A DNA stretch of 46,172 nt, from NCBI GenBank assembly GCA_026392155.1, contig JAPLCP010000055.1, forward strand, positions 1 through 46,172. The letters run 5' to 3'. Positions 1 through 46,172 of this stretch are shown here, one piece after another. Source of the DNA: Armatimonadota bacterium. Lineage in GTDB: Bacteria > Armatimonadota > Armatimonadia > Armatimonadales > Armatimonadaceae. The notes beneath the pieces were generated by a model. The model saw only the letters and a program-made list of their open reading frames with translations, had not been told where the DNA came from and ran no database searches. Numbering within the stretch: position 1 is the first letter of the stretch; each line of letters starts with the position of its first letter. A program made the position numbers and the translations under genes.

Positions 1-1525
1 CACCAGCGGCGCCATTGAGGGAGATAAAGTCGCCCTCTTTGATCACCTGTCCGGTGGCATGAACAATAAACGAGCCCTCAGAGACCGCGATCTCCGAACA
101 CCCAGCCACGGTCGGGATACCAAAGCCACGAGCCACGAGAGCGGCGTGGGAGGTCATTCCCCCGCGCTCGGTCAGGACTCCCTGTGCAGCCAGCATTCCC
201 TTGAGGTCATCAGGGTTGGTGTCGGCACGGACAAGAATCACGCGCTCGCCCTTGCCGCCCTTGCCCAGCTCCGCGGCACGGTCGGAGGAGAACACCGCGA
301 TTCCCGTTGCGGCACCGGGGCCAGCGGGAAGTCCCTTGGCAATCACTTTGTACTTCGCATTGCTGGGGATCACCGGCAGGAGGCACTGGGTCAAGAGATT
401 GGGCTCAACACGGGCAATCGCCGCCTCTTTGGTGATCAGGCCTTCTTTGACATGGTCCACCGCGATCTTCACAGCGGCGGGGCCGGTGCGCTTACCGGAG
501 CGGCACTGAAGGATGAAGAACTTGCCATGCTCGATGGTGAACTCGATATCCTGCATGTCCTTGTAGTGCTTCTCTAAGATGGCACAGGTCTCTTCGAACT
601 GCGTGTAGATCGCCGGGTTGGCACGCTTCAGCTCGGAGATGGGCATGGGAGTACGAACCCCCGCAACCACGTCCTCGCCCTGCGCATTCATTAAGTACTC
701 GCCCAGGATCACATTCTCGCCCGTGGACGCATCGCGGGTAAACGCGACACCGGTACCACAGTCATCGCCCTGGTTTCCAAAGACCATCGCCTGAATATTC
801 ACGGCGGTGCCAATCGAGTCGTCAATCTTCTCCTTGCGGCGGTAGATAAACGCACGCTCGTTGTTCCAGGAGCGGAAGACGGCCTCCACAGCGGCGGTCA
901 TCTGGACAAACGGATCCTGCGGGAACTCGGAGCCGGTCTGCTTCAGAACGTGGGCCTTGTAGCCATCGCACAGCTCTTTGAGGCTCTCGGCGGGAACTTC
1001 TAAGTCCTCTTTGACGCCGAGCTTCTTCTTCAGATCATAGAACATGTGCTCAAAGTCGTGCTTGGTAATATGATCAAACTTGTCGGAGAACGCCACATCG
1101 GAGAGCATCATGATAAAGCGGCGGTAGCTGTCATAGACAAAGCGCGGATCGGCCACTTTCACGTACTCGGCGACAATCGCATCGTTCAGACCAAGGTTGA
1201 GAACCGTGTCCATCATTCCGGGCATCGAGAACTTCGCCCCGGAGCGCACCGAGAGCAGAAGAGGGTTCTTCACATCGCCAAACGTCTTGCCGAGCTGCTT
1301 CTCCACATCGGCCAGCGCAGCCTTCATCTCATCAATCAGACCAGCGGGGAGCGCACGCCCTTCCGCGTAGTAGTCCGTACAGACTTCGGTCGTGATCGTA
1401 AAGCCAGGGGGAACGGGCAGTCCGATATTGGTCATCTCAGCGAGGTTTGCACCCTTGCCGCCGAGGAGGTCGCGCATACTCTTGTCACCGTCACGGAAGA
1501 GCCAAACACGCTTCTGTGTTGCCAT
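1..1525 (-). CDS. ppdK: pyruvate, phosphate dikinase, 5' part (gene continues beyond left edge)
   Basis: The minus strand is open from an ATG at 1525 to the window edge, about 508 codons of a protein usually near 880 residues. The start reads MATQKRVWLFRDGDKS, followed by the GGKGANLAEM motif and a PPGFTITTEV segment, typical of the PPDK nucleotide-binding domain. Further in are RSGAKFSMPGMMDTVLNLG and QDIEFTIEHGKFFILQCRSG. The last visible part contains LTERGGMTSHAALVARG, the swivelling domain whose His is phosphorylated. The enzyme interconverts pyruvate, ATP and Pi with PEP, AMP and PPi in the cytoplasm. A GGAG Shine-Dalgarno lies about 12 nt upstream. The C-terminal PEP/pyruvate barrel is outside the window. 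A PEP synthase is less likely because the N-terminus and spacing are PPDK-like. Confidence 0.96.
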   Translation of the reverse strand, partial: MATQKRVWLFRDGDKSMRDLLGGKGANLAEMTNIGLPVPPGFTITTEVCTDYYAEGRALPAGLIDEMKAALADVEKQLGKTFGDVKNPLLLSVRSGAKFSMPGMMDTVLNLGLNDAIVAEYVKVADPRFVYDSYRRFIMMLSDVAFSDKFDHITKHDFEHMFYDLKKKLGVKEDLEVPAESLKELCDGYKAHVLKQTGSEFPQDPFVQMTAAVEAVFRSWNNERAFIYRRKEKIDDSIGTAVNIQAMVFGNQGDDCGTGVAFTRDASTGENVILGEYLMNAQGEDVVAGVRTPMPISELKRANPAIYTQFEETCAILEKHYKDMQDIEFTIEHGKFFILQCRSGKRTGPAAVKIAVDHVKEGLITKEAAIARVEPNLLTQCLLPVIPSNAKYKVIAKGLPAGPGAATGIAVFSSDRAAELGKGGKGERVILVRADTNPDDLKGMLAAQGVLTERGGMTSHAALVARGFGIPTVAGCSEIAVSEGSFIVHATGQVIKEGDFISLNGAAG

Positions 1526-1555
1526 AAGTCAACTTTTCTCCGGGTATAGAATTCG

Positions 1556-1607
1556 TAAAAATGCCGCGCCCGAAAGCCCTTCCTAAGGAAGCCTTCGTCG
1601 GCGCGGC
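1556..1607 (-). terminator. rho-independent terminator of the msrB operon
   Basis: Arms GCCGCGCC (1563-1570) and GGCGCGGC (1600-1607) pair, with a second inner helix formed by CCTTCC and GGAAG around a TAA loop. Read on minus, the hairpin is followed by ATTTTT. It lies between the msrB stop and the ppdK start, so it separates the two transcripts. Confidence 0.75.
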
Positions 1608-1649
1608 AAAAACCTTCCGATTATACCCCAAATGTGACTAATCTACCAC

Positions 1650-2177
1650 CTACGGTTTCTTGGCGGGAATAAACTTCATGGCTCCGGAGTTCATGCAGTA
1701 GCGTAGGCCTGTGGGGGTCTTGGGGATACCAAAGCTGCCATTGGCATCATCAAAGAGATGGCCTAAGTGGCCCAGGCAGCGGCTACAGAGCACTTCCACA
1801 CGCGCACCGTCTGGGTCGCGTTTTTCCAGCACTGCGCCTTTTTTGAAAGGCTGGTAAAAGCTGGGCCAGCCCGTGCCCGAGTCAAACTTGGCCTCGCTCT
1901 TGAAGAGCTCCAGCGCGCAGCCCGCGCACTGGTAGGTTCCTACCTTATGGTTGTCATGGTACTCGTTGCGAAAAGCGTACTCCGTGGCTGCTTGGCGCAG
2001 AATGCTGTACTGCGTGGGCGTGAGCCGCTTGCGCCACTCCGAGTTCGAGAGTTTTTTCCAGTCTATTTCTTTGGCGGGTTGCGTCGGCGCAGCAGGTTTC
2101 TCCTGTTGTGCTAAGGCCGCGCTGCCAAGTGCCAGAGCGGCACCAAAGATCACCATTGCGTTTCGTGTCATTTTCAT
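1650..2177 (-). CDS. msrB: secreted peptide-methionine (R)-S-oxide reductase
   Basis: This 175-residue protein reduces the R epimer of methionine sulfoxide in proteins. It opens with a signal peptide ([19 protein letters not shown], then AALAQ), so it should act outside the cytoplasm. The MsrB fold follows from about residue 38: the zinc-binding pairs CAGC and CSRC, the GTGWPSF motif, HLGHLFDD, and the catalytic Cys161 in RYCMNSGAM. It is the last gene of a four-gene minus-strand operon, 15 nt after the msrP stop, and is followed by a terminator. The neighbouring exported thioredoxin-like protein is a plausible electron donor (inference). A secreted stand-alone MsrB beside MsrP is less common than a cytoplasmic MsrA/MsrB pair. 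Confidence 0.95.
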
Positions 2178-2192
2178 CTTCCTCTTCCTCGT

Positions 2193-2963
2193 TTACAATC
2201 CTGCATAGAAATCATACCCTTGTTCGGCCCAGTAGTCTTTAGGACGCTCGGTCGCGTAGGTAATGTTCGTGATGAGCTTGATATTTTTTATCCCATACTT
2301 GGTGGGAATTGCAAGCCGAAGCGGTGCCCCGTGCTCAGCGTTGAGCGGCTCCCCGTTCATGCCCCAGGCGAGCAAGGTCTGTGGGTGCAGTGCGCTCTCG
2401 ACATCTAGACCCACGTAGTACCAAGCGTCTTCAAATCCCTCGGGCTCCGAGCGAAGCGAGACATACTTCGTGCCCGGCAGCGGCGGGTACTTCCGGGCAA
2501 AGTCCACAAACCGACAGCCCGTCCAGGTGACAATCGCGCTCCAGCCCTCCACACACTTTAGCTCCGTGGTCAGGGTGACCTCGGGGAGAGCCTTGAGATC
2601 TGCAAGCGTGAACTTCTGGATCGCCTCAGGATCAGGGTTTTGTGCATCGCCTAGGGTCAGCTGCCAGGTTGCCAGATCGGGCTCAGGTGTGATGCTGTGG
2701 TAGTTGTTGCGGGGCTCGACAGCGCGGGCTGCCGGAAACGTCGGGGCGTTACGTCCCGAGACAAAGAGCTTCGCGAGCTCCTCGTTGGTCTCGTGCGCCT
2801 TCCGAAAGACTTTCTTAATTCCGGTGCCATCGTCGCTTGCCTTCTGGTTGAAGAGCGAGAGCAGGCTCAGGCTCCCTGCCACACCCGCCCCAGCCCAGAG
2901 AAACGAGCGTCGTGAGAGTCGCCGCATCTCCAAACCCGTCAGCTCTTTTACTTCGTCGTCCAT
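2193..2963 (-). CDS. msrP: MsrP/YedY-like molybdopterin sulfoxide reductase catalytic subunit
   Basis: The protein starts MDDEVKELTGLEMRRL and has a Tat signal with the twin arginine in SRRSFLWAGAG, so it should be exported folded with its molybdenum cofactor. The core matches the sulfite oxidase/YedY fold: HSITPEPDLATWQLTL near the N-terminus and ELKCVEGWSAIVTWTG, where the Cys is the expected molybdenum ligand. The C-terminal KYGIKNIKLITNITY segment and the length of 256 residues also fit. In E. coli MsrP reduces both epimers of protein-bound methionine sulfoxide in the periplasm. The start at 2963 sits 1 nt after the cytochrome b stop; an in-frame ATG at 2987 would overlap that gene and is less likely. 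The adjacent membrane cytochrome is the likely electron donor. Confidence 0.9.
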   Translation of the reverse strand: MDDEVKELTGLEMRRLSRRSFLWAGAGVAGSLSLLSLFNQKASDDGTGIKKVFRKAHETNEELAKLFVSGRNAPTFPAARAVEPRNNYHSITPEPDLATWQLTLGDAQNPDPEAIQKFTLADLKALPEVTLTTELKCVEGWSAIVTWTGCRFVDFARKYPPLPGTKYVSLRSEPEGFEDAWYYVGLDVESALHPQTLLAWGMNGEPLNAEHGAPLRLAIPTKYGIKNIKLITNITYATERPKDYWAEQGYDFYAGL

Positions 2964-2964
2964 T

Positions 2965-3888
2965 TTATTCGTCCATATCCTCTGCATCGTCTACCAGCGA
3001 CACTTCGATCTCACTCTCTGGAGTTTCTGTCTCAGGAGTCTCTGGAAGGGGTTCTAGTTGCGCAATAGCCAGCTCGATCTTGGGTCCAATCAGTCCAGCG
3101 ATAGGCTCCTCTTTGGGTGGGAGCAGCACCCAGCCCGTGATCATGGCGCGAAAGTTATTCCAGCCTGCTCGTGCTACCTGACTTACATGAACGAAGAAAA
3201 ACGCCACAAAGAGACAGGTCACGATAAAGTGGATCAGCCGTGCGCCCTGGTAGCCCCCAAAAGGAACCGCCAGCCAGCCCAGCTGCGCCGGTTTCGAGAT
3301 CGCCACCCCAGTGATGAGCATGAGCACTCCCAGCACGACCACCCCTGAGTAGGCCAGCCGCTGGGCATGGTTGTACTTCTCGCCCTCGGGTGCGGCCTCG
3401 ATCTTCTTCCAGAACGCCAGGTCTTTAAGCGCAACCTTCATCGCCTCGATCAGTGAGTTCTTTTTCGGGGCCAGGTGCCGCCACTGCCCACTGGAGATCA
3501 GAAAGGCCACATAGATAGCGCCGTTTATCGCAAAGAACCAGGCAAAGAGAAAGTGCCATGCCATTCCCTGGGCGAGCCGAAAGCCCATGATGATCTCTAA
3601 GCGCTTATCCTCAGCGGGGTAGGTCTCGGGCAGCGTGTCGCCGGAGTAGAGCACGCGGACATCGGGGCGCAGGATGATCCGATCGGGTACTTTAAGCCAC
3701 TTGGGCGGATTTTTGTCTTCCGTGCCTCCATGGAGAACCCGATAGCCGCCCTGGTAGAGCTGCGTGGCATAGGTATCGTTAGCCCAGAGGATCAGCGTCC
3801 CCGACCAGATCATCAGTGCCAAGAGGGGAAAGTTGATCCAGTGAAACCAGCGGATCGCCAGAGGGTGTTTTTTTACGATACGTGCCAT
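2965..3888 (-). CDS. cytochrome b561-family membrane subunit, probable electron donor to MsrP
   Basis: This 307-residue protein matches the bacterial cytochrome b561 / thiosulfate-reductase cytochrome b type. Four hydrophobic helices are visible: around 16-35 (WIN then FPLLALMIWSG), 110-135, about 180-200 (VVVLGVLMLITGVAIS) and about 215-240. Candidate haem-ligating histidines are H8 and H16 in KHPLAIRWFHW, one in GMAWHFLFAW and those in LIHFIVTCLF and FVHVSQV. The C-terminal 60 residues are acidic and Pro/Glu-rich. It should pass quinol electrons across the membrane. The usual partner of MsrP is the smaller YedZ/MsrQ; here a larger b561-type protein takes its place. It lies 13 nt downstream of the thioredoxin-like gene and abuts msrP. 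Confidence 0.85.
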   Translation of the reverse strand: MARIVKKHPLAIRWFHWINFPLLALMIWSGTLILWANDTYATQLYQGGYRVLHGGTEDKNPPKWLKVPDRIILRPDVRVLYSGDTLPETYPAEDKRLEIIMGFRLAQGMAWHFLFAWFFAINGAIYVAFLISSGQWRHLAPKKNSLIEAMKVALKDLAFWKKIEAAPEGEKYNHAQRLAYSGVVVLGVLMLITGVAISKPAQLGWLAVPFGGYQGARLIHFIVTCLFVAFFFVHVSQVARAGWNNFRAMITGWVLLPPKEEPIAGLIGPKIELAIAQLEPLPETPETETPESEIEVSLVDDAEDMDE

Positions 3889-3901
3889 GCTTTAGTCCGC
3901 T

Positions 3902-4453
3902 CTACTTTTCGCTACGGAGCAGCTCTATTCCTTGCTCAACACGCTTGAACTCGCCACTACCCTTGTAGTCTAGCTCCCCATCCCAGCGGCCCCGAACCTG
4001 TCCTTTTTTATCTATTAAGTACGTCGCAGGCCACCACTGGTTCCGCCATTTTTTCCAGTTTGCCTTATCGTTGTCAATCAACACCGGAAAGAGCAGCTTT
4101 TCTTTCTCGATAAACTTCTTGACATCATCGACCACGCGCTCACTTTCCAGCTCGGGCGTGTGAATCGTCACAAAAACGACCTCCTTGCCTGCGTATTTTT
4201 TCGCCCAATTGTTCCAGAAGGGTAACGTCCGCTTGCAGTTGATGCAGCCAAAAGTCCAGTAGCAAGCCACGATCACTTTTCCTTTGAGGTCCGCAAGCTT
4301 TACGGGCTTGCCATTGATCCAGTCTTTAGGCGCACCGATCAGCTCAGGCACTTGCTCAAAGACTGGCTTTTCGGGAGGTGTTTTTTCTTGTGCTCGTGCC
4401 GCTCCGAAAAGGAGCGTACCGATCCCAGAGAGTAGTACATTTTTCCGTGTCAT
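3902..4453 (-). CDS. exported thioredoxin-like (TlpA/redoxin-type) protein
   Basis: This 183-residue protein has an N-terminal signal peptide (NVLLSGIGTLLFGAARAQ) followed by a thioredoxin fold. The active site is FGCINCKR, a CxxC motif placed after a beta strand (KGKVIVACYWT). Later are FVTIHTPELESER and the WWPATYLIDKKGQVRGRW segment with the cis-Pro equivalent. This resembles the redoxin domains found in DipZ- and TlpA-type proteins, which work as extracytoplasmic thiol reductants. It is the first gene of the minus-strand operon with cytochrome b, MsrP and MsrB, which suggests that it re-reduces MsrB (inference). No membrane reductase such as CcdA/DsbD is encoded here. Confidence 0.85.
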   Translation of the reverse strand: MTRKNVLLSGIGTLLFGAARAQEKTPPEKPVFEQVPELIGAPKDWINGKPVKLADLKGKVIVACYWTFGCINCKRTLPFWNNWAKKYAGKEVVFVTIHTPELESERVVDDVKKFIEKEKLLFPVLIDNDKANWKKWRNQWWPATYLIDKKGQVRGRWDGELDYKGSGEFKRVEQGIELLRSEK

Positions 4454-4497
4454 GCTGCTACGACAAACAAGCTCTGGTAAAAGTTCAATCGAGGCGA

Positions 4498-4503
4498 TAG
4501 AAT
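4498..4503 (+). promoter_or_regulatory. -10 box of the SRP RNA gene
   Basis: TAGAAT ends 5 nt before the predicted 5' end of the SRP RNA. A -35 element is poorly defined (TGGTAA at 4475-4480 with a 17-nt spacer). Confidence 0.5.
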
Positions 4504-4508
4504 CATCT

Positions 4509-4582
4509 CACGGCAGCGGGTCGGCTTCGAACCTGGTCAGGGCGGAAGCAGCAGCCATAAGGAGTACGGCCCGCGTGTCGCA
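4509..4582 (+). ncRNA. ffs: signal recognition particle RNA (small bacterial 4.5S type)
   Basis: The segment 4530-4560 contains the conserved Ffh-binding hairpin sequence: CCTGGTCAGG, then GCGGAAGCAGCAGCC, with the GGAA apical loop and the AGCAGCC asymmetric bulge strand. It is enclosed by a perfect helix GCGGGTCG (4516-4523) with CGGCCCGC (4567-4574), one G-U included, and continued outward by CGGCA with TGTCG. A TAGAAT box just upstream supports the + strand. The RNA targets ribosomes making membrane proteins through Ffh and FtsY. The ends are estimated from the helix and may be off by 10 to 20 nt. No T-rich terminator follows. Confidence 0.85.
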
Positions 4583-4621
4583 ACAGCCCCTCCAAGTTAT
4601 CGCAACAGTCCCTCCAAGTTA
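4578..4621 (+). repeat. tandem duplication of a 22-bp unit
   Basis: The unit at 4578-4599 is repeated immediately at 4600-4621 with one mismatch (C to T). Each copy contains CAACAG and CTCCAAGTTA. The first copy overlaps the end of the SRP RNA and the second ends 15 bp before the -10 box of the next gene. Confidence 0.85.
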
Positions 4622-4636
4622 TCTCTGGCGACCGGG

Positions 4637-4642
4637 TATAAT
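4637..4642 (+). promoter_or_regulatory. -10 box of the J-domain gene
   Basis: A consensus TATAAT lies 16 nt before the ATG at 4659, predicting a 5' leader of only about 10 nt. The tandem repeat occupies the -35 region, so it could act as an operator or activator site. Confidence 0.6.
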
Positions 4643-4658
4643 TGAGCCTGAAAAGTCT

Positions 4659-5885
4659 ATGCCGGAGCGAACGCACTACGAAACTCTGGGTCTCCCGGAA
4701 ACCGCCTCTCTCGAAGAGATCAAAAAACAATACCGCAGCCTTGCGCGCAAGTACCACCCCGATGTCAATGCGAGCAAGCAGGCAGCGCAGCAGTTCTCCG
4801 ACATTGCAGAGGCCTACCGCGTTCTCAACGACACCGAGGCGCGGCGTGCCTACGATGCGGAGCGTGCCCTCCGTCAGCGCCAAGCCAATGCCAAGCCCAC
4901 GGGACCACTGAATCACTCTGCAGGCCCTCGTCCCGCGCCAAAACCCACTCCCCAGCCTGTCACCACAGCAACCCAGGAGTCCGAGCGGCTCTTGCGGCAG
5001 GCGCAGACAGCCTTCACGCGAGGGCGCGTCGCCGAAGCCAGAAGCCTCGCCGAGCAGTCCTTGCGCTACAACCGGAAGAACGCAGCCGCGTGGGAAGTCC
5101 TGGGCGATGTCTGCCGCAACCAGGGCCGCACCGACGATGCCCTGCGCCACTATACGATGGCCAGCCAGCACGATCCCCGTAGTGCGACCGTGCAACAAAA
5201 GATCGAGCGGATCGCCCGTCAGCCCTCGGGTGGCTACAGTGGCTCGACCGGCTACACACCTGCGACGCCCACGGCACGTAGCCAAGCTTCCCGCGCCACC
5301 GGTCGCCCTAGCACACGCACCGCTCCTATTGTCACCAACCTCACCGAGGAAAAACGTCCTCTGGCCCGCATTCTCGCTGGCTTTTTTGGGTTCTTTGGGA
5401 CATTTCTGCTGCTGCTTTTTACAGGGTCGTACCTGGATAAGTCTCCTCAGTCTACGCAGATTCTTCCCTTTGTCTCGTCGTGGAGCTGGCCCTTTGTTTT
5501 TTCGCTCCTTGCCGCCGGGGCGCTTCTGGGCTCCGCAATGACCATCACGGGTATGATCCGGCGGATTGAGGACGACCTGATTCTCACGAGTAACAGTGGC
5601 GGTGCAAAGTCCCCGCCTATAGGAATCGTGATAGTCCTCGTCGGGCTCGTCTTTTTCTGGATTGCCGCTGCCCTGCATCTTGCCATCGCGCTGATCCAAG
5701 AGTCTCTCACTCCCTCACTGCTCAAGCTCTACGGGGCGATTGCCTTTATGACCGCGCTCTTTGCGATCTGCTGGAGCATGCCCAGCACGGGAGGTGCTGG
5801 CCAGACTCTCCTGCTGGGTGGCAATGTCATCTTCGCAGGTTTTATTATCGGCTGGCTCCTGGGCGACTTCTTCCGTCCGGACTAA
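4659..5885 (+). CDS. J-domain/TPR integral membrane protein
   Basis: This 408-residue protein has three visible parts. Residues 5-68 are a J domain (HYETLGLPETASLEE, then RKYHPDVNASK with the HPD tripeptide at 33-35), which stimulates an Hsp70. Residues about 105-185 are TPR-like (LLRQAQTAFTRGRVAEARS, AAWEVLGDVCRNQGRTD). After a Thr/Ser-rich linker come about five hydrophobic helices from 235 to the end (ILAGFFGFFGTFLLLLF, FVFSLLAAGALLGSAMTI, GIVIVLVGLVFFWIAA and two more). The J and TPR domains should face the cytoplasm. The start at 4659 was chosen because the J domain begins there and a TATAAT precedes it; the upstream open frame overlaps the SRP RNA. It is not DnaJ proper, lacking the Gly/Phe and zinc-finger regions. 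Confidence 0.88.
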   Translation: MPERTHYETLGLPETASLEEIKKQYRSLARKYHPDVNASKQAAQQFSDIAEAYRVLNDTEARRAYDAERALRQRQANAKPTGPLNHSAGPRPAPKPTPQPVTTATQESERLLRQAQTAFTRGRVAEARSLAEQSLRYNRKNAAAWEVLGDVCRNQGRTDDALRHYTMASQHDPRSATVQQKIERIARQPSGGYSGSTGYTPATPTARSQASRATGRPSTRTAPIVTNLTEEKRPLARILAGFFGFFGTFLLLLFTGSYLDKSPQSTQILPFVSSWSWPFVFSLLAAGALLGSAMTITGMIRRIEDDLILTSNSGGAKSPPIGIVIVLVGLVFFWIAAALHLAIALIQESLTPSLLKLYGAIAFMTALFAICWSMPSTGGAGQTLLLGGNVIFAGFIIGWLLGDFFRPD

Positions 5886-5901
5886 ACACGACACTTTCAG
5901 G

Positions 5902-5907
5902 TATAAC
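5902..5907 (+). promoter_or_regulatory. -10 box, probably leaderless transcript
   Basis: TATAAC lies 8 nt before the ATG at 5916, placing the expected transcription start at or next to the start codon. No Shine-Dalgarno is present. Confidence 0.5.
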
Positions 5908-5915
5908 CTGGTTCT

Positions 5916-6593
5916 ATGCAATGCTGGGAATATGGTCGCTTTGTCGCGGGTGCCACGACGCGCCGCTGGTCAGATGGGGCGCACGTAAAAATCGTCAAAC
6001 AACTCGAAAAAATGCGGAGCGTCGCAGGCTACACCGATAGCCTCTACGACGTCCAAGTGGGCGGGGAGACGAAGACGCTCTGGGGCGGTGAGCTTGCCAA
6101 CGCCATCTATCCCCTCTCCGATGGACGTGTCTTTTTGGCGCGTGTGGTGGGCACGGGCACGGGTAAGCTCCGGCGAGTAGAAGCGCGTCTACACACAGGC
6201 AGCAACACGCTACGCTTCCCGACCATCGAGGTTCAGGAGACAGCTCGCTTTGGTTACTCCCTCGGTGTTCTTGCCAGCGGCGGGCAAGGTTTGGCGGGAG
6301 TCGAGCGCCTTTTCCGGTTGAAGTTTACCTACGAAGCCTGCGACTACCCCAATGGCGAGGTACTCTTGCTCCAGCGCGGCAGTCAGCTCATTCTGGGGCC
6401 ACGAGCACTCTCCAGCAGCAACGAAGTTGGTAGCCAGACCTATAAACTCCTCTTCCCACGTGATCCCGGGGGCCGTCCCGATCAGATCCGCGAGCTGGCA
6501 ACCGTCACAGAGCGCAACGAAAATGGAAAGATTCTACGGCAGAAAACGACCATCACCACGTACCGCTGGACCGGAAGCCGTGTGATAAAATAA
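5916..6593 (+). CDS. hypothetical protein, 225 aa
   Basis: I do not recognise a family. The protein starts MQCWEYGRFVAGATTRRWSD and has no signal peptide or membrane segment. It looks beta-rich, with repeated short strands such as ARFGYSLGVLASG and VLLLQRGSQLILGP, and charged ends. Near the C-terminus RNENGKILRQKTTITTYRW reads like the last strands of a beta sheet. The gene is preceded by a TATAAC box 8 nt before the ATG and ends 7 nt before the tRNA-Arg gene on the same strand, so the tRNA may be processed from the same transcript. Codon use resembles that of its neighbours, which supports a real gene. Confidence 0.75.
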   Translation: MQCWEYGRFVAGATTRRWSDGAHVKIVKQLEKMRSVAGYTDSLYDVQVGGETKTLWGGELANAIYPLSDGRVFLARVVGTGTGKLRRVEARLHTGSNTLRFPTIEVQETARFGYSLGVLASGGQGLAGVERLFRLKFTYEACDYPNGEVLLLQRGSQLILGPRALSSSNEVGSQTYKLLFPRDPGGRPDQIRELATVTERNENGKILRQKTTITTYRWTGSRVIK

Positions 6594-6600
6594 CGCCAAA

Positions 6601-6718
6601 GCATCCGTAGCTCAGGGGATAGAGCATCCGCCTTCCGTGGTCACAGGCAGTTACATGAGTTCGATTCTCATGACCACGAATAAGCGGAGGGTCGCAGGTT
6701 CGAAACCTGCCGGGTGTA
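6601..6718 (+). tRNA. tRNA-Arg(UCU), anticodon loop interrupted by a 45-nt insert
   Basis: The outer parts form a complete tRNA: acceptor GCATCCG (6601-6607) with CGGGTGT (6711-6717, first pair G-U), TA at 8-9, D arm GCTC/GAGC (6610-6625), anticodon stem TCCGC/GCGGA (6627-6631, 6684-6688), 5-nt variable region, T arm GCAGG/CCTGC around TTCGAAA, and A73 at 6718. No CCA is encoded. The anticodon loop is interrupted: CTTC (6632-6635), 45 extra nt (6636-6680), then TAA (6681-6683). Removing the insert gives loop CTTCTAA and anticodon UCU, matching the Arg-like body. Joining one nt later would give UCC (Gly), but the body argues against it. Removal leaves a normal 73-nt tRNA. Whether it is spliced or is a pseudogene cannot be told from sequence. 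Confidence 0.82.
6636..6680 (+). other. tRNA-minihelix-like insert inside the tRNA-Arg anticodon loop
   Basis: The insert folds like the acceptor/T-arm half of a tRNA. CGTGGTC (6636-6642) pairs perfectly with GACCACG (6672-6678). Directly inside lies ATGAG/CTCAT (6655-6659, 6667-6671) closing TTCGATT, a consensus T loop with G53-C61. A 12-nt linker (6643-6654) replaces the D and anticodon arms, and A6679 is in the discriminator position. The 5' end of this mini acceptor falls exactly at the expected loop junction. At 45 nt it is far too short for a group I intron. Confidence 0.75.
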
Positions 6719-6730
6719 CTCAAAAAACAA

Positions 6731-6757
6731 AAAAGCCGGGATTTCCCGGCTTTTTTT
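6731..6757. terminator. bidirectional terminator between tRNA-Arg and tpiA
   Basis: GCCGGGA (6735-6741) pairs with TCCCGGC (6744-6750). A-tracts on the left and T7 on the right make it a rho-independent terminator on both strands. It serves the tRNA on + and tpiA on minus. Confidence 0.9.
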
Positions 6758-6773
6758 GCGTCTTAGCGACTTG

Positions 6774-7568
6774 CTACGCGGCGTTGATAATCGCGGCGAA
6801 GTCGGCGGATTTGAGAGCTGCGCCCCCGATCAGGCCACCGTCAATGTGCGGCTGGCTTAGCAGCTCCGCGGCATTGTCGGGCTTCATTGAGCCACCGTAC
6901 TGAACACGAACCGCCTCCGCGACTTCAGCACCGTAGAGGGAGTGGACGGTCTTGCGGACAATGCCACAGACACGGTTGGCCTCGGCAGCATCACAGACTT
7001 TTCCCGTTCCAATAGCCCAGACAGGCTCGTACGCGAAGACGAGCTTGGAGGCTTGGTCGTTTGTCACCCCAGTGAGTGCACCGGCAACCTGCGAGGACAC
7101 CACAAAATCGGTCTTGCCGCCCTCACGTTCATCGAGAGTCTCGCCAATGCAGATAATAGGCAACAAGCCCGCCGCAAGTGTCGCTTTTACCTTGAGATTG
7201 ACGGTCGCATCGGTCTCCCCATAGTGCTTCAGGGTCTCTTCGGGCTCAGATAACCCAAAACGTCCCCGCGTCTCCGAGTGGCCGAGAATCACATAGCTCA
7301 CGCCTGCATCTTTGAGCATCTCTGCTGAGATCTGACTCGTGTAGGCCCCGGTCGTTTTCCAGAAACCATCTTGTGCTCCCATGACGACCGAGGAGCCTGT
7401 GAGTGCCGTGCGCACGGTGTGTAAGACCGTGTACGGAGGGCAGACCACCACCGTGACCCCACTCTTTCCCGCAACCGCTGCAACCACTTCTTGTGCCAGT
7501 GCTGATGCCTCTGCCACAGTCCCCTTGTTCATCTTCCAGTTACCCGCAATTATTGGGGTTCGTGCCAT
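6774..7568 (-). CDS. tpiA: triosephosphate isomerase
   Basis: This 264-residue glycolytic enzyme interconverts dihydroxyacetone phosphate and glyceraldehyde 3-phosphate. Visible motifs are IAGNWKMNKG with the catalytic Lys, ILGHSETRGRFG with the electrophilic His, FAYEPVWAIGTGK with the catalytic Glu and the flexible loop, and VQYGGSMKPDNA plus GLIGGAAL for phosphate binding. After GHSE there are about 13 more residues than usual before the YGETDATVN segment. A Shine-Dalgarno (GAGGAGAG) precedes the ATG. The leader has a small hairpin (7584-7599) and a TATGAT -10 box at 7616-7611 on minus. Confidence 0.97.
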   Translation of the reverse strand: MARTPIIAGNWKMNKGTVAEASALAQEVVAAVAGKSGVTVVVCPPYTVLHTVRTALTGSSVVMGAQDGFWKTTGAYTSQISAEMLKDAGVSYVILGHSETRGRFGLSEPEETLKHYGETDATVNLKVKATLAAGLLPIICIGETLDEREGGKTDFVVSSQVAGALTGVTNDQASKLVFAYEPVWAIGTGKVCDAAEANRVCGIVRKTVHSLYGAEVAEAVRVQYGGSMKPDNAAELLSQPHIDGGLIGGAALKSADFAAIINAA

Positions 7569-7665
7569 TATCTCTCCTCTAAAAGCGGACGTTTCCGCTC
7601 CCTAAAGTCTATCATACCCAGAATTAGCAGGGAACTATACTCTAAAGGAAACCGTATGTTTTTTT

Positions 7666-8532
7666 GTGCGACGACTCTTCCCTTTTCTTTTAGGCAGTGC
7701 GACCCTGGCGCTCCCGGCAGCGCTTGCCTGGTTTTTCCTGCATCCCCCCCGTCGCCGTCATGGAAAAACCCCGAAAACGGCCCTTGGGCTAGACTACACC
7801 CGCGCCTGCTTTACCACAGACGATGACATTCGGCTCTCAGCCTGGCTCGTGCCTCACCCGGAGCCACAGGGACTGGTCTTGCTCTCTCATGGCTACACAG
7901 GCTGCCGAGAGACCATGCTTCCCTACGTGAAATTTTTACATGAGGCGGGCTACATCGTGCTCCTCCACGACTTCCGAGCACATGGCTGGAGCGGAGGGCA
8001 GCGAGCCACGCTGGGCCTTGAGGAGCCCCGTGACCTTCAAGCGGCGATCCGCTGGGTCGAGATGCAGGAATCACTGGCGGAGCTGCCGCTGTTTCTCATG
8101 GGCGAGAGCATGGGAGCCGCCGTCTCGCTGCTGGTCGCCGCTCAGGAGCCACGTGTCCGTGCAGTGGTGGCGGACTGTGGCTTTGCCCGCATGGACGGCC
8201 CGATTCGGCAGCGCTTGGAGACACTTTTTGGAGCAAACTTCGCCCGCGCTCTCACACCCGCAACACAGACCATGGGAGAGCGTTTTCTCGGTTCCTCAAC
8301 GACGCGGATTGCCCCCGAGGAGGCCATTGGGAGGATCGCACCACGCCCCGTCTTACTGATCCACGGGACGCAAGATGCCCTCGTCACCCCGGATCACGCC
8401 CATCGGCTCCAGGCTGCATCAGGCGGGACCGCCCAGCTCTGGCTGGTGGAGGGAGCACGACACACGGAGAGCGTCCACACCGCTCCCCACTACGGAGAGC
8501 GGGTCGTCGCGTTTTTAAAAGAGGCGTGTTAA
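7666..8532 (+). CDS. membrane-anchored alpha/beta hydrolase
   Basis: This 288-residue protein begins at a GTG with an N-terminal hydrophobic segment (FPFLLGSATLALPAALAWFF), then a basic stretch, suggesting an inner-membrane anchor or uncleaved signal. The alpha/beta hydrolase fold follows: VLLSHGYTGCRE (oxyanion region), DFRAHGWSGG, the nucleophile elbow GESMG with Ser148, the acidic residue in LIHGTQDALVTPDHA, and His in GARHTESVH. This layout is close to the serine aminopeptidase S33/YqkD-type group; the substrate cannot be predicted. A TATACT box lies at 7636-7641. An ATG at 7656 is out of frame. The stop overlaps the clpS stop on the opposite strand. Confidence 0.85.
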   Translation: MRRLFPFLLGSATLALPAALAWFFLHPPRRRHGKTPKTALGLDYTRACFTTDDDIRLSAWLVPHPEPQGLVLLSHGYTGCRETMLPYVKFLHEAGYIVLLHDFRAHGWSGGQRATLGLEEPRDLQAAIRWVEMQESLAELPLFLMGESMGAAVSLLVAAQEPRVRAVVADCGFARMDGPIRQRLETLFGANFARALTPATQTMGERFLGSSTTRIAPEEAIGRIAPRPVLLIHGTQDALVTPDHAHRLQAASGGTAQLWLVEGARHTESVHTAPHYGERVVAFLKEAC

Positions 8533-8885
8533 GCGCGGTCGGTCTCTACCTGGAGACGGATACTGGCGATGATCTTGGCGACGCGCTCGCACTCTTCCTG
8601 GGAGCCGGAGAAGCAAATGGCGCGGCCTTCTAGGTGCACCCGGAGGGCGATCTGGAAACCAGCCTCGACCGTGCAGCCAGTGGCTTTCTGCAGAATCCCG
8701 ATCACATCATCAAACGAGTGCCAGTCATCGTTGTAGAGAATCACGACCCAAGGGCCCGTGATCTCGACACCCTCGCGGATATCACTTAAATCGTCCAAGC
8801 CCGGCATATCGAGGTGGCTGGGAACAAAGTCTGGGGGAAGGGTGGGAGCTTCCTCTAGGTCGGGGCGTTCAATCGTTGTCGGCAT
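8529..8885 (-). CDS. clpS: ATP-dependent Clp protease adaptor ClpS
   Basis: This 118-residue protein has a 45-residue acidic, Pro-rich N-terminal extension followed by the ClpS core: WVVILYNDDWHSFDDVI, with the NDD(W/F) motif that binds N-degron residues, then LQKATGCTVE, RVHLEGRAICFSGSQEE and a final helix. ClpS delivers N-end-rule substrates to ClpA or ClpC. No clp gene is adjacent. The gene converges with the alpha/beta hydrolase, the two stops overlapping by 4 bp. A TATGATAAAAT stretch upstream on minus can serve as the -10 region. Confidence 0.93.
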   Translation of the reverse strand: MPTTIERPDLEEAPTLPPDFVPSHLDMPGLDDLSDIREGVEITGPWVVILYNDDWHSFDDVIGILQKATGCTVEAGFQIALRVHLEGRAICFSGSQEECERVAKIIASIRLQVETDRA

Positions 8886-8904
8886 AGTGTTACCGGAGAT
8901 TTTA

Positions 8905-9552
8905 TCATATGGGAGCCGCGCGGGAAATCAGCCCCAGTGTCTCCGGGGCCACAATTTGGTAGAGCTGCGCAAAGATTTCGGGGAGCTTTTGGGAAGCGTC
9001 AGGATCGAGAGCCTCAATCCCCACGCGCTGCCCAAGCTGCAGCAGCCGTCGCGCCAGGCCCGCATCGGTTTCGTAGGCCAGGATCCAGCGATTCTCCAGA
9101 AATCGCTCCGCAACTCCCGCCAGCTCTGGCAGTGACTCCCGCTCCAGCAATAAGGCCGTCTGAGGCGCGATCTCGGGCAGGCAGCGCGTCAGTCTCTGAA
9201 AAAGATCGGCGGCGTGGGTGGGGTCAGAGCGCAGTAGATACGAGTCCATTGCCAGCTCCACCGCGATATGGGCAAAGAAAAAGACGCGCTTCAGCGGCAC
9301 GGGCGCAAAGAGCACCTTGGCTTCGTCGCAGAGTGCCACAAAAACCGGGTCTGTATGAAAGCGCTGGTCGGCGGCCAAGTGCAGACGCGCCCCGTCTGCC
9401 AGTGACCCCGTCTTCCCCTCCACATGGCGTTTTTTGAGCGAGCCCTCTTGTGAGATCCCCAGCCAGTCCGGCACGAGATTTCCGGCGTAGAACAGTGGCG
9501 GCTCATCGGGAGCAAGCTGACGGGCAAGCGCATGGTGCGAGAGAAAGTTCAC
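8905..9552 (-). CDS. AcpH/DUF479-like protein (possible ACP phosphodiesterase)
   Basis: This 215-residue protein starts MNFLSHHALARQL and has FYAGNLVPDWLG, similar in order to the MNFLAHxxLA and GNLxADF segments at the start of E. coli acyl-carrier-protein phosphodiesterase AcpH. Other matching elements are HLAADQRFHTDPVF and HIAVELAMDSYLL, which supply conserved His/Asp residues for metal binding. The C-terminal half is helical with no clear motif. If the assignment is right it would hydrolyse the phosphopantetheine link of acyl carrier protein or act on a related phosphoester; similarity is limited and the substrate is uncertain. It starts with GTG, 5 nt after a TACAAT box (9563-9558 on minus) directly bordering the palindromic repeat. 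Confidence 0.55.
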   Translation of the reverse strand: MNFLSHHALARQLAPDEPPLFYAGNLVPDWLGISQEGSLKKRHVEGKTGSLADGARLHLAADQRFHTDPVFVALCDEAKVLFAPVPLKRVFFFAHIAVELAMDSYLLRSDPTHAADLFQRLTRCLPEIAPQTALLLERESLPELAGVAERFLENRWILAYETDAGLARRLLQLGQRVGIEALDPDASQKLPEIFAQLYQIVAPETLGLISRAAPI

Positions 9553-9557
9553 GGGAC

Positions 9558-9563
9558 ATTGTA
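9558..9563 (-). promoter_or_regulatory. -10 box of the AcpH-like gene, leaderless type
   Basis: TACAAT on minus lies 5 nt before the GTG start at 9552 and abuts the left end of the repeat unit at 9564. Confidence 0.5.
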
Positions 9564-9617
9564 CCCTCCTCCCCCGCCCCTCCTCCCAATCCTGGGAGGA
9601 GGGGGAGAGAGGGGAGA
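9564..9617 (+). repeat. REP-like GC-rich palindromic unit, copy 1
   Basis: The left arm CCCTCCTCCCCCGCCCC, continuing with TCCTCCCA, is followed by an imperfect complement (GGGAGGAGGGGGAG), so the unit folds on itself. The first 25 bp (9564-9588) are the exact reverse complement of 9688-9712 in copy 2. The family also includes 45047-45116. Confidence 0.8.
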
Positions 9618-9623
9618 TTATGC

Positions 9624-9647
9624 AGAGGCGCTGTAAGAGGCGCTGTA
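9624..9647 (+). repeat. tandem 12-bp direct repeat between REP-like units
   Basis: AGAGGCGCTGTA occurs at 9624-9635 and again at 9636-9647 without mismatch, in the spacer between the inverted units. Confidence 0.8.
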
Positions 9648-9656
9648 ATTAGAGAG

Positions 9657-9712
9657 ACTCCCCTTCCCCAACCTGCCTCCGCAGGGTTGGGAGGAGGGGC
9701 GGGGGAGGAGGG
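9657..9712 (-). repeat. REP-like GC-rich palindromic unit, copy 2 (inverted)
   Basis: Read on minus this unit starts CCCTCCTCCCCCGCCCC and contains CCAACCCTGCGGAGGCAGG, then ends GGGGAGT. The same core is seen at 45047-45116 with CTGTGGAGGCAGG. With copy 1 it forms a 149-bp inverted pair flanked by CATTGTA (9557-9563) and CATTGCA (9713-9719). Confidence 0.8.
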
Positions 9713-9738
9713 CATTGCAGAGCCCTACCTCTGCGCGA

Positions 9739-9744
9739 TAGACT
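9739..9744 (+). promoter_or_regulatory. -10 box of lipA
   Basis: TAGACT lies 8 nt before the GTG start at 9753, with no Shine-Dalgarno between them, so the transcript is probably leaderless. Confidence 0.4.
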
Positions 9745-9752
9745 CTAAGGCT

Positions 9753-10733
9753 GTGAGCGAAGAAATTACCGTTGAAACCGAGCTGGTCACTCTCCAGCCC
9801 AAGATCCACCGCCGCATCCCCGAGTGGCTGACCATTAAAGTCCCCCGTGCCAAAGACATTGGTAAGGTCGAGGGGCTCATGCGCTCGTCGCGCTTGGTGA
9901 CCGTCTGTGAAGAAGCACGCTGCCCGAATCTTGGCGAGTGCTGGAGCAAGGGAACGGCGACGTTCATGATCATGGGCGACACCTGCACCCGATCCTGCCG
10001 CTTCTGCTCCATTAAGACAGGCCGGGGCGAGCCGCTCGACCCTCAGGAGCCGCAGCGCCTCGCAGATGCCGCCAAAGAGCTGAACTTGAAGCACGTGGTC
10101 GTCACGTCGGTGAACCGTGATGAGATTTTGGACGGCGGTGCCTCCCACTTTGCCGCCGTGATTGCCGCTCTCCGAGAAGCGCTTCCCGAGACCAGTATTG
10201 AAGTTCTCACGCCGGATTTCCGAGGACGAAAGTTCGCGATTCAGGCGGTCTGTGATGCCCATCCCGATGTCTTTAACCACAACACCGAGACCGTACCACG
10301 CCTCTACCGAACCGTCCGTCCTCAGGCCAAGTACGAGCGGTCTCTGGACTTCCTACGCACCGTCAAAGAGCTAGCTCCCACGATCTACACAAAATCAGGG
10401 ATCATGCTAGGGCTCGGCGAGACCGAAGAAGAGATCATGCAGGTTCTCTCAGACTGGAAAGATGCGGGCGTGGATGCCGTGACCCTGGGGCAGTACCTCA
10501 AGCCCGGCAAGGGCTATTTGGACGTGGTCGAGTATGTCCACCCCACGCGTTTTGAGCACTACAAAAAAGTCGCTGAAGACATGGGCTTTCTTTATGTTGC
10601 CTCCGGGCCGTTCGTGCGCTCGTCGTACAACGCCATTGACTTTCGCCAGAAGTATCTCGAAGGCGGCATGCCTCCTCCACGCCCGGCCACACCCGGTGTG
10701 CGCCGCCTGACACAGCCTCTGGCGGTGCTCTGA
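9753..10733 (+). CDS. lipA: lipoyl synthase
   Basis: This 326-residue radical SAM enzyme inserts two sulfurs into protein-bound octanoyl groups. The auxiliary cluster cysteines are in CEEARCPNLGEC, and the radical SAM CxxxCxxC motif is in GDTCTRSCRFCSIKTG. Downstream are TSVNRDEILDGGA, VFNHNTETVPRLY, GIMLGLGETEEE and the C-terminal RSSYNA serine motif. The start is GTG 9753; the open frame continues upstream through the palindromic repeats, but homology starts near SEEITVETEL. It is followed after 12 nt by tamB. The link to outer-membrane genes is probably co-transcription only. Confidence 0.96.
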   Translation: MSEEITVETELVTLQPKIHRRIPEWLTIKVPRAKDIGKVEGLMRSSRLVTVCEEARCPNLGECWSKGTATFMIMGDTCTRSCRFCSIKTGRGEPLDPQEPQRLADAAKELNLKHVVVTSVNRDEILDGGASHFAAVIAALREALPETSIEVLTPDFRGRKFAIQAVCDAHPDVFNHNTETVPRLYRTVRPQAKYERSLDFLRTVKELAPTIYTKSGIMLGLGETEEEIMQVLSDWKDAGVDAVTLGQYLKPGKGYLDVVEYVHPTRFEHYKKVAEDMGFLYVASGPFVRSSYNAIDFRQKYLEGGMPPPRPATPGVRRLTQPLAVL

Positions 10734-10745
10734 GATAAGACTCCC

Positions 10746-13700
10746 GTGAGACGCGTCGGGGCCGCTGCCAATGGGCTTATTGCCTTTGCGGTTGCCATCG
10801 CCCCCCCGCTCGCGTTTGTCCGCTGGAGCGGGTCGCAGGTCCAGAGACGCCTCGACGAGCAGCTTGCCGCCAGCAAACCCCTCATCGAGCTAGAGGCCTC
10901 TGCGGTTTTGGAGCGCCCGGTGCGAATCGGCAAGCTCACCCCAGAGCTGAGTATAGCCACTCTCCAAGCAGCTCTTCAGCGGGAGGTGATTACCGTCGCC
11001 GCGGAAGATATCGAGCTGGGCTGCCGTCCTGATGAGAGACGCTGGGCGGGCCAAGACTGGCTCCTGCGCGTGCCAAAAGTCAGCGCACAGCTCTCCCCTA
11101 CGGCCCTCCAAGCCGGAACTTTCAACGAAAATGGGCTCCGTGAGGTGACTGTCGAGCGGCCTGAGGTACTGATTTTCCGTACTCCTGAGGGCAAGCTTAG
11201 TGTTGAGAGCTTTCTTCCTAAGCCCAAAACGCCGCCCGACTTAACGCAGCCCGCGTTCCAGACCTTTGTTAAGCTCCGTGGGGCTCAGCTAAGATTCCGC
11301 GACTTCGCCAGCCTGCGTGCGCCAGGGAAACTTGAAGAGAATCGCCTAGAGGGCCTGGATGCTACCGTAGATCTTATGGGCTCGCGCACGGTTCGGTTTA
11401 TTGCCAGGTGCTTCCCTGCTGGCCTGACAAAGAGCCGTCTCTCGGGGCCACTGGAGCTCGAAGGGACAGTTCGGCGCGGCGAGCCCGGCCCACGCAATGA
11501 TAGCCCAAAAGCAAACCAGCCCTTGCTCGGCCTTGTTGCGACGGTCCGCAATGCCGATATCCCCTACTGGCTCCGCTACACCATCAAGCCCCGCCCAGCA
11601 GCCACCCTCACACGTGGACGCGCAACCGCCCAAGTCGCGCTACTGCTCCGGGATGCCAAAGATCCCCAGCCGCTCATCCGTGCGGAGGCGCAGTTTTCAA
11701 GCGTGGATGTCCTGCTCCAGCAGCCCACGAAGACAGCCATTACCGACCTCACAGGGCAGGCGACCTATGATGGGAGCTTCCTAGCCGCTTCACTCCGTGG
11801 AAAAGCGCTTGGGGAGAGCTTTACGGCCAATGGAGCTCTTAGCGCCCTAGAGAGCCAGAGCCCACAAATCGCCGTGACAGTCACCATGCCGCGTGTGCCT
11901 ATCGCAACGGGGATGAGGCTCTTTCCCAAGCTCAAGCTCCCCAGAGAGCTGCGCCTTGGGCCACTCGCCAGCCTAGAAGGAGCGACTCTTACGGGGACAC
12001 TACAAAATCCCGCCGCTGTGGCCCGTGTCTCAGGAATCACGGCAAGCTGGCAGGGCTTGCCAACCGTGAAGGCTTCGGCGAGCCTGAGCTACCATCAGAA
12101 CACGGTCGAGGCAAGCGCGATCACGGCACGCCTGGCGGGGGGAGGAACCCTCACAGGCCAAGGAAGCTATGCGATTAAGAGCCGCTCGGGGACGTTTGAG
12201 GCCCATTTGAGAGGCGCGGAGCTTACCCGCGTGGGGCTTCTTAAAGGGCTGAAGGCAGCTCCTTCGGGTAAGCTCTCCGCCGATCTACGGGGCACCATTC
12301 AAAAAGAGACGCTGAGCGCATCAGGGCTGGCTCAGGCCACGAAGCTCAGTATCGCGGGACTGAGCTTCCCGCACGCCAACGCCCGGCTTGCGCTCAATGG
12401 TAAGCGCTTCCAGGTGCTGGATGGGGCGCTCTCGGGAAATAGTGGGACGGTTCGTGTCGCCGGGTCGGGTGAGCTGGGAGGGGCCCTTGCGCTGGAAGCT
12501 CACCTTGTCGGTGCGGATCTTGGCAAGCTCACCGAAGCCTTTGGCCTTCCCGGTGCGGGAGGAACCCTCTCGGCCTCGGCCCAGCTCACGGGCACCGAAA
12601 AAGCGCCCCTCCTTCAGCTGCGCGATATCACGGTTCTCCAGCCCCGCTATCGCTTCGACAACCATGTCCTTGTCGCCGATGCCGCCCATGCGGAGCGTGC
12701 CAGCCTACGCCTCCTGCCTACGGGCCAGGTGCGGATTGAGCTTGACCCGATGCAGCCGCTACGTGTCGCACACTCCCCCGCCGTGGCGCTGGTCTATGGG
12801 ACGATCACGGGGGCTAAAGATAGCGCTCAGCTCAATCTCACCGCAACCGCAGAAAATGTCGAGTTGGATGAGATTCTCGCGCAGCTCAGCGATGAGCCGG
12901 GGCGACATGCTCCTCCCACGCTCCAGAAGCTGCCGGGCTACCGCAAGCTTCTCAACGACCTAGAGTGGAGTGGTGTTCCCAAGCCGCCCGTGAGCGGTTT
13001 TGTGCGTACGGCCAAGGCCACGATCACCGGAGATGCAAAAGACCCGCAGATCTCCGGGGAGGCAACCCTAGGCCGCTTCTTAGTAACGGATTTTCCCATC
13101 GAAGGCGGAACCCTAGCGTTCAGTCAGGAAGCGGGCAACCTGCGGGTTCACTCTATCCAGCTTGCCACGGCCACGGGGACGCTGACGGGGGAGGCACAGC
13201 TTGGCGCAGACAAAAAGCTCTCGGGGATACTCGTCGCCAATAGTATTGATCTGGAGGCTCTCTCCTCGCTCAGTGGCTTGGTGGAAAAACAGCTTGGTAT
13301 CACGGGGGCCGTCTCCGCCACACTGCGTCTTGCGGGCACCCAAGAGCGCCCCCTTCTGACCGCTCATCTTGCCGAAGCTCGCCCAATAGAAGTGGCAGGA
13401 CTCCCCCTGACCGAACTCAATATCAGCGATATCCAGATCAGCCCCGAGATCGTGGAAGATGCCCCCCTGCGAGGCACCATTACCCTGCCTCAGGCAGCTC
13501 TGAAGCTGGGAGCAGGAGCGGCTACGCTTGCTCTCAGCGAGGTTCGCTACGATCTGGAGTCCCAGCAGCTCTCAGCCAGCATCGCGGTGACCGAGGCCAA
13601 GTTCCAGAAAATCGTGGAGGTGCTGCGCCATGCCCATCTCGAAGATACCCAGGAGGGCCGCGACTTTCTCAGCTCGCTCTATAACATCCCCACGACCATC

Positions 13701-16115
13701 AACACGACAGCAAGCCTCACGGGTACTCTCGCGACTCGGATCACCCCCACTGGGCCTAGAGACCGTCGTGCGAGCCTGCGGCTTACCACAAGTGAGCTAA
13801 CGGTTCAGCCCGAGGGGAGTAAGACAGCCGTAACGGGACAGCTCACCGCCCGCGCAACGCTTACAGATGAGCGCCTGAGCTTGGACTCCGCCACCCTGAA
13901 CTTAGCAGATGCGAAGGACGACGAGCCCATGATCCTGCGCCTGCTCCCCCGCCCCGACCGCGACCCCAAGACCGGTGAGATGGTCACGGCCAAGAGCTGG
14001 CTCCGCTTGCCCTACAGCAAAGACGAGCCCTTGGAGTACCATCTGACACTGGATACTAACGCGATCCCACTGGATCTGGTCAAGGCACTTGTGCCAAAGG
14101 CGATTCCCGTGCCCATCCAAGGGAAAGCCTCCGCAACCCTCTCGGCAGATGGCACGGCGAGCACGCCTCGTATCACCGCCTCGTTTTTTGGAGATAACCT
14201 CCTGCTGGGTGAGACAACCGGGAGCACCGATACGTTCAATGTCCCCCCACTGACTCTAGACCAGTTCCGGTTCCAGGTAGAGCTTGTCGGTCTTAACAAG
14301 ACGGAGTGGAGCATTGCTCTCTCCGATGGTCGTGTGGCACACAACAAAGAAGTCCTGACGTTTTCGGGAACGCTACCCTACGACCCGATCAATAGCCGAA
14401 TCGCGGCCAACCGCCCGATCAACCTTCAGACCACCATTGATGATGGCACGGGTATCACTTTAGAGACACTCGCGCAGTACTTCAAAACCAACTCTACCCA
14501 GCTAGCAGGGACGATCCGAGGGGGCATCCAGGTCACAGGTAGCCTCAATGAGCCCCGCTTGGGAGGAAAGCTGACTCTGAGTGACTCTTCCATACGCTTT
14601 CCCAACCCCACCAAGCCAACAAACCGCGAGGTTCTCAACCCGATCCAGCACCTGGATATCGTCGCGGAGTTTGTGGGCAAGGAGATTCGCTTCCCTCGTG
14701 CGGAGCTGGTTCTGACAGGCATTCCTCCTGCCCCGAAACAAGAGCGTGGTAAGCCTGTCGTGCTAGAAGCGCTTACCAAGGTCGCCCGCGCAGGCACACT
14801 AGCGCTCGAGCCGGGTTCCGTGATCCGCCTGGAGAACCTGGAGGACTTTACCCGCCTCTTTGTGCGCAAGGAGGAGATCGAGGCCCCCCCCAAGCTACGG
14901 GGCGAGTTCGATCTCAAAGCCCGCTTCACGGACTTCCAGCTCGATGCCGACAATGCCACCGCCCTCCTGATGAGCCAGAGCATAACTCGTAAAATCGGAG
15001 GCGGGCTTGAAGAGGCGCTCAAGGGCAAGGTCAACGGTCAGCTCACCATCAAAGGGCCGCTTTTAACGCCCACGATTGCCACGACGGCAACCGGGAAACT
15101 GCGCCTGGAGGACCTCACGTTCCGCACCCCAAAGCGTCAGCTCCCTGAGACCGCTGAGAACCAGGCACTGGCCTTTAACCCACGCTTTGCCATCGCCCTA
15201 GAGACAACCACCGATGCCCGGCTTGTCAACCCCGATCGCCTGGCGGGCTTTGAGTTTAAAGGCAACGGGGGAGTGACCATCTCCGGCGATCTGGCGGCCC
15301 CCAAGATCGAGGGGATTCTTGTTCCGACCGGAGGCTACTACCAATACCCGCTCTCACGCTTTACGGTTCAGCGTGGCGGGGAGATTCGCCTGACGTATGC
15401 CAAGCGCTTCGAGGCGGGGCAAGATGCGCTCCAGCTCGACATTCGCATGCAAGATGTCGTGGCGGAGGGAAAAGTTCTCGTCAGCGCATCGTCAGTGAAG
15501 TCCTCGCAGAGCTCTCCCACACTCTTTGATCCTAACCGGGCCAGCAACCAGATTCCCGATAGCCTCGTTGGGAGACGCATTACGGTCACGGCGCGCTTCA
15601 ATGGGCTCATTCGGATGGGCGATTCCACACGCGACTCTAGCCGGACGCAGACAAACCCCATTCGCCTCTCTTCCGACACAGAGCTAAGTGAGTTTGCCCT
15701 TCTGTCCCTAATCGTTCCCTACCAGATGCTCACTCAGTTCGTCGGCAGTAACTCCCAGCAGGCACTTAAAGACAGCTTTAATATGCTGGGAAGTGGTCTG
15801 ACGGGGACGCTCTTCACCCCGTTTACCGACCAGGTCAGCAAGTTCTTCGGGCTGGATAACTTCTCCGTGGACTACAGTCTTGGCGGGCTGGCAAACTTCT
15901 ATCTGATCCGTCGCCTCCCGGAGCCCTTTGATAAAGTCACTCTGGAGGTGCGGCGCTCACTCCAGACCCGCACCGGTGGCGTGCTCCTGCCACAGTTCTA
16001 CAGCCTAAACTACGAGATCGGTCAGCTCCGTCGTGGGAGCCGTCTTCAGCTGGGTGCGTCCACGAATGAGCAGCGTGATAACCAGCTCTTTCTTCGAGGG
16101 ACCCTGCGCTATTGA
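10746..16115 (+). CDS. tamB: TamB-like translocation and assembly module / AsmA-family protein
   Basis: This 1789-residue protein starts with one N-terminal hydrophobic segment (GLIAFAVAIAPPLAF) and continues with long beta-rich repeats of the AsmA/DUF490 type (patterns such as GKLSADLRGTIQ, GTLTGEAQLG, GQLTIKGPLLTPTI). The C-terminal part, from about residue 1500, has the TamB features GFEFKGNGGVTISGDL, PKIEGILVPTGGYYQYP and a final GTLRY. In the known family it forms a periplasm-spanning lipid or protein conduit anchored in the inner membrane and working with a BamA-superfamily partner. It is longer than E. coli TamB (about 1260). It starts at GTG 12 nt after lipA and lies upstream of bamA, in keeping with an envelope role. 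Confidence 0.85.
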   Translation: MRRVGAAANGLIAFAVAIAPPLAFVRWSGSQVQRRLDEQLAASKPLIELEASAVLERPVRIGKLTPELSIATLQAALQREVITVAAEDIELGCRPDERRWAGQDWLLRVPKVSAQLSPTALQAGTFNENGLREVTVERPEVLIFRTPEGKLSVESFLPKPKTPPDLTQPAFQTFVKLRGAQLRFRDFASLRAPGKLEENRLEGLDATVDLMGSRTVRFIARCFPAGLTKSRLSGPLELEGTVRRGEPGPRNDSPKANQPLLGLVATVRNADIPYWLRYTIKPRPAATLTRGRATAQVALLLRDAKDPQPLIRAEAQFSSVDVLLQQPTKTAITDLTGQATYDGSFLAASLRGKALGESFTANGALSALESQSPQIAVTVTMPRVPIATGMRLFPKLKLPRELRLGPLASLEGATLTGTLQNPAAVARVSGITASWQGLPTVKASASLSYHQNTVEASAITARLAGGGTLTGQGSYAIKSRSGTFEAHLRGAELTRVGLLKGLKAAPSGKLSADLRGTIQKETLSASGLAQATKLSIAGLSFPHANARLALNGKRFQVLDGALSGNSGTVRVAGSGELGGALALEAHLVGADLGKLTEAFGLPGAGGTLSASAQLTGTEKAPLLQLRDITVLQPRYRFDNHVLVADAAHAERASLRLLPTGQVRIELDPMQPLRVAHSPAVALVYGTITGAKDSAQLNLTATAENVELDEILAQLSDEPGRHAPPTLQKLPGYRKLLNDLEWSGVPKPPVSGFVRTAKATITGDAKDPQISGEATLGRFLVTDFPIEGGTLAFSQEAGNLRVHSIQLATATGTLTGEAQLGADKKLSGILVANSIDLEALSSLSGLVEKQLGITGAVSATLRLAGTQERPLLTAHLAEARPIEVAGLPLTELNISDIQISPEIVEDAPLRGTITLPQAALKLGAGAATLALSEVRYDLESQQLSASIAVTEAKFQKIVEVLRHAHLEDTQEGRDFLSSLYNIPTTINTTASLTGTLATRITPTGPRDRRASLRLTTSELTVQPEGSKTAVTGQLTARATLTDERLSLDSATLNLADAKDDEPMILRLLPRPDRDPKTGEMVTAKSWLRLPYSKDEPLEYHLTLDTNAIPLDLVKALVPKAIPVPIQGKASATLSADGTASTPRITASFFGDNLLLGETTGSTDTFNVPPLTLDQFRFQVELVGLNKTEWSIALSDGRVAHNKEVLTFSGTLPYDPINSRIAANRPINLQTTIDDGTGITLETLAQYFKTNSTQLAGTIRGGIQVTGSLNEPRLGGKLTLSDSSIRFPNPTKPTNREVLNPIQHLDIVAEFVGKEIRFPRAELVLTGIPPAPKQERGKPVVLEALTKVARAGTLALEPGSVIRLENLEDFTRLFVRKEEIEAPPKLRGEFDLKARFTDFQLDADNATALLMSQSITRKIGGGLEEALKGKVNGQLTIKGPLLTPTIATTATGKLRLEDLTFRTPKRQLPETAENQALAFNPRFAIALETTTDARLVNPDRLAGFEFKGNGGVTISGDLAAPKIEGILVPTGGYYQYPLSRFTVQRGGEIRLTYAKRFEAGQDALQLDIRMQDVVAEGKVLVSASSVKSSQSSPTLFDPNRASNQIPDSLVGRRITVTARFNGLIRMGDSTRDSSRTQTNPIRLSSDTELSEFALLSLIVPYQMLTQFVGSNSQQALKDSFNMLGSGLTGTLFTPFTDQVSKFFGLDNFSVDYSLGGLANFYLIRRLPEPFDKVTLEVRRSLQTRTGGVLLPQFYSLNYEIGQLRRGSRLQLGASTNEQRDNQLFLRGTLRY

Positions 16116-16187
16116 GCCCGTGGAAAAACCAGCTCAGGCAAAACCCTGAAACGTTTGTCAGGCACAACTGTCTACCGAGGTGGCATT

Positions 16188-16796
16188 GTGGGTAGTACAG
16201 AAGGGCATTCAACCAGCGCAGATGATCGTGGCCTAAGCTTTGATCAGATCCGGGATAAGTATCAGCTTCGCATCTACAACCTAATTTTGCGCATGATCGG
16301 CCCGGAGAACCCAGAGGATGCGGAAGACCTTACGGTGGAGACCTTCACCAATGCCTGGAAGGCGTGGAGTAAGTTTCGCCGCGATGCTCAAGTCTACACA
16401 TGGCTCTACCAGATCGCCTGTAATCTTTGCAAGAACTGGTACAAGCAGCGGGGCCGTCAGCGTGAGCGCGAAGGCTACTCTCTGGATGAGACACGCGAGA
16501 GTGAGTCCGGAGAGCTCTCTCGGGAGATCGCCGACTGGCGCAGTGCCCCTGAGAAGCTACTCTTGGAGACAGAGTTTGGGCAGAAGATAAAAGAGGCGGT
16601 GGAGGCACTCCCTCCCGAGTACCGTGAGGTGCTCATTCTAGACCTCTGGGAAGACCTGCCCTACGAGGAGATTGCGACAATTTTGGGCCTCTCGGTGCCT
16701 GCGGTCAAGACCCGCTTGCACCGTGCCCGTAATAAAGTACGTCAGCGACTTGAGCCCTACTACCGGGGATGGCTCGGTCGCCAAGGACAAGGTTAG
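16188..16796 (+). CDS. RNA polymerase sigma factor, ECF type
   Basis: This 202-residue protein shows region 2 (FDQIRDKYQLRIYNLILRM, then EDAEDLTVETFTNAWK and the WLYQIACNLCKNWY segment) and region 4 (ALPPEYREVLILDLWEDL, YEEIATILGLSVPAVKTRLH, RARNKVRQRL, a helix-turn-helix). The layout fits extracytoplasmic-function sigma-70 proteins. The GTG at 16188 was chosen because GAGGTGG lies 5 nt upstream; an in-frame TTG at 16155 has no such site. No anti-sigma factor is adjacent. It lies 72 nt after tamB and 22 nt before bamA, so it is embedded in the outer-membrane biogenesis operon and may regulate it (inference). Confidence 0.9.
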   Translation: MGSTEGHSTSADDRGLSFDQIRDKYQLRIYNLILRMIGPENPEDAEDLTVETFTNAWKAWSKFRRDAQVYTWLYQIACNLCKNWYKQRGRQREREGYSLDETRESESGELSREIADWRSAPEKLLLETEFGQKIKEAVEALPPEYREVLILDLWEDLPYEEIATILGLSVPAVKTRLHRARNKVRQRLEPYYRGWLGRQGQG

Positions 16797-16818
16797 AAGG
16801 TTAGGAGTTTTTTTCGTC

Positions 16819-18702
16819 ATGTGGTTCAAACTAGGGATGAGTGTCGCCGCACTCAGTGTGGCTGTCGTGGCAGTGGCACAAGAAAACCGCCCTATCGCGG
16901 AAATTCAGATTCTTGGCAGAGAGAAAACCAATGAGACGGTTCCCACTCTGGCACTTAATCCCATCTTTAAAGTGGGGTCGCCGTTTAAATATAAGGGTCT
17001 TGACGATGCCAAGAAGGCGCTGTTAGAGACAGGCCTCTACTCAACCGTCACCGCGCGCTTTGAGGAGCTACCTGATAGCCGTATCCGGCTTACCTTCACG
17101 GTCACCGAAAATCCGGTAGTTGATGTCATCACGTTTACGGGCAACAAAGTTCTCTCCAATGACAAGCTCTTAGCCCTGATGCAGGTCAAACCGGGCAATG
17201 TCCTTAATCAGAAGCTTCTTGCTAAAGATATCAATGCGCTCCCTAAGCTCTACCAGGAGAAAGGCTACACTGCGCTCGTTGTGCTGGATGAAGTCTTATT
17301 CGATCCCAAGACGCGCACCCTCACGATTCCTATCATGGAGACGGTTGTCGAGGCGATTGACTTTCAGGGAGTGACCAAGACCAAGAAATACGTTCTGTCA
17401 CGGGAGCTTCGCACGAAGATCGGACAGCCCTACAACGCCAACTTGCTCCAAGAGGACCTCTCGCGGCTCATGCGACTGAATATCTTTCTCGATGCCGTGA
17501 CGAACGCCGAGCCTGGAAGTGATCTGGACAAGACCAAGGTGACGATTGCCGTTCAAGAGCAGCGGACGGGCCAGGTTGGTGTGTCCGTCGGCTACTCACC
17601 TCGCCAGCGCTTGATCGGCACAGTCAGCTTAAACGAGCAAAACTACCAGGGCAAGGGCCAGGGCCTTGATCTTCAGTGGTCGGTGGCAGGCGGCATCTCA
17701 CGCAACTCTTACGAGCTCGGCTTCACTGAGCCTTGGCTTGACAAGCAAAACACCACCATGAGTGTCAACCTCTACGACCGCTTCGCGTTTCGTTTCAACC
17801 GCATTCTCTCCTCCAACTTTACCAATGACCAGTCAAACAATCAGTACTTTGAGGAGCGTAAGGGAACCGGCTTTAACCTCTCTCGCCCTCTGACCAAAGA
17901 CCGTTTCACGCGTGCTTTTGCGGGAGTTCGTGCTGAGGGGGTGCAGGCCAACAACCTTCAGCAAAACTACGATGCCCTCAGTGATGAAGATATTAGAAAC
18001 CTGCGTGGCTCGCTGGTACAAAACGGTCGCATCTCCGCATTTAGCTTTGGAATGATCTCCAACCCGACAGACAACCAGCAGGACCCAAGCCGTGGCTACT
18101 TTATCTCGCCCACGATCGAGATCGGTAGCTCACGGTTTAACTATGAGAAACCAAGACTCAACCCCAATTTTGGCGCAACGGGTGAGCCTCGCCTGCTCAT
18201 TGACAACCGTAATCAGAACGGCGCCTTTGCCAAGTACACGCTTGATGCACGAAACTACCTCTCCCTCAATGGCCGCCGTACCGCCAATAACCTGCGCGAG
18301 GGCAAACGCGTGCTAGCAACTCGACTTCTGGCAGGGATTGCGACAGGCAATATCGCCTTCTCCGAACAGTTTTTTATGGGCGGCGCAGACAACTTGCGCG
18401 GCTTCTTCGATGATCGTTTCTGGGGAAATAAAATGCTCTTGCTCTCCAATGAGCTGCGTATTCCCTTTGACAAACAAAACCAGCTTGGCGGAGTCCTGTT
18501 CATGGATATCGGTCATGCATGGGGCGCAGCGGATGTTAACCAGGAAAATATCGCAGGGTTTGGGCAACAAAAAACCTTCCGTCCACGCACAAGCCTTGGG
18601 TTGGGTATTCGTGTCAGGACTCCCGTTGGCCCCGTTCGCCTTGACTACGGCTTTGGCGATGGTGCCGCCCGAAGCCACTTCTCCATTGGTCAAGCCTTCT
18701 AA
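16819..18702 (+). CDS. bamA: outer-membrane assembly factor BamA
   Basis: This 627-residue Omp85 protein has a signal peptide (MWFKLGMSVAALSVAVVAVAQ). About 220 residues of POTRA domains follow (for example GLDDAKKALLETGLYSTV, and VDVITFTGNKVLSNDKL), enough for three rather than the five of E. coli. The barrel starts near residue 245 (GQVGVSVGYSPRQRLIG). It contains FMGGADNLRGFFDDRFWG, the VRGF-equivalent loop, and ends with VRLDYGFGDG and a terminal Phe. It folds and inserts beta-barrel proteins. A longer open frame runs back into the sigma gene, but the ATG at 16819 gives the signal peptide. skp follows after 33 nt. Confidence 0.93.
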   Translation: MWFKLGMSVAALSVAVVAVAQENRPIAEIQILGREKTNETVPTLALNPIFKVGSPFKYKGLDDAKKALLETGLYSTVTARFEELPDSRIRLTFTVTENPVVDVITFTGNKVLSNDKLLALMQVKPGNVLNQKLLAKDINALPKLYQEKGYTALVVLDEVLFDPKTRTLTIPIMETVVEAIDFQGVTKTKKYVLSRELRTKIGQPYNANLLQEDLSRLMRLNIFLDAVTNAEPGSDLDKTKVTIAVQEQRTGQVGVSVGYSPRQRLIGTVSLNEQNYQGKGQGLDLQWSVAGGISRNSYELGFTEPWLDKQNTTMSVNLYDRFAFRFNRILSSNFTNDQSNNQYFEERKGTGFNLSRPLTKDRFTRAFAGVRAEGVQANNLQQNYDALSDEDIRNLRGSLVQNGRISAFSFGMISNPTDNQQDPSRGYFISPTIEIGSSRFNYEKPRLNPNFGATGEPRLLIDNRNQNGAFAKYTLDARNYLSLNGRRTANNLREGKRVLATRLLAGIATGNIAFSEQFFMGGADNLRGFFDDRFWGNKMLLLSNELRIPFDKQNQLGGVLFMDIGHAWGAADVNQENIAGFGQQKTFRPRTSLGLGIRVRTPVGPVRLDYGFGDGAARSHFSIGQAF

Positions 18703-18735
18703 AATATCCGATTCAAGAAAGAGAAACTTTTTCCG

Positions 18736-19404
18736 ATGATCTCGCTCCAATACCGCATGCGTACCGTGCGTTTTCTAGCGCCTCTTGCCCTCTCCCTGCT
18801 TGGGGGAGTGGTACTTCCTCTCGTCACCCCCACACCGGCTCATGCTCAGCAGCAGTTCGGCATCGTAGATTTCCAGTCCTGTGCGGCTCAGTCCAAGCTC
18901 AAAAAAGACCTAGATAGCCAGTTTGATGTCTTTCGCAAGGTTATGGCAGGAGTCTTCAATAAACTCAAGGAAGGAAATGTAATTTTCTTGAGCAAACCGG
19001 AGATGGTCGAGCTTTCTGCGATCTACGAAAAAGGCGATAAGGCAACGGCGGCAGAGAGCACTCGTGCGACAGATCTCTTGAAAAAAGCGGATCAGAGCGC
19101 TGGTACCCTCAACCGGCTCGCGGGGACACAAGGCACCCTTAAGGATACAGAGAAAAAAGAGCTAGAGCGCCTCAGTAATCTTCAGAACGAGGGAATCACT
19201 CTCCTCAACGAAATTGGGGCCGAGCTAGAGCGTCGCATCAAAGAAAGAGGTGATTCGTTTGAGGATCAGCTCGAGAAGGCTGTCAAAGAGGCGGTGAAGA
19301 AAGTCGCGCAGGAAAAGAATCTCGCAATGGTCTTCAACTCCAATATCGTGATCTATGCGTCCACGGACATCACGGACGATGTGGTTAAGATCCTCCAGAA
19401 GTAG
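18736..19404 (+). CDS. skp: periplasmic chaperone Skp/OmpH
   Basis: This 222-residue protein has a signal peptide ending near PTPAHAQQQ, then the OmpH start FGIVDFQSCAAQSKLKKDL. A long charged helical region carries LERLSNLQNEGITLLNEIG and LERRIKERGDSFEDQL, and the end AQEKNLAMVFNSNIVIYAS resembles the conserved Skp C-terminal strand. Skp holds unfolded outer-membrane proteins for BamA. Its position right after bamA and before lpxD matches the conserved bamA-skp-lpxD order in proteobacteria. An internal ATG at 18757 would also leave a signal peptide. The end overlaps the next gene. Confidence 0.88.
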   Translation: MISLQYRMRTVRFLAPLALSLLGGVVLPLVTPTPAHAQQQFGIVDFQSCAAQSKLKKDLDSQFDVFRKVMAGVFNKLKEGNVIFLSKPEMVELSAIYEKGDKATAAESTRATDLLKKADQSAGTLNRLAGTQGTLKDTEKKELERLSNLQNEGITLLNEIGAELERRIKERGDSFEDQLEKAVKEAVKKVAQEKNLAMVFNSNIVIYASTDITDDVVKILQK

Positions 19405-20569
19405 CACCATCGCTCTGGTGGCTTTCGTGGGGTGCAGTAGCTTGTCTCCGAAGCCTACACCGTCACTAAAGCCCACCGAAGCCTTGGTTCGCCTAGATGT
19501 CCTGATGGCTCAACATCGGCTTTCGGCAGCTCTGCCCAAGATGCCCTCGTCACAGCCGCTCTCGCAGGAACAGGCGGCGGATCCGTCTCTTCTCAAAGAG
19601 CAGCTTCTGGCACAGACATCCGGGTGGGACGTGGCACAGAGACGTCGTTTGGCGGGCCGTGATGCCCTTATGGGTGCTGATCAGGTAGGCATCCAGGAGT
19701 TTGGGGAACGTCTACAGCGGCGGCAAGCACGTCTTTTGGAGATCAGTAAGGCGCAGATTGAGGCACAGGAGCAGCTCTTGGTCGCAGGTAAGGCACAGGA
19801 AGACCGTGAAGAGGCCCAGAGATCTATCGTAGAGCAGCTCAATCTCTTGAAGGATGACATCTTTTTGGCACAGACCCAATATCAAGTTGCACAGGCACTC
19901 GCAAGCCCGGAGAACAACACGCTCCTAGTACGCGACGAGCCAGAGAAAGTAGCAGCCGAGGTGGAACGCCTTAAGAAGGCAGGGCTCCGTGCCGAAATAC
20001 AGGTTGACCAGGCCACACAAATACGACGGGCCAAAGTTCTCTGGGCAGAGGGTGCCCCCCCTCGGAACCCACGGGTGCTCTATGCTGCCTCGCGAGATGT
20101 CTTGAAAGTCCTTTGTGACCAGATGTCGGCGCGGGTTGCTCAAGTCGAAGCGAAGGCGGAAGAGAAACGCAAGCAGAGCGCTCAAGAGCGTGATGAAGAG
20201 GTTCGTCGCCGCGTGGCCCAGCGCCTAGAGGGAATTAAAAGCCGCGATGAGACGTTCTTGTTACGCTTGGATCAGGAAGAAAACCTGAGCCGTATTCTTC
20301 TGGCCGAGGAGCTGCCCACGCGACGGGCGGTGGGAAAGCGACCTAGTGCGACGATACGCCCTCCGCAAGCGGCGATCTTGCCTATCAAGCCGACGGTACA
20401 AACACTAAGAAAAAAAGAAGAGAGTGCAACCTCCCCGCTTGAGGCAGAGCTACGGGCGGTGGTCTTAGATGTGGCCCAGCGCCGACGGATTCAGGTGTCT
20501 TTTACCCCGCGGCCCGGTTTACCCGACCGCACGATGGAGTTTGCAAATTGGATAAAGGTAAGCTTGTGA
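19379..20569 (+). CDS. coiled-coil lipoprotein of unknown function
   Basis: This 396-residue protein begins with a lipoprotein signal: STIALVAFVGC with lipobox VGC at Cys19. The start at 19379 lies inside the end of skp (26-bp overlap, different frame). The mature part is strongly charged and helical with long coiled-coil stretches (ERLQRRQARLLEISKAQIEA, AEVERLKKAGLRAEIQVDQA, AKAEEKRKQSAQERDEEVRR). A Pro-containing linker follows, then a short C-terminal segment DVAQRRRIQVSFTPRPGLPD that recalls an OmpH-like end. I know no family for it. Its stop overlaps the lpxD start (TGATG), so it is translationally coupled on both sides, which points to a role in outer-membrane or LPS assembly (inference). 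Confidence 0.8.
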   Translation: MWLRSSRSSTIALVAFVGCSSLSPKPTPSLKPTEALVRLDVLMAQHRLSAALPKMPSSQPLSQEQAADPSLLKEQLLAQTSGWDVAQRRRLAGRDALMGADQVGIQEFGERLQRRQARLLEISKAQIEAQEQLLVAGKAQEDREEAQRSIVEQLNLLKDDIFLAQTQYQVAQALASPENNTLLVRDEPEKVAAEVERLKKAGLRAEIQVDQATQIRRAKVLWAEGAPPRNPRVLYAASRDVLKVLCDQMSARVAQVEAKAEEKRKQSAQERDEEVRRRVAQRLEGIKSRDETFLLRLDQEENLSRILLAEELPTRRAVGKRPSATIRPPQAAILPIKPTVQTLRKKEESATSPLEAELRAVVLDVAQRRRIQVSFTPRPGLPDRTMEFANWIKVSL

Positions 20570-21621
20570 TGAAAGAGCAACGTCCCCGAACGGCGGCTGA
20601 GATTGCGGAAGTGGTACAGGGAAACCTCTACGGCGATCCGGCGACCGTGATCTGCGGAATTGCGTCTATAGAAGAGGCACGCTCGGGTGACATTACGTTT
20701 GCAGAGAGCACGCGCTTTCTGGAGACGGCTCAGCGCTCGATGGCCTCCGCAATCCTTGCCCCTCTCTCCGCCGTATCCTCTGGCGATTCCAAGGTCGTCA
20801 TCGGTGTTGAAAACCCACGCCTTGCCTTTGTCCAGCTTCTGGATCTCTTTGCCCCCGAGGTCTATGCCACACGTGGCGTCCACCCAACGGCAGTGATTGG
20901 GAGCGACCTACAGCACGGTGAGCTGGTTTCCATTGGAGCCCAATCCGTAATCGGCGAGAACGTCAAGTTGGGTAAAAACGTGACCATTCACCCGCTCTGC
21001 TACATCGGTGACAATGTGGAGATTGGCAACGACACGGTCATTTTCCCCCATGTTACGTTGCTCCATGGAACTCGGATTGGTAGCCGCACGATTATCCACT
21101 CCGGAACCGTGATAGGCGCAGATGGTTTCGGCTACATGATGGTAGGAGGGCAGCACCGGAAAGTGCCCCAGATCGGCACCGTTCTGATCGGGGATGACGT
21201 GGAAATTGGCGCAAACTGCACCATAGACCGCGCCAAGACCGGTGTCACCAGTATCGGCGAGGGCAGCAAGCTGGACAACTTGGTTCATATCGCCCATAAC
21301 TGTCAGATCGGCAAGCACTGCCTGATCGTTGCGCAAGTGGGCCTCGCAGGCGGTGTCCACGTTGGCGACTACTCGGTCTTTGCGGGACAGTCGGGCGCCG
21401 TGGAGCAAGCCCATATTGGGGCCCGCTCTGTGGTGGCAGGCCGTGGTGTGGTGGTCGGTAACCTCCCGGAGGGCTCGTTTGTCTCTGGCTTCCCAGCGCG
21501 TCCCCATAAAGAGATGATGCGCCAGCAAGCGGCTCAGGCCCGCGTGCCCGATCTCCTCAAGAAGATGCGTGAGCTAGAGAAGCGTCTCGGTGAGCTAGAA
21601 AAAGAAAGACCCTCCGCTTAA
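20569..21621 (+). CDS. lpxD: UDP-3-O-acylglucosamine N-acyltransferase
   Basis: This 350-residue protein has the N-terminal LpxD uridine-binding domain (TAAEIAEVVQGNLYGDPA, SIEEARSGDITFAES), then a left-handed beta-helix of hexapeptide repeats from about residue 105 to 300. The catalytic His is in NLVHIAHNCQIG. GADGFGYMMVGGQHRKVPQ is the conserved acyl/phosphopantetheine region. A C-terminal charged helix (LLKKMRELEKRLGELEKE) ends the protein. It adds the N-linked hydroxyacyl chains in lipid A synthesis, which shows an LPS-type outer membrane. Start ATG at 20569 overlaps the previous stop by 1 nt. A strong terminator follows. Confidence 0.96.
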   Translation: MKEQRPRTAAEIAEVVQGNLYGDPATVICGIASIEEARSGDITFAESTRFLETAQRSMASAILAPLSAVSSGDSKVVIGVENPRLAFVQLLDLFAPEVYATRGVHPTAVIGSDLQHGELVSIGAQSVIGENVKLGKNVTIHPLCYIGDNVEIGNDTVIFPHVTLLHGTRIGSRTIIHSGTVIGADGFGYMMVGGQHRKVPQIGTVLIGDDVEIGANCTIDRAKTGVTSIGEGSKLDNLVHIAHNCQIGKHCLIVAQVGLAGGVHVGDYSVFAGQSGAVEQAHIGARSVVAGRGVVVGNLPEGSFVSGFPARPHKEMMRQQAAQARVPDLLKKMRELEKRLGELEKERPSA

Positions 21622-21638
21622 ACAAGCGGAGGGCTTTT
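21610..21638 (+). terminator. terminator after lpxD
   Basis: CCCTCCGCTT (21610-21619) pairs with AAGCGGAGGG (21624-21633), followed by CTTTT. On minus the hairpin is followed by a T-rich stretch, so it can also end the tRNA-Pro transcript. Confidence 0.9.
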
Positions 21639-21642
21639 CCAA

Positions 21643-21716
21643 TCGGGGCGACACGATTCGAACGTGCGACCTTCTGAACCCCATTCAGACGCGCTACCAA
21701 GCTGCGCCACGCCCCG
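21643..21716 (-). tRNA. tRNA-Pro(GGG)
   Basis: On minus the cloverleaf is complete: acceptor CGGGGCG/CGCCCCG, TG at 8-9, D arm GCGC/GCGC, anticodon stem TCTGA/TCAGA closing ATGGGGT (anticodon GGG), 5-nt variable region AGGTC, T arm GCACG/CGTGT with loop TTCGAAT, and A73. No CCA is encoded. It lies between two + strand genes. Confidence 0.95.
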
Positions 21717-21805
21717 AGGGCCGCTCTCATCAAGCGGCAAGGGGAATCTTATCACCTTCACTCACAGGCCGCAACCATTTAGCCACTTTCTGCGTTAAGA
21801 ATTCC

Positions 21806-22927
21806 GTGCAAGAAAAATCCGTCCTCTCCCAGCTCTTCCCGCAGCCCACGGGTAAGAACGCCTACGAAGACTTCGTCCGCGCCGCTGAGCTTCTGAAAAA
21901 TAGCCCGCTCTGGGCCGAGGCGCAGCAGAAAAACACCCTCTCCAGCCGTCGGCGTGCACTCAGCGACCTGCCGGTTCGTCAGGCGCGTGCTCTGATTGAT
22001 GCCGCGATGCTCAAGCCGCTCTCCTCCCCTATTCGTGAGATGACGCTCTCGACTACCTTTCCAGAGTTTACAGGTTTTCGTGACTGCGCCCGCCTGCTGG
22101 GTGCCGAGATGCATGTCTTGTTTTCGGAGGGGCGCACCGCCGCCGCTCTGGTGAGCTTTTCCCAAGGGCTTCGTCTTGGAAGCGCACCCAAGTCCATCGT
22201 GCTGATCGGCGGCTTGGTTGGGATCGCGATTGACGCGATTCTGCTTGCTCGTATCAAGATACACCTAGAGCAGCTCACCCCACGCGACTGCGACCGAGTG
22301 CAAGCCACGCTCCGCGAGCATGTCGAGGCAGATCGGGGCAACGCGGAGAAGGCACTCGCCGCTGAGATGCGCTTTATTGAGAGTTTGATTCCCCTGCTCG
22401 AAAAGAACCCCGTTGAGGCTCTCAGAGAACTCCTACCGGATGATGAGGAGACCCAACGTGAGCTACGAACCCGAGCAGAGGCGCTGCGCAGCCAGCCGGG
22501 CGAGCAGAAACGCATCCTCAGTGCCTTCCTAGATAATGCCAGGGAGCATCAGCGACGCGCTCAAGTCTATCTGGCCGATCCGAGCCAGCTCCCTAAGGAA
22601 CCAAAGCTTCCTGAAGGATCTCCTGAATCTGCTTTGGTCAATTTGGTCACCCCCGCCTATCCCCGTGCGGTTGAAAAATTTATACAAGATCGTATCCAGT
22701 GCCAGCTCCTCTACTGCCATGCAGCGATACGAAAGTACAGGTGGGAGTGGGAGAAACTGCCGGACTCCCTTGAGACGCTGAAGCTGGCAGAGTGGAGCCT
22801 CGATCCCTACACCCGCCAGCCCTTTCGCTACGAAAAGAAAGGCGAGAGCTATGAGCTTTTCAGTGTTGGACCGGTGGGTGAGGAGGGAAAAAGAGCCTCC
22901 GTACACCTGCCGTGGCGAAAAGATTGA
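21806..22927 (+). CDS. hypothetical protein, 373 aa
   Basis: I do not recognise a named family. It starts at GTG (MQEKSVLSQLFPQPTGKNAY). The protein is mostly alpha-helical with Ala/Leu/Arg-rich helices (for example LRLGSAPKSIVLIGGLVGIA, a possible hydrophobic helix around residue 130-150). The last 70 residues read LPDSLETLKLAEWSLDPYTR, then QPFRYEKKGESYELFSVGP, a pattern also seen at the end of major pseudopilins (a DP..G.PF.Y motif followed by Y.L.S.G). It precedes pilC, but pilC has its own promoter, so they are probably separate units. Confidence 0.8.
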   Translation: MQEKSVLSQLFPQPTGKNAYEDFVRAAELLKNSPLWAEAQQKNTLSSRRRALSDLPVRQARALIDAAMLKPLSSPIREMTLSTTFPEFTGFRDCARLLGAEMHVLFSEGRTAAALVSFSQGLRLGSAPKSIVLIGGLVGIAIDAILLARIKIHLEQLTPRDCDRVQATLREHVEADRGNAEKALAAEMRFIESLIPLLEKNPVEALRELLPDDEETQRELRTRAEALRSQPGEQKRILSAFLDNAREHQRRAQVYLADPSQLPKEPKLPEGSPESALVNLVTPAYPRAVEKFIQDRIQCQLLYCHAAIRKYRWEWEKLPDSLETLKLAEWSLDPYTRQPFRYEKKGESYELFSVGPVGEEGKRASVHLPWRKD

Positions 22928-22952
22928 CGAAAGCACTATTTTTGCCTATAAT
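22924..22952 (+). promoter_or_regulatory. consensus promoter of pilC
   Basis: TTGACG (22924-22929), a 17-bp spacer and TATAAT (22947-22952) form a near-perfect housekeeping promoter. It starts inside the stop region of the previous gene. The predicted leader is about 70 nt with an AGGAG Shine-Dalgarno before the ATG at 23030. Confidence 0.8.
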
Positions 22953-23029
22953 ATTTCCGGGTAGGCCGTAACCGTTGGAGACAATACCACGTTTATTCTA
23001 GGTACTACCTTGCAGGAGAAAGAGACTCT

Positions 23030-24295
23030 ATGCCCACATTCACCTATACCGCCAGAGCGACCGATGGCAAATCACTGACCGGCACCAGTGAGGCCAGCAA
23101 CCCCGCAGAGCTGCGACAGCGCCTGACGGAGCAAGGCTACTCCGTTCAAAAAGTAGCCCCCGCGAAAACCGTTAAGAAGAAAACCAAAGCACAGCTAAAC
23201 GAGCCAACTTTTTTGGACAAGTTCCAGAAAGTCAAGCTCGATGACCTCTCGATCTTCTGTCGCCAGTTCTCTACCATGATTGATGCCGGTGTGTCTCTGG
23301 TACGCTGCCTAGACGTTCTCTCGGAGCAGTCGCAGTCCCCCAAGCTACGCCGAATTATCTTTGATCTGCGCGCCGAAGTCGAAGCCGGTAACATGCTCTC
23401 GAAGGCGATGAGCAAGTACCCCTCGGTGTTCTCCAACCTCTTTGTCGGTCTGATCCGCGCAGGAGAGGTCGGTGGTGTGCTGGAAGAGTCGCTACAGCGC
23501 CTCTCGATCTTCCTTGAAAAAGACGTCGAGCTGCGCCGCAAGGTGAAGTCAGCGATGACCTACCCCATCATTGTTTCAACCGTGGCTCTAGGCATCGTGA
23601 TGTTCCTGACAATCTACATCGTCCCCCAGTTCTTGAAGATGTTTATTGACTTAGGACTCAAGGCTGAAGACTTCCCAGCCATGACCATGAGCCTCAAGAT
23701 CTTCTCTGACTTTCTGGTTGAGAAGTGGTACATCATGCTCGGCTCCGTGGCCGTCACTGTCGTCGCCTTTAAGATGTTCACTCGCACCAAGTTTGGGCGG
23801 CGTGTGGCCGACCGCGCGAAGCTCAAGATCCCGGTCTTTGGTAAGCTGAATCATAAAGTGGCCCTCGCTCGCTTCTCCCGAACGCTCTCGACACTTCTGT
23901 CTTCGGGTGTGCCGATTCTCCAGGCGCTAGAAACCGTGGCGGGTACGGTCTCCAACGAGATCCTCTCCGACGCGATTCTCGATGCTCGTGCCCGTGTCCG
24001 AGAAGGAGATGTTATCTCTGAGCCACTGCGCAAGTCCAAGATGTTCCCCCCTATGGTCGTTCAGATGATCTCCATCGGACAAGAGTCAGGTTCTCTGGAC
24101 ACCATGCTCTCCAAGATCGCTGACTTCTACGACGGCGAAGTAGATGCGGCGATTACGTCCCTCACTGCCGCTATCGAGCCCGTGCTGATCGTTTTCCTAG
24201 GTTTCACGGTCGGCTACATCGTCATTGCGATGTTCCTGCCCCTCGTCGGCCTGATCCAGGGTCTCTCCGGCGACAACGGCGACGGCGACAAGTAA
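23030..24295 (+). CDS. pilC: type IV pilus / type II secretion inner-membrane platform protein (PilC/GspF)
   Basis: This 421-residue protein starts MPTFTYTARATDGKSLTGTS, the usual PilC/GspF beginning, and has two T2SF repeats: LDDLSIFCRQFSTMIDAGVS with IIFDLRAEVEAGNMLSKAM, and LARFSRTLSTLLSSGVPILQ with ILDARARVREGDVISEPL. Three hydrophobic helices are at about 180-205, 225-245 and 385-410. It anchors the pilus motor and pseudopilin assembly in the inner membrane. A strong promoter precedes it and a strong terminator follows. The prepilin peptidase gene is next, and a prepilin lies at 40142. Confidence 0.94.
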   Translation: MPTFTYTARATDGKSLTGTSEASNPAELRQRLTEQGYSVQKVAPAKTVKKKTKAQLNEPTFLDKFQKVKLDDLSIFCRQFSTMIDAGVSLVRCLDVLSEQSQSPKLRRIIFDLRAEVEAGNMLSKAMSKYPSVFSNLFVGLIRAGEVGGVLEESLQRLSIFLEKDVELRRKVKSAMTYPIIVSTVALGIVMFLTIYIVPQFLKMFIDLGLKAEDFPAMTMSLKIFSDFLVEKWYIMLGSVAVTVVAFKMFTRTKFGRRVADRAKLKIPVFGKLNHKVALARFSRTLSTLLSSGVPILQALETVAGTVSNEILSDAILDARARVREGDVISEPLRKSKMFPPMVVQMISIGQESGSLDTMLSKIADFYDGEVDAAITSLTAAIEPVLIVFLGFTVGYIVIAMFLPLVGLIQGLSGDNGDGDK

Positions 24296-24310
24296 GTCTT
24301 TAAAAATAAA

Positions 24311-24348
24311 ACGAACCCTGATGCGTGGCATCAGGGTTCGTTTTTTTG
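24311..24348 (+). terminator. terminator after pilC
   Basis: ACGAACCCTGATGC (24311-24324) pairs perfectly with GCATCAGGGTTCGT (24328-24341) around a 3-nt loop and is followed by a run of T. It ends only 25 nt before the next start codon. Confidence 0.95.
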
Positions 24349-24358
24349 CCGTTTACCC

Positions 24359-24364
24359 GATAAT
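24359..24364 (+). promoter_or_regulatory. -10 box of the prepilin peptidase gene
   Basis: GATAAT lies 8 nt before the ATG at 24373 and directly after the pilC terminator, so any -35 element would fall inside the terminator hairpin. Confidence 0.4.
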
Positions 24365-24372
24365 ATGCTGTG

Positions 24373-25722
24373 ATGGATTTTCCTTGGCCCGAACTGGTAG
24401 ATGGTATTTGGTACACCATTGCCTTTATGTATGGAGCCATTGTTGGCTCCTTCCTCAATGTGGTGATCTACCGGCTCCCCTTGGGCAAGCATCTCTCAAA
24501 GCCTGCGAGCCACTGTCCCAACTGCAACCACTTGATCACATTCTGGGAAAACGTCCCTCTGCTCTCGTTTCTCTCTTTACGAGCACGCTGTAGCGACTGC
24601 AAGCAGCCCATTTCCTGGCGCTATTTTTGTGTCGAGCTTTTCACCGCTTGCTTCTGGGCACTGCTCTACCATAGCATTGTCCTTCCCTACCAGCCGCTCA
24701 CCACGATCAACTTCGTGATGACCGCTCTGGTCGCCGCTGTGCTGCTCGCCTTAGTCTTTATTGACCTGGATCACTTTCTTGCCCCAGATGAGCTCACGGG
24801 AATTGCTCTGGCGCTGGGAATTGGGCGCGATATTGTCTGTGGCGTGGTCGCCGCGCAACAGGGGAGCTGGGAGGCGTTCCGAGAGAACTATCTCTACTTT
24901 GGCTGGCTTCCCCTCTCCCTTGCTGGAGCGGCGTGCTACGGCGGCTTGCTCTTTCTGGTCTCCTTTTTCGGGTTTATCACCTATGCCCGCACACCTGGAG
25001 AGCCACTCTTGGCCGTCGTACGCCGCTTTTTCACCTCGGAGGTAGCTCCCAGTACCGAGAGCGGTATGGCGGTTGTCGGGCCAGAAATCTCGGAGCCACC
25101 GACGACAGATGCCCCACCGCGCCTCGCTTTCTCCCCCGCCTTTTTGTGTACTCTCTCCATGCTCGCCATGCTGCCACTGATGCGAGTCTACGGCACGCTG
25201 TTCTTGCTACTCCCGATGACCGCGTTTTTCTTTATCACACGCCGCAGTGACGAAACCCCGCAGCAGACACTCGCCCGCTTCTGTCGCTCCGATGATCTGG
25301 GGCTTCCCGCATCTGCCAGTGCGGAGATTGAGGCAGCAGCGGCGGAAGCGAGCGAGTTTGCCCAGGAGGCAGAGACAGGCCAGCACGGCGCGATGGGCCT
25401 TGGCGATGTCAAGCTGGCCCTTGGTTTAGGAGCGATTCTAGGGCCTGTTCTGGGTCTGCTCTCACTGATGGTAGCCACCCTCTTGGGAACGTTCGTCGGA
25501 GCGGGGCTTGCACTGGCGCGGGGGCGTAGCCTAAAGTTCGGGATTCCCTTTGTCCCGTTCATGGCAGCGGGCGCGATGCTCGCCATGTGCTTTGGCCCGG
25601 CCCTGATGGAGTCGTACCGTCAGTACACAAACCCCGAAAAAGCGGACACGCTCCGCTTGGATATCCGCCACCCCAAAGCCCGTCGTCGCCTCGGCCTCCC
25701 GCCCCTCAAACCCGGCCAGTAG
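24373..25722 (+). CDS. pilD: prepilin peptidase with enlarged middle region
   Basis: This 449-residue membrane protein cleaves and N-methylates type IV prepilins. The N-terminal domain has YGAIVGSFLNVVIYRLP and the zinc cysteines C48/C51 and C73/C76 (HCPNCN, RCSDCKQPISWRY). The first catalytic Asp is in VFIDLDHFLAPDELTG (about 131/133), the second in MGLGDVKLALGLG (Asp345). In a typical PilD the two are about 65 residues apart; here about 212. The extra part has two or three further hydrophobic helices and an Ala/Glu-rich linker. A GTG at 24370 is an alternative start. It probably processes the prepilin at 40142. Confidence 0.92.
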   Translation: MDFPWPELVDGIWYTIAFMYGAIVGSFLNVVIYRLPLGKHLSKPASHCPNCNHLITFWENVPLLSFLSLRARCSDCKQPISWRYFCVELFTACFWALLYHSIVLPYQPLTTINFVMTALVAAVLLALVFIDLDHFLAPDELTGIALALGIGRDIVCGVVAAQQGSWEAFRENYLYFGWLPLSLAGAACYGGLLFLVSFFGFITYARTPGEPLLAVVRRFFTSEVAPSTESGMAVVGPEISEPPTTDAPPRLAFSPAFLCTLSMLAMLPLMRVYGTLFLLLPMTAFFFITRRSDETPQQTLARFCRSDDLGLPASASAEIEAAAAEASEFAQEAETGQHGAMGLGDVKLALGLGAILGPVLGLLSLMVATLLGTFVGAGLALARGRSLKFGIPFVPFMAAGAMLAMCFGPALMESYRQYTNPEKADTLRLDIRHPKARRRLGLPPLKPGQ

Positions 25723-25742
25723 CAAAAATTACTTTCTGTCGA

Positions 25743-25783
25743 AAATTCCACCGAAGGCGCGGCGGAACGCCCCAAAACGGTGG
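25743..25783 (-). terminator. probable terminator of the ABC-F gene
   Basis: CCACCG (25748-25753) pairs with CGGTGG (25778-25783), with an inner GGCG/CGCC helix. On minus it is followed by AATTTT. It lies between convergent genes. Confidence 0.5.
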
Positions 25784-25788
25784 TGGAT

Positions 25789-27591
25789 CTATTTGCGGCT
25801 CTCTAGCTCTTCCCAGCGGGCGTAGAGGCGCTCGACGGTGGCTTTGGCGGTGGGTAGCTCCTTGGCCCAGAGGCGCTGGAGCTCGGCGGCGTTGGTGGCG
25901 ATCTCGGGAGCGGCCATCCGGGCCTCGATCTCGCTGACTTTCTCCTCGGCGGCGTGGATGGTCTCTTCGATCTTGGAGAGCTCCCGGCGCTCGGCGGTGC
26001 TGAGGGCACGGAGCGGCGCGACGGGAGCGCTCGGGGCGGCAGCTTTCGGTGCTTTAGGAGCGGCAGTCGGTGCTGTTCGTCGGCGACGGTGCTCTGTCCA
26101 CTGGGTAAAGTCCGCGTAGAAGGTCGGCTCGCCCTCGCCGAGAACCAGCACCTGGTTACAGACTTTATCGAGAATAAATCGGTCGTGGCTCACCAGAATC
26201 AGCGCTCCGGGGAAGCTCTCCATGCCCTCTTCCAGCGAGCCCAGAGAGGCGAGGTCCAGGTCGTTGGTCGGCTCATCGAGCACCAGCAAGTCAGCGGGCT
26301 GGAGCATGAGCTTGGCAATCGCCAGACGCGCCTGCTCGCCACCGGAGAGTGTCCCGACTTTCGAGCCAAGCTGATCCTCACGGAAGCCGAACTTCTTGGC
26401 CCAGCCCGTGACATGGATCGTGCTATTTCGGTAGCTGATCGTGTCCGAGGCCGGAGCGAGGGCATTGCGCAGCGTGACATTAAAGTCTAAGTTGTCGCGG
26501 TTCTGGGAGAAAAAGACCGTGCGCAGGCCATCGGCCCGCTTGACCGTCCCAGTGTCGGCTTCCAGCGTCCCCAAAAGCAGGCGCAGAAGGGTCGTCTTAC
26601 CGCTGCCATTTAATCCTACCAGCCCCAGCTTGAGCCCAGGCGTCAGAGTCAGATCAAGGCCAGCAAAAAGCTCACGTCCCCCCAGTGTCTTCGAGAGGTT
26701 CTTCGCGACCAGAAGCTCCTTGGTCTGCCGCCCTGACGCGCTAAACCCGCTCTCCATCGCCAGCTTCTCCGCATTGCGCCGCTTGACCGAGTCTAGCTCT
26801 GCAAAGACCTCACCCGCATCCTCGATACGCCCCTTCGCCTTGGTCGAGCGTGCCCGTGCGCCCCGTCGCAGCCACGCCAGCTCCACTTTCGCCGTAGACT
26901 CCAGCGAGTCTTGCTTGCGGCCCTGTGCTAAGAGATAGGCGGCTTTGGCTTCCAGATACTCGGAGTAGCCACCTTTCACACTGAGATAGCCCTCGGCGTA
27001 GGCGGAGTTGAGATCCATGAGCTTGGTGGTCGTGTTTTCCAGGAAGTAGCGGTCGTGGGTAATCACCACAAAGGCAAACGGCGGGTTCTCCAGAATCTCT
27101 TCCAGCCACTCGACTCCTTGAAGATCTAAGTGGTTGGTCGGCTCATCCAAAAACAAGACATCGGGCTCTTTAAGAAGCTGCTGTGCGATGGCGAGGCGCT
27201 TCTTCCACCCTCCCGAGAGCTGGGCCGCTTTTTGATTTCGATCGGCGAAGTCGCACTGGGCCAGCGCGATCTCCACGTGCATCACTTTTTCCGTCTCGTC
27301 GAGTGTCGTGCCATCGAGTGCGGCAAACAGCGCCTGCTCCACGGTCTGATCGCCCTCAAAGGCTTCGTCCTGGGCCACGTAGCCCACCTGCAAGCCCCGG
27401 CGCATGGAGACCGTCCCACCGCTCAGATCTCCGATCCCTGCCAGTGCCTTGAGCATCGTGGACTTGCCCGCGCCATTTGGCCCGATCAGTCCAAGTCGCT
27501 CCGTGTCCTCAATCCCAAAGGTGAGCCCCGTGAAGAGCGTCCGCCCCCCACTCCGTGCCTCAATTCCCTGCGCCGATAAAAGTGTTGCCAT
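25789..27591 (-). CDS. ABC-F family ATPase (Uup/EttA-like)
   Basis: This 600-residue soluble protein has two ATP-binding cassettes. The first has Walker A GPNGAGKST, signature LSGGWKKRLAIAQ and Walker B VLFLDEPTNHLD. The second has GLNGSGKTT, LSGGEQARLAIAK and LLVLDEPTNDLD. Between them lies the linker (LDSVKRRNAEKLAMESGFSA) expected of the ABC-F family. The C-terminal part after about 500 is Ala/Pro-rich, followed by a coiled coil (LSKIEETIHAAEEKVSEIEA), as in Uup. No membrane segment exists, so it is not a transporter. ABC-F proteins act on ribosomes or, for Uup, on DNA and ribosome functions. Which subgroup applies cannot be settled by eye; the coiled-coil end favours Uup. Confidence 0.92.
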   Translation of the reverse strand: MATLLSAQGIEARSGGRTLFTGLTFGIEDTERLGLIGPNGAGKSTMLKALAGIGDLSGGTVSMRRGLQVGYVAQDEAFEGDQTVEQALFAALDGTTLDETEKVMHVEIALAQCDFADRNQKAAQLSGGWKKRLAIAQQLLKEPDVLFLDEPTNHLDLQGVEWLEEILENPPFAFVVITHDRYFLENTTTKLMDLNSAYAEGYLSVKGGYSEYLEAKAAYLLAQGRKQDSLESTAKVELAWLRRGARARSTKAKGRIEDAGEVFAELDSVKRRNAEKLAMESGFSASGRQTKELLVAKNLSKTLGGRELFAGLDLTLTPGLKLGLVGLNGSGKTTLLRLLLGTLEADTGTVKRADGLRTVFFSQNRDNLDFNVTLRNALAPASDTISYRNSTIHVTGWAKKFGFREDQLGSKVGTLSGGEQARLAIAKLMLQPADLLVLDEPTNDLDLASLGSLEEGMESFPGALILVSHDRFILDKVCNQVLVLGEGEPTFYADFTQWTEHRRRRTAPTAAPKAPKAAAPSAPVAPLRALSTAERRELSKIEETIHAAEEKVSEIEARMAAPEIATNAAELQRLWAKELPTAKATVERLYARWEELESRK

Positions 27592-27627
27592 ACCAAATCG
27601 GTAGTGTATCGTACTTTCGTCAGGCGG

Positions 27628-27633
27628 TAGAAT
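27628..27633 (+). promoter_or_regulatory. -10 box of cdd, leaderless type
   Basis: TAGAAT lies 7 nt before the ATG at 27641, with no Shine-Dalgarno. Confidence 0.5.
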
Positions 27634-27640
27634 AGAGCCG

Positions 27641-28030
27641 ATGACCTCCGAACGAATTCAGGACGCCCTAGATGTGCGCCAGCGGGCCTATGCGCCGTAC
27701 TCGAACTACTTTGTCGGGGCGGCGATTATGACCGATGCGGGCGTGTTTGTGGGCTGCAATGTGGAGAACGCGAGCTATGGGCTCTGCAACTGCGCGGAGC
27801 GGACGGCGGTATTCTCTGCCGTCGCTGCGGGAGCGAAAAATATCACGGCGGTCGTCGTCGCCACCCGCGATGGAGGCTCACCGTGTGGTGCCTGTCGCCA
27901 GGTGCTCGCTGAGTTCGCCGAGGCGGACTGCCCGGTGCTTTGTGTGAATGAAAGTGGCATCATAACCCTTGAAACGACGGTGGGGGCGCTCCTGCCCCAT
28001 GCCTTTACCCCACGGAACCTGACGCGCTAG
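27641..28030 (+). CDS. cdd: cytidine deaminase
   Basis: This 129-residue protein belongs to the homotetrameric cytidine deaminases, which convert cytidine or deoxycytidine to uridine or deoxyuridine in pyrimidine salvage. The zinc site is complete: Cys51 and Glu53 in NCAERTA, and Cys82 and Cys85 in SPCGACRQ. The substrate-binding segment YAPYSNYFVGAAI and GCNVENASYG are also present. The length is standard. It lies 50 nt from the divergent ABC-F gene and 24 nt before the large TPR gene. Confidence 0.97.
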   Translation: MTSERIQDALDVRQRAYAPYSNYFVGAAIMTDAGVFVGCNVENASYGLCNCAERTAVFSAVAAGAKNITAVVVATRDGGSPCGACRQVLAEFAEADCPVLCVNESGIITLETTVGALLPHAFTPRNLTR

Positions 28031-28054
28031 TGCGGCGTCCCAGATAACAATAGT

Positions 28055-30508
28055 ATGCAGTTTCTTCCTCCTCCCTCGTCTAAACCAAAGTCGTCCACGC
28101 CGCCTGCGCCGCCCAAGGCCTCGCAATCGGCCCCTCCGCCTCCCACGGCGCAGCAAAAAGCGGCACTGTACTTCAACCAAGCGCTCCAGGCCACGCGCCA
28201 AGGCAAGCTCCCACAGGCCGAGAAGCTATACCGGCAGATGCTGGAGCTAGACCCCAAAGCCGGTGTCGGGTGGATCAACTTGGCGATGGTTCTAGGCCGG
28301 CAGCGGCGCTTTGATGATGCCATTGCGACCGCGCAAAAGGCCATTCGCCTGATGCCCAAAGAGGCCGGGTTTGTGGCGCAGCTTGCCAGCCTGGAGTGGG
28401 GCGCGAATCGGCTGGACGAAGCCATCTCCACCGCGAAGAGCGCTCTGGCTCTTGCACCGAAAAACACAGATGCCTTGCGCACACTCGCGGGAGCCTACCT
28501 GGCCCAGAGGCGCTTTGTCGAGGCGATTCCGCCGCTCAAGAGCTTGGCGGCACTCCAGCCCAAAGACCCGACATTCTTGGGGACGCTTGCCACAGCGCAA
28601 GTGGATGCAAAACAGCCGGGAGACGCACTCGCAACCCTGCGCATCCTCACCCAGCGCTTCCCGAAAGAAGAGAACGCCTTTCTCATGCGAGCGGATCTTG
28701 CGGGACGGCTTGCAGCGGAGAAGAAAGACACCAAGCTCTTCACCGAGTCGCGCGATGCCTACCAGCGTGCCTTTACCCTGAATCCCAAGAACCTGCGGGC
28801 CGGCTTCAATGTCGCCATCGCCGCGGAGCAAGGGGGAGATGCGAGCGGGGCTCTCAAGCAGCTTGAGCTTCTGCGTGAGAGGTTCCCCGAGGCCGCTCTC
28901 GTCCGCCATAGCCTAGCGCTGGCCTACCTGGGAGACATCCGACGCACGCCGCAAGACCGAGTGACTCTCGGCCTCAAAGAGGCGGAAGCCGCCGTGGGCC
29001 GTGAGCCTAAAAACGCGGAGTATGTCGCGACCCTGGGGTTTATGCTGCTTTCCCAGGGCAGCTCCAAAGAGTACGGCCAGCGAGCGGCGCGTGTCTTTGA
29101 GGGGGCGCTCAAGCTTGACCCCAAAAACGAACGGGCCAAGCGCGGCCTGACCGAAGCCCTGATTGTCCAAAACGCCTGGACAGAGGTCATTCCCCGCTTC
29201 CAAGAGCTGCTCAAGGCGACTCCCAACGACGACGTGCTCCGTCGCAAGCTGGCTATCGCGCTCCAGTCCGCCGGTCGGCGCGGCGAGGCCGCCACCGAGC
29301 TGCGCACGATTGCCCAGAACAACCCCAAAGACACCAAGACACTCAAAGAGCTGGCGCTGCTTCTGGAGAGTGACGGTAAACTCGATGAGGCGACAAAAGC
29401 TCTGGACGAAGCGCTGACCCGTGACATCGCGGACACCGACACGCTCCTGCGCCTTGGCGGCATTCTGACGCGGCAAGCACAGTACGAGAAAGCGCAAGGA
29501 CACTTCGAGGCGGTTCTGACCAAGCAGCCCACCAGCTCCGAAGCCTATGCGGGCTTAGTGGCACTCTTTGAGACCCAGAAGAAGTCACCCGAGGCTCTGG
29601 CCACCCGCGAGCGCTGGATCAAGGCGGATCCTAAGAACAACACGGCACGCTACGAGCTGGCGATGCTCTACGCGGAGCAGGGCCGCGACAGCGAAGCACA
29701 GGCTCTCATCCGTAGCCTCACCCTGCGCCAAGGCGATCCGAACCGCAACCTCTACCGGCAGGCGCTGGCGGAGTTCTACCGCCGCAAGGGGCGCTTTGGC
29801 GACGAGACAAAAGAGATCCAGAGCTTACTTTCCGAGGAGCCCAACAATGAAGGACTCAAAGTCCGGCTGGCGGAGGCGCTAGGACGGGCAGGAAAGCCAG
29901 ATGAAGCGGAGACGACCTACAAGGCCCTGATCGCCAAGTCTCCCGAGAACAACCTGAAGTACCGCCTGGCTCTGATCGAGCTGCACGAGCGCATCGGCAA
30001 GACGGAGCAGGCGATCCAGGAAACCGAGGACTTGGTCTCGCTCCGAACGAGCTCCAACGAGGCCCGTGCGCTTCTCATCCGGCTTCGCACCAACCAGAAG
30101 CGTCCCGAAGCCGCCGCGCAGTTCTTTGAGAAAGTGGCACTCAGCGAGGTTACCAACCCAAATCCGTATATTGTCAGTGCCTTAGAGGAGCTGTACCGCA
30201 GCCAAGGGACGCCCGAGAAGTTTATCGAGTTCACCAAGAAGTGCGTCGCTACCTACCCGAAGAGTGCCGCTGCCTGGAAACGCCGCGCGGGGACTCTGGA
30301 GAACGCCAAGCAGCCCGAGGAGGCGCTAGGCTGCTGGCAAAAAGCCACGGAGCTGGACACGACAGATGCCGAAGCGCCGTATCAAGTTGGACGGCTCCTA
30401 GAGGCACAGAGCAAGAAGCCGGAGGCCATCGTGGCCTACCAGCTCTCGCTCAAACGCCAGCGCACCGAGGAGGCTCTCGCCGCCCTCAAGCGCCTTGGGG
30501 CTAAATAG
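28055..30508 (+). CDS. large TPR-repeat protein, 817 aa
   Basis: After a Pro/Ser-rich N-terminus of about 35 residues (MQFLPPPSSKPKSSTPPAPP), the protein is an almost continuous array of tetratricopeptide repeats to the end. Clear units include AALYFNQALQATRQGKLPQA, TDALRTLAGAYLAQRRFVEA, RKLAIALQSAGRRGEAATEL, TLLRLGGILTRQAQYEKAQG and PYQVGRLLEAQSKKPEAIVA. About 20 repeats fit. No signal peptide or membrane helix is visible, so it is probably cytoplasmic. TPR arrays bind peptides or other proteins; no enzymatic domain is seen. A weak GATAAC box lies 6 nt before the ATG. It converges with the M50-like gene, the stop regions overlapping by 8 bp. Confidence 0.88.
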   Translation: MQFLPPPSSKPKSSTPPAPPKASQSAPPPPTAQQKAALYFNQALQATRQGKLPQAEKLYRQMLELDPKAGVGWINLAMVLGRQRRFDDAIATAQKAIRLMPKEAGFVAQLASLEWGANRLDEAISTAKSALALAPKNTDALRTLAGAYLAQRRFVEAIPPLKSLAALQPKDPTFLGTLATAQVDAKQPGDALATLRILTQRFPKEENAFLMRADLAGRLAAEKKDTKLFTESRDAYQRAFTLNPKNLRAGFNVAIAAEQGGDASGALKQLELLRERFPEAALVRHSLALAYLGDIRRTPQDRVTLGLKEAEAAVGREPKNAEYVATLGFMLLSQGSSKEYGQRAARVFEGALKLDPKNERAKRGLTEALIVQNAWTEVIPRFQELLKATPNDDVLRRKLAIALQSAGRRGEAATELRTIAQNNPKDTKTLKELALLLESDGKLDEATKALDEALTRDIADTDTLLRLGGILTRQAQYEKAQGHFEAVLTKQPTSSEAYAGLVALFETQKKSPEALATRERWIKADPKNNTARYELAMLYAEQGRDSEAQALIRSLTLRQGDPNRNLYRQALAEFYRRKGRFGDETKEIQSLLSEEPNNEGLKVRLAEALGRAGKPDEAETTYKALIAKSPENNLKYRLALIELHERIGKTEQAIQETEDLVSLRTSSNEARALLIRLRTNQKRPEAAAQFFEKVALSEVTNPNPYIVSALEELYRSQGTPEKFIEFTKKCVATYPKSAAAWKRRAGTLENAKQPEEALGCWQKATELDTTDAEAPYQVGRLLEAQSKKPEAIVAYQLSLKRQRTEEALAALKRLGAK

Positions 30509-31211
30509 ACCGCCCGGCCTTAAGGTCCCGCAGCATGGGACGGAGCACCAGGCTCCAGAGAATGGCGATGGCGGTGCCCATCCAGAGAATGGCCCAGACA
30601 ATCGCGGGGATTAAGGTGGCTTGCTGCATGTTCTGCGCATCAGTGTGAACATTGGTGTGCGCGGAGAGCAGGAAGAGCGTGTTCAGGTCATAGAAGGCAT
30701 TGAGCACGCACTGGACTCCGAGAAAACCTACCAATAGCTCCTGGTTTGATCGTCCCAGCTTTGCGGCGGCAACGGCCAGAGTCAGCGCGATCGGAATCCC
30801 GGTGACGAGGGCAAAGAGCGCACCAGGAGCGGAGATCAGGCCAAAGAGCGCCAGCGGGAGAGTCAGCGCCACCGAGGCCGCCATGATCGCCAGCAGCTTT
30901 TTAGGGGCCACTCCCCGCCGAAGCGCCGCAAGCATCAGAGCCCCAAACAGCGTCGCACCAAGATAGCCCGCCGCATTGATCACCGCGCCAAGCCCCCCAC
31001 GGGTCAGGGTCACGCCAGACGCGTCCGGGGAGACGCCCAGTGCAACGGGCAGTCCGCCGGTGAGCAGTGCCGCCAGCGCATGGCCACCCTCGTGGATAAA
31101 CGTCACAAAGAGTCGCACCGGGTAGGTGAGAAACTGCGCGTACGGTACAAACGAGAGCGCAATGGTAAGCAGCGCCCCAACCAGAATGCTACGTGAAGTG
31201 TTGGCTTTCAT
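30501..31211 (-). CDS. M50-like membrane metallopeptidase
   Basis: This 236-residue integral membrane protein starts MKANTSRSILVGALLTIALS. A HEGGH motif (VRLFVTFIHEGGHALAALLT), a variant of the HExxH zinc site, lies near residue 40-45 at the start of a hydrophobic helix. About six further helices follow. The pattern resembles the M50B-like group of bacterial membrane proteins with an early HExxH and FYDLNTLF as a possible third-ligand region. The substrate is unknown. The start at 31211 is preferred over an upstream in-frame ATG at 31277 because a TATAAT box (31242-31237 on minus) and an AGGAAAG Shine-Dalgarno lie just before it. Confidence 0.78.
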   Translation of the reverse strand: MKANTSRSILVGALLTIALSFVPYAQFLTYPVRLFVTFIHEGGHALAALLTGGLPVALGVSPDASGVTLTRGGLGAVINAAGYLGATLFGALMLAALRRGVAPKKLLAIMAASVALTLPLALFGLISAPGALFALVTGIPIALTLAVAAAKLGRSNQELLVGFLGVQCVLNAFYDLNTLFLLSAHTNVHTDAQNMQQATLIPAIVWAILWMGTAIAILWSLVLRPMLRDLKAGRSI

Positions 31212-31236
31212 CAGTTTTATGTTCTTTCCTGCCTGT

Positions 31237-31242
31237 ATTATA
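31237..31242 (-). promoter_or_regulatory. -10 box of the M50-like gene
   Basis: A consensus TATAAT on minus lies 25 nt before the ATG at 31211, leaving a leader of about 20 nt that contains AGGAAAG. Confidence 0.6.
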
Positions 31243-31301
31243 CGACGGAATGGGCTAAAATCGTTCCCTCTATGCAAAGGCCCACAAGTGAGACACCGCT
31301 C

Positions 31302-32060
31302 CTACAACTTGGTTGCAGCTGCATCCAGGGCACGCAAGCACTCCCGTGCGGCCTCACGTACGCGGGGTGCAGGAGATTCAAGATAGAAAGTTGCCATCTC
31401 CGTCGCGCCTGCCTCATGCGCACTTCCCAGAATCAGTAAGATCGCCACAATGGCATCCTCGGTGATCCCTCGCGTGAGGCACAAAGCCAAGTACTCGCGT
31501 TGTGCCGTCAAGAGAGCCTGTGCCTCGGAGACTGTCATCCGGGGCAGGAGGCGTGCCAATGCCTCGCTCTCTGCCTGCTCCCAAGCTAGACGATCTTCCT
31601 CTTTCTCCATATACGGAACTTGCCGTGCGGCTTCTAGGAATTTGGGTACCAAACGAACTTCATTTACTCGTTCTAAGAGCCCCACAAGCGCCATTGTCGC
31701 ATTTTGCTGTAGCAGAAGACTCTGAGACGGGCTAGTTATCTTCTCTATGTACCACCAGAACGCAACGAGTGCCTCCCATAAAAAAAACATCGTCCAAGCA
31801 AAATATTTTCCACGAATCAGCCAGGCCAAAGGCATTAGCACTATGGGTAACACAAAGGCCCTGCGCCTGGACGTCTGTTGCGATCTCTTCATTTCAGTCC
31901 GCAAAAGCCCAGTCAGCGCTTCCAAAGCCTCCCCAGTTTCCCAGCCTTCCGTGGCACGCTCAGGAAACGCCCAGGAGTGGCTGAGGCGTTCGCGAAGCTG
32001 TTCTTGCCGAGTAGTGGCATTATCTGAAGCACTTGACGCGGCAAGCGGCTTTTGGATCAT
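31302..32060 (-). CDS. unknown membrane protein, third gene of a coupled trio
   Basis: I do not recognise a family. The 252-residue protein starts MIQKPLAASSASDNATTRQE. A cytoplasmic-looking N-terminus leads to two hydrophobic helices close together at about 80-115 (AFVLPIVLMPLAWLIRG, FAWTMFFLWEALVAFWWYI). A helical C-terminal domain ends with TFYLESPAPRVREAARECLR, like the last helix of a HEAT-type repeat. The neighbour at 32057-32716 has the same plan (N-terminal helices, two membrane helices, a C-terminal end VREAAEECLRCL), so the two are likely paralogues. The start at 32060 overlaps the upstream stop as ATGA. Membership in an operon of three unknown genes is clear; function is not. Confidence 0.78.
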   Translation of the reverse strand: MIQKPLAASSASDNATTRQEQLRERLSHSWAFPERATEGWETGEALEALTGLLRTEMKRSQQTSRRRAFVLPIVLMPLAWLIRGKYFAWTMFFLWEALVAFWWYIEKITSPSQSLLLQQNATMALVGLLERVNEVRLVPKFLEAARQVPYMEKEEDRLAWEQAESEALARLLPRMTVSEAQALLTAQREYLALCLTRGITEDAIVAILLILGSAHEAGATEMATFYLESPAPRVREAARECLRALDAAATKL

Positions 32061-32716
32061 CCGGCACGCTCCAAACAGCGCAAGCACTCTTCAGCGGCTT
32101 CCCTCACGGTCTCGCTTTCGTCGGGGTTGGTGACGAGGCGGCGGGCGTAGGGCTTGACGAAGATATCGCCTGCGGTTCCTAAGGCTAATAAAAGCGCGAT
32201 CTGGAGCGCCTCACCAGGCCACTCGTCTTTTAGGCGTGCACGGAGCCAGCGCCGCTCGTCTTGGGTGAGTGTCTCTAGCTCCTCCGATGTGGCAGTGGCA
32301 AGGCGACGAGCAAGAGAGTCGTATGCCCTTCGACGCTCTCTTCCTAGCGATTCGACACTGGCAATCCATGTTCCTAGGGAGATCGTCCGTCCTCCATGCT
32401 CCAGCTGCACGAAAAGCTGCTGACGAAGCCATCGGGGACGCTGCGAATAGTCGCGGCCTAAGGAGAGAAGAAAGAAAAAGAAAGCCAGTCCAGTAATCAC
32501 GCTCATCACACGCATCTCGGCTACCAATACACAAATTAATAGAATCGCAATGGGCAAGATCGCCAGTGCCTGCCAGCGGGCGCGGTGTGGCATTTCCAGA
32601 GCACGGTGGAGAGACTCGACGGCGGTTTCGGGCTCTTGTTGAGCCAGCCAGCGTGCAATATCTGCCTCAGTGTCTTTGAGGAGATCAGGTGGGCGATAGA
32701 GCTGTTGCTGGCTCAT
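32057..32716 (-). CDS. unknown membrane protein, second gene of a coupled trio
   Basis: I do not recognise a family. This 219-residue protein starts MSQQQLYRPPDLLKDTEADI. Two adjacent hydrophobic helices are at about 48-90 (ALAILPIAILLICVLVA, VITGLAFFFFLLSLG). A long helical C-terminal domain follows and ends RRLVTNPDESETVREAAEEC, closely resembling the end of the next gene's product. It shares start and stop overlaps (ATGA) with both neighbours, so translation of the three is coupled. The N- and C-terminal parts probably face the same side of the membrane because there are two helices. Confidence 0.78.
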   Translation of the reverse strand: MSQQQLYRPPDLLKDTEADIARWLAQQEPETAVESLHRALEMPHRARWQALAILPIAILLICVLVAEMRVMSVITGLAFFFFLLSLGRDYSQRPRWLRQQLFVQLEHGGRTISLGTWIASVESLGRERRRAYDSLARRLATATSEELETLTQDERRWLRARLKDEWPGEALQIALLLALGTAGDIFVKPYARRLVTNPDESETVREAAEECLRCLERAG

Positions 32717-33279
32717 GGTTGTGTGGGGCGTGTGGGAAGCTGCTTTTGCGCCTTGGCAAGCTCACGGGCGAGCGCGGGGGAATCGTCGCTTTTTAGCAAT
32801 GCCTTAGCGCTCTCATCGCCGTACTTTTCGACAAAGTGGCGTAAATGGAACCGATACCCCTGAAGGGCTAACACGGCATAATCCCGACGGAGGCTCTCGA
32901 TGAGAAAAGCTTTCCAGCGCAACGTCAAAAAGAGCGTGAGGCGTGCACGAGGTGGCAGATTAGACTTGGCACGGCAGGGATCATCATAGCGCTGCGCCAA
33001 TGTCAAGGCGGCATGAGGAGGAAGCAAGCACAAGAGTAGAGCAAAACGGGACGTGGCTTGGAGTCCCGTGACAGACTCGGGATAGGTCTCCTCAAGACGC
33101 GGATCATCCAGAAACGTCGCCAGTGCAGAGGCATCTAAAGCCGCAAGCGCAGTCCGAAGCGCCTCATTTTCCCAAGCCGCAGGTGCTAGTCCCGACGCAA
33201 CTGCCTCCTGAACACGCCGAAGCGTATCCACACAAAACGCTTCCCACTCCTGCCAGGCCCGCTCTAGCGACGTTTCCAT
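32713..33279 (-). CDS. unknown soluble protein, first gene of a coupled trio
   Basis: I do not recognise a family. The 188-residue protein (METSLERAWQEWEAFCVDTL) is helical with no signal peptide; one moderately hydrophobic stretch is TSRFALLLCLLPPHAALTLA. The C-terminal part is charged (KYGDESAKALLKSDDSPALA). It is the promoter-proximal gene: a TAGAAT box on minus (33291-33286) lies 6 nt before the ATG, suggesting leaderless transcription. Its stop overlaps the next start as ATGA. Confidence 0.75.
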   Translation of the reverse strand: METSLERAWQEWEAFCVDTLRRVQEAVASGLAPAAWENEALRTALAALDASALATFLDDPRLEETYPESVTGLQATSRFALLLCLLPPHAALTLAQRYDDPCRAKSNLPPRARLTLFLTLRWKAFLIESLRRDYAVLALQGYRFHLRHFVEKYGDESAKALLKSDDSPALARELAKAQKQLPTRPTQP

Positions 33280-33285
33280 TTGCCT

Positions 33286-33291
33286 ATTCTA
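33286..33291 (-). promoter_or_regulatory. -10 box of the three-gene unknown operon
   Basis: TAGAAT on minus ends 6 nt before the ATG at 33279, with no Shine-Dalgarno between. Confidence 0.5.
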
Positions 33292-33346
33292 GCGTGAAAA
33301 TTCATACTTGGCGTGGGTCGTAGAAAAGCCTACAATCTAGGAAGCG

Positions 33347-33517
33347 ATGTTTCAGCTCTAGTTTACTCCCCGATCCGACGACACGATCCAGCCGTACAAA
33401 TGGACGTATCAGCTGTCGCTGGCGCACATCGAGGGCTGGCGTGATCTGGTCGCATCACGCTTTTGGTTCAGAGCGCACCACACCATGCCCCCCTCAATGC
33501 CACGGCAGCGACACTAG
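33347..33517 (+). pseudogene. probable gene remnant with an in-frame TAG at codon 5
   Basis: Starting at ATG 33347 the frame reads MFQL, a TAG stop at 33359-33361, then 51 more open codons to TAG at 33515-33517. The open part (FTPRSDDTIQPYKWTYQLSL, then AHIEGWRDLVASRFWFRAHH) looks like real protein but is too short to identify. A TACAAT box lies at 33331-33336. The simplest reading is the decayed end of a gene; a short recoded ORF is possible but unsupported. Confidence 0.4.
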
Positions 33518-33555
33518 ACGTTCGTCCACATCCCTGACATCTGATAAAGTAAGCT

Positions 33556-34089
33556 GTGGACTATTTTTCCTGGGGAATTGGACTCACCAAGCTCGTCTTA
33601 GTGCTTGCCAGTGTTGCTTCGGTCGCAATGATTATCGAGCGGCTCTGGACACTACATCGTGAAGGACGTGACGGCGAAGCTCGTGCACGACGTGCTTTTG
33701 TCGAGGGCAAGAAGCGCAATAACAGACGCCTTCAAGACTCTGTCGGGCGTGCGGTGACCCTAGAGACCTTGGAGCTTCAAAAAAACCTACCGTATCTGGC
33801 GACCATTGCCTCAACGGCTCCGTATATCGGGCTTTTTGGGACGGTACTGGGGATTCTGGATGCCTTTGGAAAGATCGCGCGGGCGGGGGGCGAGATGAAC
33901 CCGGCGGTGATCTCGGGGAGCATCTCAGAGGCGCTGATCACCACCGCCATTGGGCTCGGTGTCGCCGTACCAGCGGCTATTGCCTATAACTTGCTGCTGG
34001 CACGTATCAATGCACTGAGCCTACGGATCGAGAACCGCGCCATGGAGGCGGCGGATAAAGCGAGCGCGAATCAAGAGGGGCAGCCGTGA
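33556..34089 (+). CDS. MotA/TolQ/ExbB-family proton channel protein
   Basis: This 177-residue protein starts at GTG (MDYFSWGIGLTKLVLVLASV). It has one N-terminal membrane helix, then a cytoplasmic segment of about 45 residues, then the two family helices: LPYLATIASTAPYIGLFGTV with GILDAFGKIA, and ISEALITTAIGLGVAVPAAI. The TAPYIGLFGTV and SEALITTA motifs are typical of ExbB/TolQ. It forms the stator that uses the proton gradient to drive a TonB- or TolA-like protein. It is shorter than E. coli ExbB (244). A GATAAA box precedes the start by 7 nt. The stop overlaps the ExbD start (GTGA). Confidence 0.93.
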   Translation: MDYFSWGIGLTKLVLVLASVASVAMIIERLWTLHREGRDGEARARRAFVEGKKRNNRRLQDSVGRAVTLETLELQKNLPYLATIASTAPYIGLFGTVLGILDAFGKIARAGGEMNPAVISGSISEALITTAIGLGVAVPAAIAYNLLLARINALSLRIENRAMEAADKASANQEGQP

Positions 34090-34547
34090 ACGTCGGAGGA
34101 TCAGGATCATCGGGCCGAGGACGCTACGCCGCGCCACCGCTTGCGGAGATCAATATCGTCCCTCTGGTAGATGTCGTGCTGGTCGTCTTGATTATCTTTA
34201 TGGTCACCATGAGCTTCAAGAAACCCCAGAAGTCCGATGGCAAAAGCGAGCCGGTTTTCTCTCTGCCCATCACTCTTCCGGCGGCAAGTGCCTCGAAGGC
34301 GGGAACGTCGCGTAGCTCGACTCTGGCGTGTGGGGTGGATAAAAACGGGCAGCGCTTTGTCGGCAACCAGCCCGTCACCACCGAGGTACTCTTGCTTAAA
34401 GTCCGCGAAGCCGCCAAAGACCCACAAGCCGCCGTGCGCATAGACGCCGACCGGGATGCCCCGTTCCAGAATGTCGTCGAGCTTGTCGAAGCGTGTCAGC
34501 TCGAAGGGATCCGAAATGTCCAGCTCCACACGTCCAATCCGCACTAG
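34086..34547 (+). CDS. ExbD/TolR-family protein
   Basis: This 153-residue protein starts at GTG 34086, overlapping the upstream stop. It has a short Gly/Ser-rich N-terminus, then PPLAEINIVPLVDVVLVVLI with the key membrane Asp in the single helix, and IIFMVTMSF. The periplasmic domain has VDKNGQRFVGNQPVTTEVLL and AAVRIDADRDAPFQNVVELV, the usual ExbD/TolR fold. The Asp carries protons in the ExbB-ExbD stator. The end overlaps the next gene by 32 bp. Confidence 0.93.
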   Translation: MNVGGSGSSGRGRYAAPPLAEINIVPLVDVVLVVLIIFMVTMSFKKPQKSDGKSEPVFSLPITLPAASASKAGTSRSSTLACGVDKNGQRFVGNQPVTTEVLLLKVREAAKDPQAAVRIDADRDAPFQNVVELVEACQLEGIRNVQLHTSNPH

Positions 34548-36108
34548 CGCCGCCCTCGCCCTCTCGCTCGGCCTGCACGCCCTGCTGATCGGCTTCGGTA
34601 TCCTGTCGGGGCCAGGCTCCCCCACCCAGCCCAAGAGTGCGGAGGTGCGCAGCATTCTTGCACAGAAAAAGCTCGTCCAGCTCACCGAGATCGCCAACCA
34701 GCTGGAGGCACTTAAGAAGCAGCCCCTGCAAGAAACGCCGCCACCGCCCTCGGCTGCCCAGGCGCAACAGGCAATGAAAAGAGCGCTCTCGGACAGTCAA
34801 GATGCCCGTAAAGCGCTAGGGGCTCTGGAGCAGAGTGTCGGGAAGCCAGAGCTGGCCAGCAGAGCCTTCGAGGCGCTAAAGCATCGCACCGAGCAGGCGC
34901 AAAAATCCCAGGCCGAGGCGTTTCAGGTGCTGGATCAGCGGCTCCAAGCCGCCGTACAAAAACCAGAGGCTATCGCGCTACGGGCTGCCCTCGCCAAACA
35001 AGTTGCCGCTCAGCTCGCCACCAAGCGTGCCGAAGAGCAGCAGAGACGCCTACCGCCACAGACCGACAAAGCGGGCCTTGAAAAGGCGCTTTCGCAGGCA
35101 AAAGCGGCGCACGACGAAGCCATTAAAGCCCTCGGAGAAGCCAAGCAGGAGCAAGAGCGCGCCCAAAAGTACGAGCGCCGCGCCCAGCAGAGCCAGCTTG
35201 CCAAAGCCCTGCGTGGCTCGTCGGGTGAGAGGCTAGATACGATGGAGGAGATCCTGCAGGCGGCGCAGAATGCCTCCGCAAAAGTAGAGGTGCTGGCAAA
35301 GTCTCTCGGGCTCCCGGTGGCAGAGAGTCCCCAAGGCGAAGGCAGTGGTGAGCCCGATCTCGACAAGCTTACTGCACGGGCACAGCGCCTGCTAGATCAC
35401 GCGCAACAGCGCCCTGGGAGCCAGGCGGCGGCGTTTCTGGCGGCGGCGCAGCAGGGCAGCAAGCGTGCGGGAGATCTGACGGGGTTCATGGGCACCTCGG
35501 GAAAGCGCGACGGTGGCATTGTCCGGCGACGCGGCCCCGGCGAGCCGCGGGGAGGTTTTGAGACGGCTGCCCCAACCCTTAAGAGCGGCTTCGAGAAAAA
35601 CGCCGTGGCAGGCCGCTCGCTGACCACACAAACCGGGCCGGGCGTCGGTGGTGCGGAGTGGATGTTCGTGGATAGCTGGTATGTTCTTGGCCCCTTTCCC
35701 AACCCGAACCGCCAGAACATCGACACAGCGTTTGGCCCTGAGAAGCTCCTCGACTTAGACGCAAGCTACCCCGGAAAAGACGGCAAGACGATCTCCTGGG
35801 CCTTTCACCAAGCGCAGTCCGCCGAGGTTCGCCCGCCCGTCTCTCAAGAGTACGCGGTCTACTACTTCTACACCGAGCTAAGCTTCGAGGAGGCGGGAGA
35901 TCACTGGATCGCCATCGGCAGTGACGATAAATCCCATCTCTGGCTCAACGGCCAGACGGTCTGGGTCAGCTCGACCAACCTCAAGGGCTGGCAAGCGGGC
36001 GAGGGCCTGCGTCGGGTTCACTTTCAGAAAGGCAAGAACCGCCTGCTCCTCAGAGTCGAAAATGGCTGGCTCGGTGTCGGAGCCTCGCTGGTCATCCGCG
36101 TGCGTTAA
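34516..36108 (+). CDS. TonB/TolA-like transenvelope protein with coiled coil and C-terminal beta domain
   Basis: This 530-residue protein starts at ATG 34516 with an AAGGGAT Shine-Dalgarno. A short basic N-terminus leads to one helix, ALALSLGLHALLIGFGILSG, with Ser17 and His21 spaced as SxxxH, the spacing TonB and TolA need to couple to ExbB/ExbD or TolQ/TolR. Residues about 45-260 are charged and helical with coiled-coil character (AQAQQAMKRALSDSQDARKA, KAAHDEAIKALGEAKQEQER). A Gly/Arg-rich linker follows. Residues about 400-530 are a beta-rich domain (WMFVDSWYVLGPFPNPNRQN, HWIAIGSDDKSHLWLNGQTV, GKNRLLLRVENGWLGVGASL) resembling PA14- or jelly-roll-type carbohydrate-binding domains. Family membership of that end is uncertain. 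Confidence 0.82.
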   Translation: MSSSTRPIRTSAALALSLGLHALLIGFGILSGPGSPTQPKSAEVRSILAQKKLVQLTEIANQLEALKKQPLQETPPPPSAAQAQQAMKRALSDSQDARKALGALEQSVGKPELASRAFEALKHRTEQAQKSQAEAFQVLDQRLQAAVQKPEAIALRAALAKQVAAQLATKRAEEQQRRLPPQTDKAGLEKALSQAKAAHDEAIKALGEAKQEQERAQKYERRAQQSQLAKALRGSSGERLDTMEEILQAAQNASAKVEVLAKSLGLPVAESPQGEGSGEPDLDKLTARAQRLLDHAQQRPGSQAAAFLAAAQQGSKRAGDLTGFMGTSGKRDGGIVRRRGPGEPRGGFETAAPTLKSGFEKNAVAGRSLTTQTGPGVGGAEWMFVDSWYVLGPFPNPNRQNIDTAFGPEKLLDLDASYPGKDGKTISWAFHQAQSAEVRPPVSQEYAVYYFYTELSFEEAGDHWIAIGSDDKSHLWLNGQTVWVSSTNLKGWQAGEGLRRVHFQKGKNRLLLRVENGWLGVGASLVIRVR

Positions 36109-36117
36109 ACCGCCGGT

Positions 36118-38325
36118 TTACAGCTCGAACAAGCTCATCTGCTGCTTGGCATCTTCGGCGGCCTTGCGTTTTGCGCCAACAAGGGGCTTGGGACAGAGCT
36201 TCTCAAAGTCCTCCCCGATAGCGGCCTCTAAGCGGCTGGCAAACTTGTAGAGCTTGGTCTGGTAGTACTCGATGTCTTCGTCTTGGTTGTAGTTGTCGGC
36301 GGTAACAAGCGCTTTGTCGCCCTCGCGCTGGTAGATAATCGCATAGTCCCCCACGGTCAGGCCCACCATCGCTTCGGCGTTGCGCTTCTTGGCATCGCTA
36401 GTGAAGGTCTTATCCGTGACGCGCTCGCGGCGGGAGATCTGCTCGATACCAAGCGTGCGGTTCTCGATCGCCTCTAAGAGCTCTTTGTAGCGCGCCGAGA
36501 GCCCGGCTCTATCATCAGCGAGGAGAAAGTCCACGGCTTCGTAGAGGAATTTCTTGCCGAACTTCTCATCGGCGCGCGAACGGAGGCTAGAGCCTTTGAA
36601 GGTCTTCTTGCCCTCGTAGCTCACCAGCACGTAGTTCTTGGCCTTGAGCGAGAGCATCACTTCGTAGCGGCCATCAAAGGCGAGCCGGATTCCCTCAGGG
36701 AGCGTCGCGCCGATCTCGCCGATAAAGGCTTCCTCAACATCGAGGCCCGAGATTCCCGCAGGCGGCTGAAAATAAACGCCGTCAGTGTCGATCTCAATCA
36801 CGGTCGCGCCACGGGTTTCCAGCTCCTCCGCGATCTGCTTGACGATCACCTGGCCAATCTCGGTCACTTTGGCGGCGGCGGTGTAGTCGTTGAAGTAGAA
36901 CGGTGCGCCTAGATAGCCATAAAACGAGTTGATGAGCAGCTTATAGGAGCCCTGGAGGCCATCCCAGTAGGCCGAGGCGATCTGGTTCTGGGTGGCTTCG
37001 TACTCTTTCGCTTTTCGCTTTGCCATCAGGCGGCGGCGGGTCAGCTCTTTGAGGAGCGGCAGAAACAGCCCCAGCGTGTCGGAGCTGCTGCTGACATTGT
37101 AGTTGAGCATGATGCTCGGGTAGAGGCTCTCGACATCGGCTTTTACGATGCCGCGCAACAAACCGGCGAGACGCATCTCGGTATAGCCGCCGCCGTAGGG
37201 CTGGCTAGGCTGCTGGCGCGTGATGGCGTGGCCCGCTTGCAAGTAGGCCCGCACAAAGACCGAGTTGATCTTCTCGCCGCTGCCGGTCACCGCAACACTC
37301 TGAAAGACATCAGGCACCATCTGGGTGGAGTAGAACTCGGTGGGCGTGACGATCTCCGCCAAGCGTCGCGTCTCTCGCACATCGCCCAGTGTGTAGGCCT
37401 TCACGCGCTCCGGGTCGGTGCGCCAGAGCGAGGCGATCTCGTCGTGGGGGATATAGACTCTATCCGGCTCGGCAATATGATAGGTTCGGGCGCACTCTTT
37501 TAAGTTATACGAAGAGATCTCACCGCGTGCCACATCAAAGCGCTGGGTCTGAAAGAGCGTGTCCAGAACATGCCGTCCCCAGATAAAGTGCGGCACAAAC
37601 GGACGCGTGTTAGCCCCCATCGCACAGTTGCGCTCCATCCCAATCCCCATCTCGGAGCTGTCTCGCCCCCAGGGAAGCGCGATCTGGAGTGCCTTGGCCC
37701 GCGCCCGAATCCACGGCAGGTCAAAGCCGTAGATATTGTGCCCCTCGATAATATCGGGATCCCACTCTGTCACTAAGTGGTTGAGCGCCCAGAGCATCTC
37801 CCGCTCCTCGCCAAAGAGCAGCTCCTCGTTGCCAAAGTTGTCTGAGCAGGCAATAAGAAAGATATGGGCACCGGGCTCGGTGGGAGTAAAGGTAGTGGTC
37901 TCGATATCAATCTGCATCCGGCGCACTTCGGTAAAGGCCATGCCCTTAAAGAGCGTGCGGCCCGTCCCGAGGAGAAACTGCTTCTGTGGCGAGCCATACT
38001 GGAGAAAGTCCCGGCGCTCGTCCCGGAGAATCTGCCGTGCGTCTAAATAGGCACGCCAGTGGGGAAAGCGCACGAGGCGGGAGTAGCCCTCACCCTCTAA
38101 TTGGATCTCCTCACCATCGGGGAGAAAGCGCTCATCGCGCTGGATGAGCCAGGGGATAAACGGGACGGTCTCCATAGCGATGCTACCATCGCGGTGCCGT
38201 GAGATCAGCGTCGCCGTGTCTTTTTGCGTCTCGACAGCGACTAAGCGCGGTGTCGTGTCTAGGCCATTGAGAGCGGCATCCAGGAGGCTCTTATCGAGGC
38301 TTTTATCGAGAGTGGAAACGGACAC
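36118..38325 (-). CDS. family B DNA polymerase
   Basis: This 735-residue protein has the full set of B-family motifs. The 3'-5' exonuclease has Exo I QIDIETTTF (Asp140, Glu142), Exo II EGHNIYGFDLPW (Asp202) and Exo III YTLGDVRETRRL. The polymerase has motif A DVESLYPSIM, motif B LINSFYGYLGAP and motif C IEIDTDGVYF. The C-terminus ends QMSLFEL, which fits the bacterial beta-clamp-binding consensus QLxLF. It is near the size of E. coli Pol II (783) but not clearly orthologous, so polB is not assigned. The start is GTG 38325, 5 nt after a TATAAT box on minus. Confidence 0.95.
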   Translation of the reverse strand: MSVSTLDKSLDKSLLDAALNGLDTTPRLVAVETQKDTATLISRHRDGSIAMETVPFIPWLIQRDERFLPDGEEIQLEGEGYSRLVRFPHWRAYLDARQILRDERRDFLQYGSPQKQFLLGTGRTLFKGMAFTEVRRMQIDIETTTFTPTEPGAHIFLIACSDNFGNEELLFGEEREMLWALNHLVTEWDPDIIEGHNIYGFDLPWIRARAKALQIALPWGRDSSEMGIGMERNCAMGANTRPFVPHFIWGRHVLDTLFQTQRFDVARGEISSYNLKECARTYHIAEPDRVYIPHDEIASLWRTDPERVKAYTLGDVRETRRLAEIVTPTEFYSTQMVPDVFQSVAVTGSGEKINSVFVRAYLQAGHAITRQQPSQPYGGGYTEMRLAGLLRGIVKADVESLYPSIMLNYNVSSSSDTLGLFLPLLKELTRRRLMAKRKAKEYEATQNQIASAYWDGLQGSYKLLINSFYGYLGAPFYFNDYTAAAKVTEIGQVIVKQIAEELETRGATVIEIDTDGVYFQPPAGISGLDVEEAFIGEIGATLPEGIRLAFDGRYEVMLSLKAKNYVLVSYEGKKTFKGSSLRSRADEKFGKKFLYEAVDFLLADDRAGLSARYKELLEAIENRTLGIEQISRRERVTDKTFTSDAKKRNAEAMVGLTVGDYAIIYQREGDKALVTADNYNQDEDIEYYQTKLYKFASRLEAAIGEDFEKLCPKPLVGAKRKAAEDAKQQMSLFEL

Positions 38326-38330
38326 GGGGG

Positions 38331-38347
38331 ATTATACCCGGTACAAT
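38331..38347. promoter_or_regulatory. divergent leaderless promoters (polymerase on minus, FG-GAP gene on plus)
   Basis: TATAAT on minus (38336-38331) lies 5 nt before the polymerase GTG at 38325. TACAAT on plus (38342-38347) lies 6 nt before the ATG at 38354. The two -10 boxes are only 5 bp apart, so the two RNA polymerases cannot bind at once. Confidence 0.55.
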
Positions 38348-38353
38348 ACTTCC

Positions 38354-39997
38354 ATGAGTCGCAACTTGCTGCTGCTTTTTACGGTACCACTGCTGGTGTC
38401 ATCCGGGTGCGTCCCCAAAAACAATCTCGCTCCGAAAAGCGCGGAGCCCACACAAGCCAAGCTGGTCTTCCGCGATATGGCAGAGGCCGCCGGTGTCCGC
38501 TACTCCTGGCCGGTGCCTGAGAAACGCCCTCTGAACATCCTCCAGACCATTGGCTATGGCTGCGCCTTTCTGGACCTTGACAGCGATGGCAACTTGGATA
38601 TCTTACTGGTCGGCTCCCGTCCGGGGCTGTTCAAAGGCGATGGCAAGGGAAAGTTCGTGGATGTGAGTGAGGCGATGCTGGGAAAGCTCACGGGGCACTT
38701 TCTCGGCTGCGCGGTGGGCGACTACGATGGTGATGGATTTGCAGATCTCTATCTTTCGGGCTACCGTGAGGGGCGCTTGCTCCACAACGAAGCGGGCAAG
38801 GCCTTCCGTGATGTCACGCTCGCCTCGGGGCTGAAGCCACAGCCGTGGGGGACATCTTGCGGCTTCGCGGACTTAGACAACGATGGTAAGCTGGATTTGT
38901 TTGTTGGTAACTACGCCGACTTTGGCCCACAGACCAAGCCGCAGCTCTGTCGGTTTAAGACCAGCCATGGAGATGTCATGAGCTCCTGTGGCCCCATCAA
39001 CTATGTCGGTCTGCCGGGGGTGCTCTTCCAGAATCAAGGTGGCGGCAAGTTTACCGATGTCACCAAAGCGTGGGGAGTTACCGGCCAGAGTGGGCGAACC
39101 CTCGGCGTGGCCTTTGCGGACTTGGAAGGCACGGGTCGGGTGAGCATTGCCCTCGCAAACGATGAAGCTCCGGGCGATTTGTTTGTCAATCAGGGACCGG
39201 GAAAGTTTAAGAACGAAGCTGATCTTCGTGGCACCGCCTACGATCAAAATGGCAATAAGCACGGGGGTATGGGAACTGATTTTGGAGACTTCAACAACGA
39301 TGGGAAGCTAGATCTAGCCGTTGCGACGTTTCAGAACGAGGTAAAGAACCTCTATATCAATGAAGGCATGCTCTTTCGTGACCAGAGCCCGGAGCTTGGT
39401 CTTGGGGAGGGAGCAAATGCCCTAGTTGCCTTTGGAATTAAGTTTATCGACGCGGACAACGATGGCTGGCAGGATTTAATCATCGCCAATGGCCATGTCC
39501 AAGATAATATCGCCGAGATTGAGAAGAAAACCTACCGCCAGCCCCTTCAGCTCTTCCAGAGCAAAGAGGGCAAGGCGCTTCTTGAGGTCAGCAACACCGC
39601 TCTGGTTGGGATTGCCCCCCTCGTAGGCCGAGGCTTAGCCATAGGTGACTACGACAACGATGGCAAGCAAGACGCTCTTGTGGTGGACATGGAAGGCAAG
39701 CCGCTTCTCCTACACAACGAGACCCGCCTGTCAGGGTCATCAGGAAACTGGATCGGCTTCACGCTGCCACCAAACACCTGGGGCGCGGTATTGACCATCG
39801 AAGCCAATGGAAAGCGCTGGACACAGCAGTGCCAGCCTGCGGGCTCCTACCTCTCTAGTAGCGATCCTCGTGTCCACTTTGGCCTAGGCAGTACGTCCGA
39901 TCCGGTTCAGCTTAACATTCGCTGGCCGTCCGGAAAAACCGAGATATTTGCGGGCTTGGCAGCGGGAAGCTACATTAAACTGACCCCCAAAAATTAG
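38354..39997 (+). CDS. FG-GAP/ASPIC-UnbV (CRTAC1-like) lipoprotein
   Basis: This 547-residue protein starts MSRNLLLLFTVPLLVSSGC, a lipoprotein signal with the acylated Cys at 19. The mature part is a beta-propeller with FG-GAP/integrin-like Ca-binding loops: CAFLDLDSDGNLDILL, CAVGDYDGDGFADLYL, CGFADLDNDGKLDLFV, TDFGDFNNDGKLDLAV and LAIGDYDNDGKQDALV. The last 80 residues match the ASPIC/UnbV domain (RVHFGLGSTSDPVQLNIRWP, then SGKTEIFAGLAAGS). Such proteins are surface exposed and their role is generally unknown. The longer open frame upstream overlaps the polymerase and is not used. It is followed by a prepilin, a Gly-rich lipoprotein and a TPR protein on the same strand. Confidence 0.9.
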   Translation: MSRNLLLLFTVPLLVSSGCVPKNNLAPKSAEPTQAKLVFRDMAEAAGVRYSWPVPEKRPLNILQTIGYGCAFLDLDSDGNLDILLVGSRPGLFKGDGKGKFVDVSEAMLGKLTGHFLGCAVGDYDGDGFADLYLSGYREGRLLHNEAGKAFRDVTLASGLKPQPWGTSCGFADLDNDGKLDLFVGNYADFGPQTKPQLCRFKTSHGDVMSSCGPINYVGLPGVLFQNQGGGKFTDVTKAWGVTGQSGRTLGVAFADLEGTGRVSIALANDEAPGDLFVNQGPGKFKNEADLRGTAYDQNGNKHGGMGTDFGDFNNDGKLDLAVATFQNEVKNLYINEGMLFRDQSPELGLGEGANALVAFGIKFIDADNDGWQDLIIANGHVQDNIAEIEKKTYRQPLQLFQSKEGKALLEVSNTALVGIAPLVGRGLAIGDYDNDGKQDALVVDMEGKPLLLHNETRLSGSSGNWIGFTLPPNTWGAVLTIEANGKRWTQQCQPAGSYLSSSDPRVHFGLGSTSDPVQLNIRWPSGKTEIFAGLAAGSYIKLTPKN

Positions 39998-39999
39998 CC

Positions 40000-40028
40000 T
40001 TGACAAAATCTCTCATTTCTTCTAGAAT
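40000..40028 (+). promoter_or_regulatory. consensus promoter of the prepilin gene
   Basis: TTGACA (40000-40005), a 17-bp spacer and TAGAAT (40023-40028) form a strong housekeeping promoter starting 2 nt after the FG-GAP stop. The leader is about 107 nt. Confidence 0.85.
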
Positions 40029-40034
40029 ACGATC

Positions 40035-40141
40035 AGGAGGGTGGTATCAACTACTTTCCAAGCTCTCTCTTGAAGAGAGTTATCATTTCAAACCACTTCG
40101 ACGAAGTTCGTACGAAGTTAGGCCTGAGGGAGTACTCAGTT
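40035..40141 (+). promoter_or_regulatory. structured 5' leader of the prepilin mRNA
   Basis: Three hairpins are visible: CTCTCTTGAAGAGAG near 40067-40081, ACTTCG-A-CGAAGT near 40096-40108, and CTGAG/CTCAG around a loop with GGAG just before the ATG. The last one places the Shine-Dalgarno in a hairpin loop. ACGAAGTT also occurs twice in a row with a 3-nt spacer. Confidence 0.5.
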
Positions 40142-40984
40142 ATGAAAATGTTGAAGCCGATACGCCAGAGTTTTACACTCATTGAGTTGTTAGTTGTCAT
40201 CGCGATTATCGCGATTCTCGCCGCCATCCTCTTCCCTGTCTTTGCCCAAGCCCGTGAAAAAGCCCGCCAGGCAAGCTGCCTGTCTAATATCAAGCAGCTC
40301 ACTCTGGGTTTCATGATGTACTCGCAAGACTACGATGAAACGTTCCCCCAGTGGAAGTGGGATCAGAACTACAGCACGTCCTGGGGAGATGCGGGTTCGC
40401 CCTCTCCGAACAATGCGACCACGATCTGGTACTATGCCATCTATCCCTATGTCAAGAACGGCCAAGTCTACGGCTGTCCCTCGGACCCGCGCAAGACACG
40501 CTTCCGAGACAATGGCTGGTTTACCTGGGGAGGTGCAGGCCCCCTCGGAGCCCTGCGCAACCTGGACAACAATATCCTAAGCTACGGATCTAACGAACCC
40601 CTCACCTACCAGTACCCCGGTATCGCGGCAATGGATCGTCCCGCCAACACGTTCTTGGTCGGTGACATGATGTCTGCGCTTTCGAGCTGGGACTGCTACG
40701 ATGCGGGCTGGAGAAATATCGCCAACTACGATGCGCTAGCCGCCAATGCTCCCCAGCGCCGGTTCCGCATCCCGCGCCTCGCTTGGGCACGCAACGACGG
40801 GCTTCCTAACTACTACGGGAACGCTTGTTCGGGCTCACCAGCCGATAGTGGCATCTTCCCCGGTGCCTGGGAAGCGGCTCCTTACACCATGCACATGAAC
40901 GGCTCCAATGTGGGCTTCGCAGACGGGCATGCGCAGTTCCTTCAGGCATCGCGCGTCACCGCAAACCTGTACGGAGTCAAGTAA
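40142..40984 (+). CDS. type IV prepilin-like protein (DUF1559/H-X9-DG type)
   Basis: This 280-residue protein starts [10 protein letters not shown], then the type III signal [20 protein letters not shown] with the conserved Glu5 of the mature protein. The residue before the cleavage site is Ser rather than Gly. [20 protein letters not shown] follows. The body is a beta domain with many Trp, Tyr and Asn residues. The C-terminal [18 protein letters not shown] is the H-x9-DG-type motif found in the large families of Planctomycetes and Armatimonadota. The protein should be processed by the prepilin peptidase at 24373 and assembled by the pilC system. An ATG at 40070 in the leader is in frame but lacks a Shine-Dalgarno. 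Confidence 0.93.
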
Positions 40985-40985
40985 G

Positions 40986-41285
40986 TTGAAACCACAGACA
41001 AGAGCCTTTATAGGACTAACCACCCTTCTCCTTGCTGGCCTTACCCTGGGGTGTAGCCCCAAGGATCCAACGTCTGCCGACAGTCTCTCGCAAGTGAAGC
41101 CCGGCGACACTCCCTCGGATGCTCAAAAGGAAGCCATGCGGTCAGGACACTCGCGTCCTGGTATGCAAGGCGGAGGGATGCAAGGTGGCTATGGTGGCGG
41201 CTACGGCGGCGGCTACGGTGGCCGCCCCATGGGTATGGGCGGTGGAAGCGGCAGCATGGGCGGCAGTGGTAGCCAAGGCCGCTAG
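40986..41285 (+). CDS. small Gly-rich lipoprotein
   Basis: This 99-residue protein probably starts at TTG 40986, 1 nt after the prepilin stop, which gives a proper lipoprotein signal: FIGLTTLLLAGLTLGC with lipobox LGC and Cys23. The mature part has SQVKPGDTPSDAQKEAMRSG and ends in a Gly/Met-rich tail (QGGYGGGYGGGYGG, then MGMGGGSGSMGGSGSQG) coded by short tandem repeats. The low-complexity tail may be a flexible anchor. It is cotranscribed with the prepilin by spacing. The function is unknown. A longer frame upstream lies inside the prepilin gene. Confidence 0.7.
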   Translation: MKPQTRAFIGLTTLLLAGLTLGCSPKDPTSADSLSQVKPGDTPSDAQKEAMRSGHSRPGMQGGGMQGGYGGGYGGGYGGRPMGMGGGSGSMGGSGSQGR

Positions 41286-41305
41286 TGCTGGTAGCACGGT
41301 TGTGC

Positions 41306-41311
41306 TAGAAT
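41306..41311 (+). promoter_or_regulatory. -10 box of the TPR gene, leaderless type
   Basis: TAGAAT lies 8 nt before the ATG at 41320, with no Shine-Dalgarno. Confidence 0.5.
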
Positions 41312-41319
41312 AGCCTTCC

Positions 41320-42639
41320 ATGCCCGTCACCAACGTATCCACAGAGAGGACCCCCTCCACGCCCCCCCCGGCGCGTGGGAGGCGTCCTCTCTTTGTCGTC
41401 CTGGGTCTCCTGGGACTCAGTTTTGTCATCAGCCTTCCGTGGCAGCAGCGCCAGTGGAAGCAAGTGGAGAAGCTCCGCTCCGAAACACAGAGCCAGCAAG
41501 TGCGCTTAGAGTCGCTTCAGACTCTCAAAAACAAAGCGACGGCCAGTGAGCAGAGCCTTGGGCAACACCCGGAGAGCTTGGAGGCACTTTTCCAGGCAAG
41601 TGAGGCCGCCTTCACCCAAAACAATCGCCCCCGTGTTGCTCAGCTCTTAGCGACAATTGAGGAAAAACTCCAAACAAACCCCACCCCAGATATCGGCGCC
41701 TGCATGGCACTCTCGCAGCTCTATCAGCGCCTTGGCTGGCTAGACCGTGGGCTTTTCTATGCCGAGAAAGCCGTCGCGCTGGATCCAAAATCGCCCCCGG
41801 CCTTGGTCACTCTCGCTTTTATCGAAGCCCACCTGGGCTGGCTAGAGCGGGCCTGGCCTCATCTCAAGCAGGCGCAAAGCCTTGCCCCCGACACTCCCGG
41901 AATTCATTCCGCGCAGGCACTTTTACACGACCAGATGGGTGCCTACAACGAGGTGGAAAAATCTCTCCAAGCCGCTCTCAAACAAACGCCTAACGACTGG
42001 CCTACCTCGGTTCTGCTCGCACGGAACCAGATGGCTCAAAAACGCTTTACCGAGGCGCTCGCCACACTTGCGGCGGCAGAAAAGTCGGCTCCCAGTCAGC
42101 CGGGTATTCTCTCCGCCCAGGTTGAGGCGCAGTTCAACCTAGCCCAACAGAAAGTAAAGGGAGCACCTGCAGAGCTGGCGACAGCCCTAGAGCTCGCCCA
42201 GCGCTACCTCCAGCTCTCTCCCGATAGCGCCCAAGATGGCCACTACTGGGTCGGGAAGATCCTGCTCGCGCAGAAAAAAGAAAAAGAAGCGCTGGCGGAG
42301 TGGGAGAAGATCTACACACCTCAGACAGACAGCCAGTCCCTTCTGATCGGCATGGGGCAGCTTCTGGTTCGCCAAGGCCAGCGTGCGCGGGGAGAGGCGC
42401 TCCTCGCGCGAAGCCGGGAGCTACGCCGCTTGGGGGAAGAGTATACACGCTGGATTTCAAATACCCGTGACGACTTCAAGAACCCTGAGTTGCACCGCCA
42501 GTTTGCCCGCTGGTGTCAGAAAGAAGGACGGCTGCCACGCGCGATTATCGAGTGGGAGCAAGTTCTCGTGCACTTCCCCCAAGATGTCGAGGCTAGCTCC
42601 AACCGTGATCGCTGCATCGCGCAACGCAGTAAGCGATAG
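41320..42639 (+). CDS. membrane-anchored TPR protein
   Basis: This 439-residue protein has a Pro/Arg-rich N-terminus, one membrane helix (LFVVLGLLGLSFVISLPW, about 24-41), a short coiled coil (VEKLRSETQSQQVRLESLQT) and then TPR-type repeats to the end (LSQLYQRLGWLDRGLFYAEK, LVTLAFIEAHLGWLERAWPH, SVLLARNQMAQKRFTEALAT). The repeats probably face the periplasm. It follows the FG-GAP lipoprotein, prepilin and Gly-rich lipoprotein on the same strand; the cluster may act together at the cell surface (inference). The last codons overlap the -10 box of the next gene. Confidence 0.85.
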   Translation: MPVTNVSTERTPSTPPPARGRRPLFVVLGLLGLSFVISLPWQQRQWKQVEKLRSETQSQQVRLESLQTLKNKATASEQSLGQHPESLEALFQASEAAFTQNNRPRVAQLLATIEEKLQTNPTPDIGACMALSQLYQRLGWLDRGLFYAEKAVALDPKSPPALVTLAFIEAHLGWLERAWPHLKQAQSLAPDTPGIHSAQALLHDQMGAYNEVEKSLQAALKQTPNDWPTSVLLARNQMAQKRFTEALATLAAAEKSAPSQPGILSAQVEAQFNLAQQKVKGAPAELATALELAQRYLQLSPDSAQDGHYWVGKILLAQKKEKEALAEWEKIYTPQTDSQSLLIGMGQLLVRQGQRARGEALLARSRELRRLGEEYTRWISNTRDDFKNPELHRQFARWCQKEGRLPRAIIEWEQVLVHFPQDVEASSNRDRCIAQRSKR

Positions 42640-42642
42640 AAT
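42637..42642 (+). promoter_or_regulatory. -10 box of the second alpha/beta hydrolase gene
   Basis: TAGAAT lies 6 nt before the GTG at 42649 and uses the TAG stop of the TPR gene as its first three bases. Confidence 0.5.
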
Positions 42643-42648
42643 AGCGGT

Positions 42649-43488
42649 GTGACGTTTCCTGAGCTTGTAGCCCTCTGGCTTACCCCACCCCGCTTTCCTG
42701 CCCCAGCGTTTCCCCTTGAGCCGAGGCGTTTTTCTCTCACCCTCCCCAGGGTACCTCTTGAAGGCTTCCCAGCAGAGCGCTACCCCGAGGTGCTGGGAGC
42801 ACACAAGACCGTCGCCTGCTACGAGTGGCCGGGCACTGGGCCGACAGTTATTCTTGCTCACGGCTGGGGGGGGTGCGCGGCGCAGTTTGCGGGCTGGATC
42901 AAGCCGCTCACGCAAGCGGGCTACCGCGTGCTTGCCTACGATGCCCCCGCCCATGGCGACTCCGAGGGGACGCTGGCAAGTGCCCCCGCCAACGCCGGAA
43001 CGCTGAACGCACTGGCCAAGTGGCACGGTGGCCCGATCCACGCGATTATCGGGCACTCGCTCGGGGCCATTGCAACCACGCTGGCACTTGCGGCAGGTGT
43101 TCAGACCGAGCGCGTTGTTTTTCTTGCCCCCATCTGCTTTGTCTACGATGGCCTCAAGAACCACGGCCTACGCGAGGGACTCACCGACGCCGAGGCAGAT
43201 GAGCTGGTACTCTACTTTGAGACGGAGTTCAGTGCGAATCTCTCAGTGCTCAGTGCCCTCGAACGGGTTGAGAGTCCGCCGCCTCTGACAATCTTTCATG
43301 ACCATGCCGATGAGAGTGTGCCCTACGAAGAGGCGGAGATTATCGCGGCGAGCTGGCCGGGCTCCACGCTGATCGAGGTGCCGCGTGTGGGACACACGCG
43401 GATACTACTCTCACGCAGCGTTATCCAGCAAGCACTTTCCGCGCTAGACGGCTCAGCGACTCCTCGGGAAACGCCTCCAGCTCCGTAA
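42649..43488 (+). CDS. alpha/beta hydrolase
   Basis: This 279-residue cytoplasmic protein starts at GTG (MTFPELVALWLTPPRFPAPA). Fold markers are VILAHGWGGCAAQF (oxyanion region), AYDAPAHGDSEG, the nucleophile elbow GHSLG, the acidic residue in IFHDHADESVPYEEA, and His in PRVGHTRILLS. The substrate is not predictable; the group includes esterases and epoxide or haloalkane-type hydrolases. The C-terminal 22 codons overlap, in antisense, the end of the Nudix gene (68 bp). Confidence 0.88.
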   Translation: MTFPELVALWLTPPRFPAPAFPLEPRRFSLTLPRVPLEGFPAERYPEVLGAHKTVACYEWPGTGPTVILAHGWGGCAAQFAGWIKPLTQAGYRVLAYDAPAHGDSEGTLASAPANAGTLNALAKWHGGPIHAIIGHSLGAIATTLALAAGVQTERVVFLAPICFVYDGLKNHGLREGLTDAEADELVLYFETEFSANLSVLSALERVESPPPLTIFHDHADESVPYEEAEIIAASWPGSTLIEVPRVGHTRILLSRSVIQQALSALDGSATPRETPPAP

Positions 43489-43927
43489 GCGCAATCCAGC
43501 GGCCGGTGGCAGGCTCCACACCTTCCCGAACCCGAAAGAGAAAGCGAAGGTCGTGGTGAAAGTGCATCGGCTCATCGCCGCGTGCGGGGATGGGGTGCAC
43601 GTCCACATCGAAGAGAGCACCGTCACTCTCGACATCGGCCTCGGTCAGCCCCGTCTCCTCACATAGCTCGCGCAGTGCGCCGTGCCACGGCGAGGTGTCC
43701 TCAGGCTCCAAGTGCCCGCCCGGCTGTAGCCAGCGCTGGAGCTTCTCGTGCCAGATCAGCCACGCCGAAGCGCCATCCGCACTCAGCAAAAACGCCGAGC
43801 CGGTAAGATGCCCCTCAAGTGTCGAGCGCGACGCAGGCTCCGCCACACGCCCCACAAACTCCCGCACCTGCGCCACATGCGCCGCCTCGGTGGAATCAAA
43901 CGGAGAAAAATTGTCAGGGATTATCAC
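43421..43927 (-). CDS. Nudix hydrolase
   Basis: This 168-residue protein has a Nudix box, GGHLEPEDTSPWHGALRELC then EETGL, matching Gx5Ex7REUxEExGU with the metal-binding Glu residues present. Upstream, SAFLLSADGASAWLIWHEKL forms the usual strand. It hydrolyses a nucleoside diphosphate linked to another group; the substrate is unknown. GTG 43927 was chosen because its GTGA overlaps the alcohol dehydrogenase stop and GGAGG lies 7 nt upstream; a TTG at 43933 is the alternative. Translation is coupled to the dehydrogenase gene. Confidence 0.88.
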   Translation of the reverse strand: MIIPDNFSPFDSTEAAHVAQVREFVGRVAEPASRSTLEGHLTGSAFLLSADGASAWLIWHEKLQRWLQPGGHLEPEDTSPWHGALRELCEETGLTEADVESDGALFDVDVHPIPARGDEPMHFHHDLRFLFRVREGVEPATGRWIALTELEAFPEESLSRLARKVLAG

Positions 43928-45039
43928 CAGCAAGCCTCCAGGACTTCTCGTACATCGCTTTCGTGGACCGTTCGGGGGTTGGCTTTGGTGGAGCCGCTGA
44001 CGAGGGTCTCGGCGATGATGGCGTCGAAGTCGGTGCGTTTTAGGCCCAGCTCGGAGAGGTGGCGTGGGATGCTAAAGTCGTCGAGCCATTTTTCGGCGAA
44101 GGCGGCAAGGTCTTCGCGGGGCGCCCCCAGCCCGATGGCAATATCGCTGTAGCGGTCGAGATCTGCACCGAGGTTGAAGCGGATGACGGGTGGCAAGAGC
44201 AGGGCGCAGAGCAGGCCGTGGGCGGCGCCGGTGCGTGCGCCGACGGGGTGCGCGATGCCGTGCACCAGCCCGAGGCGTGCGGTATTGAGTGCCATCCCGG
44301 CCTGGTAGCTGGCGATCAGCATGCGCTCGCGGGCTTCTAAGTTTTCGCCATCCCGAAACGCCGACGGTAGCCACTCGGCGATATCAAAGGCGGCTTGCAG
44401 CGCGAGCGGATCGGTGAAGGGGTTGGCTCCTCGGCTGACGAAGGCTTCGACGGCTTGAACAAAGGCGTCCATGCCGGAGTACGCCGTGACGTGGGGCGGA
44501 CAAGAGGCGCTGAGCGTGGCGTCAAGGATCACGGTGCGTGGGAGCATCGCGCCGCCTCGGATGCTGGCTTTCTTGGGAGCTGTGCCGCGCTTGTCCGTGA
44601 AGACCCCTACCCAAGTCGCCTCGGAGCCGGTTCCTGCCGTCGTGGGCACAGCGAGAATTGGCAAAGCATCCGATCCAGACTCCGGCACGGCGAGCTTGCC
44701 GTCGAAGTAGTCGTAGATGTTGCCAGGGAGCGCGGCGGCCTTGGCGACATCGAGGACGCTGCCGCCGCCAATGGCAATGATGGAGTCGCAGCGCTTTGCC
44801 GAGCCCTGCGCCGCCGTACAGTCTGCCAGAGTGGGCTCTGGAGGAACCCCGATATGGAACCGTGCATCGGGGAGGGTTGCCTGGATTTTCTCCAGCATCC
44901 CGCTCATGGCCAGGCTCTTGCCACAGACAATCAGCGGCCTCTTTCCCAGGAGAGCGGCCTCGGCGGCCAGTCGCCCGTCGGTGGCTGCGCCCGCGCCGCA
45001 GACCACTTTTCCCGGCGTGACAAAGGTAAATGTGTGCAT
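43924..45039 (-). CDS. iron-type (group III) alcohol dehydrogenase, one metal ligand altered
   Basis: This 371-residue protein has the NAD(P)-binding GGGSVLDVAKAAAL, the PTTAGTGSEAT motif and the metal region. By comparison with FucO (Asp196, His200, His263, His277) the ligands should be Asp191, position 195, His260 and His274. Position 195 is Gln in GMDAFVQAVEAF, while the two later His residues are in place (HGIAHPVGARTGAAHG). The family oxidises or reduces alcohols and aldehydes with iron or zinc. Some subgroups do carry Gln here, so the enzyme may still be active. The start has a strong Shine-Dalgarno (GGAGGAGGG) that is the end of a REP-like repeat. Confidence 0.9.
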   Translation of the reverse strand: MHTFTFVTPGKVVCGAGAATDGRLAAEAALLGKRPLIVCGKSLAMSGMLEKIQATLPDARFHIGVPPEPTLADCTAAQGSAKRCDSIIAIGGGSVLDVAKAAALPGNIYDYFDGKLAVPESGSDALPILAVPTTAGTGSEATWVGVFTDKRGTAPKKASIRGGAMLPRTVILDATLSASCPPHVTAYSGMDAFVQAVEAFVSRGANPFTDPLALQAAFDIAEWLPSAFRDGENLEARERMLIASYQAGMALNTARLGLVHGIAHPVGARTGAAHGLLCALLLPPVIRFNLGADLDRYSDIAIGLGAPREDLAAFAEKWLDDFSIPRHLSELGLKRTDFDAIIAETLVSGSTKANPRTVHESDVREVLEACW

Positions 45040-45046
45040 TGAACTT

Positions 45047-45116
45047 CCCTCCTCCCCCCGCCCCCGGGTACCCTCTGGGTGCCAACCCTGTGGAGGCAGG
45101 GTGGGCGGAGGGGAGT
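45047..45116 (+). repeat. REP-like GC-rich palindromic unit, copy 3
   Basis: The unit starts CCCTCCTCCCCCCGCCCCC and contains CCAACCCTGTGGAGGCAGG, then ends GGAGGGGAGT. This matches the reverse complement of 9657-9712 in order with few differences plus a short insertion. It starts 7 bp upstream of the alcohol dehydrogenase start codon. Confidence 0.75.
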
Positions 45117-45126
45117 CCGAGGGATT

Positions 45127-45233
45127 TTACATTATACGGTGTGCGCCCATTCCAAGTTATGGCCCGAAGGGGCCTTCGTAGCTTTAGCTCTCCAGTCCCG
45201 CCGCTCCAACCGGCGGGATTACATTGTACGGTG
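45127..45233 (+). repeat. 15-bp direct repeats flanking a hairpin-rich spacer
   Basis: TTACATTATACGGTG (45127-45141) recurs as TTACATTGTACGGTG (45219-45233) with one mismatch; the second copy includes the PhyH stop codon. The spacer holds GGCCCGAAGGGGCC (45161-45174) and CCCGCCG/CGGCGGG (about 45197-45217). The latter may be the PhyH terminator hairpin, although no T-run follows on minus. Confidence 0.6.
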
Positions 45234-46091
45234 GGCGGACTTCTGTGGGGCGGGTTTGGCGAGGGCTTCGGCCCAGGCGGTATCCCAGGCGGCGTAGTCG
45301 GTCTCGACACTTTCGGGGCTTTGCTCGCTACGCACCACAAACGACGGCTGCCAGGGCCGTCCAGTGGGCGTGCCGGTGGGCTGGTAGCGCAAGTCGAGGC
45401 TCCAGCGGACGGTGTCGGTGAGGTTGGGAGTCGAGCGGTGGGGCGTGCACTTGTGCATGAACACGACGCCGCCTTTTTTCACCGCAGCAACCAACGGCTC
45501 GATCTTAGGAAGGGCATCTTCGCGGATGGTCGCGCCGCCTGCACCACCGATATGCGGCAGGAGGCCCCGCTCCCAGACCCCGGGAAGGATCTGCATACAG
45601 CCATTTTGCACGGTCGCGTCCACGAGAGGCAGCCAGCAGGTGATGATCTCGCTGTGGTCGGCCTCTTCCCAGGTCACGGCGGCGTCCTGGTGCCACGGCA
45701 CGTTAAAGTAGCTCCCGCCTGCCTGATCCGCGACTTTGCCCCGAATGTGCTGGATCGGGCTGGCGATCAGCTCGGGCGTCCCCAGAAGCTGCTGCACGGC
45801 ATCCAGTAAGTTTTTGCAGTGGAGAAAGTCAAAAAACTCGGGGAGGCGGGCATTCATCACGTCCATGCCGTCTTGGATCGCCCGGTTCTGGGCATAGAGC
45901 CACGCAAAACGCTTGTCAAAGGGCAGCGTCTCTTTCAAGTCCGCAATCGCCAGTGCTCGTGCCTTGGCATCAATCCAGCGCGTGTAGCCTGCGATCACCG
46001 GCGCGAGGTCGGCTTCGTCTAGCACGCCTTCTGCCACTAAAACACCATCGCTCTTAAACTGCGCGAGCTGCGCCTCCGTTAATCGTCCCAT
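45219..46091 (-). CDS. phytanoyl-CoA dioxygenase (PhyH) family oxygenase
   Basis: This 290-residue protein is a non-haem Fe(II)/2-oxoglutarate-type oxygenase. The iron triad is visible: His134 and Asp136 in VPWHQDAAVT and the distal His218 in KCTPHRSTPN. Arg229 in RWSLDLRYQP is the likely 2-oxoglutarate ligand. The N-terminus (LTEAQLAQFKSDGVLVAEGV) is typical of the family. The substrate is unknown. ATG 46091 was chosen because GGTGGAG lies just upstream; an in-frame ATG at 46112 directly touches the T-run of a terminator. The REP-like repeat separates it from the alcohol dehydrogenase. Confidence 0.9.
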   Translation of the reverse strand: MGRLTEAQLAQFKSDGVLVAEGVLDEADLAPVIAGYTRWIDAKARALAIADLKETLPFDKRFAWLYAQNRAIQDGMDVMNARLPEFFDFLHCKNLLDAVQQLLGTPELIASPIQHIRGKVADQAGGSYFNVPWHQDAAVTWEEADHSEIITCWLPLVDATVQNGCMQILPGVWERGLLPHIGGAGGATIREDALPKIEPLVAAVKKGGVVFMHKCTPHRSTPNLTDTVRWSLDLRYQPTGTPTGRPWQPSFVVRSEQSPESVETDYAAWDTAWAEALAKPAPQKSAHRTM

Positions 46092-46112
46092 TTCTCCACC
46101 CTCACTCTCCAT

Positions 46113-46143
46113 AAAAAAAACAGAGGCCCAGTGCGGGCCTCTG
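46113..46143 (-). terminator. terminator directly upstream of the PhyH gene
   Basis: CAGAGGCCC (46121-46129) pairs with GGGCCTCTG (46135-46143); on minus it is followed by eight T. It probably ends a gene beyond the right edge, whose stop may be the TAG at 46165-46163 on minus (tentative). Only 21 nt separate the T-run from the chosen PhyH start. Confidence 0.9.
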
Positions 46144-46172
46144 CCGACCGATCCGAAGAAACCTACTGCCCG

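Follow-up and report, generated by a model that had tools for sequence, protein, structure and literature searches.

An interrupted tRNA-Arg(UCU) gene

The window analysed here is a stretch of 46,172 nt from the genome of an Armatimonadota bacterium (assembly GCA_026392155.1, contig JAPLCP010000055.1). At positions 6601–6718 it holds a complete tRNA-Arg(UCU) gene with an interrupted anticodon loop (Rfam RF00005: 50.1 bits, 71 of 71 model positions); a tRNA-Pro(GGG) is also present in the window. Once 45 nt are removed, the loop becomes the 7 nt CTTCTAA, which reads UCU, and the cloverleaf is complete. CCA is not encoded at the 3' end of this outer tRNA. ARAGORN misreads the locus as a tRNA-Ser(CGA) at 6631–6719, spanning the inner unit together with the outer 3' half. 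The exact site of the insert follows from an ortholog without it, which is found in another species of the same genus (genome G001) in the same gene context beside triosephosphate isomerase and reads CTTC/TAA. Because this insert-free gene fixes the junction and neither boundary can slide, the insert comprises exactly the 45 nt from 6636 to 6680, between C35 and U36. A previous sequence-only reading of this DNA had claimed a complete tRNA-Arg body with 45 extra nucleotides at just this place, and both the full-length Rfam match and the G001 ortholog bear this out. The locus is composed of the following features:

6601–6635, + strand: 5' exon of tRNA-Arg(UCU) (Rfam RF00005 alignment; intact same-genus ortholog)
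6601–6607, + strand: 5' exon, acceptor 5' strand (Rfam alignment)
6610–6625, + strand: 5' exon, D arm (Rfam alignment)
6627–6631, + strand: 5' exon, anticodon stem 5' strand (Rfam alignment)
6632–6635, + strand: 5' exon, loop C32–C35 (Rfam alignment)
6636–6680, + strand: nested tRNA-like insert, 45 nt, between C35 and U36 (absent from the syntenic tRNA-Arg(UCU) of G001)
6636–6642, + strand: inner acceptor-like helix, 5' strand CGTGGTC, beginning at the 5' junction, where RNase P is predicted to cut (fold; pair counts)
6643–6654, + strand: linker ACAGGCAGTTAC replacing the D and anticodon arms and carrying the NNAGG motif, with AGG at 6645–6647 (motif shuffle test)
6655–6671, + strand: inner T arm, ATGAG, loop TTCGATT, CTCAT (fold; pair counts)
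6672–6680, + strand: inner acceptor-like 3' strand GACCACG, discriminator-like A6679 and last insert base A6680 (fold; ortholog junction)
6681–6718, + strand: 3' exon with U36–A38, variable region, acceptor 3' strand and discriminator A6718 (Rfam alignment)
6684–6688, + strand: 3' exon, anticodon stem 3' strand (Rfam alignment)
6694–6710, + strand: 3' exon, T arm (Rfam alignment)
6729–6756, no strand assigned: palindrome resembling a terminator hairpin, located between the tRNA gene and the triosephosphate isomerase gene that converges on it (pattern scan)

Folding of the 118 nt to minimum energy yields the outer cloverleaf together with the inner helices (z -3.1; 0 of 200 shuffles as stable). 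A 7-bp acceptor-like stem stacked on a 5-bp T arm with a TTCGATT loop had been described before, and the fold agrees with it: 7 of 7 acceptor and 5 of 5 T-arm pairs are formed around a 7-nt T loop. Starting from the first insert base, these 12 of 12 pairs were reached in only 2 of 20,000 dinucleotide shuffles. An internal loop of 4 and 5 nt separates the inner helix from the outer anticodon stem of the precursor; there is no bulge-helix-bulge. The 3' tail beyond the inner helix measures 2 nt (A6679 and A6680); it ends in AA and lacks CCA. With a tail of this length, a cut directly behind the discriminator-like A6679 would leave one extra A.

Further interrupted tRNA genes in the genome and the genus

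The tRNA genes of the same assembly (G000; 4.77 Mb, 96.6% complete) were scanned and typed by anticodon. Most of them lack an encoded CCA. Three further tRNAs of about 120–130 nt were found, tRNA-Lys(UUU), Ile2(CAU) and Leu(UAA), with an insert anatomy like that of Arg, and the interrupted copies of Arg(UCU), Lys(UUU), Ile2(CAU) and Leu(UAA) are the only full-scoring genes for those anticodons in the genome. A second tRNA-Arg(UCU), which the sequence-only reading had proposed to look for, was thus not found at full score; the sole competitor is an Arg(UCU)-like gene of 25 bits on contig C57, itself interrupted. Due to the existence of this gene the Arg case alone is no proof of essentiality.

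The genus is represented by two genomes, G000 and G001. The latter carries inserts in Ile2 and Lys, and its Arg and Leu(UAA) genes are intact. As the sister species has an Arg gene free of the insert, the Arg insert was either gained or lost within the genus. Missing conservation of the Arg locus in relatives had been named, together with an intact second copy and a missing transcript, as a sign of a pseudogene; the insert is indeed missing from the sister gene, yet this gene is intact and not dead. G001 provides the empty-site orthologs of Arg and Leu. That of Ile2 comes from G005, a member of the same family, whose uninterrupted Ile2 has a body equal to that of G001 and fixes the third junction. 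In Leu the insert is located at U34/A35.

The Ile2 insert is identical at 49 of 49 nt between G000 and G001. As a neutral comparison, tpiA agrees at 146 of 265 third codon positions (55%), and in the upstream flank 79 of 135 aligned bases are the same. The Lys insert shares 43 of 57 aligned positions; 14 differ, and the helices are kept. Its one purine-purine mismatch is an A.G in one species that became G.A in the other. When the five inserts of the genus are compared, both sides vary in each of the seven acceptor pairs and in four of the five T-arm pairs. For the whole structure 98.2% of the paired cells are complementary, compared with 64% in shuffles and 42–51% when the partners were slid, as counted in an alignment with N padding in the A6 seed and hand-shortened Lys linkers.

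The bacterial inserts are 45–58 nt long. Their inner units have no anticodon arm, and their sequence varies freely between tRNAs. In all five of these sequences the acceptor-like helix starts right at the 5' junction, with the first base of the insert. The 3' tails after the inner helix are 2 or 4 nt long (AA, TA, GA, CAAG, CCGA), whereas the distance from the 3' junction to the outer anticodon stem is constant at 3 nt (4 nt in Leu).

A different insert of about 50 nt was seen in tRNA-Arg(UCU)-like genes, at positions 28/29 of the anticodon stem and ending with TAT or CAT before CGACTTCTAATCG. The loci are L065:416-544 (minus strand; contig C57 of the own genome), L155:3105-3173 (minus strand), L492:4177-4252 and L134, and the sources comprise the own genome, a Deltaproteobacteria MAG, Sphingomonas populi and a viral contig. 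Contigs C57 and C181 of G000 hold dense arrays of unusual tRNA genes which resemble mobile tRNA arrays.

Search for inserts across bacteria

Seeds for covariance models were padded with N and the structure was stated explicitly; a MAFFT alignment of the four tRNAs had misplaced the helices. A first model, R1, gave ordinary tRNAs up to 77 bits and was replaced for the phylum by R2, which consists of anticodon arm, insert and T arm. R2 scored, for each genome, the top candidates of a first look and may have missed weak cases. When it was run on 291 genomes of the phylum, the matches listed contained inserts from the two genus members only; the others listed were 39-nt stretches of ordinary tRNAs. 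The sequence-only reading had suggested looking for the same insert in related genomes; the sister species carries inserts of this kind in Ile2 and Lys, and among the matches listed none of the other genomes does. R2 detected no insert in 50 diverse bacterial genomes, a small sample that proves little. A generic pattern scan over 85,000 species gave, among the matches listed, mostly chance hits with a stray AGAGCA upstream and is no measure of the frequency in bacteria. Plasmid near matches to two of the bacterial nested tRNAs turned out to be only T-arm/acceptor halves of tRNAs.

Nested tRNAs in viral contigs

Pattern scans of IMG/VR located this architecture in numerous viral contigs, whose length is often 100–435 kb and many of which may be fragments; they contain about two dozen nested tRNAs. 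The matches were filtered by a script demanding an intact outer cloverleaf. Before inner-structure scoring this filter passed 130 places in the real loci, including some tandem ordinary tRNAs, versus 3 in reversed sequence. The curated set has 32 members, 5 bacterial and 27 viral; for three of them (L301, L308, L465) the automatic register is ambiguous. The feature kept by all inserts is the acceptor/T-arm stack: all 32 curated cases have a 7-bp acceptor, a 5-bp T arm and a 7-nt T loop, with mismatches in some, and the pair G53-C61 is invariant in 18 curated inserts. In 14 of the 32, all viral, the insert terminates in N73-CCA precisely where the outer exon takes over at the 3' junction. Tails of 2 nt also exist in some phages. 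Most Asn inserts of phages do without a standard 1-72 pair.

The inner units range from armless minihelices of about 45 nt to near-complete tRNAs of about 120 nt, several of which possess D and anticodon arms. One of them (L361) is 85–88% identical to free-standing tRNA-Gly genes of T4-like phages. The host tRNAs include Arg, Lys, Asn, Ile2, Leu(UAA), Thr and Gln. This spectrum is biased, as the scans mostly demanded a T loop and inserts followed by TAA. Asking for other bases in front of AA yielded two matches, of which one, L349 (Arg), was confirmed. Directly 3' of the acceptor strand, NNAGG is found in 11 of 16 short-linker inserts from bacteria and phages (at most 4 of 16 in any of 5,000 shuffles), although these 16 are not all independent because several Asn cases are related. 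The motif is possibly a remnant of the D-loop GG (G18-G19) that docks on the T loop.

Agrobacterium phage Atu_ph07 has been published as lacking tRNA-Asn (PMC6102473). We found a nested tRNA-Asn(GUU) in this phage at 323905–324023 and a nested Lys-type tRNA at 68159–68280, both of them unannotated and missed by ARAGORN. Hand reading assigns the second one as Lys(UUU), the script register as UGU. The phage also encodes an RNA ligase of the T4 Rnl1 type, and a tRNA nucleotidyltransferase was reported for it (PMC6102473).

Several viral loci deviate from the common pattern. L389, L383, L425 and L427 are longer nested tRNAs with a common leader hairpin, TGGTTnACCGAAAnnAACCA, before the inner tRNA and a short tail of TC type. 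In L474:51-246 (viral contig G302) a tRNA-Lys carries an insert of about 120 nt that ends in ACCA and has an anticodon-arm-like hairpin with the loop CTGATAG; possibly this inner tRNA is itself interrupted. The anticodon-loop inserts of the phage loci L466 (Atu_ph07 335108–335213), L468 and L476 are without the clear T arm of the nested class. Those of L466 and L468 are simple hairpins, and L466 adjoins a homing endonuclease gene. The unusual T loop TGCAAAT is common to the Lys inserts L228, from the same-genus species, and L465, from Atu_ph07, and differs from the TTCRANT of most others. Inserts residing in the same type of tRNA may have a relationship that spans hosts and phages.

Proposed excision of the insert

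On comparing sequences, the status of the inserts as introns is strongly supported. The sequence-only reading had already leaned towards an intron, and this gains weight from the precise empty sites, the four tRNAs present as the only full-scoring copies, the complete conservation in Ile2 and the N73-CCA ends in viruses. We consider it probable that the insert is a tRNA-mimicking intron within a functional tRNA, which is cut at its tRNA-like ends by RNase P (5') and an RNase Z-like activity (3') and sealed by an RNA ligase. RNase P would cut the transcript before the first base of the inner acceptor-like helix. RNase Z or a similar endonuclease would cut at the 3' end of the inner tRNA, a step in which we have less confidence than in the 5' one. 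The outer halves would stay together via the acceptor, D and T arms until an RNA ligase joins them in the anticodon loop.

RNase P, RNase Z and a ligase are the enzymes that we infer for these steps. It is established that RNase P and RNase Z need no more than the acceptor/T-arm unit as substrate. Ends resembling their cleavage sites had been claimed for the Arg insert; on the 5' side the geometry fits in all five genus sequences, but the 3' tails of 2 or 4 nt do not conform to a simple cut behind position 73. The 3' enzyme is uncertain, because the 2-nt tails of Arg, Lys and some phages fit no cut after position 73 or 76. Since cuts by RNase P and RNase Z leave a 3'-OH and a 5'-phosphate, the ligase would most likely be an ATP-dependent one of the Rnl type. 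RtcB or another RNA ligase had been suggested as something to search for, and G000 has both, RtcB and a PF09414 RNA ligase beside an HD-plus-kinase protein. Relatives without inserts also have such genes, therefore these are permissive and not diagnostic. The archaeal-type tRNA endonuclease PF01974 is absent in G000, G001 and 19 relatives and was found in four out of four archaeal controls. Rnl1 is not enriched in phage contigs bearing nested tRNAs (6 of 20 versus 7 of 20 controls; over cut-off or E <= 0.001).

The inserts could also be introns excised by a dedicated nuclease for the anticodon loop or the internal loop and repaired by a cassette of HD-kinase with RNA ligase, or by RtcB, with the tRNA-like fold serving only recognition or stability. 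Such genes are present in G000, and it is the outer anticodon stem, not the inner helix, from which the 3' junction keeps its distance. This reading is nevertheless rather unlikely: the 5' junction falls on the first inner-helix base in every genus sequence and a CCA end marks the 3' junction in the 14 viral cases, which together indicate tRNA end-processing. For an RNA that splices itself, or a degenerate group I intron, speak only that the bacterial tRNA introns known before belong to group I and that Leu(UAA) is their classic host, with the Leu insert at the same U34/A35. However, the 45–58 nt of the bacterial inserts leave no space for a group I core, the window yields only tRNA matches at the Rfam gathering thresholds, and the conserved features are those of a tRNA, so that we regard this origin as extremely improbable.

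That the insertions simply destroyed the tRNAs might be read from the insert-free Arg gene of the sister species. Four tRNAs without another full-scoring gene, Ile2 and Leu(UAA) among them, would then be dead in an assembly of such completeness, whereas their outer cloverleafs are intact, the inserts are precise, structured and conserved, and the pattern recurs in phages. The pseudogene option of the sequence-only reading has, therefore, become very unlikely. Just as unlikely is the idea that the inner RNA is the actual product and the outer tRNA a scaffold from which a small tRNA-like RNA is expressed. Near-complete inner tRNAs in phages and the resemblance of one of them to a free tRNA-Gly are in its favour; but the core common to all inserts is the processing unit only, the bacterial forms do without an anticodon arm and vary freely from tRNA to tRNA, and the outer tRNAs are well kept, in G000 each as the only full-scoring gene of its kind. 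Excision of a tRNA-shaped intron by end-processing and ligation is the reading that we prefer.

Comparison with known introns

We found no published description of nested tRNAs of this kind in the literature searched, outside of which lie bioRxiv preprints and most subscription journals. On balance we favour the view that phages and a few bacteria have a general class of nested-tRNA introns. Its members would be entire tRNA genes inserted in an anticodon loop and removed by normal tRNA end-processing, with a ligase sealing the outer halves, and the inner tRNA may shrink with time to the acceptor/T-arm unit. If true, RNA splicing would have a further route besides self-splicing, the spliceosome and the tRNA endonuclease of archaea and eukaryotes. 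Bacteria are taught to have self-splicing tRNA introns only; with a tRNA-shaped intron, splicing would arise from end trimming plus RNA ligation, and the RNA ligases of phages and bacteria would have a constructive substrate besides repair. Annotation is affected as well, as nested genes are missed or misread by ARAGORN, which would explain tRNAs reported as missing and touches studies on codon usage and tRNA repertoire in giant phages.

To our knowledge, the known bacterial tRNA introns are group I introns. These are self-splicing, have a conserved catalytic core and are usually longer than 200 nt. The group I introns of tRNA-Leu(UAA), fMet(CAU), Ile2(CAU) and Arg(CCU) resemble the nested inserts in sitting in the anticodon loop of single-copy bacterial tRNAs, in overlapping host tRNAs and, for Leu, in the position U34/A35. 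In contrast, nested inserts measure 45–58 nt in bacteria and up to about 120 nt in phages, are shaped like a tRNA and have no ribozyme core. The tRNA introns of archaea and eukaryotes are recognized by a bulge-helix-bulge, cut by the EndA/TSEN endonuclease and located mostly at 37/38. They too are short, lie in the anticodon loop and need a protein endonuclease and a ligase, as the nested inserts presumably do, but these lack the bulge-helix-bulge and the genome lacks a tRNA_int_endo gene.

With phage RNA repair (PrrC, T4 Pnkp, Rnl1) the proposed route would share the step in which an RNA ligase of phage or bacterial type closes a nick in the anticodon loop of a tRNA. The break made by PrrC is toxin damage, whereas that at a nested insert would be a programmed step which removes an inserted tRNA. 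Armless and minihelix tRNAs, finally, also keep the acceptor/T-arm stack as the minimal unit for tRNA end-processing; the nested unit differs from them in that it sits inside another tRNA, flanked by its two halves.
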